DNA of 64,000 bases. Source: Daucus carota subsp. sativus. Lineage: Eukaryota > Streptophyta > Magnoliopsida > Apiales > Apiaceae. The DNA lies in NCBI RefSeq assembly GCF_001625215.2, contig NC_030385.2, positions 42,495,598 through 42,559,597 on the forward strand. The letters are read 5' to 3'. Positions 1 to 64,000 of the stretch are shown piece after piece (the stretch's first letter is position 1; the number at the start of each line of letters is the position of its first letter). The notes under the pieces were generated by a model, which saw only the letters and a list, made by a program, of their open reading frames with translations, was not told where the DNA came from and made no database searches. The position numbers were made by a program, and so were the translations under genes.

Positions 1-358
1 ATATATAATATAATTTTATGAAAAGTAGTATATAAATTATATTATATTCTGATTTTTCACTATTCATTATCAAAATGGCATTAAGTTATTATTGTTATTT
101 TTTTTCCCCGTATTAAACTCTTCTTTTTGTTTGAGTTGATATTTACTGGGTGCACTCATGTTTTGGTTACTCGAGGCACAAGATATATCACTTGTATAAT
201 AACAACATGAATAAAAATTTGATTGGGGCATATCCCTAATCCCTCTACTAGTAAGACTATGGATCCACCCTCGGGGACATGATCTGCAATTTAACACCTA
301 TGTTGAAATATCTCCATGTATGTTTATCTGGATATTTGACTTTTAATCGTTGTTGCAG

Positions 359-1018
359 CTATGTGCCGCTCTGAATATAGATAAAAGAAGTGTGGATCGT
401 GACCTTGCTGTTTATCGTAACCTGCTTACAAAGTTAGTTCAAGCAAAAGAGCTCTTAAAGGAATACGTGGAGAGGTAACTTTCATATCCTTCCAAGTTTG
501 TTTTAGTTACTTTACCTCATGTTACTATTTAACTTGCAATAATTTTCCAAGATTAAGATGTTAAACGCAAGAGCCTAATTTTTGGTCTTCACTTCTAATA
601 TTCTATATAAAATAAGGAGTCGAGATGGCCTTATTGCTCAGAATACATCCTTTAATATTTCTTTAATTTTATCATATTCTTCTTTATAATGACCACCATG
701 GTTTCCTATTCCTGCTTCGTTAGAAACAGGTGCCTTCATCTACCTGGTTTCGAAATGTTTGAATTGTTTATGTTTTGTGTTATTAGAATACTATTGCTTC
801 AGCCAACTTTGATGCAGGCCTGTAGAGTGTATTCTACAGTTGTCACCAAGACACTTGACAACTTATATACAGCATATCTGTTTATTGAGAATTTCGCCTT
901 ATTTACATGTTACTTGTCTTGCAGAGAGAAGAAAAAGGCGGAAGAAAGAACAGGACCGCAAACGGCCAATGAGGCTGTTGCAAATTGTTTGGGGGAGTAC
1001 CTGTACCTTGGATTATAG
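359..1018 (+). CDS. 3' end of an unidentified gene (last two exons)
   Basis: Two exons join in frame: 359-474 (after a TTGCAG acceptor, ending at an AG|GTAACT donor) and 925-1018 (after TCTTGCAG), ending in TAG at 1016-1018. Together they encode about 69 C-terminal residues, beginning LCAALNIDKRS. A charged, probably helical stretch (LLKEYVEREKKKAEE) is followed by the tail EAVANCLGEYLYLGL. I do not recognise the family. Bases 1-358 look like the preceding intron, and the rest of the gene lies outside the window. The coding-like codons, clean splice sites and in-frame join support a real gene. It converges on the lectin kinase gene, with about 760 bp between the two stop codons. Confidence 0.6.
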
Positions 1019-1777
1019 TTCCAGTTTTTACGTCCAGCTTGGTATTAGATATGTAAAGTGTAAGACCCTGCATACCTATCTTACAGTGATGGCGTTGGGG
1101 CCTCAAGGTTCAGTCAGCTTACATAACAGAGTTAAATTTTTGTTGTATAATTGCGATTATTTTATTCCAAAATGGTAATTTGTTTACAATCATTGTTGAC
1201 CACTGCCTGTTGTATCATGCTGTATCTATAAGTACGTCTATCAAAATTCTCATTTGCCTTTGGTATTTTTTCTTTACCAAGTGTCACAAATTTTTTCGTG
1301 TTTTTATTGTATAGTCCCTCACTCTTTCATGTTTAATTGTTGATCACTGGAAGACCATATGAACTTGAGAATAATTTCTTCCTTCCCATTTCAACTGCAT
1401 ACTCATTTTACTTGATTTTATTTACTGATTAAAACTACGACCTGAAAATTTACGATACTCCGGTCATGGATCGTAGGCCCAGCATCATCATCTCATCTCT
1501 AAATTGACATAATTCATATCTTATCATGAATTTTTAGTTATTTTCGATTTTAACCTAAAAAATACCTATTTTTTATGTAATAATTCATGAATTGACTTAA
1601 AATTCAAAATAAGTCGGAAGCTGATTTAAAATGAGGAGTTTGTAGAATATATTTTTTAGAACAACTTATCTCTTTTTACTAATTTTTTTAAATAAAAATT
1701 AATTTCATCACTCAAATAACTAATCTATCAATTTTTTTTATTATTATATTTTTATTAAGTCATAAATAAACTATAAT
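1019..1777. other. Intergenic, convergent 3' flanks
   Basis: AT-rich DNA between two convergent stop codons. It presumably holds both 3' UTRs. I see no coding region or clear repeat. Confidence 0.5.
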
Positions 1778-4093
1778 TCATCTATCAAATTTAAGCTGAT
1801 TTTTCGGGTTCGGTGGCAAGTTCACCTCCGACATGCCTTCAAGGATTTGAACTACCTGACTCATTGTTGGTCTTGCTCTCTCATCATCCTGAATACACCA
1901 ACAAGCAACTCTACATAAATTTGTTACTTCTTCTATATCAGCATTCCTGTCTAACTTGGGGTCCAATAGACCAAGAACGTCGCCTCCATCGATCGTAACA
2001 CTTGCAGCCCAAGAAGGGAAGAATGTGATACTTCCGTCTGCATTTTGCTTCGTGTTTCGCCTTCCTGAAATAAATTCGAATGCCATCATTCCATAGCTGA
2101 AGACATCGGCCTTTGCTGTCACAGCTACTCCTGATATCCATTCTGGTGCGAGGTATCCTCTTGTTCCTCTCATGGTTGTCAAGACTCTGCTGAAATCGCG
2201 CCCAACGAGCTTTGCTAGGCCAAAATCCGCCACTTTTGGGCAGAATTCTGCATCAAGAAGGATGTTTTCCGGTTTTATGTCACAATGTATGATGCAATCC
2301 CTGCATTCCTCATGGAGGTAAACCAGCCCTCTGGCTGTCCCCAACGCGATTTGGTACCTCGTTTTCCAGTCCAGGACACCGTCTCTCTTGTCTTTAAAGA
2401 GATGAGAATCCAAAGAACCATTTGGCATGTAATCATAGACTAACAGCTTCTTAATCCCTTCAGAGCAAAACCCACGAAGACGAACAAGATTCACATGCTG
2501 AATGGTCCCAATTGTGCTCACCTCTGTCCGGAATTGCTTCTCTCCTTGGCTAAGGCCTTCCAGTTTCTTCACCGCTATGGCAGTTGAATCGGGCAGAGTA
2601 CCCTTGAATACAGAACCAAACCCTCCACCTCCCAACTTCTCCGAGAAATTCTTTGTTGCATTCTGCAAATCTCTATACACAAATGCTATAAGTGAGCCCT
2701 CAGGTTTTGTAGTCTTCACCAATCTCCGTCTTTTAACCACGAACAAAACAAGACCTGCAAGGATTACTACTGCAACCACTCCAACAACAGCACCAATAAC
2801 GATTCTTTTACTATTTTTACCATCGGAGAACTCCGACGAAGCAAGCCTTATGTAAATGTCCCCACTACCATCACTTCCAGAATGCTGTTTCAAGTCCACG
2901 AGCTCCCCGGTCCAAATCAAACACTTATTGTCATAGGCATAAGCCGTGCAAGAACAGTTGCTCAGACAGGCAGATTCACATTCCCCAGCACTTTTAACAG
3001 GCACCGACCGAGAGTTAGCAGGCAAAACCATATCAGAACTCATCCAAAACTTATCCTTTTTCCCATTAACTGTGCTAGTATTGCCACAATTCAGGTTCGT
3101 CCGTCTCTTGCATCCGCTCGAATAATCATTCAAACTCCAATCATCTTCAGAGCTTTCTTTAAAACCATACAAACAATTACAGAATGGCAGTGAATTCTGA
3201 CAGACGCCATAAGCCCCGCAAAAGGCATTAACTTCACACTGTTGTCTTGGCTGAGCCCAAAACAAGTTCCACTGTCTAGTACTCTCCAACCAAGTGAGTT
3301 GCTTCACTTGGCCGGAGTAATCCATAATAAATCGCGATATAATTGAATTATTGTAGAGAGTATAAGTGAAGTAACTCTCATTCTCATTAGAAACATAGCT
3401 AAAATTGTAGATATAATTTGTCCTCATTTCAGGTACTAAGCTGAATCTCTGTCCGTCCCAAGGTCCGCTAGTCCAATACCATATAGACCTGTTCCACTTA
3501 ATAAGATACCGACTGTCTTCAGGATCATGCTCTAATGAAAACAACCCTGGTGATGGATCTTCCATGTTCTTCCAAGAAGTTAACCGTTGTGTTCTCTTTG
3601 TACGTTTATCCGTCCCAATTTTACCACCAGGCAACCATGTATGTGATGGATAGTCCAAACTATCCCATAATTTTAAATTTTCACCATCTCTCAGTATCAA
3701 ATTTCCATTATCAAGAAGCACTGCTTGTACATTTGAACTAGTAGACTTTACGTTTGTGGACCAAACGACGGTTTTAGACTCATCAAGAAGTACCAAGTTA
3801 CCATTCAGAATCTTTAGTTGTGAAGAATACTTATCATTAACATAATGTTCTCTGTTTGCTACCCAAGCCAGTGTTTGAGTAGAAACCTTATTGTAAGAAA
3901 TGCCTATATAATACTTGGAAGCCTTACCTGTTTTGAAGAAACCGAGTCTGAAGTTTTCACCAGACGACACAATGGTTTGGTCCCCTGAGATTGATTCATT
4001 TGCATATATGGTGTCACCTCCAAAGCAGATAGAATTGCTGATGGAAAAACACAAGAAGAACACGTAAAATATAAAAGATGGCTTGTTCTCCAT
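1778..4093 (-). CDS. G-type lectin S-receptor-like serine/threonine kinase
   Basis: Intronless gene for a plasma-membrane receptor kinase of about 771 aa. I chose the ATG at 4093 because it begins directly with a signal peptide (MENKPSFIFYVFFLCF); upstream in-frame ATGs at 4180, 4156 and 4099 would add up to 29 residues. Domain order from that start: B-lectin about 25-145, S-locus glycoprotein region about 170-290, Cys-rich PAN-like region about 335-415 (CESACLSNCSC), transmembrane helix about 430-453, kinase about 485-756. The kinase has the glycine loop GGGGFGSV, the ATP lysine in AVKK, HCDIKPEN and DFG. Cys before the catalytic Asp makes it a non-RD kinase, as in the SD-2 group (At2g19130-like). 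No break is visible. Ligand unknown; roles in defence or stress are typical of the family. Confidence 0.93.
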   Translation of the reverse strand: MENKPSFIFYVFFLCFSISNSICFGGDTIYANESISGDQTIVSSGENFRLGFFKTGKASKYYIGISYNKVSTQTLAWVANREHYVNDKYSSQLKILNGNLVLLDESKTVVWSTNVKSTSSNVQAVLLDNGNLILRDGENLKLWDSLDYPSHTWLPGGKIGTDKRTKRTQRLTSWKNMEDPSPGLFSLEHDPEDSRYLIKWNRSIWYWTSGPWDGQRFSLVPEMRTNYIYNFSYVSNENESYFTYTLYNNSIISRFIMDYSGQVKQLTWLESTRQWNLFWAQPRQQCEVNAFCGAYGVCQNSLPFCNCLYGFKESSEDDWSLNDYSSGCKRRTNLNCGNTSTVNGKKDKFWMSSDMVLPANSRSVPVKSAGECESACLSNCSCTAYAYDNKCLIWTGELVDLKQHSGSDGSGDIYIRLASSEFSDGKNSKRIVIGAVVGVVAVVILAGLVLFVVKRRRLVKTTKPEGSLIAFVYRDLQNATKNFSEKLGGGGFGSVFKGTLPDSTAIAVKKLEGLSQGEKQFRTEVSTIGTIQHVNLVRLRGFCSEGIKKLLVYDYMPNGSLDSHLFKDKRDGVLDWKTRYQIALGTARGLVYLHEECRDCIIHCDIKPENILLDAEFCPKVADFGLAKLVGRDFSRVLTTMRGTRGYLAPEWISGVAVTAKADVFSYGMMAFEFISGRRNTKQNADGSITFFPSWAASVTIDGGDVLGLLDPKLDRNADIEEVTNLCRVACWCIQDDERARPTMSQVVQILEGMSEVNLPPNPKNQLKFDR

Positions 4094-7000
4094 ATGCATA
4101 GCTTTCAAGATATTGAGAGAGACATGAAGTTGCTTGTGTTTATTGAGAAGTCTCATAGTATTTGTAGTGTAACAAAACAAATAAAGTCATAATCAAAGAA
4201 ATTTACTTTTTTGCATATATCTCAGAGTAACTGGTCTTTCTTGAACTCGGATTTGTAATGAAAAAGGCCAAAGAGTCGAAGAAGTTTGTAAAGTGTAACA
4301 GCCAATGGAAGACCTTGTCCACTTGATCGTCAACGATTATGGTGGACGTGGACCTGACAATCAAAAATGGAAAATGCAACTATACTTTGAATTACAGTTT
4401 GATAAGGTCTGGTAAATTTCCTGGAGTATGTTCTCTGCAGACAGACTTGAAGCACAAACAAAATGCAGGATATTTATGAGAGTCAAATAATTAAATGCTC
4501 CACTAAGTAGAAATGATCCACTTAGTTATCTAAAGAAAGGTCAAGATAGAGCATGATCCAAGTTGCATCTTTTGACAGTAGAATTATCAGTCAGAATAGA
4601 CAATAGAAATAGTGGCTATGGAAAAACTTGATAGCTAAGTATGAATAAATGAGTTGTTGATGAATGAAAGGTCATTGGGCCTGCTTGTGGAAACTAACAC
4701 ATTACACATTATAACTTGAAAGTCCAAACTCAATCATGTCCAGTACTCTGCTGCTAAATGACTTTCATGCCACAACCATAACAAGAAATTTTCCAAGAGT
4801 TACCGAATACACTAATAAATTAAATTACGAAATATTTCGTAGCAGTGGCGGATGCAGAAAGGGTTGGCAAAATTTTATAGCATGATGTGTGTTGTTAATT
4901 TCTTTGTATACAGTGACTGAAGCAACAATCCTCTGAACAGGGCAGGGTGAACTTATTATCCCACAGCATTAGTGTTCTGATTCAGACAGTCAGACCTGTA
5001 TTTTACATATCCATGCGATTAGTTTGGGTTTCCGAAATAGTGTAAAAAGAAGTGCTTCGAATCACTACTACTTGACTCGGACCTGTTCTAAAAAACTCGA
5101 GGTATTTTGAATTGTGTGTTGACACGAACAAAGTCAGGGAAAACCACACGTACATTTATTATCTACCAGTAATTCACTTCAACTTGAATTAATCCTGTTC
5201 TGATGTTTTAACTTTAACTTGAATGAATCCTGATTACAAGTGTTCTCACTTTTGTCTGATCAAACATAAAACAGACGAGTGCAGTGTACAATTTCTCTGA
5301 TATATGGGAAGAGAGAGGCCCAGGCTTAAGTAGGCCAAAGTTCATTGGATTTATTTTTGGGGACCAGGTTTTTCTCTATTTTGGGCCTAGGGCTGGATAG
5401 GGATTGTGGAGAAAGTTGTGTTGATGGAATGAGAGGGATTAAGTCGATGAGCTTTACTTGTTTATTGACCGCACAGGAATTTTATTCTACAGTCTCAGCA
5501 AAGGTTAGATAGGAGCGAAGGAGATACCATCTGATTAAGAGATCATTGACAACCTCGTAGTTCTGGTTATTACATGAATGACACTACGCCATAAACGGCC
5601 TAAAGTAACCCTTAAGATATATTATATTCCTGTTGATAGATGCCTTGGATTATGCAGGCCTCTGTAGTGAACTTTTAAACACTGCAGATATGCACAATAT
5701 GTCTAAAGAAAGATCTTTTATGTTATTGCACAAAGTCTTGGATGCACTGTAACCATTAACTGGAAAGCAACATCTAACCCAAAACTTCCAAGGATATTGC
5801 TAATCTCAGATCCTTGGAATACAATCATACGATTCCTTCCCATTTCCTAATTCTCCCAGTGCTGAAAGAAACCATTCCTTGATATGATGCTCTCAGAAAT
5901 TATTTATTTACGACAAGATTATGTCAAGGCAGCGACGAGACATCAAACAAGAAGGCTAATCTAAGGCACTTAGTCTTGTTGCATGGAGTCAAGACATGCA
6001 TGGTTGGGTAAGAGGAATTTCAGAACCAATATTTCTTTCTGCCAAACAATTGCAATCAACATCCTCCACCACTTCAGGTAGTGTCTGTTCAACGTGGATA
6101 CATAAGGGACATAAACATATATATGAACCAAAAAACATGACAAATATTCCTCTAAATTTTTCCACAGGGGGTTCAGTACTAAGTATATAGACAAGAATTT
6201 TTCGCTCCTTTTTTTCGGTAGTCAATTCAGAGATATGAAAAGGCACACATTCATGCATTCAATAATTGTCGAATTCACTAAGAGAAGACAAGAATTATTT
6301 GATTTATCACTGTTCTGGACTTTGGTTCTAAAAATCTTGTAAGAGTATCTTCGATGAGTATAGCTAAAATGGTTGGTTAAAATAATATAAAATGATAATA
6401 AGGTAAATTACATCTAAGGTGAATATTGATTAAATAGATAGAGCCAATCAAATGTAGGTGGCTAAATGTTTGGCTAAGTGCTGAGAAATTGTACACCAAT
6501 TTGTACTTGAATTTTCCCAGACTAAACCAGCTGTTGATCCAGGAGCACCTTGGTCCACAGGCACTGTCATCTACTTTTAGTGGTATTGGATGGTTATTTC
6601 TATCCACGCTTGATATACGTTAAACCTGTAATGGATTCTAGTTCTTGTCTCTGCCAACTTTACTCCTAGACAAAGAAAAAAAGCAAGAACGTTCCTTTTG
6701 CATTGGTAAGTTATCAAGAACACTGTCTGCTCCACAAGTAAGCAATCAAATCTCCTGACAAGCTGTGACACTTTGTGCGTATCTATTAGTCTACTTGCTG
6801 TCGGATACTTTGGTCCCCTATGTAACCTAAAGAGGCCGCACGAAGTGATAGCCAGAAAGGTGCCTCTCATACTACAGTCTACAGGGTCGTGATCCATACT
6901 GCAGGCAGCTCTCCAGGGTTTGGAATATTTAGATATTTCTTCATTAAAATATTTAGAGTTAGTTTTTGGAAGCCATCCAGGGTTTGAAGAATTTCTTTAC

Positions 7001-7947
7001 TAATTTTTGACGTTGAGTCTAGACTAAGAAAAAATTTAAAATTCAGACGGGGCTACAACAGTGAGACTAGCCTTCTCTGTTCCGCAACTGCATACATCAC
7101 TTAATCATAGCAAAATGCCAAATATATTACTATATGAAGAATGTTAGGCTAAGATATGCAAATTTATACAGTTGTTGCAGTGGAGGCACTAAGCTAGTCC
7201 ACCTTCATCTTTTACCGATCCATCTTGTCATTGGTGTCATCTAATCAGTTTCGTGATGTGTTATGTATTCACTCAAACCCTACATTTCCCTACCATTTAC
7301 CACCAGGATTCGGATTATGGATTAAGTGCATCTTATGTCCAGTAATTGTCAGTGCAGGTCGATCCTCTGAAATTAATATATAAGATTTTTAGGTGCTCCC
7401 TAAAGCTTTATTATTTTGTCTTACAATCAAACATTCTGACATGAGAGATCTGGATAAAAAATACAGATGGGCCTTTTGTACAATTCACATAATCCAGACA
7501 ATATACTTTGTTCCTTATATCTGGCATTTTAGACGACAAACAGTGGAAAGAATACTGTAGCCACTTAAGAATGTAACCCATACAAAGTTAACTGGAATTC
7601 ATACACAATACTGAAGCAATTACTAATTAAGGTGTTTAGGAATTTATTAATTATTATCTTTGGTTTGAAAACACTCTCCGGCCTCGATTAGCAGTACTAG
7701 CATTACAAGTATGATGATAGCAACTATTGCTGAGCTCTTTGTATCGGTTTTAAAACACTCTCCAGACAATATTTGTTCTGATATGTATTAATTGATTCTG
7801 GATTTCATTTACAACATAAACGGTTTTATGGTTCGGAAATTATTATAGTTAGTTTAGGGCTGTAGCAGTTGACTAATTAGGGTGTAGTAATAGTTAATGG
7901 ATTTGGACAGATCAGGGCCTAATGTGTGAGGTGTACATTTATCGTGC
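4094..7947. other. Intergenic, no gene recognised
   Basis: Promoter side of the lectin kinase followed by AT-rich DNA. Short open frames near 6.0-6.9 kb have no recognisable domain. Around 4852 the sequence CAGTGGCGGATGCAG resembles a terminal motif common in plant DNA transposons, but I cannot define an element. Confidence 0.5.
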
Positions 7948-7950
7948 TTA

Positions 7951-8242
7951 GAGCATGTTTTTCTAAGTTACAGTAGGACAACCTCTTGAGACCTTATTTT
8001 TAAGTCACCTCTTGTTGCATCTTATATGTTATAATAAATTATTTATACACAATCTCTTTCTCTCTCTACTTTATATTGTCCTTTAATGATAGAAAGAAAA
8101 CCTTTAAAATAAAATATTAAATATATAGCGAGGATAATGTATATTGTTAGAGTTGAAGTTAGTTAAATATGTCCTAAATTACTAGAATATAATTTTTTAT
8201 ATTATATTTAAGACTTGAACTAGTCCATTGTTGGACTTGTTC
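7951..8242. mobile_element. PIF/Harbinger-like MITE
   Basis: A 292-bp element with inverted ends GAGCATGTTTTT and, on the opposite strand, GAACAAGTCCAA. It is flanked on both sides by TTA (7948-7950 and 8243-8245), the usual Harbinger target duplication. It has no coding capacity. A related, better preserved element lies at 52922-53286. Confidence 0.6.
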
Positions 8243-8328
8243 TTAAAGCACTAGTGCGTATACCATGGAAGGGACTACTGGGGCAAGGTAGCAGAAGACT
8301 CACCTGACCTCGTAAACTAAAGCTAATA

Positions 8329-8632
8329 CTCCCTCCGTCCCTTTTTATCTGTCCATTTTGGAAAAAAAAACACATACCAAGGAGTAATTGATTGTATGAA
8401 CTTTTTCATTAAATACCTCTAATTAATATCTTGAAAATGGTGGAATACCCCTACTTTATGTCTTGAAAACATGAATTCAACCAAGTTTTAAATAAGTCAA
8501 GCCTTGAAAATTGAAATTATGGAGATATATTTGAAAAACTATCATTAAATTAGTTTTGAAAGTATAAATGGACAGATAAATAGGGACAAATTTTTACTTC
8601 CAAAATAGACAGATAAATAGGGACGGAGGGAG
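8329..8632 (+). mobile_element. Stowaway-like MITE, copy 1 of a 304-bp family
   Basis: Terminal inverted repeats CTCCCTCCGTCCC and GGGACGGAGGGAG, flanked by TA on both sides (8327-8328 and 8633-8634). The element is 304 bp and AT-rich inside. The copy at 10009-10312 is nearly the exact reverse complement and also 304 bp long. Confidence 0.9.
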
Positions 8633-8634
8633 TA

Positions 8635-10008
8635 ACTTTTTTCTAGCCTCACTATCCTGGAAAATTTAAGTGCATTTCAAGAGATGAATTCATTATTTCT
8701 ACGAATGTGAAAGGGAGCTACTGAAGGACCACAACATATAGGTAGGAATAGGACACATATATAAGTTGTCTGAAGAAATTTAAAAGAGAGCTACTGACAA
8801 GTAGTTGCGTCCACAGTCGTTTTTGTGCATGGAGCATCTATGATCACTTCTTTAGCTAGGGAATTTAGTTGCAACATCTTGGATTATGGAACTTCTTTGT
8901 GCCTCCTTTTGGTAGGGGTGTCTGTTCGTCGATAATCCTGTAGCACAGTATGAAATTCTAGTGTCACTGATGATTAGATTTTGTTTAATTGGTTTTACAA
9001 TTGTCACCGCATGCTGATCTATGTTTCATGTTCAATTCATAGGAAACACAAGCCATTTCAATATGTCTGCATTGCTGCATTGCGATTGCAGATATGCTTG
9101 TGCTCTGCAAATACCACATAACAAAAGCAAAAGCAAGTAATTATTATGCTTAATTATAATTGAGTCATCTCTGAGATCAAATCTTGTCATTTTACGAAAC
9201 AGATTTAATTTTTCTGGGGAGCCCAAGTAATGCAACTACATGAACCACATTAATCATACTTTGATCTCGATGCTTATTACGATCTGGATATAGTTAATTC
9301 AGGTAATTAAGTGTTAGCGTAAGCTTAAAAATTCTTAATGCAAGTAAATTTGTTAATTAAGCTGCACATGATGGAAGCTACTCCCTATAGTTCACACTGT
9401 CTAGCTTTTATAAGTTGTAGTGAATTAAGGTAAAGCTGGAAAACGAAAAAGGTTAAAGATTGAGGTGTTTAGTTAAGTTGACTGCAATATCTCGAAACTA
9501 ATCAAAATGATAGTACAATAATAAGCTTGCCACTAATGTGAATGATTATATGTTAATTAAGATGGTCTTTTCCTAATTCTTCGTTTGCGTATCGTGAATG
9601 CGAAGACTAATGGGGATGTTTAAGCAATAATTAATCAACAAGGGACAGAAGCAGAGAGACAGTTAACCTTAATGTAACATTCCCAACAAATGGAGATAGT
9701 AATTCCTATGATCCCATCTTCATCAAGCACAATGCGATGATATATTGTGTGCGACTCCCTTTATGCGGTAGTTGACCTTTTAGACAATATGGCAGGACCA
9801 CCATATACTGGACCTTCCCCACAGGAGACATCTACCCAAGATACCGCGCCTTTGAATTACCTAATCCCTCAATTCGTGTATGGGAATTGAATTTTCCCTC
9901 GATTTTAGAACACACTCGCACCCTGTTATTTTGTTTTCGGTTTTTCTAGCATACTAATAACTAAAATTTATAAAATTAGAGAGATTGATTGGCTTATCCT
10001 CTTTAATA
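8635..10008. other. Intergenic between two inverted MITEs
   Basis: About 1.4 kb with no gene or repeat that I recognise. Confidence 0.45.
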
Positions 10009-10312
10009 CTCCCTCCGTCCCCGTTTATTTGTCCACTTTGGAAGTAAAAATTTGTCCCTATTTATCTGTCCATTTATACTTTCAAAACTAATTTAATGAT
10101 AGTTATTCAAATATATCTCCATAATTTCAATTTTCAAGGCTTGACTTATTTAAAACTTAGTTGAATTCATGTTTTCAAGACATAAAGTAGGGGTATTCCA
10201 CCATTTTCAAGATATTAATTAGAGGTATTTAATGAAAAAGTTCATACAATCAATTATTCCTTGGTATGTGTTTTTTTTTCCAAAATGGACAGATAAAAAG
10301 GGACGGAGGGAG
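10009..10312 (-). mobile_element. Stowaway-like MITE, copy 2 of the 304-bp family
   Basis: Same family and length as 8329-8632 but in the opposite orientation. Ends are CTCCCTCCGTCCC and GGGACGGAGGGAG, with TA on each side (10007-10008 and 10313-10314). Differences from copy 1 are few and are seen mainly near one end, which suggests recent amplification. Confidence 0.9.
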
Positions 10313-10314
10313 TA

Positions 10315-12270
10315 ATAATGATGGACCCCCTACATTTGTAACCACCACATCAATCAAAACTCTTCAAATTCATGAAATTTAGTGCTTGGCATGTTCCATG
10401 AACACACACTAGACAAACCCTTTTGTTTTTATCTTGGATTTTTCTAGTGTCTGCCCATGATCACAACCACTTTTTAGTTAGGCAGGATTCAACACCTACT
10501 AAAATGTTGTTGTTAGTGTGTGCCCATGGCACGAACTAGAAAATCCGTTTGATCCTTCTCCATCAACACATACTAACTATTTTTTCTTTGAAAAGAAAAA
10601 TAGTTTGATAATAGAAATCATACAGTATCTACATACACTGCGCTGTTGAATCCTTCTTTCTTGAATGAACAACTAAATGACTTTTTAAAAGATATGAATA
10701 TGTAATATTGTAATATTCTGACTGTTGCTTGAGCAATCGATTATAAATACATCACTATAAAAATCTTTATCATTAAATCATTTTACGAAAATCCCGCATA
10801 TTTGTAATCCCGACCATCATGAACAACAAAGGAGCCTAAACAAAATTCAAATAAATTAAAAACTTACAGAAGAAAAATAAGGAATGAATTAAGAATAACA
10901 AAGAGAAGAAAAGATTGGGATTTTTCACCTGTCAAAACTGATGAAAACTGCTCACATAGCAGGAGCGGCTACTTAAAAGACATAGAGAATTTTTGAGTTA
11001 CTTATTTTAAAAAAATTTGATTTAACTGGAAAATTTTGAAAGATGAAATTTGATTGATGGAGATTTTTATACATATAAGCAGATATTATTAGTGAGATTA
11101 GAGTCACTAATTTTCAACGTCCGATGATTTTTATTTTTTAGTATGTCATGGATTTATTTTTATTTTTTGATTTTTTGTCTTTAAGTTTCGTATGCTGTAG
11201 AGTGCAAGTATCATTTGACAGGAAATTAATGCACATTTTTATCTACAACGGTACTGAAGTAAATAGAAACGTACCGCATTTCGTGATGATATGCGGTAAA
11301 ATTGGTTTTTGTTTCTAAGATTAGAGAGGCAGTTTAAGTGCGTTTAAAATAGATGTTTATTTATTAAAATAAAAAATGAATTATAAATTAAATAAGTGAT
11401 TAAAATATTGGGGAAAGAAGTAAAACTTTTGAGAGAAAAACTAACATTTGTAACTTCTAAAAAATGCTTCACTACGGATAAAATAATAAAAGCCATTTTT
11501 TTTTTAAAAAAGAAGTACTTTCTCGTGTTGCCAAATACGCGCATTATTCTTAAACTCCTAACCTCCACTTCCTGACAGATGTGTTGCATTTTTTTTCCTT
11601 TAAAGTTTTCAGAAATCATAAAAGTACATGTTTGTTTTAGAACAAATTACTGTATGCTCTCGTGTTTAAGTTCAAAGGCTAAGATGAGTTTAGTCTCGTT
11701 TTTAGCAGTTCTGCTTATAGATTTACTATTATTTATAGGTAATGCATGCACGGCGATTTAATTTCCTAGTTGTTCATACTAAACATACACTCGGAGTCCA
11801 TTCCGACATCGGTTGTATATTAAATCCGATCGTTGTCAACAAAATTTCTCCAAACGAACTATGTATATGCACCAGGAAAAAAAAAAAACTTCAATAACCT
11901 TTAATACCTGACTTGTATAGGGGTATTTTCAGCCAATTAGAAGTGACTTATTAATTCAGCTGCTGTGTGTGTATATATATACGGCAGATTTTGATATACC
12001 GCTGTTTCGATATATTAAATTACTTGTAGCTTCCTTGTTAATACGTCGTCGTCGATCCCCAGCATACATAATTAGGTTACGTAGACATACAAAAGATGAT
12101 TCAAGTCTAAGGTTCTTTCTACTTGAGTTAATATACAATCCTTTACCCAATAGCTTACACATCCAAATTCCAATCCACGTACCTCCTGCAAGGATGCAAA
12201 AAAAATTTATATATACATCGTTCATATTAAAAATTATTAGGAAGAACCTTGCTTTGCTTTAAATATGTCA
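10315..12270. other. Intergenic, no gene recognised
   Basis: AT-rich DNA. Around 10437-10549 two imperfect inverted arms (GGATTTTTCTAGTGTCTGCC and its opposite) may be a small degenerate MITE; a related stretch occurs near 13904. No coding region is seen. Confidence 0.4.
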
Positions 12271-12631
12271 GGGCGCCATTTTATTTAACTTAAAAGAAGC
12301 ATATGTCACTTATAAATAAGAAGTTGGTTATAAGCGAGAAATAATTTTTAATTTATAAGTTTGAATAGAAATTTTGGTCGAGCTTATCATGTATAAAAAT
12401 TATTAACATGATAAAAATTTATTATAGATATTTTTAAAATGATCCTCTAAATTTTTATAAAATTAAATTTCAAAAATAAAAATAAATCACTAAAAAATTA
12501 AGTTTTTCAATTAACCAGTTCTAACTTATATATTGAAATACAGTATATAATTTTTTATATAGACATTATGAATAAGTTATTTTTGACTTATAAATTTAAA
12601 AACTCAATTTAAAAGTGCTGCTAAACACCCC
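12271..12631. mobile_element. Degenerate MITE-like element
   Basis: Left side contains TTTAACTTAAAAGAAG and the right side ends in GCTAAACACCCC. This matches the general plan of 55232-55648 (CTGTTTAGC...TTAACTTAAAAGAAG at the left end; AAACACCC at the right). No target duplication was found, so the borders are approximate. Confidence 0.35.
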
Positions 12632-12691
12632 ATCGTCTTGCTTTCGGGTTCGAAAGTCAGTCCTTTTTCAGCTCCTTTGCAAAGAAAACTA

Positions 12692-12940
12692 CTCCCTCCG
12701 TATTTCTTTACACTTTACTTTTTTAGTTGTCCCATCTAATTCTTTACACTTCAAAACTTACCAAAAATAGTTAATGGGTCCCACCACTTTACTTTTACTC
12801 CACTATCTTCTTTTTATACATTAAAAATCAATGGGTCCCACCACTTCACCCACTTTTCCTTCTCTTTTCCACTACTTTATACATATTTCTTAACCTCCAT
12901 GCCCAACCCATTTGATAAGAAATGGGAGTGACGGAGGGAG
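12692..12940. mobile_element. Stowaway-like MITE (second family)
   Basis: A 249-bp element with ends CTCCCTCCGT and ACGGAGGGAG, flanked by TA (12690-12691 and 12941-12942). The interior carries GGGTCCCACCACTT twice, a hallmark shared, in reverse orientation, with the copy in the bHLH gene intron at 37739-38017. Confidence 0.85.
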
Positions 12941-13483
12941 TACAAAACTTAGTTATTCCACACAGTAACGTAGCGGCCGGCCTCGATCGGGGCCTGGGTT
13001 ATTCTTATTCTTTAGCTAGTAGCTACCTACGCAGATCAGCTTTTTTAGCTAGATTTAATAAATACAAATAGTATAATCTGTTAATAATGTTAGCTAGCTG
13101 GGGACCAGCGATTAAACTTGTCATGAAACCCTACAATCACAAAAGTACAAAGTAGATCATTTTGTCTTGGAATTTTTTAAATGGACATGATAAGATCACA
13201 GCATTGGCCATTGAGCATACAATTATCATCATCGATCGACTGTAGCAGTAGCGTTGCGGCCACAGCTATGCATTTTAGCGTAATGCTACACCTATTTAAA
13301 TACTCTCATATTTCGAAAGGATATATAGCGTGGAACACATGTTGGAGACTTTGGAATTATTTTTAATAATTCCATCATCGTAAATTTTTTGCAGATTATT
13401 TGACAATTTTTAATAAAACTCGCGTCTGTAATTACATCGACTAATCCATCTGGAGTCCGGATACTGTGTGTCAAACATCGTCC

Positions 13484-13735
13484 TGATCATTCGGGCGGAG
13501 CGGTTCGGACCGGTTCAACCCGCGGCGGTTCCAACCGGGCCGCTTCCGTGGTGTCCACCGGTTCCGGGCCGGTTACGATTCGATTCTCCAATTCTATTCT
13601 AAACCGTATTCGGCACGTGCTCAGTATCGGTTCTTGCGGTTTTTGAACCGGCCCGTGTTTATACGGTTCTGGGCGGTTAAAAACATAGCTCAGGACGTGT
13701 CGGTTCAGACGGTTCGGTCCGTTTGGTCTAGAGTA
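13484..13735. repeat. GC-rich CGGTTCGG repeat, probable hAT-type remnant
   Basis: A GC-rich island in AT-rich DNA built from variants of CGGTTCGG and CCGGTTC in both orientations. The composition resembles the hAT-type element at 54219-54763, but I could not identify intact ends or a target duplication. Confidence 0.4.
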
Positions 13736-14446
13736 ACCTGCTTATACCTATATTATATGTATATATATAATGCATTTAAAATTGAAGCAAACAACTATTT
13801 TAAATCTAAATTGGTCTTCAATATCTGATAATTATTATTTTAACCCGATAATTTCATAGTCAATCTCTACATCTATATTATACGTATGCATATATAAGGG
13901 TCATTCTAGTGTCTGCCCATGAGTACACACTAACAACTACTTTTTTATATAGCTGGGAGATTTTGATTCGTGAGGATTTTTGTGCATGCAAATGAGCCAT
14001 CATTATTAATGAGATGGAAGTCGATCAAAATCCACCCGACTAGTTAAAAAATGGTCGTTATGATATTAGAAAATCCGTATATTAATGCACACCTTTTCTC
14101 CGTCAATGTTAGTGTATCAACTTCCAACCTAAAAGCAGTACTACTACAGAATTTCCTAAATCCCAGAAATACATAGACATGAAATCAGCCACGACACATA
14201 AAAGTTTGGCATAATTTTAGAAGTGGCTGTAGACTTTTCTCGGCTGTTACACACACAGCTGCTTATGGTATCTTGAATTACTAATCCCGATTAAGTGCTA
14301 CAAAAACCTAGTGATTAAACTACTCACCATTTCATCCCCCATTGACTCCTATCGTATCATTTCGAGAAACAGTTCACTCTGCACATGTAAATCTATACTC
14401 CTACGGCCTACCATTCTCACCGAGTGCAAAGCGTGCTTGTGTATTA

Positions 14447-14741
14447 CTCCCTTCCTTCCTGTGGGCAATATACATTTGGAGAATGACACGAAGGTTAAAA
14501 AAAAATGTAATTTAGTGAAGAAAAGTGGATGGAGTGGTGGGACTCATTAATATTTAATATGTAAAATGAGTGTACTGGGAGTAAAATGGACCTGCTAATA
14601 TTTAATGTATAAAGTGGGTGTGGTGGAAGAAGGTGGTGAGTGTAGTTAAGTTTTTATATTATAAAAATTTACTATTTTTGGTATGCATAAAATTGGTGAA
14701 TGTACCAAAAAGAAAAACTGTATACAATAGATTGGAGTACA
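14447..14741. mobile_element. Degenerate Stowaway-like MITE
   Basis: Starts CTCCCTTCCTTCC and has interior text (AGTGGATGGAGTGGTGGGAC) like the MITE at 37739-38017. The right end is worn (GATTGGAGTAC). Borders are approximate. Confidence 0.5.
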
Positions 14742-15008
14742 ATTATTATAAGTCCATATTTATATATTATAATATTTTAATATTCATTAAATAGAGCTGG
14801 TAGGAACCGAATATCAATTTTGTTGTTAAAAAGAAAATATTATACATATCATACATGCAGATGTGGATGATACGTATTGACTTGCAACTGACTTGAGAAT
14901 GAAACAAATATGCTTTACGAGATTAGATTTAGAAGTGTAAATAAATTTATACCCCATCAATCGTGTGGACTGCGAAGGAATAAAGAGAGGAAAATAAATG
15001 ATCGGATT

Positions 15009-15014
15009 TGTCGG
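15009..15014 (+). promoter_or_regulatory. Possible auxin response element TGTCGG
   Basis: TGTCGG is a known high-affinity ARF half-site and lies about 1.3 kb upstream of the GH3 start. TGTCTG variants occur near 15430 and 15910. I see no classic TGTCTC cluster close to the gene, so this is only a weak candidate; a six-base match is expected often by chance. Confidence 0.25.
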
Positions 15015-15540
15015 CGAGGCAAGAAATATATCAAGCGTGTATTACAAGTTAGATATTATAAGAAGCTCTAGGCTCTTTAACGCCAACGTAAGATAGGGGA
15101 GCTTGCCGGCTTTTTAACAAGCACCCGCGGTACATGCACGCATGTACTCGCTGTACTTACCGCCTCATTTTATATTTCACCGGGAATCGCCCGTCCAATC
15201 ATCTTTCACTTCTTCAAATCTCACCCCCTGTAACCGGTTTCCGGTTTTCCTTATACCCAACCATTTTCCCTAATTAGAAACCCGTTTTTGTTGAGAGAAT
15301 TCGTGCTTATTTTGCTTCCTTTTCTGCCCTTGCTTTGTTTTGTGTTTTGTACAAATTCAATTTATTGTATCAACAATTTTTCATTTCTTGTGAAAGTGGT
15401 TTAAGTGGTGGGCAATCTTTTTAATTAAGTTGTCTGCGTTTAAAACGTATACGAAATATTTGAATCAATTTATGAATAAGGCGAACTTGTTCAACTCAAT
15501 AATTCGGTGAAGTTCGTCCTTTTAAAATTATTTAGATTTT

Positions 15541-15645
15541 TTATAAGTCACTTAGACTTTTTACATACAATTCTATACAATTCTACGTGCTTTGACCACC
15601 TATTTAAAATTATTTTTTTTAAATTTTTTTTTATGAATTAAATTA

Positions 15646-15687
<42 letters not shown>

Positions 15688-15775
15688 TTTGAAAATGAAA
15701 ATTTTAGAAAAAATAATTTTAAATAAGTGGTCAAAGCACATAGAATTGTGTGCAAAAAGTCTAAGTGACTTATAA
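15541..15775. repeat. Foldback repeat with a (TA)n core
   Basis: The left arm (15541-15620, TTATAAGTCACTTAGACTTT) is repeated in reverse complement at about 15700-15775 (AAAGTCTAAGTGACTTATAA). The centre is a TA microsatellite at 15649-15685. It ends near ACTAGAGGGAGTA and is probably a Stowaway-related element whose loop has become a microsatellite. It lies about 0.6-0.8 kb upstream of the GH3 start. Confidence 0.7.
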
Positions 15776-16220
15776 AAATGACTAGAGGGAGTAATAAATA
15801 TGAAAAATGTCCTTAAGACTTATTTATTTATTATAAATAAATATATTTTCTGAAAATTTGTTCTTATTTTATTAAATAACCCCAGTATATCATGCAAACA
15901 GATTACATGTGTCTGCTTGAAATAACTTTTAAGCAAGGTCAAAATTACATTCATTTCTAAGTTATAATTAAATTGTTAATTTGGAGACCACTGTTAATTA
16001 TGCTTTATTTTGTGAAATATTTAGAGCAGGAAAGCATTTCTGGACCCTAACTAGAGCCACACAACTCAAGTTTATTTTAAAATATCCCATTTAAACAAAA
16101 CCCATTTTGCCCCTGACTTGTATTGTAGCGAATCACTGTTTATTTGATTTTGTTGTATGCAGTGTGGGCTACAGCCACCTTTTCACATTTCCTCCACAGC
16201 TTTTTCCTCCAATTTTCATC

Positions 16221-16227
16221 TATAAAT
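16221..16227 (+). promoter_or_regulatory. TATA box of the GH3 gene
   Basis: TATAAAT lies 112 bp before the ATG, placing transcription start near 16250 and giving a leader of roughly 90 bases. Confidence 0.6.
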
Positions 16228-16338
16228 ATCACATGCTCTCCTCCCAAACCAAAAATAAGAAAAAGTCATTTCATTCATCCTTTCTCTTGTTCAAATTTTC
16301 TCTAGCTCTCATAATTCCTCACCATAACATCCTCAGCC

Positions 16339-18405
16339 ATGCCAGAGGAGTTGCTAAGAGCTAGAGAAATGGATGGTGTAGTGTATAATGTCCATGAAAC
16401 AAATAAGAAAGCGCTTGAGTTTATTCAAGAAGTTACTAGTAATGCACAAGAAGTTCAGAATCAAGTTCTTGATGAAATTCTTTCTTCCAATGCTGATGTT
16501 GAGTACTTGAGGAGGCATGGCCTTGATGGCCATGTCGACCGCGATACGTTCAAGAAGGTCATGCCTGTTATAACGTATGAGGATCTTCAGCCAGATATTG
16601 AACGTATTTCTAATGGAGATACTTCGAAAATTCTTTGTTCACAGCCTATTTCAGAATTTTTGACAAGGTAATGAGCACACAACACACATGCACACACAAC
16701 TTTTTGTATATGGTCGGTCAGTTACAGAAATTTAAATACTTAAACCCTTTCCGCTAGTCTCAAGTCTATGATCTCTTATTGTTTTTTTCTTGTGCATGTG
16801 TAAAATTTAGCTCTGGAACATCCGGGGGAGAAAGAAAACTGATGCCAACTATAGATGAGGAGCTTGGAAGGAAATCATCTCTGTATAGCCTTTTGATGCC
16901 TGTGATGGATCAATTTGTTCCGGGTTTGGACAAGGGCAAAGGAATGTACTTCTTGTTCATCAAATCAGAAGCTAAAACTCCAGGGGGTCTCTTGGCTCGT
17001 CCAGTTCTCACTAGTTACTACAAAAGCTCTTATTTCAAGGACAGGCCTTATGATCCTTACACAAACTACACGAGTCCGAATGAAACAGTACTCTGCTTGG
17101 ATTCTTACCAGAGCATGTACTCTCAGTTACTATGTGGCCTTTTCCAAAATGATGAAGTTGTTCGTGTTGGAGCTGTTTTTGCCTCTGGCTTCATCAGAGC
17201 CATACGGTTCCTTGAAAAACATTGGAGTAGCCTTTGTAATGATATCCGAACTGGAACCATTGACCCTCAAATAACTGACCTCAGTGTGAGGGAGGCAGTC
17301 ATGAAAATTCTGAAACCAAACCCTAGGCTTGCAGACTTGATCGAGGCAGAGTGCAGGAGGAGGTCATGGAAAGGGATCATCACGCGGTTATGGCCTAACA
17401 CCAAGTACATCGACGTTATTGTGACAGGAACTATGTCACAATATATTCAGACTATTGATTACTATAGCAATGGCCTTCCTCTTGTGTGCACTATGTATGC
17501 TTCTTCAGAGTGTTATTTTGGTGTGAACCTTAATCCTCTTTGCAATCCAAGTGATGTTGCGTACACTCTCATTCCTACCATGGCCTACTTTGAATTCTTG
17601 CCTTTCAATAGGAAGCAACAAGTCTCGGGATCCTCAAAGCTTAATGCAAGTGACCAACTTGAGCTGGTTGATCTTGTTGACGTGAAAATGGGACATGAAT
17701 ATGAGCTTGTTGTCACCACTTATGCCGGTAAAATTAGATTTTATTATTTGCTGCAGGTATTATAAACAAAGCTAGCTGTACTTGTATGTTATAATTTATT
17801 GTCTGGTCAACTTATATGCAGGGCTCTATCGATATCGAGTTGGAGACATCTTAAAGGTTGCTGGATTCAAGAACAAAGCCCCTCAGTTCAATTTCATATG
17901 TCGAAAAAACGTTGTCCTCAGCATTGATGCTGACAAAACTGATGAAGTTGAGCTGCACAACGCGGTGAAGAGAGCGGCTAATCACCTCTCACCATTTGAT
18001 GCCAGACTAGTAGAATACACAAGCTATGCAGACTTGTCGAAAATTCCAGGCCACTATGTCTTGTACTGGGAAATTGGCTACAACAATGACACGGTGATTC
18101 CTCCATCAGTGTTTGAAGATTGTTGCCTCACGGTTGAAGAATCACTCAACAGTGTGTACCGTCAAGGCCGGGTCTCTGACAAGTCGATTGGGCCACTGGA
18201 GATAAAGATAGTAGAAACTGGGACATTCGACAAGCTGATGGACTATGCTGTTAGCAATGGTGCATCAATCAACCAGTACAAGGCCCCACGGTGCGTCAAA
18301 TATGAGCCCATTATCCAGCTTTTGAACTCCAGGGTTGTTTCCAAATACCTGAGCCCCAAATGCCCGGAATGGGTTCCTGGTCACAAGCAGTGGTACAACA
18401 ACTGA
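16339..18405 (+). CDS. GH3.6-like: GH3 acyl-acid-amido synthetase (GH3.6/GH3.5-like)
   Basis: Cytosolic enzyme that adenylates auxin (IAA) and joins it to an amino acid, lowering free auxin. Exons 16339-16667, 16811-17727 and 17822-18405 use GT-AG introns and give 609 aa, normal for the family. Visible motifs: [10 protein letters not shown] at 110-119 (ATP/AMP binding), YASSECYFG at 339-347, and YRYRVGD at 418-424 (nucleotide binding). The tail [12 protein letters not shown] and the overall sequence match group II GH3 proteins of the GH3.5/GH3.6 type better than GH3.1. All catalytic motifs look intact. Amino-acid preference cannot be read from the sequence. Such genes are normally auxin-induced. 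It converges with the FLA gene. Confidence 0.95.
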
Positions 18406-18923
18406 AGGGCCAGAGGATTTGATAATTCAAAGTCAATTATGTATTGTCATTTGTCGCGTAGGTAAAAGACATCCAACAATATTGTATTGTTCGGTTTCTT
18501 TGATCATATCAGTATTATTACTAATACTGTGTATTAGAAACAGATTAGGCATTTGTAGTTTTCTGCAATCCTTCTGATCTTCAGATTGTTGTTTCTTATG
18601 TGGTAATAATAGTTCTTTGTCCTGTGTTGCTGGTGGTCTGTAATATAAATTTACGATCATGCAAAATTAAGGAGAACTGGTTCATTTATCATAAGCAATG
18701 ACTTAACGGAACTTAATGACTTAAGTGCTTGAAAATTGCAATAATCCTATAACCAATATTTCAAAAATTTTAAGAAGTAGATCAACAATTGATCATCAGA
18801 AGGGGAAATTTTACATATATTCAATCTAAGTCATGTTACAGTAGGTGCACAAGTACAAGATACAGATATGATGACTTATACATAATGTGGCCTCTGTACA
18901 CATGTTGATCAGTACAAAAACAT
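18406..18923. other. Intergenic, convergent 3' flanks of GH3 and FLA
   Basis: About 520 bp between two facing stop codons. It presumably holds both 3' UTRs; I see nothing else. Confidence 0.5.
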
Positions 18924-20003
18924 CTATCTGAACACACTAGAAAGCTCCACCTCTTCCATGGGAAAAACCTCTGAAATACCATGTATTACAAACTTGTTGG
19001 ATGAGAAAATATCCGGTGATGCAATCTGCACCCCGTTGATTGCCAATATTTCAGAAAAACTAGAACTCGTCGTAACCTGCAGTTCTTTTTGATCAAGTAG
19101 TGTTCTCAATAAGGTCTCTTCAGGCAATGAAGCCAATTCTGCGAAAGACAATCTCCGAGGCAGGACATGAAATTTCACAATTCTCTGTAATAGAGGTGAA
19201 GCTGATGGCAGAAATGGTAAATCAGGAGGAGCCAAAATAGTCACCGAATCCAAATCTTTAAAATCTTGAATAATTCCCTCAATGACTGAATTTAATCCCA
19301 TGGCAAATGGTGCATACCCTTTTGATCTTAACAGGTGGATTATTCTTGGCCATTCTATCTTGTTCTTGGGAACTCGTTTTTGTTGATGATGTTGCCTCAA
19401 ACTGGAGTTACAGATGGGAGATTGAAGAGTGTCCCAATCTTGATTCACCGGAAAAAAAGGCCTCAACACACCCTGTATCGAAACAGGCCCCTGAAGAAAC
19501 AAATCAGGGTGAGTGATCGGCACATTGTTGATCTCAACTGATCTCCGCCTTGGACTAGACCTCGTAACCACAGCCTTTTTCAAACGGAGGGTGTCAAGAC
19601 AAGAGTTTTGTGGCCTATTCAACAGTTGTTGAAATGTATATCTTGTAGGTGCAATGTGGTACAAGAGAAGCTCTTTGAGTTTTGAATAAGGGACTAAAGG
19701 GTCAGAGAATGCTCGATCTTGGATAGCGAAAATAGTGCATTGTTGCGAGGAAAGGAAGAGATGAGGAGAGATTTGGAGGAGGGTGGCAATGACATTGAAG
19801 CCATGAGATTTTAAGACAAGAGTGGCGTTTAAAGAGAGTTGGTGTTTGATGGATTGTGTGGATGTTGTTGGAGAGCTGGGATTGGAATGGAAAGAAGTGG
19901 TGATGATGATAGCTAATGTTATCGACATTGCGAAGGAGAAGAGAGCGTGCCACCAGTGAGAACAACAAGAAGATGAGGATGAGGATGATGATGATGGCTC
20001 CAT
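18924..20003 (-). CDS. Fasciclin-like arabinogalactan-type protein (FLA20/21-like)
   Basis: Single-exon gene for 359 aa. The N-terminus has a run of nine serines followed by a hydrophobic segment (about 20-37) acting as signal peptide or signal anchor, so the protein should reach the cell surface. Two FAS1 domains follow, about 52-183 (containing TIFAIQDRAFS and LLLYHIAP) and 218-347 (containing VTILAPPDLPF and IVKFHVLP). FAS1 domains mediate adhesion. There is little Pro/Ala/Ser-rich glycomodule sequence and no clear GPI signal, which fits the divergent FLA19-21 group rather than classical FLAs. The start is the only reasonable ATG; frames on the other strand are shadows. Confidence 0.85.
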   Translation of the reverse strand: MEPSSSSSSSSSCCSHWWHALFSFAMSITLAIIITTSFHSNPSSPTTSTQSIKHQLSLNATLVLKSHGFNVIATLLQISPHLFLSSQQCTIFAIQDRAFSDPLVPYSKLKELLLYHIAPTRYTFQQLLNRPQNSCLDTLRLKKAVVTRSSPRRRSVEINNVPITHPDLFLQGPVSIQGVLRPFFPVNQDWDTLQSPICNSSLRQHHQQKRVPKNKIEWPRIIHLLRSKGYAPFAMGLNSVIEGIIQDFKDLDSVTILAPPDLPFLPSASPLLQRIVKFHVLPRRLSFAELASLPEETLLRTLLDQKELQVTTSSSFSEILAINGVQIASPDIFSSNKFVIHGISEVFPMEEVELSSVFR

Positions 20004-21511
20004 TGGAACTTTGTTTCTTGATTCTTGATTTTCAAGATTTTTGTTTATGGCTTTGTCAAGTAGCAGGAGAGTTGGGAGATTTTATGAAAAAAAATTGGAG
20101 GGAAGGAACAGTTTGTTAGTTATTGGTTCATGGGCAGAAAGCCCATTGGGAATTTGGGAGAATGTAATTGTAAATTTCAATTTATGAAGATAATATGTTT
20201 AGTACTCCCTCCCTGGCTCCCTTAGAATTATGCAAGTGACACGTATTTTAATATTTTTATAAAATATAATTTTATAACTGATTTATTTAGTTTAATAAAA
20301 GATTATTTTAAATTTTATTTAGAGAATCCTTTAAAAAGAATAATTTATGAAAAATAAACTTTATATACGAGTACAAAAGTAACTGAAAAAAACATATAAA
20401 CTGAGTGCGACGGATATGTTTGTTCTATCGCGGAGGAACTCGAACCAGAAGCACTTGTAAACTACTCTAGTATCATCTCAAATTCTCAATAGCGCGGGAT
20501 CGAGGTCTCATTAGAATCATATATTAATCAGCCTAAATAAAATTAAAATTTATAAGCATCGATTCCTGGAAGTTAACTATTGCAGGTCAGTCCATGCATT
20601 TGTGTGAAGACCATAGCAAATTGGCAATGGAGAATAGCCGAATCGGGACAGTAGTATCTTTCACTTGTCCTCTTCAATTTACTTGTCCAGCTGCACTTGA
20701 TATCAAAGTTGCCACCTACCTCTTGCCTCTTGGGCCTCTCTTTATTTAACTTGCCCAGCTTCATTTCCTCATATTTATTCCGCTGTCTTGTGCTTAACTT
20801 CTCAACCTTATGGCCTCTTCAACTCTCCTTTTTTCCTTTTTCAGATCTACAGATAATCTACCAACACTGTCATACACGGCACTTGCCTTCTTGTACGAAC
20901 TTAGAACAGTACTACAGTCTACACTGGTCGACCAAAATTAAGGAGGGTTTGGTTCATGGTTAATGAACCCGGTTGACAGAAATCAGAACCCCAATCCCAT
21001 GTATAAGTGTTTGAATGGAATGGAACCCCAATCTTTTAGGTGGTTAAATTATAAATTTCTCACCTCTTGGATTTCCATACTATTCCCATTTACATTAACC
21101 TCATTCTCATTTCCGATTCCTATTCTCAAACAAATGCCCCCAAAATTGTAGTCACTTGCTGTATATGCTCAATTCAAGTTTGACTTCGAATTATAAATTT
21201 TAGACTCGTAACTCGGCTCGACTAAGTTTTGATTTACTCATATTTAGCTTAAAAGATCCAACTCACCGGTAATGTTTTTACATTATATCCTATCCTAGCC
21301 TTTTTCTACACTATTTTTAAGTGATGGGGGCATAATTTAAAATGAAAATGTAACAGAAGCAAAAGGAGTATAATGTGGTAAATAAAATCAAATTAAAATG
21401 ACCCTTATCTTACAAAATGTGACCCAAGGTAAAACAAGGAGTTCCCTCTTCTTGGAAATTTTACATTGAGACTTTAAACCCTACTTAAAGATTTGACTCG
21501 ATTACTACTTG
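20004..21511. other. Intergenic, with a degenerate MITE end
   Basis: Upstream region of the FLA gene and 3' side of the XTH gene. A single ACTCCCTCCCTGGCTCCC end at about 20203 and a GCGACGGA remnant near 20408 suggest a worn Stowaway-like element. No coding region is recognised. Confidence 0.4.
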
Positions 21512-22819
21512 CTAATGCTGGTGGTGATGGTGCTGGCACTCCAAAGGAGTCACCGGGAACCTAGCCGCATCACTACAATAATCATATATCATATGTTTAG
21601 CCCGAACCCACAACAGCTGGTGGCTCTGATGCAGACTCAACTCAGCCAATCTAGGCTCATCCCACCAGAACTTCTTTTCAGCACTACTACTGCATTGCTG
21701 CAACATGTTAGCTGCATTCACCGTGGTCTCACACTCGCAACCATCAATGTTAAAGTTCTTGTACGAAGCTATAAATGGCGCATGGGACCAGTCTGTCTTG
21801 ACACGGCCTCCCTGAGTGGCCCAGTCATCTGCATTCCATATTGAACTGTACACGCCCATGGCCTGGTCTTTCGGGTAAGGCACACCCTTGTGTTCCAAGT
21901 TCGAGTGCACTCTAATTGGCGTATTATCCACCAAAAATCTGCAACACAATTATAAAAATTAATTAGTATCGAATCACAATTTGTTACCAAAATAGTCGAA
22001 ATACTAAAATTATAATCAAAAAATTATTGTTACTAAAATATTTGTCGGAAAATTATACGTACACAACTTGGCGTTGGTTCCAGAGGATGGAGTAGGAGTG
22101 GAAGTCCGAGGTTGGGTCGAACCATAGGTTCAACCTTTGTTCCCTGTTTCCGACACCGTTAACATACACATTTGTCTGAACAAGATATGGTTCACCACTT
22201 GTATTACCCAGAAATTCAAAATCAAATTCGTGGTGCTTTGGACCGTCGGATGACATCTGTAAAATCAAGAACGTAATCACTTTCGGCCACACTCTAATAT
22301 TTCAAATAATTTAAGCAAGTGTAATGAAATTTATTAGATTATTAAGTTAGATAAAAAGGTAAAGGAAGCAGCATACATAGAAAGCAGTGACTGTTCCGGC
22401 AGAATCACCCTCCACAAGCTTAATATCCACTGTGACTTTTCCGAACATGTACTTATTTTTCGATGAGAACCCGGCTCCTAATGAATTAGAAATAATCATA
22501 AATAAGATCAGTTATAAATACATGCAGAAGAAAAAATGTTTAAAACGAGTATTCGAGAATTCAGACGAATCTGATTCCCGATTTTTACAACTATGATAAA
22601 CAAATGTGAGTGTATGTTACCAGAAAAGTTGTCAAGTTTCATCTTAAGAGTCTCTCCTTCGTAAACAAAATGGTCCATGGCCCAACCAGGTTCGAAAAGC
22701 TCATCAAATTTAGATGAGCTAACTCCCGAACTCATCAACATTACCAGACCAACACACACTCCCAATAACACACACCCCATTGGCATTTTATCACCAATAA
22801 CAACCATTTTCACACTCAC
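21512..22819 (-). CDS. XTH: Xyloglucan endotransglucosylase/hydrolase (GH16)
   Basis: Secreted wall enzyme that cuts and rejoins xyloglucan chains. Four exons read from 22819: 22819-22621, 22477-22377, 22256-22063 and 21938-21512, all in frame with GT-AG introns, giving 306 aa (usual length 280-300). The first ATG is used here; an internal ATG at 22786 starts immediately before the hydrophobic signal peptide ([14 protein letters not shown]) and may be the true start. The catalytic motif HEFDFEFLG (about 109-117) holds the nucleophile and acid/base glutamates, followed by the N-glycosylation site NTS. The C-terminal XTH domain has the conserved cysteines. The His-rich tail CQHHHHQH is unusual. 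The subgroup cannot be fixed by eye. Confidence 0.93.
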
Positions 22820-22893
22820 TATGTGTAAAGAGCAGAGTGTAAGAGACAGACAAGTGTGGAGTGGAGTGGAGTTTCTACTATGCTAAAATGTTG

Positions 22894-22901
22894 ATTTTAT
22901 A
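22894..22901 (-). promoter_or_regulatory. TATA box of the XTH gene
   Basis: On the minus strand TATAAAAT lies about 75 bp before the first ATG, a normal spacing for a short leader. Confidence 0.55.
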
Positions 22902-23052
22902 GGCAGGAGTGTAGGGGAGCTTATTCAAGAAGCCTGGCTGGCTGGATGGACAAGTGGGTCCCACACTGACATGTCAGCGTCCACGTCAGAGAAAGTCGGA
23001 TCACGCTTTTCACGTAGTGGGGGACTGAGAACATTTAAAAAATGATAGCCGA

Positions 23053-23535
23053 ACAATTGGGGGTGTTTGTTTTTGAGAAGCAGAAGCCTTCTGCTTCTCT
23101 TAACCCGTTTGTGTAAATAAGCACAAGCACTTTTAAGAAGCTGAAAATCCTATCTTCTCTCTCACAGCTTCTGCTTCTTTTCCAAACACTTTATTAACCT
23201 TTTTTATTCTCACTTCTAATCCACTTCTTCACTTTAATTACAGAATCACTTTTTTTAAGCTTGGCCAAACGGCCCAATGTGGGTGTTTGTGCGGGGCTTA
23301 AAAGCACCGCTTCTGGAATTCTAAGTTAGAAACACTTATTCGTATCGTTTGTATCGTTTGTGTAAAAAGTCGAGAATCACTTATAAAAACTTAGGATTCC
23401 TATCTTTTATTTCATGACTTCTACTTTTTTTTCTAAACACTTTAGTCACTTATAAATCTTAACTAACTTTTACTTCAATTTTTTTTACTTTAAACAAGAA
23501 TCACTTATTTTAAACTCACTCAAACCGCTCCAATA
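23053..23535. mobile_element. Two adjacent related MITE-like units upstream of XTH
   Basis: Unit one (about 23053-23275) starts GGGGGTGTTTGT and ends CCAAACGGCCC. Unit two (about 23281-23535) starts GTGGGTGTTTGTGC and ends TCAAACCGCTCC. Both share internal text of the type GAATCACTT...CTTCTACTTTTT...CCAAACACTTT. They look like two insertions, or a duplication, of the same non-autonomous family about 230 bp upstream of the XTH start. No clean target duplication was identified. Confidence 0.5.
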
Positions 23536-25635
23536 ATGAGCTGAAAGAGCAGCTGGCTGAGAGCTGGTCCAAAAATGGTGTACTAACGAGTCATCGATGA
23601 AGATAAAGGGCAGAGAGGTACAGATTCCAACCAATCGAGTTCTGACACGAAATGGGAAACAGCTGGGGGGATTGTACGAGTATTCTGTACAGTTGTCACT
23701 CGCATTATTGGAGATGTAAAGAGTAAAAGACCCCTTCTTTTGCTCGGAGTACCAGTTGTCTTTGCATTTCAAACTACTCCACTATATTTGTGTGTTTTTC
23801 AAACTTTTTTACGAGATTCCTGGAGAAATGCTACCAGTAGTTCTTTTTTCAGATTTATTTTGATACTTCTGGAGATGAGCGACACAGAAACAGAACAGAC
23901 TCACTATTTGAGCTATGCACTTCATGAGATTGTCATGGTGGACTGGTCAGATACCTTGTTTCATGAATGAATAGACAACTGTTTAATGTGAGATTTTTAA
24001 AGAAGGGGAAAAATCTTTGTGAATTCCATTGCGATTCGGAGCAGATAATATAATTAGTTAATCGGTTTTTTTATGATGTGTCATGAGCCCACAATAAGCA
24101 CAAAATTTGACATTTTTTCGTTGTTTTGATCGGCTTACACTCATTTAATAATGATGTCTCCTGCATTCACATCAACCACACGTCCACACCAATCAAAACA
24201 CACCAAATTTATAAGTTTCCGTACTTAGCATGTGCCAATGGGACACGCTAAATACCTTAGTTAATTACTAGTTCTTCTGTTTTAAATATAACTTGTTTGA
24301 TTTTCTAGCACAAATGTTTAAAATTTTTGATCATCTTGTAAGATTGTTATTTTTAATTTTTTTTGAATTATTAATAATATAATTTTGTAGAAAAATTTAA
24401 AATAATAATTTTAATTATCCTATTAAAAATTAAAAATTTGTGTTAAAAATTAAGCTGACTTATATTTCAAAATATTAAAAATAACACATAATTAGGAGTA
24501 TCGCCCACAACAACTATATATTTATAATTATATTGAGCCATGCACCATAACAATTAAGATGACACCGAGCCAGAATCTACAATTCGGCTACCAAGCCAAA
24601 GATGCTTAATTCCACCAGAAAGTTAGAATTTATTTAATAATTATTAACAAATTCTTGAATATAATACATTTGACTTGTTTTAAACTCAATCAAATGATAT
24701 ACAATGTATGTGCAAGAAAAATATATTTATAATATATTAAAAGATTTTTTATCAAATAAAAACAGTGAAGTCTTCCGTTAACGGGATAACTCGAAATTCA
24801 AAGTGTCTGCTCTATAAAGTACAAACTAAATTATTGTCAAATTAGATATTAAAAAAATTGCCACTTGAATTTAAATGATTTATGAACAGTTTTAAATCAA
24901 TTATTCCTTCATGTTGCAGACAATTATTTAAAAAAAGGCAAATTGTTCGAAATTTTGTTGTTTGCATATAGTTTTAAGCTTTGTTTCAACCATTATCAAA
25001 TTTTTGGTCCTTACCAGAGGGCAGAGACTAATATTACACCATCAGAAATTCATTTTAAGACGAATAGGAGGCATTAATTTTTTTCTGAAAAGAATTTTAA
25101 ATTTTTCAAGAACGAAGTGGGAAAAAAGGTACCCTCGAACCAGGGTCACTCAAACACTGTACTTTTTTATTCTTATAACCTGGCGAATTTGGACAGGACT
25201 GATCATGATACGTGATCGCCATGATTCGAAAACTCATTATTTTTTCAATCTCGAGATCTGTGCCGTATAATTGTTCTTCTCTATCAATCTTTCGAATAGA
25301 AAATGTTAAATACTCCGTCCATATATGAGAAAAAGAATTTAGAGTGAGCTGTGCTGGGAGTTGCTTAGATTCAGTGAGCAGAGACAAGTCCCATGTTATC
25401 CTCTTCGATCTACTGTGAATCCCACTATCCAATAATTCTTCCATGCATAACTATGTTGTAATTTAAGATATATTTTTTTGCCAGCCAATCGGAGTAGTTA
25501 TACATAACTAAATTATCTTCTTAAATATTCTTGCAAGTTTGCCATATATCACTACTCCACTTTAGCACACTATTGCAAGTGATCCCAGATTCCCAGTGAA
25601 CTTGTAATTTGTGTATATAAATTTTAATTATTTAT
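23536..25635. other. Intergenic, no gene recognised
   Basis: AT-rich DNA with short open frames lacking any recognisable domain. An isolated TACTCCGTCC half-end occurs at about 25312. Confidence 0.45.
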
Positions 25636-25637
25636 AT

Positions 25638-25882
25638 ACTTGTCCCATTTAATTGTATACGTTTCTTTTTAACTGCTCAACACGCATTTCAACACTCTTA
25701 TAAAATATAGTTCCGCAACTTATTTTTGAGATTTTCTTTTTCTGTATAAAAATATAACATCCATACTTTAAATCAGAAAAAGAAAATTTTAAAAATAAAT
25801 TACACAACTACACTTTACAGGAGCATTAAAGTCCGTGCCGCGTCCCCGTCCCCCAATGTATACTACCCAGGGGACGGAGGGA
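25638..25882. mobile_element. Degenerate Stowaway-like MITE
   Basis: The right end is intact (GGGGACGGAGGGAG before TA). The left end is worn (CTTGTCCCATTTAATTGTAT). Inner arms are inverted: GATTTTCTTTTTCTG on the left, and its opposite near 25776 on the right. Confidence 0.55.
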
Positions 25883-25884
25883 GT

Positions 25885-27691
25885 ATCTTTTAGCTAGAAT
25901 TTATGTATAAAATATGTAATTTGACTTCATATATCAAAAACAATTATATGCTAAATTTTGGATTTTTGAAATTTAAACTCATCAGTGATTTGGACTTCTG
26001 GCTAGAAAACTGATTACATGCAGGTTTACATTATACAGCCTTTCGGTACAAAATTTAACATGGTTCAGTAGTCCGGAGACATCAATTCCCTCGCGTAGGC
26101 CCTTTTCTGAAAACTTTTGTCGATTGATACATTTATGAAACGTACAAGTTTTGTTCATGAGTAAAAGATTTTAAATTTTGGGTTTTTATGTTCTAAAATT
26201 CTAGTTTAATTTTTCAGCCGTTAAATATATTCTAACGATGCCGTAATCTTTCTAACACATGATAATTTTTTACACCTCATTAGCTGTAAATTAGAAAATT
26301 CAAATATAAAAACGTACAAATATATAATTTGTTATGAGTATCTTTAATTGTGTTGATTAAAAGTGATTACTTGTAAGCGATTTGTAAAAAATTGGTCGGA
26401 CCTGTGAGAGTTTGTGCTCTCATAGACTCGTTATAATAATTGGTTATGTTTTAAAAATAGAGTGTTATTATTATTTGAAGTTGAGTATAACCAATATTAA
26501 GAGGTTGTTTGTAATTATAGATAAGGGTTTTCTGTCGCTCAAGTGGGGAAATTTATACATATTATCTTTATTGCACACTTTATACACAAAATTATAAATA
26601 AAACTAGCCTGGAAGCTATTTACTTGCCAATTTTTAATTATTTTTTTAATCATAAGAATCACTCGTTTGTATAACTCAGTGTTTTTAAATATGAAATCTA
26701 AAAAACATAGATATATACATACACATGTATAAAACATATATAATCATCAAGTTAACTTATTATACACTCATGAACCCCTAATTTTATTATAAACCCGGTT
26801 GATAGAATATATTTTATATATGTTTTATATGATTTTATTCTCACACTTAATTATATTTTACACTTATTTGAATTTTTATTTAATAAATTTAATATCCTAT
26901 TATATGAAATAAAGAAATTCTAAGACGATAAATAATTGAGAAAAATTATCTATTCTTAAGATATATTTTATGAAAATTCAGATTTGTGAGGATATAATTA
27001 ATTATTACACTATTTGTGTCATATTGGAAGTTATAAATAACAGATCTATACGATCTTACAGTCCACTCGAAACTCATAAAATATTTTTAAATTCAAAGAC
27101 AATCAAATGAGCAGAATTAAACCCGGAGAAACGTGTAAACTGAGGTCCAAATATAATTACAAATATTTTGACAAAATCCTATTTGATTATAGAGTTTTAC
27201 CGGTGAATTTATTTAAAATAATAAAAGTATTTTTTATTGGATATAGAATCAGATTTTATCATTATAGAGATAGATTAGGGATTTTCATGGAGGATTAAGA
27301 AAGCCTTTAAGAAGAATTAAAGTTTTTCTTGAACGATAATAATAAAGGTCAAAGGTTTCTTGTTCTCTTTATTTTTCTAGTTTGTGACTAATTTTTTTTT
27401 TTTAATTTTAATAAGCATCAACTTTGGATCTTTTCAGAAGCATCAACTTTGATTTCGAATATTTGATTAGCTGTTTGATTTCCATTCATCATCATTCTTT
27501 AACGAACGTGTATCTGTTGATGAATTGAATCCATATCCTCCCAAAGCCTCAAAGAAAGATGTAATCATAGTATTAAAACCAATGACAAATGCAAGCATAA
27601 TGTCCGAACCGAACACATTGCTACTACATCTAAAACTCGATCCACTAGGATCTAAACTAGTGTCGTCCAATTTTGTCTCTCACATTCAACC
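25885..27691. other. Intergenic, no gene recognised
   Basis: Very AT-rich DNA upstream of the PPR gene. No coding region or defined repeat is seen. Confidence 0.45.
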
Positions 27692-29905
27692 ATGTTTCTC
27701 CCTTCCTTAAAACCCCACCTGGGAAACAATCGAATTCTAACATTACTTCAAACATCCAAAACTTTTTCTCAGATTCTTCAAATTCATGCACAATTAATCA
27801 CCACTAATTTCCTTAATGATCCATTAATTACTGGCAAATTGCTCTCCACATTAACCTCAAAATACTTAAACATCACTTATGCAGAAAGTGTATTCACTCA
27901 GGTTCTTGAACCGAATACTTATATGTATAACACATTGATAAAAGGTCTTATGTTCAACTCAAACCCCAAAAGGGTCTTTCATTATTACATTAATATGCGT
28001 AGATATGGACTCTTTGCTGATAATTATACATACCCTTTTATCCTAAAGGCTTGCGTAGACCCGACAATTTTGTACACGACACGAAAACATGACATGGACA
28101 GGAGTGGGTTGAGTGAAGGAAGACAAGTACATGGGGAGATTATAAAAGGGGGTTTTGAGGGGGATGTGTTTGTGAGAAATGGGTTGATTGGAATGTATTG
28201 TAAAGTTGGAAAAATGGGGTTTTCTAGAGTGTTGTTTGAAGGGTTTAGTGGGAAGGATTTGGTTTCGTGGAATTTGATGTTGAATGGGTATGTAAGGTGC
28301 AGAGATATGGGCAATGCTGAGAAGTTGTTTGATGGAATGCCTGAAAGAGATGTTGTGTCGTGGTCTGTTATGATTGATGGTTACAAGGTTTGCACTTCCG
28401 TTGCTTGTAGACTTGTGAAGTAGATATGTCTAGTTTTTAAAGTTGTGCTCCCGAGTTTATAACTAAAGAAGAGAAATGAGAGGAGAGAAAACATATGAAG
28501 CTAATGAATTTTCATGTTGTGTGCATGAATTGTCTGGAAAAAGAGGAGATAATGTATGGATATGTAAATGAAAAGGGTTGTTTATCTTCCTTCTTTTCTT
28601 CTAAAAATGTAAAGCATGAAATGGAAAAGTGATTCTCTCGTTTCTTTGCTCCATTTATGAACTCGGGAGAACAGTGTAAATGAGCTTCTGTGTTAAACAG
28701 TCTCACAGTGACATAGTTCAGTTAACATAGTAGAAATATTTGGCTTCTATCGCAGTAATTAAACTGCTTCTTATTATGATATCTTTCTGACCTTGCCTTC
28801 TTTACAGAAAATGGGCGATGTTGCTCATGCTAGAGTTCTTTTTGACAGCATGCCATCGAGGGATTTAATTTCCTGGAATTCCATAATAGATGCTTACGTA
28901 AAGGCCGGAGATATGCAGTCAGCTTATGAGCTGTTTGATGACATGGATGAGAAGAATGTGATTTCTTGGAGCATAATCATAGATGGTTATGTTAAGCATG
29001 GAAATCCAAAGAAAAGCTTGGACATCTTTAGACAGATGCTTTGTCAGGGAGTAAAACCTGATAAAATATCTATTGCGGGTGCAGTATCAGCCTGTGCCCT
29101 GTTAGGTGCTCTCGATCAAGGAAGATGGATTCATATGTACACAAAGAAGAACAAAATCATGGTAGATATTGTAGTTCAGACTGCTCTAATGGACATGTAC
29201 ATGAAATGCGGTAGAGTTGAGGAGGCTACTTTAATATTTAGTGATATGAAAGAAACAAATGTTGTTACTTGGAATGTGCTGATATCTGGACTAGGAATGA
29301 ATGGATATGGAAAGGCAGCTTTAGATTGCTTTATGCAGATGGAGATGACAGGAATACCGATGGATGATTTAATTTTTGTTAGTGCTTTGACAGCATGTAG
29401 TCATGCAGGTCTTATTGTAGAAGGGTTGGATATCTTTTGCCAAATGGAGGCATGGGGAATTGACCCTAAGATTGAACACTATGGCTGTTTAGTTGACCTT
29501 CTTGGTCGTGCAGGGCAGCTAGATAAAGCTATAAGTATTATAGACTCCATGCCCATGAAACAAAATGCAGAGCTTTGGGGGTCTCTTCTACTGGCTTGTC
29601 GAATTCATCATAATGTAGTTCTTGCTGAAGTTGTCTTAGAGAGACTGAAGGAACTAAAAGCGGATGATTGTGGTGTTTATATTCTCATGTCGAATATTTA
29701 TGCTGATGTTGGAAAGTGGGAGGGTGTTGGGAGGGCGCGGAAAGTAATGAGAGAACGAAAATTGAAGAAAAGTAGTGGAAAGAGTGTCATTGAGATAGGC
29801 AGTGCCATAGAGGAGTTTACAAGTGGCCAAGGATTGCAAATACAGAGCGAGGAAATAGCTAAAGTTCTTTGGAGCTTGTTGAAGGTGGAGAATTTTGATG
29901 AATGA
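27692..29905 (+). CDS. Pentatricopeptide repeat protein, PLS type with E domain
   Basis: Organelle RNA-binding protein. Two exons, 27692-28387 and 28808-29905, join in phase 0 through a 420-bp GT-AG intron (AAG|GTTTGC...TTTACAG|AAA) and give 597 aa. PLS-class repeats run throughout, for example DVVSWSVMIDGY, DLISWNSIIDAYVKAGDMQ and VKPDKISIAGAVSACA. The end has an E/E+ region (ELWGSLLLACRIHHN, GVYILMSNIYADVGKW) and no DYW domain. E-class proteins usually serve in C-to-U editing in mitochondria or plastids; the N-terminus is not a clear transit peptide by eye. Without splicing the first exon would end at TAG 28421-28423. The join falls inside a repeat (DGYK|KMGDV), where homologues normally read DGYxKMGD without a break. 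Confidence 0.88.
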
Positions 29906-30903
29906 GCTGTATCCTAGTCCCTAGACAATTAGCAATAGCAGAATGGGGAACCATATTAAAGTCCATGGCTCCTCCGAAACAGATCCTAAGAAGCATGTTT
30001 TACCCCAAGGGAGAAGAATACTTAAATTCAAATTCTAGGCCTCCAGAGATTCTTCAACTTTATAAGATTTACCAGGCAATAATAGTAAACCTGTTAGATT
30101 GTTGTAAATGCTTGAGTTGTATACAAAATTGCACTGGAATTAAACATCATGTTTTGAAGTCAATAAGCAAAGTAAAATAGCAACGTTTCGGGTATTAGCA
30201 AATTTGTAAGCACCACGCTGAGAAGCTAACATCATGCCTTTTCAGTTGCAGGTATGATTCTCAGAAGGAATGCTCTTGCTAATTTCCTTGAAAAGAGGAA
30301 AGATGCTATTACGGGCGATTAAGATTAATGAAGATTGGAGATGAGAGATTAAGATCAATGAAGATTGGAGATGAGATTGAAATTATAAGGTACGCGTATA
30401 TAAAATACGAACTCATATTATTGGATCACCCCTATCATTTCATGAAGAAAAAACATAGCAGTTTTATACACCATGTCACATAGAACTATAGACTAACTGA
30501 TCTGAACCAACATCTTCATCCTCTTTCTTTGTCACTCTTAACCGTTTGTGCCACGTGCTTCATTAATTTCAAGTTCTTCATTAACAAGTGAACATTTACA
30601 GGAAAGCCAAGAGTCAAGAGCACACAATCTAGAGTGTCCTGGAGTATCGTTGCAGGACTCATCTTCAATGCAGTTTAGTCTGCCTGCAGCGTAACTTTAG
30701 TAGCCACCTACCTGCTCAAATATAAGTGGCACTGGATGAGAACATTTGATGTTGATCAAGTTGTTTACCAAAAAGTTTCATAGATAATATACCAGGGAGC
30801 AGGTTCAAAATTGTCACAGACCTTGAGAAATTTTCTTTCCTGATTACTCACATGAGGAAGTTCAATGTTTATGGTCCAAGTTTTGCAATATTGTTTCAGG
30901 ATA
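29906..30903. other. Intergenic, convergent 3' flanks of PPR and formin
   Basis: No gene is recognised. It contains the 30-bp tandem duplication at 30317-30376. Confidence 0.5.
30317..30376. repeat. Tandem duplication, two 30-bp units
   Basis: The unit GATTAAGATNAATGAAGATT plus ten more bases occurs twice in a row (30317-30346 and 30347-30376) with one difference (T/C at the tenth position). Confidence 0.85.
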
Positions 30904-33900
30904 TCAACTTTCATCATCGGAAGAACTAAAGTCTGAAGATTCGGAATTGTTTTCACGATGATCTGAAATGCTTGGAAACAGGTTCTTTGGAAGGGTTGGT
31001 GAAGGTGTTTGAGGAGATGCTTGTGAAGTTGATGATACATTTGAAGTCATTTTCTTGGTAGTCTTTATTGAGTTTGCTGAAGATTTTTTCACCCCATCAC
31101 ACACTTTATCAACCATTGCTAAGAAATCCCGAACAATCACAAACAAACGCAAGCCTTCATCTTTTCCTGCAGTACCATGGAAGTAATCACTTGTGCTTTT
31201 GACAAGAGTACTTATCTTCTTTTCCTCTTCTAACAACCAAATGATATCATCTTCTGCTTGCTGCACAAAACTAGCCAGTGTCACGCGGAACTCACTTTCT
31301 TCATCTAAACTGCCCATCTCATTTTTCAAAAAATCTTTGGACTGTTTCAGTGACTGGCCTAGTTTGAGGACAGTTGACTTCAGCGTGTCACCGTCTACAA
31401 ATGCTGCCTTCTTTACGTGCTCAAGCTCACTGCTTAAATTTGAAACGACCTCAAGACCAAGGCTGCGTACATACTCTGCTGTTTCCTTTGTTGAATCCTC
31501 AAGTATATCTTCTGTTTTTACGCTAGTGAGGCTTTGGCTCCGTCTTACTTTACGCGCAGCTCGTATGCCCTCAGTTCGAATTATTTCAAGAACGACAAAG
31601 TGAAGAAGCGTGGTCTTCCCATCAGTACCCTTGACATCTGATAGTTTCAAGAGCGTGTCAAGCTTAAATGCTTGTGCACCACCACGGTAAGTACCAACAT
31701 TCATACGATTTCCAGTTTTAAGGACCGCTTCTAGGAGTTTAAGGAACACCCTGCTGCTCCTTATCTCATTGCAGGCTACCTGCAATTAAAACGGAGCAGT
31801 CTGACATAAAAAAAACTATCTCAATTAAGTTCATCACTTCATCTGAGAATGCCTGGGCTCGAATTATTTCAAGAACGACAATTCTTATCGCCTGCTAAAT
31901 TGATTGAAAATTTATTGGGGTGGACTTGATTAGATGATAATTCATTAAACTTGTCATATTTGAAAGTAATATGATACCTCTATGTTTGCGAAAGAATGTT
32001 TCACAGATGCAACCTCCTCCTGAACAGTACACATAAACAACAATGATTCCAGGCGCTTAAAGGCAAAAGGAATATCAACCATGGTTTTGAGGAATTTTTC
32101 AGCAGGACCAAGTTGAGAACGATCCCCATTGAATAACCTTAGCTTCAATTCTTCATCTGTTGTTGGTGCCATCTTTAACAAAGTCTGAATGAGCTCAGCG
32201 GGAAGCTCGTTGCCTGGTAAGATGATCAGGTCTCAACACTTAATACTTGTTCTGAATTGCCCCAGGATGGTGCTTAAGTTAAGGGCCATAAAAACAAGAT
32301 ATACTTATATAGTTACCTTCCAAAATGGCCTCACAAACTTCATCAGTCGTCACATTCAGCGCTCTTAACAGAATTGATAAATTTTGTGCTTTCCTGGGAT
32401 CAATAATTTGAATATATTTTGGTACTTCAAAAGGTGTTGGGTGCTCTTTTTTACGCTCAATTTTCTGTTGCTCTTGTGCTGCTTTATAACCAAATAGACT
32501 TTCCATCAAATCCTCGTTGCACCTGCGTATTTAGGAAGAATTCAACAACAATCGTTCGAACTTCATAGATTTATATATATAGGTATGATGCACATGTGAT
32601 ACAAACTAAAGTTCTTACTGGAAGGATCCCGCTTTGATGTCATGCCAAACCATTTGTTGGTCAGGGTTGGCAAGAACCTTGTCCCAAAAGAATGGCTTCA
32701 GCTTTGTTTTATCCTCACTGCTTTCAGCAGCACTTTTAGGGGGAAGCCTAGGTCCAGGAGGTGCAGGCTTGGGCAAGTTTCCAGGTTTTGGTGGCTGAGG
32801 TGGTGGACGAGCAGCAGGCTGTGGGGGTGGTTGAGGTGGGGAAGCCGGAGGTTTAGGGGCAGGGGGAGGAGGGGGTGTTGGCGGTGGATGAGCTGCTGGG
32901 GATGGAGGAGCTTCTCTTCCAGGAGGAAGTGGTAATTTTCCTTCTCCAGATGCACCTAATGATTGACCTTCTGAACCTCGATTGCTAGACCCAATGTTCA
33001 AGTTACTTCCATTATTTGAGGAATTGGATCCTGTTTTATCCGTATTTCCAATAGCGTTTGGCATTCTTGAAGAACCTGTAAGGTATAACACTGTAGTTAG
33101 TAAGAGGTGCAACGATGTTTAGATCCCTTCACCAAAAAGTTAACACTACATATACCAGCAGAAAGATCACTTGAATAAAGGTTAAGGAGAGGCTTGTCAT
33201 CCCTCTGCCCGTCTCTTGCCCCAAGTTTTTCCCTCCTGCTCTTGATACAGCACAACAATAAGAGGGCAACGACGATTACTCCTGCCACCGAACATCCAGC
33301 AATAACAGCTGATTTATCATCACTCTTTTTACTCTTATCCTTTGGTTTACTAGCGGAGGGAGCAAGATGTTCTGAACGATGCTTGGCAGGCGAAGATGCA
33401 GGCGGCTTAATTTTGTTTGGTGAATGATTAGGTGCGTTCCCTTTCCCTGGTGGTGAATATTTTGGTGATTTACTTTTTCCTGGCGATGGAGGCGCAGGTG
33501 CTGGTGACTTACTTTTTCCTGGGGACGAAGGTGCAGGTGATTTACTAATTTTTGTTGGTGATGCTGATGGTGATATCCTTTTCTTTGTTGCTGAAGATTG
33601 AGGTGATATGTTTTCTTTTTGCACCCGTTTCAAAGCCGCTAAAGGAGGCTGAGTATTTTTAGTCTGGGAGGGGGCAGAAATCTGGAGAACTGACGCTGTT
33701 GATTCTGGAGAGGTGATATCAGCAGGACCGTGAGATGCATCATGAAGTGGGTTTGGAGGTAAAGATCTGTTAGGTTTTATGGTTAGTGTTGTGGATGCAA
33801 ATTGTGGAGTAGCAGGAGCCGATGATTCATTATGGCGACTAGGAGGTTTAGGAGAAGGTGCTGCTGTAGGCTTTCTTTCATTATGTTCATGTTTATGGTG

Positions 33901-34685
33901 ATGATGTTTATGGTGATGCTCTGTGTGAGTATTTCCTTGAAGATACCTTCTGGGAACAAGAGGCCAGTCATAAAACAGCTTATGCCAATTGATGTTTGCA
34001 GAATTCGTCTCAGACGGTACTGATTGAGAAAGTTCCTTGTTTAGGCAGTTCAAAAGAGTGTCTTCCACACGAGGCAAATCAGCGATAGCCTTGTGTAGAA
34101 TTCTCTTCTTCAATAATTTGACATCCGTTCCAACCTTATTCAGAGCAGGTAAAATAAACAAGTCAGAGTCTTCGTAAGCCTTTGCAAATTCTAGTAGTTC
34201 TTCCCTGCACTGACGCCACACTTGCTCTGCCTGAGACATTATCCAACTGATCAGACGACATCAACAAGTAATAGCAAATTCAACCGAAAATCTGATGCAT
34301 ACTACAGTATTCAGACACTCCTGCGCAGAAAATCTTGAGTACGGTTTTTTATCTCTTTGATTCTTACATATTTCATTACATTTTACTATTACGATGATTC
34401 AAGCAAAATGCATAAATTAACTGAGGTATAGAAATCATATTAAAGCATAACAAGAAGCTGATTAACCACACACTGTGTGTTGAGTGTAAATGTGCATGAG
34501 AAATAATAGTGAAAATCTTTTCTTGATCATACCGTGTATTCATCGATATCTTCAATATTATTCCAAGTGATCCCATTTCCTAAAAAACTGTCAGCGAATT
34601 TCCGGTTGGCCTCGTGAGTTCCGGCCACCAAAGAACAAAGAACGGTAACAACAAGAACCAACAAACGAACCCTATTATCGTTCAT
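30904..34685 (-). CDS. Class I formin (FH1-FH2 actin nucleator)
   Basis: Membrane-anchored formin that nucleates and caps actin filaments and links them to the cell wall. Six exons read from 34685: 34685-34533, 34230-33156, 33075-32619, 32522-32317, 32213-31978 and 31779-30904. All joins are in frame, giving 1000 aa. Order: signal peptide (about 1-22), extracellular region with AEQVWRQC, a His-rich run (about 153-167) and extensin-like SPGKSKSP repeats (about 285-310), transmembrane helix about 358-380, cytosolic FH1 with polyproline runs (about 430-520), then FH2 from about 530 (KPFFWDKV, LLEAVLKTGNRMN, GTDGKTTLLHFVV). The acidic tail ends SSSDDES. The first exon is short and its join (DEYT|AEQVW) is my reading; it agrees with class I formins. 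Closest plant subgroup uncertain. Confidence 0.9.
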
Positions 34686-35800
34686 TGCTCCTCGAATAAA
34701 TCCAAATAAATTTCCTTTTCATTTCATGCAAGGCAAAGAAGGTTTTTATTTGGATTTGGTTTCTTTTTCTCTGCACTCGAATATTACATAAGGTCCCAAC
34801 CTCAAAGATCTAGCAAATATGTTTAATATGATGCGAAAAGAACATCTATGTGCTTATTTGCAGTCCGTGGCAGAAGGTGGCAGATGTATGGAAGGTGGTC
34901 CGGAAGGAGCCAACCGGAAAAAAAATCGAAAAATTTGATTCTAAATTGTCAAATTTTGTGCTGAACTTTGTGTTTTCGAAGGGGAATGGTTTCTTGTTTT
35001 TAGGGGAAAGATTTGAGAAAAATGAGACGCATGGATTCAAGAGTTTCGTTTGTGCGTTGGAGAAGAAAGATTGATGAGGAACACTAATTTCGTCATTTTT
35101 TTTTCTGCTGTTCAGACACAGTTTCTTACTCCTATTCATCAGTAACCAAATTATAGCTTTTGTCCTGAAAAAAAAATAAAAAAATTATAGCTTTTGTTAG
35201 GTTAGCAGGACCAAATTACGAATATAACCTTAGTTAATAAACATATTTGTATATTATTTATAGGACATATCTTGAAAACTATTTATATTTGATGAAATTA
35301 AAAATTTTCAAAAGATTATTTTATAAAAACAATTCTTCTACACATCCTGAATATTCACTAAGCTCTAAAATATTTTCTACCTTAAATTTTATACACATAT
35401 CTAATATGTAAAAGAATAATAGCCTTAACAAATTTATTTTCCTGAATAAAATTTTTGACTAATTCATCTGACTATTTCTTAAAATATGCGTAAAAATTAA
35501 TCAAATTGACTTGCAAGCAAAGAGTTGACGAATGAACAGAGTAAGTTGTATTGATAAATAGAGCATGTTTGTATTCATATTTTCCCATACCCATTAAGAT
35601 ATGTTTGTATTATTAATTTAAATATATGTATAATTTTAAATCCCTAAATTCGGTTGATATTTGATTTTAAAATTTTAATTAATTATTTATGAGTAACTTT
35701 TTATTTATAAATAACATTGAATACTCAAATTTTAATCTTATTAATTTTTTTGATTAATTCCTAATCAATATCTCGGATTAATCCCGATTCGATCTATTTA
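34686..35800. other. Intergenic, formin promoter side
   Basis: Upstream region of the formin gene, then AT-rich DNA. No second gene is recognised. Confidence 0.45.
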
Positions 35801-37023
35801 GGGAAAATAGATTTTTTTGCCACCCAACTTATTATTTGTTTAGAAACCTACCACTGAATTATAATTTTTTTCTTTTTTGTCACTAGTGTTAGGTTCGGAC
35901 TTTTTTTTGTCACTAACGTTAGGTTCGGATTTGATTATTAACACTATGTTATTTTTTTGGTATTATTAAAATATAATGTTAGTCTGCAATATAATGGCGA
36001 TCTGATATGTGTTTATATATTAGTGTCCTAGGTAGTTTACCTTGGAGGACGAGAGTTGGACACGCGTTTTGAGACTCCAAAAAATTTTAAAAATTATTTT
36101 ATTTTATTTTTTCTGTATAAAATTTAATGTTGGTGTTTTTTTCCTTAAAAAAACGTTGGATTTTTTTTTGTCACTGACGTTATGTTTTGATTTGATTATT
36201 GACAATATGTTATTTTTTAAGCATTATAAAAACATAGTGGTAGTCTGCAATATTATGGTGATATGATATGTGTCTATAACATTATATACAGTCATCTATA
36301 TGTCCCTTAGCTAGTTTACCTTGAAGTATGAGAGTTTAACAGGCATTTTAAGAACCTAAAAAATTTAGTTTTATGAATTATTTTAAGACTTCACAAATAT
36401 ATAGTATCACTTGACTTTATAGTTATTTACCACTACTTGTCACTTATTTTAAGGTTCCCACTTTTTATAAATGTAGTTCCATAAGTTAATTTTGAGATTT
36501 CCTTTCTGACTATAAAAATCCGTACTCTCGTCCTCTAAGATAAACTACCTAGGACACATATGGAGTACTACATATAAAGATATAGACACAGATCACTATT
36601 ATATTGCAGACTACCGAAAAATAAATTTCCGAAAAATATCGTTTAGATGGTCGGGAAATTTAAATAAAGGTCTGATTTTAATTAAATATAATAAAATTTC
36701 CCAAAATACCCCTTCAAAAGTTAACGGTAACGGCAGAAGATAACGGAAAGGGTGCAAAGTGTCTACAGGTTAAAAGTAAGGGGCTGCATAGTGTTTATTC
36801 CAAAACTATTAGGTGCAATGTGCAACATGCTGAAATCAAAAGGGTGCCAAATGCAATTGACTCTAAAAAGAATAACACAATGTTAATAATCAAATCCGAA
36901 CCTAATGTTAGTGACAAAAAAAAATCCGAACCTAACATTAGTGGCAAAAAAGAAAAAAATTATAGTTCAGTGGTAGGTTTCTAAACAAATAATAAGTTGG
37001 GTGACAAAAAAATCTATTTTCCC
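35801..37023. mobile_element. Mutator-like foldback element with 9-bp target duplication
   Basis: The element begins GGGAAAATAGATTTTTTTGC and ends with its inverse TTTTTTTATCTATTTTCCC-like arm (AAAAAAATCTATTTTCCC). The inverted arms are about 150 bp long (35801-35960 against 36870-37023). Both sides carry ATCTATTTA (35792-35800 and 37024-37032), a 9-bp duplication as made by Mutator-like elements. The interior holds at least two diverged copies of a module with GTCTGCAATATAATGG, plus part of it in reverse near 36600. I see no transposase, so it is non-autonomous. It ends 290 bp upstream of the bHLH start. Confidence 0.8.
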
Positions 37024-37312
37024 ATCTATTTACGATTGTCGCAAATATCCAAGAAAGCAAGTTAAAAAGACAAGGAATAACACAGTGTGGAACCCACAGA
37101 GATGAAATGGCCGCCAATCCATCAATCACCACTCCACTCTTTTCCTAGCCGTCCCTCTTGAATAAATATATTCATTCCATCACACTCCAATTATCATCTA
37201 TCATCTTGGAAGACACATTTTATTTTTCTATTCTAATAATAGAATAAAGCAGCTGCTCCCCATTCTCTTCAATTTTATTTATGTGTTTCACCATCCAAAC
37301 ACTCCACTAGCA

Positions 37313-40111
37313 ATGAACTCCATGGATATTGACTTAACCGCATCTTCCAACTGGGTTTTTGATTATGATTTGATGGACGATATTCATTTCCCGGCGCCGC
37401 CCACCGTCGCCTTCACCTGGCCTAATCCCACCGTCAATTCTTCTTCCAACTCAAGGTGCGTTGACTTTTTTAGTTGCTTGGGTTTTTGTCTTCTTCTTCT
37501 ATGTTGTGTACCTACTAGGTAGGTTTCTATGTGAATACATGTACAGATGTACTATGTTTGGTTGTCATGTGTGTAGTAAACTTAGGCTAGCTAATATCCG
37601 GATTGTGTTCGGTAATAACAAGAAAGAGGTCGAGAGTTCGAGTCGCATGAGTGCATGGACATTGAGATTTCTGTGTTGTGTAGTTTGCATGGTTATTAAG
37701 TAATTCAATTATAGTGTAAGGAATCTGTATAAGTTATACTCCATCCGTCCCACCCAATTCTTTACATTGGGTTTGGGTACGGAGGTTAAGAAATATGTAT
37801 AAAGTAGTGAAAAAGAGAAAGAAAAGTGGGTGGAGTGGCGGGACCCACTGGTTTTTAATATATAAAAGAGAGATAGTGGAGTAAAAGTAGTGCGAAAAGG
37901 GAGGAAAAGTGGTAAAGTGGTGGGACCCATTAAGTATTTTAGGAAATTTTTGTAATGTAAAGAAATGGGTGACAGCCAAATAAGGAAACCGTAAAGAATC
38001 TTGTGGGACGGAGGGAGTAGATTGTATAACCAAACCAAATTGTTTAGGTAGGATCCGGCCCGGGTGAGATGGGTACATCATTTTATTTAGCTATTAATCT
38101 TTGGCTATTACTATGAATTCATTTTTATTATCTTCATTTTGTGCATTATCTTTCTAAATGTTTTAGAGAGTTTATGAATGTAGTCAAGTATACTAGATAT
38201 CTTCATTTTTACAATTTTACTAGAAATTATACATTATTGGATAAATACTATTTACTTATATAATGCAATTTTATATTATAGATATACATTGTAAGTTTAT
38301 ATCACGGTCATTATTTTAAGTTTACCCACATTATAAAATTTTCAGTACTGCTTAACCAGACTTAGCATCCAATAGTAACTAATTTCTAAGTATTATATGA
38401 TGAACAATATCGTTGTGCCTCTATAAAATTTCAAAATCCACAAAGAATAGGCAGAATACTATTATGGACATTATAGAGGTTTAGATATTGGGCAATGCAA
38501 TTTATATACATTTCCATGTGAAACCAATATTAAACAATATTAAAAAAGAGCTAGTTTAACTGAACTAAAATGCACTTATTCTTGGCAAGTCATCAAGTTA
38601 AGAGTATTTTAATGAAGTAGCATCAATAATCAAATTGTTTAAGGTGTTCAATGAGTGTAACCTCGGCTTCTTTTAAATTAAACTACTGTTTAGTTTTTTG
38701 ATTTCACCATTTGTGCTAAAATAGATGGAGATATTGCTATAATTTAGCATCAAAAAGTGATTTTTAATGCTGAACTAATAACATGTCTCCAATGGTTGGT
38801 GCGATATCTTGTTCCAAATTTAACTTTTATATACAAATTCAATTTTTCAACCTATCTTTACTCCAAGGATCCCACTATTTTCACTTTTTGGTGTGGTGAG
38901 AATTATAACTCCATCTATCTTTTGTTCTTTATTTAGAACAAACTATAGTATTGTTCTGTTTTAGCTCAAAATATAGAACACCATTGGTAATTTTAGTTTT
39001 CGTTCTATAATATAGCTATAGAACAAGATATAGAACAATATTGGAATTGCTCTAGCACTTCGTGTCTCATGCTAGGAGTACCTTGCTCTATTCATGTTGG
39101 CTTCAGTATATACTGTATAGAGGATAAGAGGACTGTGAATTGTTGTGTAACTAGTTACTCTGTATATCTCGGTTCTTAGCTTTATGTTTCTAAAACGAAA
39201 GTTAACCTAGACTGCATGTTAGAGGTTTAGACCCTTGTACCGGACATATTACATATGGCTGTAATAAATTAATTGCAGTTTCCATCAAGTTCAGTCCTTA
39301 AAATGTTTGCTTATTAAATTGTTCTTCATTATTCTATTGACACAAGTTCATACAGCATTTAGCCCATATATTAATAATATCCATATGTGAATAAATAATT
39401 GAAATAACACTAGAATATGCTACATCAAATATTATCCAATTGCATCTTCTTTCATGCAAATATTTTAGGGCATAAAAATATTATATCATGTACATGTTGT
39501 TTGGCCTTTTGTGGCCAACTCATATGTAATGAAGTATATTATCCTATATGATGTATTGAGCAATATCTGGTAGTGGTCGAGTATATGTTCTAAGGAGGAT
39601 TCAGCATCATGTATAATAAGAAACAACAATATATTTACATTTTTTCCTTTCAGCGCCAGTGAATTTTGTAATGCTGATATATCTGTAAGAGATTTTAAAG
39701 AATATCCACTATTAAAATTGACTTTAACATGATATGACACAATATTCTTGAGAGAACATCTTTCTCTCTTCAAATGGAAGGAGTTGCTTTTGTCTCTTCA
39801 ATCTGATGGAGAGGCACTAATTTTTTTTTCCTGTTATTATATTTTAAAGTATATATGGACTACAGATCTCTCCTCCCTCCCCCCCGGGGAGTTTGACTAT
39901 ACAAATATGATATGTCCTCTGGTATGCACTACCTGAAAGGAAAGCACCGCAAACAATATACTTCCAACAACCTTTTACATTGATGCATTTCTAAATTATG
40001 TATGCAGTGCGGAAATAGACAGCTTGATTCTGGGTTCTCAAGGACACAAGGAATTGGAATCTCGAAAACGGTACACTCCTTAACCTCACCTCCCCCCCCC
40101 CCCCCCCCCCC

Positions 40112-40143
<32 letters not shown>

Positions 40144-42760
40144 ACCCCCCACCCCCACACACCCCAACACACACACACAAAAAAAATAATAATAATAAAA
40201 AATAAAAAGAGAAATATAGTTTCAATATATATCACATTTCTCTTTCCACTGCTCCAAGTACATTTATTCTCCAAACTATGAATCAACTAGTTTACACATA
40301 AAAAACATTTTGACATTTTTTGCTTGCATTGTGTTATTATTTTGTGTTTTTTGTGAACTCTTAAAACTTGGGAATATGGTGAACTTATTATTTTTTTTTT
40401 TTTGGCATTTCATTATATATTTGAAGGAGAGGGGGAGTGGGAACTAGAACCCATTGCCAAAAGGTGGTGGGGGAGAGCCTCTACCACTAGAGAATCCCTA
40501 ATCCTCGTTTGGTTAAGTATATAATTGAGGCTATGCTGGTGCTAAACCTAGTTGGTTATTTATAAAAAGTTGAGATGTTTAGATGCTTTTGATTCCTGGT
40601 TTCTTAAACATAGCATACAGTAGCAAAATGTTGGTTTCATACTTCCATTACATTGTTGTACCTGATAAAAATTGCAGTAGAGTGAAGTCTTAAAATGTGA
40701 AAATATCACTTGCCATATAAAGGAGTGAAGCAACTCAGATTTGTATCATCATCTTGCCTAGTAAGTCCTTCATCAGTTTTCTGGTTTAAATGGGTGTAAT
40801 ATTATATTTGCAGATACCCAAGTGTATTTTCTAATGCTAATTATTTTTCATAAATCTATAATAGGAATAGACATGAGGTTCATCTGCACTTCAGTTAAAA
40901 AAACATTGTTGCAAAACAAAGCTGGTAAAGGCTGCAGCTGAGAAGACAATTCTCTTATGAACATATATAATGTGTAGTAGAAATGTAGTCAAGCCCATGT
41001 CATTTTCTTTCATTGGAACGTCTTAATTATATATTTTGTTGTTTTAATATTTTTAGAACGATTGGTCAAGTAATTAAATATGATGAAGAATACACTCTCG
41101 GCTATACTGCTTTGTGTTTGTCTGATCCCACAAAATTTTGATTTTTTGAATTATTTCCAGAGCCATTATAATAACTCCTTAGAAGACAAGAACTTTTGTA
41201 CACTGTTTCATAAGTGCCATATTTGTCACTTAAGTTTGCAATTTCTTAGAACATTAAAATTATTATTTCAGTTTTATACCGTCAAAAATATAATTAATTG
41301 ACCATAGTACTGAAATCCCTTTTCTAACACCACATAGTGGTAAAAACATTTTCAATTTCATTCCAAGTATGCTTGCCTGAAATTCAGAAATATAGCAGGG
41401 AAGGTGGTGGTTGTACAGTCATTAAGGTCAAATGATTTTTTTTACTTATCAAGGTGCTACTGCACATAAATTGCTTATAGTTGGGTCTTATTTTATTTTG
41501 CTTAGAAGCTTATGTCAGTACTGTTTGATGGAGTGTGGAATGAATTTTATTAGCTTTGCTCACTGTGACACTTGTTGATGCACACATGCAGAATCTCTCA
41601 ATCTTTCCACAGTTTTCATTAGATTTACACATATATCAATATCTTAATACCTAAAGCAATCAAAATACTTGAGAAAATTGAAATAATAGCGTAACATGTA
41701 TTAGTGCCTATACAGGGCGAGACCAGACTCACTTAATGCATCTGGCTCCAAAGCATGCCGGGAGAAAATGCGGAGAGATAAACTGAATGAAAGGCATGCT
41801 CATATACCCATCAACTCGTTTTTATTTCTAGTATTCTTTCCTAAAGTGATCTACCTTAAAATTAAGGTTCCTGGAATTGAGTTCCATCCTTGAGCCTGGA
41901 AGGCCACCTAAAACTGACAAGGCTGCTATTCTGAATGACGCTGTTCGGATGTTGACACAGCTAAGGAATGAAGCTAATGCACTTAAGGAATCTAATGAGG
42001 AACTGCAGGAGAAGATTAAAGATTTAAAGGTGTTTATTCTACTATTCCTCTGCTTTAAAAGTTTATCACCTTTGTCTAGAGGAAGGTTAGAGTAGATCTA
42101 ATCCTTTTCGGAAGTAAAATCAGGTTGTTTTTTCTTCTATTAATACACTCTAGGGGTATAGAAGAACAGGCAGCCTAATTTGAAATGGGCTTTACTAATA
42201 GCATAGTGTCTTAAGAACATTGCTTTAATCAAGTATAAAAAGTTTTTTTTTCGTTTTTTTGCTAAATCAGTAAAGATTCTGGCTGAAAGGAAGTTGTCCA
42301 AGGGCTATCCTTGAAGAAATAGAGGCATAAACATGCTAGTGCTTTTTGTTGAGGCTCAAATTTGTCAAGGGGTTATAACTATAAGAGTAAAGACATGCTA
42401 CCATTTGAGATGTAGCTTCTTGGTAGATCTGGAGATTTCACTTTCCACTTTTCCTTCAGAAAGGTTTAATAAATTTCATATTTTGTTCAGGTTGAGAAGC
42501 ATGAGCTCCGTGATGAGAAGCAGAAGATAAAGGCAGACAAAGAGAAGCTGGAGCAGCAAATCAAAGCCTTCAGTGCCCAACCAGCCTTTTTACCTCATCC
42601 CTCTACATTGCGAGCTGCATATTCTGCACAACAAGGACAAGCTGAAGGAAACAAGTTAATGTCCTTTGTTGGCTACCCTGGTGTTGCAATGTGGCAATTT
42701 ATGCCACCAGCTGTAGTAGACACCACACAGGATCATGTTCTCCGTCCACCGGTTGCCTAA
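37313..42760 (+). CDS. ILR3-like: bHLH transcription factor, clade IVc (ILR3/bHLH115-like)
   Basis: Nuclear regulator of the iron-deficiency response. Exons 37313-37455, 40008-40070, 41716-41793, 41867-42029 and 42491-42760 give 238 aa (Arabidopsis ILR3 is about 234). The basic region KACREKMRRDKLNER (81-95) is followed by helix-loop-helix (FLELSSILEPGRPPKTDKAA) and a leucine-rich coiled coil (about 120-165). The C-terminus has the conserved YPGVAMWQFMPPA and VLRPPVA tail of the clade, the region tied in this family to control by BTS-type ubiquitin ligases. Intron 3 (41794-41866) must start with GC (AAAG|GCATGC) to keep the frame and the conserved NERF join. Introns 1 (2.55 kb) and 2 (1.6 kb) are full of repeats. 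Homologues dimerise with other IVc bHLHs. Confidence 0.92.
37739..38017. mobile_element. Stowaway-like MITE in intron 1 of the bHLH gene
   Basis: A 279-bp element with ends CTCCATCCGTCCC and GGGACGGAGGGAG, flanked by TA. Same family as 12692-12940, in the opposite orientation (shared GTGGGACCCA motifs). Confidence 0.88.
38700..39053. mobile_element. Harbinger-like MITE in intron 1 of the bHLH gene
   Basis: Internal text CATGTCTCCAATGGTTGGTG and the right end TTGGAATTGCTCT match the family of the element at 52922-53286. The left border is unclear. Confidence 0.45.
40092..40162. repeat. Long poly(C) tract in intron 2 of the bHLH gene
   Basis: Runs of 20 C (40092-40111) and 31 C (40113-40143), separated by a single A, followed by short C runs with A interruptions and then CA repeats. 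It starts 22 bases after the donor site of intron 2. Tracts like this can form i-motif or G-quadruplex structures, and their length is hard to sequence correctly. Confidence 0.9.
40391..40500 (-). mobile_element. Probable tRNA-derived SINE fragment
   Basis: Read on the minus strand it has an A-box-like TAGTGGTAGAGGCT, then about 35 bases later a B-box-like GGGTTCTAGTTCCC, and ends in an A-rich tail ahead of AATAATAAG. This is the layout of a plant SINE. No target duplication was identified. Confidence 0.5.
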
Positions 42761-43106
42761 GTTGGAGGGCTCGTTCAAACATCCATCTCCCCAAGGATTG
42801 TTCACTACCGATATTATTATAATTAACTTATAATTATGCATCTGTTCTTCAATGTGCCTGGTTCTGAAGTCCAAGAACCTTGTGTATCTGAACATATTGA
42901 CATTATTTGAGGCAACTGGTATTTGATATTTGCATGTATTATAGAATAAGAAACGTAACGTTGGCGCTGTTGCCTTGTGGTCAACTACTTCAGTTGAGCA
43001 AATGCATTAGTGAAAAATACATTGATCACTGTATATATGAGTATAGCTCAGTACTCCCTCCGTGCCTAAATACATGTTCATTTTGACTTTTGAGAAGTTG
43101 AGTACG
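42761..43106. other. Intergenic, convergent 3' flanks of bHLH and TPS-A
   Basis: Holds both 3' UTRs. At 43053 a single Stowaway end (CTCCCTCCGTGCC) occurs with no visible partner, 50 bp past the TPS-A stop. Confidence 0.5.
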
Positions 43107-46089
43107 TCAACGGTTAAGAGCAAACGGTTCCAACAAAAACGATTTCAAGAGGTCCTTGATATAGTTTTGAGGGATGCCAAGTCCATCTCCGTGCTGATAA
43201 AAGGTTTGAGCTGTTCGTGCAAGATTTGCATTTGCTGTGCGAAATGGTTCACCGACAGGGTAGCTTGCAAGCAAATCTTTATTAAGAATCTTCCATGTCT
43301 CGTGCACTAAACTATCAACATATTTTCTGGACTCTGCTTCACTTGCTCCAGTATCATTCATGTAACACTGCACTGCCTTCAGACTATCTCCTCGAGCCAA
43401 CTCTTCCTAAGTTGCATGTAAATCTAATCAAAACCAGAACATGAATACGTCTACACATGTATGATTGTGTCATTAAGGTCAGTATACGTACAGATGATGT
43501 TCCAAGATCATTGGTTAGTCGAAGAATCATGGAGGAACACCACATGATACTGGGAAGCTTGTCTATGTAGTCCAATGCCTCCACAGTTATCTTATCCGCA
43601 GTTCGGAAGTAGGCGCAAAACAAAACTATTGGAGCTGCAGATGAAACTGCACCATTCTGCATATATTCCTCCAGTGTTGGCTTGTATCCAGAATAATACC
43701 ATTTTGCTTCTTTGAGAAAAGCTTTACACATATATGTCCACTGCCATAATTCAAGGAAACATTGATCAGGCAGCCTATAGATTGAACAAGGTTAGTTTGA
43801 AAAGTAAATTAAGTCATTTGAAGATACTTGTTTGCTGAAATATGGTATGATGTTGAAGTCTCGTTCTTGCAGTGTCCAGTATCCTATTTGATTTGTGGTA
43901 TTGAACATTGCAAGAAGAACCGTCTTCAAGTTGTTTGGGAGCTTGTCGATTTCTGTAATATCCCACCTGAAATAGTATAATAGAAAGATATGGAAGCTTG
44001 CAAACTACTAAGAGTAATGCTAGGTACATAGAAACAGATACAGAAATATGCACAGAATGACGTAGATTCCACTGTTATTATGATTACACATACCTGTCAA
44101 CATAATCTGTGAAGAGCTCCAGCTCTTCTAATGAGCCATATATATCGTACAAATCATCAATGATTATTAGTAAGCAAATGACTTTGGTTCCCATATCTCG
44201 GAAAGCCTTATATCCTGGATCCGGAACTGTTCCATTGCACCAGAAATAATGTTCTACTAACCTGTCTCGTGCAAAGCTCATCTTGTCCAATCCAGTTTCC
44301 ACCCACCAACTGCAGAGGATATATACATATACTTATAAACACAGAAAACTGGTCACTTGACATGAATATCAGCTCCTGTACGAACCTTGGGGTCAACTTA
44401 AACAGTTATGTAGCGGAACGTAATCCAGGCTGCAGCCCCGACTGAGCTAGGAAAGTCAAGATTTTTTTTAACAAAAATTCAGTTGTTTATGTTTAAAGAT
44501 TAATTGATTTTTTATTGTTACCCCACTAGTTCTATTTATAAGTAAATATTATTATTCAAAAATTGGCCCCGGTCATCTTAATTTCTGATTAACCACTGGT
44601 TCTATAAAACATATAATTTATATACCTTGCTAGTTTGCTGACTTCTTTCTGGTAAACTGATTGGATGATGTTATAGTCTAACTTGGCGAAGTTAAGCAAA
44701 TTAGAGTTGATGTTTTGTTCTTTCTCGTATGCATCAATGTACCATCTAGCCTCCACTCTTGTTAATTTCCAATGCAGAGGCATATCTAAGGCATGATTCA
44801 CTTTTGCTGTCATGTTAAGAGCTATTTTCCCTTGTTCCACAGCATTCTTTAAGCATGCTGTTGAAAAGGCCTTCGCTTCATCAATGATATCTTCACCTTG
44901 GAAACCGTAGAAAGATGCTTCATACAAGCTGAGTAACCCCTTCACATCCTCGCAAAGATTTGCCTTGAAATTACCCGTGTCATCTTTAAACCTTCTGAAC
45001 ACATCTGCGACAAAAAAATGAAGATTAGATTTATATAAATCACTGTTCTGATTTTGAGTTAAATCTATAGATCAACCATATAATTGATCACTTAAAATTG
45101 AAGGTAAGCTGTGACAGACCTTGTGACACAGTATATCCATGCTCTCTGAGCATTCTGAATTGCAGAGCTGTTGTATAAAGATCATCACTCAATGACGCCT
45201 CACTAATATTATTATATATAACATTAATTGCTTGTTTTACATCATTCTGGAATCGGTGGTTCAACCCTAGCCTTTGAACCGTGTCAAGCAACTCGAGCTT
45301 GGCCAATGGGTCATCCGTTTCTGCATGAATTAGACGTTTCACAAGGTCCTTCAACTCGTCCAACTGTCTTGCATATTTCTCTTCCTGCAAAGATTACACA
45401 TGTTACATGAAATTATCATTCACCTAAAGTGGATAAATTGATAAATATGATCCCAGGATAAAGATCGTGATTAATATCCAGAAAAAAAAAAGTATTTTTG
45501 ATGATCTAGCCAAACCCATGCAGCCATGCAGGTAAATATTATACAAGTTCATCATGGTATATCTTATCTATGTTATAGCTAGGGTAAAATCATATTGCTA
45601 GATAATTTATAGCAAGTATATATAAAAGGGTCAGGTCCACAAAAGACGTATGTTGTTGCATATCATACCGTACTTGATAAGTAGAACATAATATTCACAT
45701 ATTAAAATAACCATTTTACCATTCCACACTTATTAAGAACAATACCATATAATGCCCCAACATACGTTTTTCAGAGATCTAAACCCATTTACAAATATGC
45801 AGTGAGAGATGTGTCAAATATTCATGCACATGAGCAACAGAACAAGCATTAGTACAGTATAATCACTGTTTAGTGACTTGACGAAGTTGTAGTCCCAGGA
45901 ACTTGGTGGGTAGTTTGCATTTCTTCTCAAAGCTGCACCGTTCACCTGGTCAATCATCGTATCTGTAGTTTTTATGCATTGAACACGGCCTTCAGTCGCA
46001 AAGGTTCTATTATGATTCCTTGCTGAAGAAACATAACTGCAGGGAAGTGCAGTGACTAGTAAGGTTGAACTCAGATTTTGGAGGGCCAT
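43107..46089 (-). CDS. TPS: Monoterpene synthase TPS-A (TPS-b), intact
   Basis: Plastid enzyme expected to convert geranyl diphosphate to a monoterpene; the product cannot be told from sequence. Seven exons from 46089: 46089-45856, 45384-45120, 45004-44626, 44309-44094, 43966-43828, 43740-43492 and 43406-43107. All GT-AG joins keep frame, giving 593 aa. The N-terminal 50 residues resemble a plastid transit peptide. Motifs: RR(x8)W at 55-65 (typical of TPS-b), RDR at 307-309, DDLYD (DDxxD) at 344-348, WYYSGYKPTLEEY in exon 6, and NDLGTSSEE (NSE/DTE metal site) at 488-496. The seven-exon layout is standard for the family. It is nearly identical to TPS-B next door, so the two are recent tandem duplicates. 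Confidence 0.93.
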
Positions 46090-46169
46090 ATCAGTTTTGG
46101 CAGAGAAAGGTTTGCAAGTATATTATGCGTTCCATGATATGTGCGAATTACAATATATATTGAAGCAAA

Positions 46170-46530
46170 TATAATTTGTCCTAATTTGAAAATCAAACTG
46201 TCACACCTGATTCATAATCTTTTCATTATAATTTGAAAACTTGAACTACTAACCAATTCTTATAGTTAAAACAGTAACATATTTGTTTCTAAATATAACT
46301 GTCACCAATTTTGCTGATGCTGCAGATTGGCCTGCAGGCTCCTACTATAATTTAACTGCCCACCAGTTCTGCTGATGCCGCACATTGGCCTGCTATTCTA
46401 ATTTTTACTCCCAAGTCCTAATTTGAAAACTTGAGCAGCCACTTATATCTTCTAGTTAAAACCTAACACATTCGTTTTAATATTTAACTACCTACTAATT
46501 TTGCTGATGCTGCACATCGGCCTGCTATTA
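46170..46530. repeat. Imperfect tandem repeats upstream of TPS-A
   Basis: The motif TTGCTGATGCTGCAGATTGG, or a close variant, occurs at about 46312, 46372 and 46501. Between them AATTTGAAAACTTGA and TAGTTAAAAC also recur, giving a diverged repeat of about 180 bp with an internal 60-bp copy. It lies between the TPS-A start and the TPS-B stop. Confidence 0.7.
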
Positions 46531-46734
46531 TAATTAGCAAACTACGCTATTGCTTGTTTAAAATGATGTTTCATTGCCCTTCTATGCTGACTGTTTTGGT
46601 GTCATGTTGTTTTAATTTATCCAAATCAGAAGTTGTCACATACAACTAAAATTCAAGACTGGTTATTTATCATTGCTGAAGAGAAAATAAATGGCTTTAT
46701 AACTGGTAGTCATAGCGCCAAGAAGTTGTGCACA

Positions 46735-49700
46735 TCAATGGTTAAGAGTAAAGGGTTCCACCAATAACGATTTCAAAAGGTCCTTCATCCAGTTCTGAGG
46801 TTCGCCAAGTCCATCTCCATACTGATAAAAGCTTTGAGTTGTTCGCGCAAGATTTGGATTGGCTGTGAGAAATGGTTCACTGAAAGGATGACTTCCAAGC
46901 AAATCTTCATTTAGAATCTTCCATTTCTCGTGCACTAAACTATCAACATATTTTTTGGACTCTGCTTCACTTGCTCCAGTATCGTTCATGTAACATTGGA
47001 CTGCTTTCAGACTACTTCCTCGTGCCAACTCTTCCTAAGGTACACGCAAATCTAATCAAAACTAGGACATGGATACAATGATATACACATATATGATTGT
47101 GTGAAGGTCAGTGTACTTACAGATGATGTTCCCAGATCATTGGTTAGTCGAAGAATCAAGGAGGAGCATGACATGATACTTGGAAGCTTGTCTACATAAT
47201 CCAACGCCTCCACAGTTATCTTATCTGCAGTTAGGAAGTAAGCACAAAACAAAACCATTGGAGCCGCAGATGAAAATGCACCATTTTCCATATATTCCTC
47301 CAGTGTTGGCTTGTATCCAGAATAATACCATTTCGCTTCTTGGAGAAAAGCTTTACACATATATGTCCACTGCCATGATTCAGGAAAAAATTTGAGGCAG
47401 TCTATTGATTGAACAAAGACAAGTGAAAACTGTAATGAAGTTCTCTAAATACAGTTCATACTTGTTTACTTAAATATGGTATAATGTTAAAGTCTCGTTC
47501 TTGCAGTGTCCAGTATCCTATTTGATTTGTGGTATTGAACATTGCAAGAAGAACCGTCTTCAATTTTTTTGGGAGCTTGTCAATTTCTGTAATATCCCAT
47601 CTGAAATAGTATAATAGAAAGATATGGGAGCTTGCAAAATGCTAAGAGTAATGTTAGGTACACAGAAACAGATAGAGAAATATGCACAAAATGACGTAGA
47701 TTATACATACCTGTCAACATAATCTGTAAAGAGCTCCAGCTCTTCTAATGAGCCATATATATCGTACAAATCATCAATGGTTATTAGTAAGCAAATTACT
47801 TTTGTTCCCATATCTCGGAAAGCCTTATATTCTGGATCCGGAACTGTTCCATTGCACCAGAAATAATGTTCTACTAACCTGTCTCGTGCAAAGCTCATCT
47901 TGTCCAATCCAGTTTCCACCCACCAACTGCAGAGGATATATAAATATACTTACACACAAAAAAAACTGGCCACTTGACATGAATACCAGCTCGTTTACGA
48001 AATTGGGGTTAGTATGAAACAATTATGTAGCGGAATAAGGGAGCCTAACCCAGGCTGCAGCCTCGGCCCTCGACTCAGCTAGGAAAGTCAATGATTTTTT
48101 TTAAAACAAAAAATCAGTTGTTTATGTTTAAAGATTAATAGATTTTTATTGGAGCCCGACTAGTTCTAGTTATAAGTAAATTTAATTATTTTAAAAAGAG
48201 TAGTGCTACAACCACAAAATTGGATACAAAATTTTGTATAAAATGACATGGCAATTGAGTTATGATGTTTTGATTGATGCTATTAATGCATATACAGAGA
48301 TCAATCGAATCAAAACTTAACACATACTCATTTTGTGAATAATTTTGTATCTAATTTTGTTCATGAAACATTTTCCTTTTAATAATTATCCCCGGGTTAT
48401 TTTAATTTCCAATTCACCACTGGTTCTATATAAAACATAAAATTTATATACCTTGCTAGTTTGCTGACTTCTTTCTGGTAAACTGATTGGATGATGTTAT
48501 AGTCTAACTTGGCGAAGTTAAGCAAATTAGAGTTGATGTTTTGTTCTTTCTCGTATGCATCAATGTACCATCTAGCCTCCACCCTTATTAATTTCCAATG
48601 CAAAGGCATATCTAAGGCATGATTCACTTTTGCTCTCATGTTAGGACATATTTTCCCTTGTTGTACAGCATTCTTTAAGCATGCTGTTGAAAAGGCCTTC
48701 GCTTCATCAATGACATCTTCACCTTGGAAACCATAGAAAGATGCTTCATACAAGCTGAGCAACCCCTTCACATCCTCGCAAAGATTTGCCTTAAAATTAC
48801 CTGTGTCATCTTTGAACCTCCCGAACACATCTGCCAAAAAAAAAAAAACAAATACGAGAATAAGGTAAGAATTATACGAATCTGATTTTGAGTGAAATGG
48901 ATAGATCAGTAGCATTGAGTTATTAAAAAAGTAAAGCATGACAGACCTTGTGACACAGTATATCCATGCTCCCTGAGCATTCTGAATTGCAGAGCTGTTG
49001 TATAAAGATCATCACTCAGCCATGCATCATTGATATTATTATATATTACATCAACTGCTTGTTTTACATCATTCTGGAATCGATGGTTCAACCCTAGCCT
49101 TTGAACTGTGTCAAGCAACTCGAGCTTGGCCAACGGGTCATCCGTTTCTGCATGAATGAGACGTTTTACATTGTCCTTCAACTCATCCAACTGTCTTGCA
49201 TATTTCTCTTCCTGCGAAGATTATACAAGTTACATAAAATTATCACCAACTTAATATGATCCCAGAATTGAGATTGAGATTAAAACCCAGAAAAAAGTAT
49301 TTTTAATGATCTAGCCATCCCCATGCAGCCATGCAGGTAGTGATATACAAGTTTATTACACATATCTTATTTATATTATAGCTAGAGTAAAATCATAACG
49401 CTCCATAATTTATATCTGAGTACATATACACCGGAGTCAGTCCACAACACACGTATTTTGCAGCATATCATACCGTACTTAATAAGTAAAACCCTGTATT
49501 CACATATCACAAACAACCATATTAAGAGCGACACTTTATGACCCAACATATACTATTTTTAGTGCTCCAAACCCATTATAAATATATAGAGAGCGGTATA
49601 TATTTTAAATATTCATAACCAGGAGCAACAGAAGAAGCATTAGTACAGTATAATCACTGGTTAGTGACTTGACGAAATCGTAATCCCAGGAACTTGGTGG

Positions 49701-49880
49701 GTAGTTTGCATTTCTTCTCAAAGCTGCACCGCTATCCTGGTTTATAATCGTAGCTCTAGTTTTTATGCGTTGAACAGAGCGTTGAGTAGCAAAGCTTTTG
49801 TTATGATTTCTTTCTAAAGGAACAGAACTGCGGGGAAGTGCAGTAACTAGGAAGGCTGAACTCAGACCTTGGAGAGCCAT
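46735..49880 (-). CDS. TPS: Monoterpene synthase TPS-B (TPS-b), intact
   Basis: Tandem partner of TPS-A with the same predicted role. Seven exons from 49880: 49880-49647, 49211-48947, 48830-48452, 47926-47711, 47600-47462, 47369-47121 and 47034-46735. Every exon has the same length as in TPS-A, giving 593 aa. RR(x8)W, RDR, DDLYD and NDLGTSSEE are all present. Differences from TPS-A are scattered, for example VFGRF for VFRRF, PEYKAF for PGYKAF and NMRAKVN for NMTAKVN. I see no stop, shift or broken splice site. The upstream in-frame extension to 50054 has no transit-peptide character and precedes the conserved MALQ start, so it is excluded. The promoter region 49881-50045 is shared with pseudogene TPS-D. 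Confidence 0.93.
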
Positions 49881-50693
49881 ATCAGTTTTGGCAGAGAATG
49901 GCTTGCAATTATTATGTGTTATGTGATAAGTAGGATTTGCAAGATTTGCAAGATATATAGAATCAGATAGCATTTGTCCTAATTTGACAAACAAATGCTG
50001 ATCACACCTGTCCTGCTTCATAATTTTATCATTGTAAAGTACTTCGGGTACCAAATTTTCATCTATACGTTTAATTAATTAATAAGCTCAGCTAAATTCC
50101 TTCCAACATCAGGATTACCAAATACTAAAATATTACGTAATATTTAATTCAACTTCATCCCTTCACAAGATTCGCTAAAGATGAAGAAGGTATAAAAACT
50201 TTTATTTCTAAACAATAATAGCTTAAATAAATATATTAAAATATTATATTTCTATAAATAATAAATTTTAAAAAATTATATAATCCTGCTCTTGGCACCG
50301 AGCTAATAAGCAGCTCGACTGTACAGGGTCCGATGGGAAGCGAACCGGCTACTAGTAAAAAGAATAACATTTGTTTCTATATTTGCGTGCCCACCAAGTT
50401 TGCCTGTTTAGCTATCTTAAAGTCAAAATCATGTTATAGAATTGGATGACCCAAGTGGTGAGTTTATCCTCTGTTATTTTCGGAAACCTGAATTCGACTC
50501 TGACTCATTTGAAAAGTATTAGAACATATATTGTAAGCCTGTATTGTCAAAATCATGTTTAGATAAATATATAACGCGAGATAAACCGGTCATTTTTTTG
50601 ACGAATGTCCTACACAAGCTTAGGCTTCTAGCAAAGAAAATGCCGCTTCTCTTATTAAACACGACTATTACAAATGTATCGTGGTTCTTGCAC

Positions 50694-50832
50694 TATTGGA
50701 CTTGAATCAACATTGTTGCATTATTGCGTTATTGGACTTGAATCAACGTTGTTGTATTATTGGATTTGAATCGACGTTGTTGTATTATTGGATTTGAATC
50801 AACATTGTTGCATTATTGCATTATTGGACTTG
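50694..50832. repeat. Minisatellite of 28-36 bp units
   Basis: Four full units and part of a fifth of the type TATTGGACTTGAATCAACRT plus TGTTGYATTAT. The related inverted copy near 54880-54925 holds only about one and a half units, so copy number changed after the duplication. Confidence 0.85.
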
Positions 50833-51280
50833 GGCTACATTTTACAAACATCTTCTGTGTTGTATCCGATAATTTCAAGATTGTCAAGCTTTACTACACA
50901 GCTGTGGTCCATTCACATCTATAGTGATCAAACATGCAAAACTCGAAGGTGTAATAATATCGTAAAGGTGTTGATGGAGAAGAATGGCATTTTGATAGAT
51001 CTTGCGCCAAAAGTTTATTATTCGATAATGAACAGGAGCTCTAGAGAAACAACAATAGACAGGTTATGGGTTTTCGACAGGAAGGTGCATGTGAGCAGGG
51101 GCAATCGACCCCTCTTAAATTTTTATTTTTTTAATATTATACATATTTTTAGTTTGTAAAATTGAAATTGACTCCCTTAATTTTTTTTGACCCCTCTTAA
51201 TTTTTCTTATAAAAAAATTGACCTTCTTTAACTTTACGTAGAGTCAGATCCGCCACTGCATGTGAGACAGTGCTGGATAA
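50833..51280. repeat. Left arm of an inverted duplication (partner 54068-54930)
   Basis: Together with the minisatellite, this stretch reappears in reverse complement at 54068-54930. Examples: CAAAAGTTTATTATTCGATAATG at about 51008 and its reverse complement at 54143; ATAGTGATCAAACATGCAAAAC at 50920 and its opposite around 54205/54764. The arms are diverged, and each has a private insertion. Confidence 0.85.
51096..51257. mobile_element. 162-bp insertion with a 9-bp target duplication
   Basis: GCATGTGAG stands on both sides (51087-51095 and 51258-51266), and the inverted copy at 54068-54100 lacks the insert. Ends are CAGGGGCAATCG and, reversed, AGTGGCGGATCTG, so the inverted ends are weak. 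The 9-bp duplication points to a small Mutator-like element. Its CCGCCACTG end is a motif also seen near 4852. Confidence 0.7.
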
Positions 51281-51559
51281 CTATTCAGTGGCACCAGCGA
51301 TAAACAAATGAAAATGATTGAAGGAAGGAACTAGGGAGCTGCTGGACATAGCCATCGTTTGGAAAAGACCAACGTGCATGGAACTGATTTTGTGGTTCTG
51401 TGGTTTTCAGAGGACATATTTCAGTTTCTTTTTAATTTTAACTTGTTTTTACTGGCTGTTGGAATTTTTTTTAGTGTGTATTAGGCCTAAGAGCACCGAG
51501 TCCGTTTTATGCCTCGAGACTCGTGAATCGGATTTGATCAGCTGATTTTTTTGTTCTTA

Positions 51560-51692
51560 TATTGGATGGTTTTGTATATTTGTCATTATTCTTTCTTGCA
51601 ATTAGTATTAAGATATATTCAATATGTTTGGTTCGGTTATATTTTTGCCAGATGGGATTTGTTACTGCTCAATCACAGCACATAGGCAGGAA
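51560..51692. repeat. Duplicated copy of DNA past the DUF604 gene, part 1
   Basis: Reverse complement of about 58060-58165, for example GATGGGATTTGTTACTGCTC and CAATCACAGCACATAGG. It continues after the hAT element at 52505-52640. Open frames here are not genes. Confidence 0.8.
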
Positions 51693-52214
51693 TAGGGATG
51701 GCAACGGGTCGGATCGGGTCGGGTTTCTTGAGATCCAGACCCGATCTATTATATTTCGGGTCGGGTCGGGTTCGGGTCCGGGTCGGAAAAATGAAGATCC
51801 AGATCCGATCCGTCGGATTTTTTCGGGTTTCGGTTCGGGTTCGGGTCCAATTCGGGTATTTAAAAAAATAAAATTAAATACAAATTTAAAATTATATATC
51901 TATAAAAAATGTGATTATGGATTATTTTTTTTAACTTTAGAAATATAAAAAAGGGAATTACAGGCTTCATTTATTACAATAAACACGTGAAACATGTTAA
52001 CTCAATTGTATACAATCATTCAGCTTATCATTTATATTTTATTATTTTTATTGTATTTAGATTTTTTTAATGCACAATAATTGAGAAAAATAAAATATTG
52101 ATGTAATAAATATAAATTCTATATTGCAAATATAAAATTAAATAAAATGTTAATATTCATACTTAATAATTCATAATAATTCAATATAAATACTTTACAT
52201 TTAACATATATGTA

Positions 52215-52271
<57 letters not shown>

Positions 52272-52504
52272 TTGTATCGGGTTTTTATCGGGTTTCGGGT
52301 TTGGATCCGGTTTAAATCGGGTTTCGGGTTTCGGGTCGGATCTCGGTTCGGAATACCTGAGATCCAGATCCAGATCCAAATTTTTTCGGGTCCAAAAATA
52401 AGATCCAGATCCGGATCCAAATCCAAAAAAATCGGGTTCGGGTAGACCCAATCGGGTCGGAACGAGTCGGGTATCCATCGGGGCGGGTAAAACTGCCATC
52501 TCTA
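51693..52504. mobile_element. hAT-type non-autonomous element 1
   Basis: Ends TAGGGATGGCAACGGG and TGCCATCTCTA (reverse TAGAGATGGCA). Flanked by the perfect 8-bp duplication GGCAGGAA (51685-51692 and 52505-52512), the hAT signature. The 812-bp body has sub-terminal arrays of GGGTCGG/TCGGGT in both orientations and a TA microsatellite at about 52215-52266. No transposase was seen. It sits inside duplicated DNA related to 57830-58165. Confidence 0.88.
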
Positions 52505-52640
52505 GGCAGGAAGTGTATTCCAAGACCAAGTTGAAAATAAGCATCCTTGATCAGGGTGAACCAAATATGTCAATATTGTCGAATTATTCAAAATACTGTT
52601 ATTTTATTTTCCATCTCTCCTGTACTATTTTTTTTTATAC
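52505..52640. repeat. Duplicated copy of DNA past the DUF604 gene, part 2
   Basis: Reverse complement of about 57845-57980, including GTGTATTCCAAGACCAAGTT and ATATTGTCGAATTATTC. It immediately follows hAT element 1. Confidence 0.8.
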
Positions 52641-52921
52641 ATTTCTCATTAAAATTTGTGACAATTATTGCACATAGGATTGACAATATATTCAAAAAAG
52701 TATAATTATAAACAAATACGAAGATAGATGTTTTTCACATGAATGCACCTTTTTCTCGTTATTGAAAGGGTCACAGAAATTGACAATTAACACTCCTCCC
52801 CCTTTGATGGAAACAAATAGTAACTATAAATAAATACAAATATATATATATTTTTAATGTGAATATCTTTTTTTTTTTTGAGAGGTTCACAAAATTTGAC
52901 AACTCTGACCAGCACATGTTA

Positions 52922-53286
52922 GAGCAAGTGAGCTAAAAATAGGTGTAGCTATTGCTAATATAGCACTAAAAAATGGTTTTTGGTGCTAAAATAATATCAC
53001 ATCTCCAATGGTTGGTGTTATATCTTGTGCCAAATGAATATATGTGCATTCATGTACTTGAATAGGTTGAGATATAAATTTATTTTTTATTCCTTTCTCT
53101 CCATTTTTTTACTTTTTGATGAGGTGGCAATTATAGCTATTGCTATAGTTTGTGCTAAATATAGCACCAACTATAGCAATATGCTATTTTAGCACAAAGT
53201 TTAGCACACCATTGGAGTTGAAATTTTTTGATTTTGAGCTATAATATAGATATAGCACAAGATATAGCTCACCATTGGACTTGCTC
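52922..53286. mobile_element. PIF/Harbinger-like MITE
   Basis: A 365-bp element with ends GAGCAAGT and ACTTGCTC, flanked by TTA on both sides (52919-52921 and 53287-53289). Internal AATGGTTGG and CCATTGGA repeats match the elements at 7951-8242 and 38700-39053. Confidence 0.75.
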
Positions 53287-53289
53287 TTA

Positions 53290-54067
53290 TGAAATATCAT
53301 CTCAATTTTTTACATCAGGTCTACCAGATTAAACATGGAATATAGTAGCTGGTGATACATATGTCTTTTGACATTTGACCAGTTAAATTGACTATATTTT
53401 AACTGGAATTTATATTTATTATACAATTGAATTTTTCTAAAAAAAGATATCATTGAAAAATAAATCTAGCTTATTTTAACATGTAACTTTCTATTTCTTA
53501 AAATAATAAATAATTATTTTTTAATAATTGGTTAAAAGTTGGTCAATTTTACTCTTCAAAAATCAAAAGGTGAGACGGAAGGAGTACAAACTTTTTATCA
53601 CATTTTGTTTGAAGTTCCTAAATTATTATCAAATCTGAACAAATTAGAGGCCAAAAGACTATTTGGTAACCCTATCGGCTAACAGGCGATAAACTTGTAC
53701 CGCAGACCGCAGTGTGGGCAAAATATAATCAAAATCCGGTTCTTTATATTTATATCAGTAACATGATTAATATCAGAAAAGTAAGTTTTTTTTTATTACT
53801 AAGAATTCGTAACATGATTATTATCATAAAAAGTAAGTTTTTTGCTATCACCGAGAATTCGTAGAAAATTTCACATTTTCGTCAATATCATTGAGTGTAA
53901 TTATTCTACTAGCTCGGAAATGATTACTATCAGAAAAGAAAGTTAATTTTTTGTTGTACCGAGTTTTGCCCTACAACTTTTCATTAGCAGCTTCATAATG
54001 AAAACGAAACTAAAGTTCTATCCAGGACTAAACAAACTAAAATTAAAACGAAACTAAAGTTCTATCC
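53290..54067. other. Intergenic with a small tandem repeat
   Basis: No gene. AAAACGAAACTAAAGTTCTA and nine further bases occur twice (54001-54029 and 54045-54073, period 44). AGTAAGTTTTTT motifs repeat near 53780-53945. Confidence 0.55.
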
Positions 54068-54930
54068 AGGACTGTCTCACATGCACCTTCCTGTCGAAAA
54101 CCCACAACCTGTCTATTGTTGTTTCTCTGGATCTCTGTCCATTATCGAATAATAAACTTTTGGCCCAAGATCTTTCAATATTTCATAATTCGGCCCTATC
54201 CAGTTTTGCATGTTTGATTAGGGGTGAGCATTCGGTCGGTTCGGTCCAAAACCGGACCGAACCGAATAGACCGAGAACCGAAGTTTAGATTTTTTTCGGA
54301 CCGAACCGGACCGAAGTTTTATAATGGACCGAACCGGACCGAACCGAAATAATTCGGTTCGGTCCGGTCCGGACCGAAAGAACCGAAATTATTTTAAAAA
54401 TAAAAAAATATTATATTTTTTAACTAAAATTCATGATTTATTTTAAAATTTTCATATTAATTAATCACCCTCAATTCATTAAAGATACATATAATTAAAT
54501 TTACAAACTAGATATTATAATTATAACATATAAGATACATATATAATATAAATATGAATTAAAATTATATATATTTTGGACAATTCGGTCTATTCGGTCC
54601 GGACCGAAATAATTTTTTACGGACCGGACCGGACCGAACTTTATTTCGGTCTATTCGGTCCGGACCGAATGGACCGAATTTTCAGAAAATTAGGACCGAA
54701 CCGAACCGAATTTACACGGTTCGGTCCGGTTTTTCGGTTCCGGTTCGGTTTTGCTCACCCCTATGTTTGATCACTATATCTGTGAATGGATTACAGTTGT
54801 GTAGTAAAGCTTGACATTCTTGAAATAATCGGATACAAGATAGAATATGTTTGTAAAATGTAGCCAAGTCCAATCAAATAATGCAACAGCGTTGATTCAA
54901 GTCCAATAATGCAACAACCACGACATTCGT
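54068..54930. repeat. Right arm of an inverted duplication (partner 50694-51280)
   Basis: Reverse complement of the left arm, interrupted by hAT element 2 at 54219-54763. At the matching point the left arm reads straight through GCATGTTTGATCACT, so it preserves the empty site. Confidence 0.85.
54219..54763. mobile_element. hAT-type non-autonomous element 2
   Basis: Perfect inverted ends TAGGGGTGAGCA and TGCTCACCCCTA, flanked by the 8-bp duplication TGTTTGAT (54211-54218 and 54764-54771). The body is 545 bp with sub-terminal arrays of CGGTCCGGACCGAA and AT-rich centre DNA. The paralogous site near 50920-50945 lacks the element, which fixes its ends exactly. No coding capacity. Confidence 0.93.
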
Positions 54931-55231
54931 AAGAAAGTGACTGGTTTGTCTAGCAGACTAGCAAGAAAAACATAACTCATTCAAGAGAAAACATGGTGTT
55001 ATAAAACATTATTATAAGTTACAAAACATATATAAATGCAAATAGTTTAGCTGTAATTAGTGGATTTTAAGGTTATATATTTATCTAAACATGATTTAAT
55101 TGACTTAAGTTAGCTAAACATGTAAAATTGGTGGGCTGGTGAATATAGAAACAACAGTTAGTCTCTTTTTAACAACTACCTTATGACCTGTGCGGGATTA
55201 TTTTAAAATTTATTATTTATGAGAATATAAT

Positions 55232-55648
55232 GGGGCTGTTTAGCTTAACTTAAAAGAAGTGACTTATTGCTTAAAGTAAAGAATCGGATTATAAGTGATA
55301 AGTGAACTAAATTTATAAGTTACTAAAAGTTTTTGGATAACTTCACTTATAAATCAATCAAGTGTTTGGTAATTTAAATTTATATATAAATTAAAAAAAA
55401 ATCAAATTATAAAAATACAAGAAACGTTATTAATAAATAAAATTTCCTACATATTAAAAATTTCAAAACTTCATAAAATTGCAATTCAGTGAAAAAAGCT
55501 CAAAAAAAGATAGTATTTCTAACTTCCAGCTTCTGGCTTCAAAAAAGCTGAAAAGCACTTCTAATTTCAGCGTCCAAACACACGCAGATAAGCTGAAGTC
55601 AGCTTTTGTTTAAAAGAAGTGGGAAGCAGGTGTTCCCAAACACCCACA
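55232..55648. mobile_element. MITE-like element, hAT-type ends possible
   Basis: Starts GGGGCTGTTTAGC with TTAACTTAAAAGAAGTG close behind; ends AAAAGAAGTGGGAAGCAGG and CCAAACACCC, an inverted arrangement. Target duplication unclear. It resembles 12271-12631 and the units upstream of XTH. Confidence 0.5.
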
Positions 55649-55986
55649 ATATCTTTGATATATTTATTTGGATTACTGTTATTTAGATGTAATTTTTTAT
55701 TTATATTAACATTTGATTCTTCACACTCTTGGAAGGGTCAAGGTTGAATTAAATTTTGATACTATGATACTTGGTACTTTTGGTTTTAAGTTGAAAGGTG
55801 GTTTCGTTTATTATTAAAAAGTACCGGTAATAATTTGGCACCAGGTTATACCGTGATAAAATTATGAACCATGTGTGAGCAATTTGTTTGTCAAATTATG
55901 ACAAATGCCATCCGACTATACATGTTTTGCAAATGTACATATCATGGAATACATAATAATTCCAAGCATTTCGCTGCAAAACCGAT

Positions 55987-57071
55987 ATGGCTCTCCAATG
56001 TCTGAGTTCAACCTTGCTAGTTACTGCACTTCCCCGCAGTTCTGTTCCTTTAGAAAGACATCATAACAAAAGCTTTGCTACTCAACGCTCTGTTCAATGC
56101 ATAAAAACTAGAGCTACGATAATAAACCAGGATAGCGGTGCAGCTTTGAGAAGAAATGCAAACTACCCACCAAGTTCTTGGGATTACAATTTCGTCAAGT
56201 CACTAACCAGTGATTATACTGTATTAATGCTTCTTCTTCTGTTGCTCCTGGTTATAATGAATATTTTCTTTTTCTTTTTGAAACTCTGGTTATGAATATT
56301 TAATCTCTACATTTTTTTTTGCTAAGTCTCTCACTACATATTTATAATGGGATTGGATCTCTAAAAATAATATGTTCGATCACAGAGTACCGCGTTTAAT
56401 ATGGTTGTTTTTGATACGTGAATACCCAGTTTTACTTATTAAGCACGGTATGATATGCCGCCATATATGTCTTTGGACACCTTTTGTTTATATACTCGGA
56501 TATAAATTATGGAGCATTATGATTTTACTCTAGCTATAATATAAATAAGATATACCATAATAAACTTGTATATCACTTACCTGCATGGCTGCATGGGGAT
56601 GGCTAGATCATTAAAAATAGTTTTAGGTGAATGATAATTTAATGTAACATGTGTAATCTTCGCAGGAAGAAAGATATGCAAGACAGTTGGATGAGTTGAA
56701 GGACGATGTAAAACGTCTCATTCATGCAGAAACGGATGACCCGTTGGCCAAGCTCAAGTTGCTTGACACAGTTCAAAGGCTAGGGTTGAACTACCGATTC
56801 CAGAATGATGTAAAACAAGCAGTTGCTGTCATATATAACGATATCAGTGATGAATCGTTGAGTGATGACCTTTATACAACAGCTCTGCAATTCAGAATGC
56901 TCAGGGAGCTAGCATGGATATACCGTGTCACAAGGTCTGTCATGCTTTACTTTCTTAATAACTCAATGATACTGATCTATCCATGTAACTCAAAATCAGA
57001 TTCATATAATTCTTACCTTATTCTCGTTTTTTTTTTTTGACAGACGTGTTCGATCGGGAGGTTCAAAGATG
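55987..57071 (+). pseudogene. TPS-C: truncated terpene synthase copy
   Basis: Exon 1 (55987-56220) is intact, with MALQ start and RR(x8)W. Intron 1 and exon 2 (from 56666) follow. Exon 2 has a 4-bp insertion near its end (CAGGGAG-CTAG-CATGG), shifting the frame and losing the HGYTVSQ end. Intron 2 is kept, and about the first 35 bases of exon 3 remain, carrying a second 4-bp insertion (GTTC-GATC-GGGAGG). The copy stops abruptly at about 57071, where it meets TPS-D in opposite orientation. No catalytic domain, so no enzyme. The promoter side (from about 55870) is homologous to those of TPS-B and TPS-D. Confidence 0.9.
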
Positions 57072-57593
57072 AATCCAATTCTTTAGAACATAAAATTTAA
57101 GTACGTTGCTAGTTTGCTGACTTCTTTCTGCTGAACTGCTTGGATGATGTTAAAGTCCAACTTGGCGAACTTTAGCAAATTAGGGTTCATGTTCTGTTCT
57201 TTTTCGTATACATTAATGTACCATCTAGCCTCTACCCTTGGTAATGTCCAGCGCAAAGGCATATCCAAGGCATTTTTCAGAGATCCCAACCCATTATAAA
57301 TATGTCGAGAGAGATATTTTAAATATTCATTAGCAGCAGCAACAGAATAGCATTAGTACAGTATAATCACTGGTTAGTGACTTGACGAAATTGTAATCCC
57401 AGGAACTTGGTGGGTAATTTGCATTTCTTCTCAAAGCTGCACCGCTATCCTGGTCAATGATCGTAGCTGTAGTTTTTATGCATTGAACAGAGCGTTCAGT
57501 AGCAAAGCTTTTGTTATGATTTCTTCCAGAAGGAACAGAACTGCGGGGAAGTGCAGTAACTAGTAAGGTTGAACTCAGACCTTTGAGAGCCAT
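57072..57593 (-). pseudogene. TPS-D: internally deleted terpene synthase copy
   Basis: Read from 57593: exon 1 is intact (57593-57360; about 70 of 78 residues as in TPS-C). The first part of intron 1 then jumps at about 57270 into the middle of exon 3 (ALDMPLRWTLPRVEARWYIN to the exon end and a bit of intron 3). Exon 2, intron 2 and half of exon 3 are missing, and everything downstream is absent. It abuts TPS-C tail to tail. The promoter region 57594-57740 closely matches that of TPS-B. Confidence 0.9.
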
Positions 57594-57829
57594 ATCAGTT
57601 TTGCAGCGAAATGTTTGAAATTATTATGTGTTCTGTGATATGAGCGATTTGCAAGATATATAGAATCAGATAGCATTTGTCCTAATTTGACAAACAAACT
57701 GCTCACACCTGCTTCATAATTTTATCATTGTAACCAAATTCTCTCCATATCATTTATTAGCAAAGAAAAAGCCGCTTCTCTTATATACTTGTTTGAACAT
57801 ATTAGCAACTTTGTTGCGAACCATTGTAG

Positions 57830-58165
57830 CAAATTTGATGAGAAACGTGTCAAAAATAGTATTGAAGAGATGGAAAATAAAATAAGTACTTTTAATGATT
57901 CGACAATATTAACATATTTCATTCACCCTGATCGAAGATGCTTATTTTCAACTTGGTCTTGGAATACACTTCCTGCCTAGAATTCGATTTTTGCAGCTTC
58001 AGCTGAGACGAACCTTTACCCCAGATATATGCATGCTCATTTGCCAAAAGATTGATTATTACCCCTATGTGCTGTGATTGAGCAGAGTAACAAATCCCAT
58101 CTAGCAAAAATATAACCGAACCAAACACATTAAATATGTCTAATACTAATTGCAAGAAAGAATAA
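57830..58165. repeat. Duplicated DNA between TPS-D and DUF604 gene
   Basis: Reverse complement of 51560-51692 plus 52505-52640. It contains about 90 bp (58000-58070 region) absent from the other copy. It reaches to within about ten bases of the DUF604 stop codon, so the duplication may have caught the 3' UTR. Confidence 0.8.
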
Positions 58166-58173
58166 TGGCTTGA

Positions 58174-59881
58174 CTAGGGATGCATGTAAATCAGTTCTTC
58201 TCCTTTGCATTCTCTAATGGCAAGTTCCATCACATTTCTCTGTTTTGGGGGAAGAATATCACAACATTGTCGTCTCGGTGCCAGCAGCTGTGTCATCAAA
58301 AACAAGGAATCATGTTTGTGCATATATATCATATTATTCATAATCTCAAACAAAAAAAAAAGAAAAAGAGAAAAGGAATACTTGTTTATTGTCAAGATCC
58401 AACTTTCTTGAGGAGACTCTAATCTCCTCAAGTCTCCGCGGTGATGCCATATCTCTGGTGCAATTATCTGCAGTCATTTGCTTGTAAATGCTCTTGATCT
58501 CTCCCTCCGCAGAAGAAACCTTCTCCATGTAGAAAACAAGGGGCCTTCGACATGCATCTGGATCATGTTCCCTTGTATTAATGTCAAACAAAGTGTTCAG
58601 AACATTACCTGTCTGGAATGGCACAAATGTCTGTTGTGCACGAAGAGTGTCCGACATGTGTACACGCTTTCCGAATACTTGAACAGCATAGCCCCATGAC
58701 ACTGAAACCGTCCAAGAAAACCATCGATCGTAGCAAACTGTCTGTTGAATGATTCTGTGGGGATCATGTTTTACAGCCTCATTTAGATGCTCCAAGGCCT
58801 TCAAATTTGACATATTTGGGAAAATCGGATTTGTAACATCCAAGTGATGAAGTGATATTAAGGGTGTCAAGGAATGGGAAGCCAGTATGCCAAATATATC
58901 TCCCCTGATATCCATCTGATCAAAATAAAAACCAAATATATTAAGCTCAATAAAAGCTCATATCAACAGATGTACTTTTAAATTGCCTTTTGATTCAATC
59001 TTGCATCTGTAATTAGTACTAAAAGCCAATTTACACACATTTGTAACTAAAATTACCTGATGGAAACCGATTTCTTTGGTCAAACTGATCCCAAGCTCTG
59101 CAATACAAGCAAAAATTCTGCCATCACTTCCATAAAGATGAGGATATCTTTGGATGCATGAATCAAACACATTAGCAAGAACTTTTGCCAGTGGATAACT
59201 TATAGCAAAACCAGCTCCCCAGAAAGCCATATCATAAGAAAAAACCGTGTTCTGCGTATAACTTTCTGAATTGCTCCCAATATAGTACCAAAGGTCATGA
59301 TCGTACTTAGAAAGCACCTTCACTAAATTATCAGCAAAGAACATGGTATCATCATCTCCGAACACAAACCACCTCACATTCGTATGATTGAGAGCCACAG
59401 TCTCTGATACAATACGGGCTACCCGGATCACTGATCGAGGCCCCCCTCTAAAAGTGTACCTAAACTGAGAAGTATCTCTTGAAATGCAAACCGGAGGGAG
59501 TGAATTTTCATAGTCTTGATCCAAGCTTTGATTTGCTGGTGGCCTTGTCTCCAAGAACACACAGCCTCTCATCAGTCGAGGCTTCCACCAAAGCCTAACG
59601 TAATCTTTTCGACCAGGCCATGACTTATCAGTTGATGCAATCCCAAAAACAATGTGCTCAAGTGAAGTAGGGGGGATCATGTCTTCTATAGAAACTGAAA
59701 AATGGAGGAATTTCGAGTTTGGCACAAGAAATAACGACAATGTAAAGTAGATTATCCAGATAGAAGCTGATATTAAGATGAAAACTTTAGGGCCAGGGAA
59801 GCTCATGGTCTTGGGTTTGTTCTCGGGGCATTGCTCAATGCCCTTCATTTTAATGCATGCAGGGGAAAATTTGAAGTGCAA
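58174..59881 (-). CDS. DUF604 / Fringe-like glycosyltransferase (GT31-related)
   Basis: Predicted type II Golgi membrane enzyme. Three exons from 59881: 59881-59057, 58915-58382 and 58287-58174, all phase 0 with GT-AG introns, 490 aa. A second ATG at 59848 would give 479 aa; neither can be preferred firmly. A signal anchor lies at about 33-52 (VFILISASIWIIYFTLSLF). The catalytic part has HIVFGIASTDKSW, WFVFGDDDTMFF (DDD metal-binding motif at 176-178), GSNSES and GGAGFAIS-type text (WGAGFAISYPLAKVL). The C-terminal part has CYDRWFSWTVSVSWGYAVQ and the Cys-rich end APRRQCCDILP. The family is widespread in plants, with acceptor and sugar mostly unproven. No breaks are seen. Confidence 0.9.
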
Positions 59882-60804
59882 GGATGAAGGGGGTGCTTGA
59901 GGGCACTAGTTGAGTTATTAATCCGGGCGAAAACGATATCAATAATTTAATATCACGTCACTGTCAAATTATTTTGTGCAAAATATTATGTTCTCTATTT
60001 GAAAATGGATGTATAGAAGAAGCAAAACCCACAAAATTTGGATCGGTTTTTACAAATCTCAAGTTATTAGATGCATCACCACCTAAGCAACTGAGGGTTA
60101 AGTAGAATGGAAGTAAAATTTAAAGATGTGATAAACTTTGATAATGTCAACTCTTTCAAGTGGGCAAGGCTAACGTAAAGAGTGTAAGGTTGCCTAACAC
60201 CGACTCCAATACCTCGTATTCTCTCCATGTGGATTGACCGCTGAATGTGCGTTAGGTCCAGTGGCTGATTTGTTCATTAGTTGCGTTATTGTGTTTCTCT
60301 CTCTGTAGTCAGGTGATTAATCTCTGTTCCGTAGCTCGTCGAACTGATTAAATCTCCGATTAATCACCGATCAATTCAATTAATCTCCGATTAATCCTTG
60401 TTCCATAATTTCACCGATTAAATCTGATTTCCGCTTTTTACGACACTTGTTTCTCTTGATCCCGTTGAGTATTATTCTCACATCTAAGTATTTCAATTTG
60501 TTTGGTTACGCATAGTTTGGACAGAGCATTGCGAGTCTTCACAGTGCTGCACCATGTTGGTTTCTCTGGTCTGTAAGCGAGCTTTTACTTTTGCAAGACT
60601 ATTCGGATATGATAGTTCATTAGCCGATTATATTTGGTTGAGTTTGTCATCAATATATTTAATTTGAAAAAGTTAAATTATTAATTTATATTAATTAAAT
60701 ATATTAATAAAATTATTATTATTATATATTTGTATCATTGATTATTGTTATATTAAATATTAATATTTAATTATTCAAATATATATAAAAAAATTATTTC
60801 ACAT
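59882..60804. other. Intergenic, DUF604 promoter side
   Basis: No gene. Around 60310-60430 the motif CTCCGATTAAT recurs, possibly part of a degenerate element. Confidence 0.45.
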
Positions 60805-63083
60805 TGTAAAATCCTGTGATTTTATTTATTTATTTAAATATTTTATTTAATTAGTATTGTTATTATGAGTTAGATATTAAATTTAGATTGTTTGTATTTA
60901 TATATTTAGATATTAGTATTAATTGGAAGTTTCTAAAATTTATTTTGTGTTAGTTATTTGAATAATAAAATAGAGAGAATTCTTTATTAATGGAAAGAAA
61001 CGTAGAAATATTATCGAAAATCGAAATCTTCTTGAGAAGACCTTATATTTGGAAATTGGTTTATGAGGTGGAGAAAATTGTGATTTAAGTTTGGAACTTC
61101 CTATTTACGATTAGGTTTTATGTGCTATATAAGAATCCCTCTGGAATCTGAATAAGTCGTACAACAATTTACGTGGACGGGTATGTTTTCTTTTCTCTTC
61201 GATCTTTGCAAGTATATGTTGATTTGAGATATTGATTTCTTGTTTCTTGTCATGTGTATTTGATGTGAATATATCATGTTTGCTTAATTGTTTATGCTGA
61301 AATTTGTATATAACAATTTCTGTGAATCAGTTGGGTTGTAAAAATCTTAGTAAATTGAAAATTGATCGGATATTGTTGATTCTGGACATTCTGAAAAGCT
61401 CTCTTCGATACCTACAACTTTTGTCTCAGAACTTATTTTGAAATTAGCAGTGTATCTATGCTTAAAATCACATTCCTTGTAACCTTTCAGTTCTTAGTCG
61501 CGAAACTTTTTTTTCCCATGTTCAAAAATTCGCTATAAATTGATCGTATGTCGAAAATTTACTCGTGATACCAATCTGAAAAGCTTGAGATATAATCTTT
61601 AGTCATCAGTCATACCCATTTGTTGTTTAAATTGATTTAATTGTCTAAACTGACTTACAAAGATTCAGGGCTGTTTATACTTTTCTGCTGAGTTGTTCGG
61701 TGTTTAAAAATTCATATCTCCCTCGTTATTTGCCATAAAATTGTGATCTTTACCAATTCTGAAACCTCTAAGAATTCTCTTTAAGTGTTTAGTTATAGTA
61801 TAATTGATATCAGTTTGTTTGCTTCATGAAAATCTGCTTTGAATGTAAACTGCTCCTGAGTAAAATTCTGCTCTGTTACTTGAACTTCTAAAATTCATAA
61901 CTAATTCGTTATCTGTCCGTTTATTATGAACTTGGTCATTTTGGAATCCTTGTTGAATGTACTTTAATTCTCCAGTTGACTATTTTCTCATATTCAGAAA
62001 CTATATTTGGTTTAGATTGAGATTTGTAACAGCATGCATTGTCATTTGTCTTATTCGGTGATTAAATTGTGTTAATTGTTATTAGTTGTTAAAATCTGAA
62101 TTTTATTAAGACTTGTTATGTGCCTTGCTTTTTATTGTTTAAGGAGTACTATATGTTAATTATGTTTTGTTTATTAATTAAATGTATAGGCTTTGTTCGT
62201 GTTATTAATTTCGGATTTTAAGTGTCGACTTTGAGGTAAGTACCTTTTGACTTACTTTTATTTTCGAAAGGATATTTTGATTTCGCAAATTTCAGATTTT
62301 TGTTATAAGATATAAGAATTTTGTTTCGAAATTTATAAGATATAAATGAGAATCTTTGAAGACCCAGTCTCTACGTTTCAAACCCGTTCGTAGTCTACGT
62401 TATAGTTCCGGAACTAGCCTTAGATACCCTTAGTAGGCGCACAAGTGTGCAACTTTAGATACCTGCTAAGGGCGCGTGATTATTGAACTTTAGATCCCGG
62501 TCACTGGGTAAGTGTGGCAAAAGAATAAGAATAAGATCCCGGTCACTGGGTAAGTGTGGCCGTAGAGCAAGACTGTGGCATTGATAAGATTTTTGTTTCT
62601 GTTTTTGCTTCTCTTTTAAATTCTGTTCGCTTTTAAAATATAAACTGTGGGTTGGATTTGCTTTTACAAGTGTTTTAAAAATTATTATTGTTTTGAGGAA
62701 CAAGGTTTTATAAAAACACTCACTGATTTCGAGATTAATTGTTAGTCAAATTGTTACTTGCTGAGCTGTGTAGCTCATCCATTTTTCTATATTTCAGGTT
62801 CTATCATGTGGAAGAATTTTGAGAATAAGATTGAGGACTTTTGGATTTTATGCTTCGTGATTATTTGCATTTAAAGACTTGGTGTCTATTAAGAATAATT
62901 TGATGAATTTATTAGTTATTAGTTTTGGATTATGGAGCTGCGTCTCCTAGTTTATGACTTTTGATTATCGGGTTTGACCGCTGCTTTGACTGATATATTA
63001 TTTGAGGATTTTGATTTAAGTAATGGTATTATATTTATGTCGTGAAATTAGTTTTTAGTATTCCGAAAAGTCGGGGTGTTACA
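60805..63083. mobile_element. Probable solo LTR, 2.28 kb
   Basis: Starts TGTAAAATCC and ends GGGGTGTTACA, so the ends are TGTAA...TTACA. It is flanked by the 5-bp duplication CACAT (60800-60804 and 63084-63088), as for LTR retrotransposons. A TATA box (CTATATAAG, about 61125) suggests + orientation. Near the 3' end a 27-bp unit (AGATCCCGGTCACTGGGTAA and seven more bases) occurs twice, at 62492-62518 and 62534-62560. No internal coding region or second LTR is present, consistent with recombination to a solo LTR. Confidence 0.7.
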
Positions 63084-63088
63084 CACAT

Positions 63089-63409
63089 ACTTCCCTCTAA
63101 TATACACCTCCTTGTAGGATATTAAAAACCCTAACTTTAAAATTCTAAATATGAATTTGAAAATTTCCTTTTTTCAATTAAATACCAGAATATAATTAAA
63201 TTTATAATGAACAAGCCTCGTACCCATATGTTGTCATATAAATGTGAACACAGTATGACTCTTTTCATTGCTAGTGGACCAGTGGAATCATCTCGAAACC
63301 AGCTCGTAGCCGCCACACATCGCCTCTTAAAACATACAGGGATAAAAGAATCTCGAATACTCGATAAATATGAATTTTTCAAACAAATAAAAGTTATCAT
63401 TATATTATA
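63089..63409. other. Intergenic, nothing recognised
   Basis: Short AT-rich stretch between the solo LTR and a MITE. Confidence 0.4.
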
Positions 63410-63659
63410 CTCTCTCCGTTTCAATTTACATGTCCACCTTGAAGAAATTTTTTTGTTTCAAATTACTTGTCCACTTCAATTTTCAATGCAAAATCATATT
63501 TTCAAAATCAATTCTACTCCACAAATCTCTTATTTATATTTCCTAGATTAATCCCACTCCACATATTTTGATCATTTAATGCAATTAATTTGTGAACATC
63601 CACTTTTCTTAAACTATGTGATTTTTTTAAAGTGGACATCTAATTTGAAACGGAGGGAG
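63410..63659. mobile_element. Stowaway-like MITE (third family)
   Basis: A 250-bp element with ends CTCTCTCCGTTTCAATTTAC and, reversed, CTCCCTCCGTTTCAAATTAG, flanked by TA (63408-63409 and 63660-63661). The inner TGTCCAC is mirrored by GTGGACA. Confidence 0.85.
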
Positions 63660-64000
63660 TATGTATATAATAAAATTAAAATAGCACTTTGGCTAGAAGA
63701 TTTCTTTAGACATATGCATGATCTATTTATTGCAATACATACAATAATTGGCTGTTCCAACACCACATTATTGACCACACTCCACAAAATCAAAATGACC
63801 ACAAATATAACTCAACAAGTCACAACTCACAAGTGAGCCGAGCTAAAGCATGCAACATTCTATCACAAATTTGTGCTAAACTTTTGACAACTCAACCAAC
63901 ACAAATCTGCAGCCCATTCTTCTTCTTACACGTTACACTCCATCACTGGCTCACTTAAAGAAGTGGCATGACCGCTAATATACACACTTGACAAAACCCC
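63660..64000. other. Intergenic to window end
   Basis: No gene or clear repeat is recognised. Confidence 0.4.

Follow-up and report, generated by a model that had tools for sequence, protein, structure and literature searches.

A hairpin-capable, tail-to-tail pair of truncated terpene synthase genes near DcTPS33 in carrot

The array and its broken pair

The stretch of DNA analysed here (the window) covers 64,000 nucleotides of the carrot genome (C5:42495598-42559597), and the whole genome was searched alongside it (441,086,747 bases in 11 contigs). Two intact genes of the TPS-b group lie in its second half, both on the minus strand. Gene A (43107..46089) has seven exons and, spliced at conserved junctions, an open frame of 593 aa. 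It is DcTPS58, with a span of 2,983 bp here and at 37087498-37090480 of chr5 in the old assembly (Table 3 of Keilwagen 2017; PMC5684173). Gene B (46735..49880; exon 1 at 49880-49647, exon 2 from 49211), also intact with seven exons and 593 aa, is DcTPS33: by the single offset that links A to DcTPS58, the published stop of DcTPS33 lands exactly on the B stop at 46735 (PMC5684173), and the DcTPS33 end coordinate in Muchlinski 2020 lands exactly on the B ATG at 49880 (PMC7305226). The Pfam domains Terpene_synth and Terpene_synth_C are both found in B, which among solved structures best matches sesquisabinene, santalene and limonene synthases. The RRX8W and DDxxD motifs are those typical of TPS-b enzymes. 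A third relative, paralogue C, lies on the minus strand of contig 1 (30755683-30758544) and encodes 592 aa after splicing. It may be DcTPS32, but the name is a guess, because the span is 2,862 bp as opposed to 2,748 bp in the published table. Within exon 3, the part of A and B that corresponds to the broken copy R described below (44600-44800 and 48431-48626) shows 97.9% identity between the two genes, as against 85.9% in exon 1, and an exchange between these two intact genes is possible.

Beyond B, two truncated terpene synthase genes face each other. Copy L occupies 55849-57072 on the plus strand and copy R occupies 57732-57073 on the minus strand, so that they meet tail to tail at 57072/57073. 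A first-pass annotation of this DNA had described a tail-to-tail pair of broken terpene synthase genes, which is confirmed now that the junction and the lesions in both copies have been mapped; it was also right that the copies converge, the exact point being 57072/57073 instead of about 57071. At this junction (57072..57073), exon 3 of L is joined to intron 3 of R, and comparison with B and C indicates by eye an overlap of at most 1-2 bases. Both copies lack their 3' halves.

Copy L opens with a decayed promoter or 5' flank (55849-55986), the outer part of the left arm, which reads CTATACATG at the TATA position (55916-55924). The 234-bp exon 1 (55987-56220) forms the core of the left arm; its frame is open, and it is 96.6% identical to B and 94.0% to R. 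As in TPS-b genes generally, it presumably encodes the transit peptide and the RRX8W region. The remainder (56221-57072) runs from intron 1 through exon 2 (56666-56934) and intron 2 to the first 29 bases of exon 3 (57044-57072). L is disrupted by a 4-bp insertion in exon 2, by another 4-bp insertion in exon 3, and by the cut at 57072. Each insertion (within 56890-56930 and 57036-57075) consists of a triplet repeated around one base, AGC-T-AGC and TCG-A-TCG respectively, a form that resembles repair or excision footprints. Upstream of L, at 54230-54750, there is a cluster of CGGACCGAACCG-type short repeats.

Copy R has a promoter or 5' flank (57594-57732) that makes up the outer part of the right arm and contains an intact TATA-like box, GATATATAG on the plus strand at 57655-57663. 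Its exon 1 (57593-57360), the core of the right arm, is again 234 bp long with an open frame, and its splice donor is the same as in B; the two 234-bp first exons of the earlier description are thus real, and open in both copies. The R exon encodes an N-terminus starting MALKGLSSTLL, where that of B starts MALQGLSSAFL. About 80 bases of intron 1 are retained before an internal deletion join at 57274-57280, which connects intron 1 to exon 3 and where about 0.9 kb is missing relative to B: everything from intron 1 into exon 3 is gone. The rest of R (57073-57279) comprises the 3' part of exon 3 (57279-57105), whose splice donor has changed from AG/GT to AC/GT, and a remnant of intron 3 (57104-57073) that is cut at 57073.

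Inverted arms and predicted fold

The arms of the inverted repeat, 55854-56266 and 57727-57321, are 89.1% identical over 414 columns (self-BLAST E ~3e-153) and are separated by a spacer of 1,054 nt. When slightly wider arms are aligned end to end, 372 of 424 columns are identical; ungapped, the match consists of 294 nt at 93% and 86 nt at 85%, and the longest perfect runs measure 45, 37, 34, 27 and 23 nt. Each arm contains about 138 bp of promoter or 5' flank, exon 1 and some intron 1, in agreement with the earlier description of roughly 0.4-kb arms, with promoter and exon 1, around a spacer of about 1 kb. The pair exceeds chance, yet inverted pairs as large as this one are no rarity in the genome: with thresholds of at least 300 bp, at least 85% identity and a distance within 3 kb, one of 20 random 10-kb stretches (200 kb) held a comparable pair. 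A second pair in the 64-kb window passes the same thresholds and consists of two MITE-like elements (8324-8634 and 10007-10317), which are 97% identical, lie in opposite orientation 1.37 kb apart and end in CTCCCTCCGTCCC. They are a better inverted repeat than the L/R arms, and presumably Stowaway-like. The special point of the L/R pair, judged from sequence, is that its arms are genic and resemble what are apparently working neighbours.

The left-arm core matches nine places in the genome, and the five at 85% identity or above are L, R, A, B and C. An origin of the arms from a DNA transposon with long terminal inverted repeats is not supported, since they are not dispersed in the genome. Between 50000 and 60000, no Rfam match to a known microRNA reached the gathering score. 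Elsewhere in the window, an element at 35801-37023 has 158-bp terminal inverted repeats (94% identical) and a 9-bp flanking repeat, ATCTATTTA; by the usual rules we assume it to be Mutator-like.

That a read-through transcript would fold into a hairpin had been proposed from the layout, and computed folds of 55849-57733 agree: the minimum free energy is -865 kcal/mol for the plus strand and -869 kcal/mol for the minus strand, far below the -462 +/- 5 kcal/mol of the plus strand with the right arm shuffled (12 folds). In the predicted plus-strand fold, 385 of 422 left-arm bases (~91%) are paired with the right arm; in the minus-strand fold, 380 of 413 right-arm bases are paired with the left arm. 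Even with the L introns removed, 349 of 372 bases are predicted to stay paired.

Small RNAs from such a stem would find different numbers of perfect matches in A, B and C. The two arms contain 402 and 393 windows of 21 nt, and matches were counted on genomic sequence, not on mRNA. Counting gene and flanks together, 152 distinct arm 21-mers are present in B (96 from the L arm, 105 from the R arm), 137 in C and 30 in A. Both arms have 66 21-mers in common, of which 49 occur in B, 38 in C and 7 in A. Exon 1 of B matches the arms at 94-97%, that of A at 86-88%. The stem had been said to match exon 1 of both A and B; this applies to B but only weakly to A, which C surpasses. By these counts, B and C are plausible predicted targets of arm-derived small RNAs, and A is a poor one.

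L also forms an inverted pair with B, larger than the one it forms with R. The stretch of B from 5' flank and exon 1 to the start of exon 3 (48806-50082, minus strand) aligns with 55807-57072 on the opposite strand at 81.5% over 1,343 columns, gaps included, and the homology goes on upstream in patches to 51095 and 54076. Identity is highest in exon 1 (96.6%), intron 2 with the exon 3 start (94.8%) and exon 2 (94.0%), and lower in intron 1 (83.2%) and the 5' flank (76.1%). L is thus antisense to 1.27 kb of B, and an RNA running from R through L would be antisense to exons 1 and 2 of B, reaching beyond exon 1.

Descent and promoter state

The two copies do not have the same closest relative. 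Trees were built with 100 bootstraps under HKY+G and include three more distant copies from the same genome; in the exon 1 alignment used for trees and identities, the windows taken from L and from the three other genes A, B and C begin 2 bases too late. The exon 1 tree groups L with B (bootstrap 89) and gives R no firm place (51), the exon 2 tree groups L with B weakly (36), and the exon-3 remnant tree groups R with C at 100. This speaks against the fold-back duplication of one gene as the whole story. In the arm region, the commonest pattern among 27 informative columns separates L and B from R, C and A (7 columns), with the others in conflict.

A shared outer flank complicates this picture. 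The sequence at 57784-58167 (minus strand), 3' of a DUF604 gene, is repeated in inverted orientation at 51584-52704, in collinear pieces of 83% and 93% identity. The distal piece has one other copy among the genome matches listed, and the proximal piece has weaker copies elsewhere. The trees split the arms, yet the common outer flanks indicate an inverted duplication. Their history is therefore mixed and may include a subsequent exchange between exon 1 of L and that of B. If a simple inversion had broken two genes internally, their two 3' halves should lie between B and L; in 51-54 kb, no such half of A, B or C is among the matches listed, so under this scenario the halves must have been deleted. 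On a genome-wide scale, a PF01397 search gave at least 149 matches, which fall into 77 places and 27 adjacent pairs less than 20 kb apart; three of these are on opposite strands, B/L among them. This count says little on the L/R pair, because R escapes the search.

In exon 1, L and R are 94.0% identical, R and B 94.0%, R and C 94.8%, and L and B 96.6%; in the flank, L and R diverge by 14.4% and R and C by 6.0%. The L/R arms are therefore no more alike than paralogues are, which gives no indication of selection for a duplex. Compared with the paralogues, the arms have no homogenisation beyond a few shared bases of the 5' leader, where two substitutions common to L and R set both apart from the other copies. 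L differs from B at 8 of 234 positions in exon 1 (3.4%) but at 23 of 132 in the flank (17.4%; Fisher p 8e-6), and the contrast is also seen when exon 1 is represented by synonymous sites alone (p 0.016). Such closeness in exon 1 fits either an exchange between L and B or constraint.

The two putative promoters can be told apart by substitutions that occur in a single copy among L, R, B and C. Over about 132 comparable positions of the proximal flank (the first 20 alignment columns being dropped), L has 15 unique substitutions, R has 1, B has 3 and C has 2. In exon 1 the counts are 2, 3, 3 and 8 in the same order, and in the compared part of intron 1 they are 10, 9, 6 and 4. The decay of L is thus visible in the flank and absent from exon 1. 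With flank changes polarised by C and B, the difference between R (1) and L (15) has a binomial p of 0.0005. TATATA is kept in R, B and C, and is lost in L, which reads CTATACATG. Since the flank has decayed in L and is kept in R, transcription across the junction is likelier to come from the putative R promoter than from L, and the original proposal that it could start on either side looks unlikely for the L side. As the R flank is conserved in the manner of working genes, R may retain some role.

Possible roles and known parallels

Weighing this evidence, we incline slightly towards seeing the pair as an accidental and at most weakly active source of hairpins, not as a selected silencing device. 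It would be chiefly a remnant of gene birth and death within the DcTPS58/DcTPS33 monoterpene synthase array. In this model, an inverted duplication or an inversion within an older array would have set a B-like L against a C-like R, with losses following later. The resulting DNA could encode a long hairpin, and any RNA across the junction would most likely start at R and run leftwards, placing the sense exon 1 of R before the antisense of L. The imperfect duplex of about 0.4 kb predicted by the fold could then be cut by Dicer-like enzymes, with B and C, and hardly A, as targets. The lesions, the trees, the flank decay in L, the fact that the arms are not kept alike and the occurrence of similar inverted pairs elsewhere in the genome together tip the balance a little way towards such a relic. 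Counting against it are the first exons, which are open in both broken copies and have few unique changes (two in L, three in R), the closeness of L to B in exon 1 compared with the flank, the weak grouping of L with B in exon 2, the conserved R flank, and a published DcTPS33 model that appears to use R. If the pair is neither a silencer nor a distal exon, it shows neatly how turnover in an array can give rise to hairpin-capable DNA that has no function. The weights given here and below are shares in the role of main reading, and the distal first exon and silencing in trans, both discussed below, could hold together.

A less probable alternative, though one to be taken seriously, is that the R promoter and exon 1 serve as a live distal first exon of DcTPS33, spliced over about 8.1 kb in frame to exon 2 of B. 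L and the junction would then be inside the first intron, and the pre-mRNA would contain R in sense, L in antisense and B in sense. In the annotation concerned, a transcript intron evidence (tie) of 1 means read support for every intron. Keilwagen 2017 lists DcTPS33 at 37091126-37102038 (10.9 kb) with a tie of 1, among 65 TPS models stated to be free of obvious pseudogenes (PMC5684173). By the constant offset, the model that stops exactly on the B stop starts at window position 57647, 54 bp from the R ATG and 7.8 kb beyond that of B (PMC5684173). In R, the frame, the splice donor, the TATA-like box and the flank are all preserved, the last with its single unique substitution, and no other TPS exon 1 was found nearby on that strand. 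The simplest reading of the coordinates is that the published model joins R exon 1 to B exon 2 and skips B exon 1, which would put a transcript across 57072. Extending over 46735-57647, the model may be chimeric, or it may record a genuine distal first exon. Against this reading stands the 54-bp mismatch, although an (AT)33 run at 52206-52270 may vary in length between the two assemblies. Support for the model may also be a mapping artefact: R and B differ at 14 positions of exon 1, but nowhere in its final 32 nt, the nearest difference falling just outside them. Split reads that are anchored over a short stretch could therefore be moved from the B1-B2 junction to R1-B2, and the introns were derived from TopHat2 mapping (PMC5684173). 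Furthermore, Muchlinski 2020 has DcTPS33 end at the ATG of B itself (PMC7305226), and although R has changed more slowly in flank and exon 1 (5/366) than in the exon-3 remnant (7/192), the difference falls short of significance (p 0.12). Should R be a distal first exon, then the long DcTPS33 model is right, the first exon of B is the alternative one, and the locus becomes a compact test of the effect of an intronic antisense relic on its host gene.

One form of this arrangement, which is also a form of silencing in trans, would be self-regulation. With the R start working, the intronic antisense L would pair either with its own first exon (414 columns) or with exons 1 and 2 of B (at most 1.27 kb), so that splicing and dicing compete and the small RNAs also reach C. 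We consider this a long shot.

It is doubtful, although likelier than such self-regulation, that the pair is a natural hairpin locus whose read-through RNA yields siRNAs that silence B and C in trans. The predicted fold and the 66 21-mers common to the arms, 49 of them in B and 38 in C, speak for it, and a very similar rice pseudogene pair does yield small RNAs (PMC2708354). DcTPS33 is also one of 11 TPS-b genes that Muchlinski 2020 left untested, whether for previous characterisation, low constitutive expression or failed full-length amplification, a reason stated for the group jointly and not for DcTPS33 alone; the same source places it among the genes whose expression peaks in a yellow cultivar (PMC7305226). 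Its status within this group is compatible with silencing, yet is no evidence of it. The promoter flank of L has decayed, however, the arms lack homogenisation outside the leader, A (DcTPS58) carries only 7 of the 66 21-mers that pair between the arms, and in the rice case illustrated by Guo et al. 2009 the parent gene is without detected small RNAs (PMC2708354). Among the papers listed from the open-licence PMC literature, in which DcTPS33 is named by two papers, we recognised no report of small RNAs from terpene synthase inverted repeats.

An assembly error that joins sequences not adjacent in the plant is very improbable: similar genes in arrays are difficult to assemble correctly, and if R is indeed a distal exon, a difference of about 54 bp from the older assembly lies somewhere in 49880-57593, but the window contains no N, the outer flanks common to L and R fit one genuine rearrangement, and arms that differ by about 11% are no palindrome artefact.

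Whichever way the pair is viewed, inverted pseudogenes laid out so that they can form hairpins are already known from other plants, and silencing is a candidate function here. The closest kind are the inverted pseudogene pairs of rice, likewise adjacent paralogous pseudogenes on opposite strands, for which Guo et al. 2009 used a distance within 2 kb, a stem above 100 bp and a loop below 2 kb (PMC2708354). The carrot pair falls inside these limits, with a stem of 414 columns at 89%, a loop of 1,054 nt and two broken copies. The two rice stems are shorter, one of 185 nt at 83% around a 1,283-nt loop and the other of 154-155 nt at 96% (PMC2708354). The carrot stem includes both promoter flank and exon 1, and an intact parent gene lies roughly 6 kb from it; small RNAs have been mapped to the rice pairs (PMC2708354), whereas the carrot pair is known from sequence alone. 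Were it transcribed, the pair would be a natural RNAi source within the gene family behind carrot monoterpenes.

At Lgc1 of rice, the silencing agent is a read-through RNA. Here too, family members (GluB4/GluB5) lie tail to tail and the family is silenced post-transcriptionally, but Lgc1 arose through mutation breeding and behaves as a single dominant locus, whereas both carrot copies are truncated (PMC10647759). The CHS1-3-4 cluster at the soybean I locus is likewise an inverted repeat of enzyme genes, with potential siRNAs against paralogues elsewhere; it differs from the carrot pair in spanning 27 kb, in having measured siRNAs and in showing a phenotype (PMC3804491). In wild soybean, a tail-to-tail inverted repeat of the beta-conglycinin alpha-subunit gene goes with loss of the product (Tsubokura 2012, cited in PMC9561314). 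Perfect 21-nt identity between arms and target genes would be expected of a hairpin silencing locus of the CHS I locus or Lgc1 type, and the carrot arms have it with their predicted targets. Finally, Arabidopsis PAI1-PAI4 is an inverted gene pair with unlinked paralogues. It is known mainly for the DNA methylation of these paralogues, and its copies are near-identical, unlike the carrot arms.
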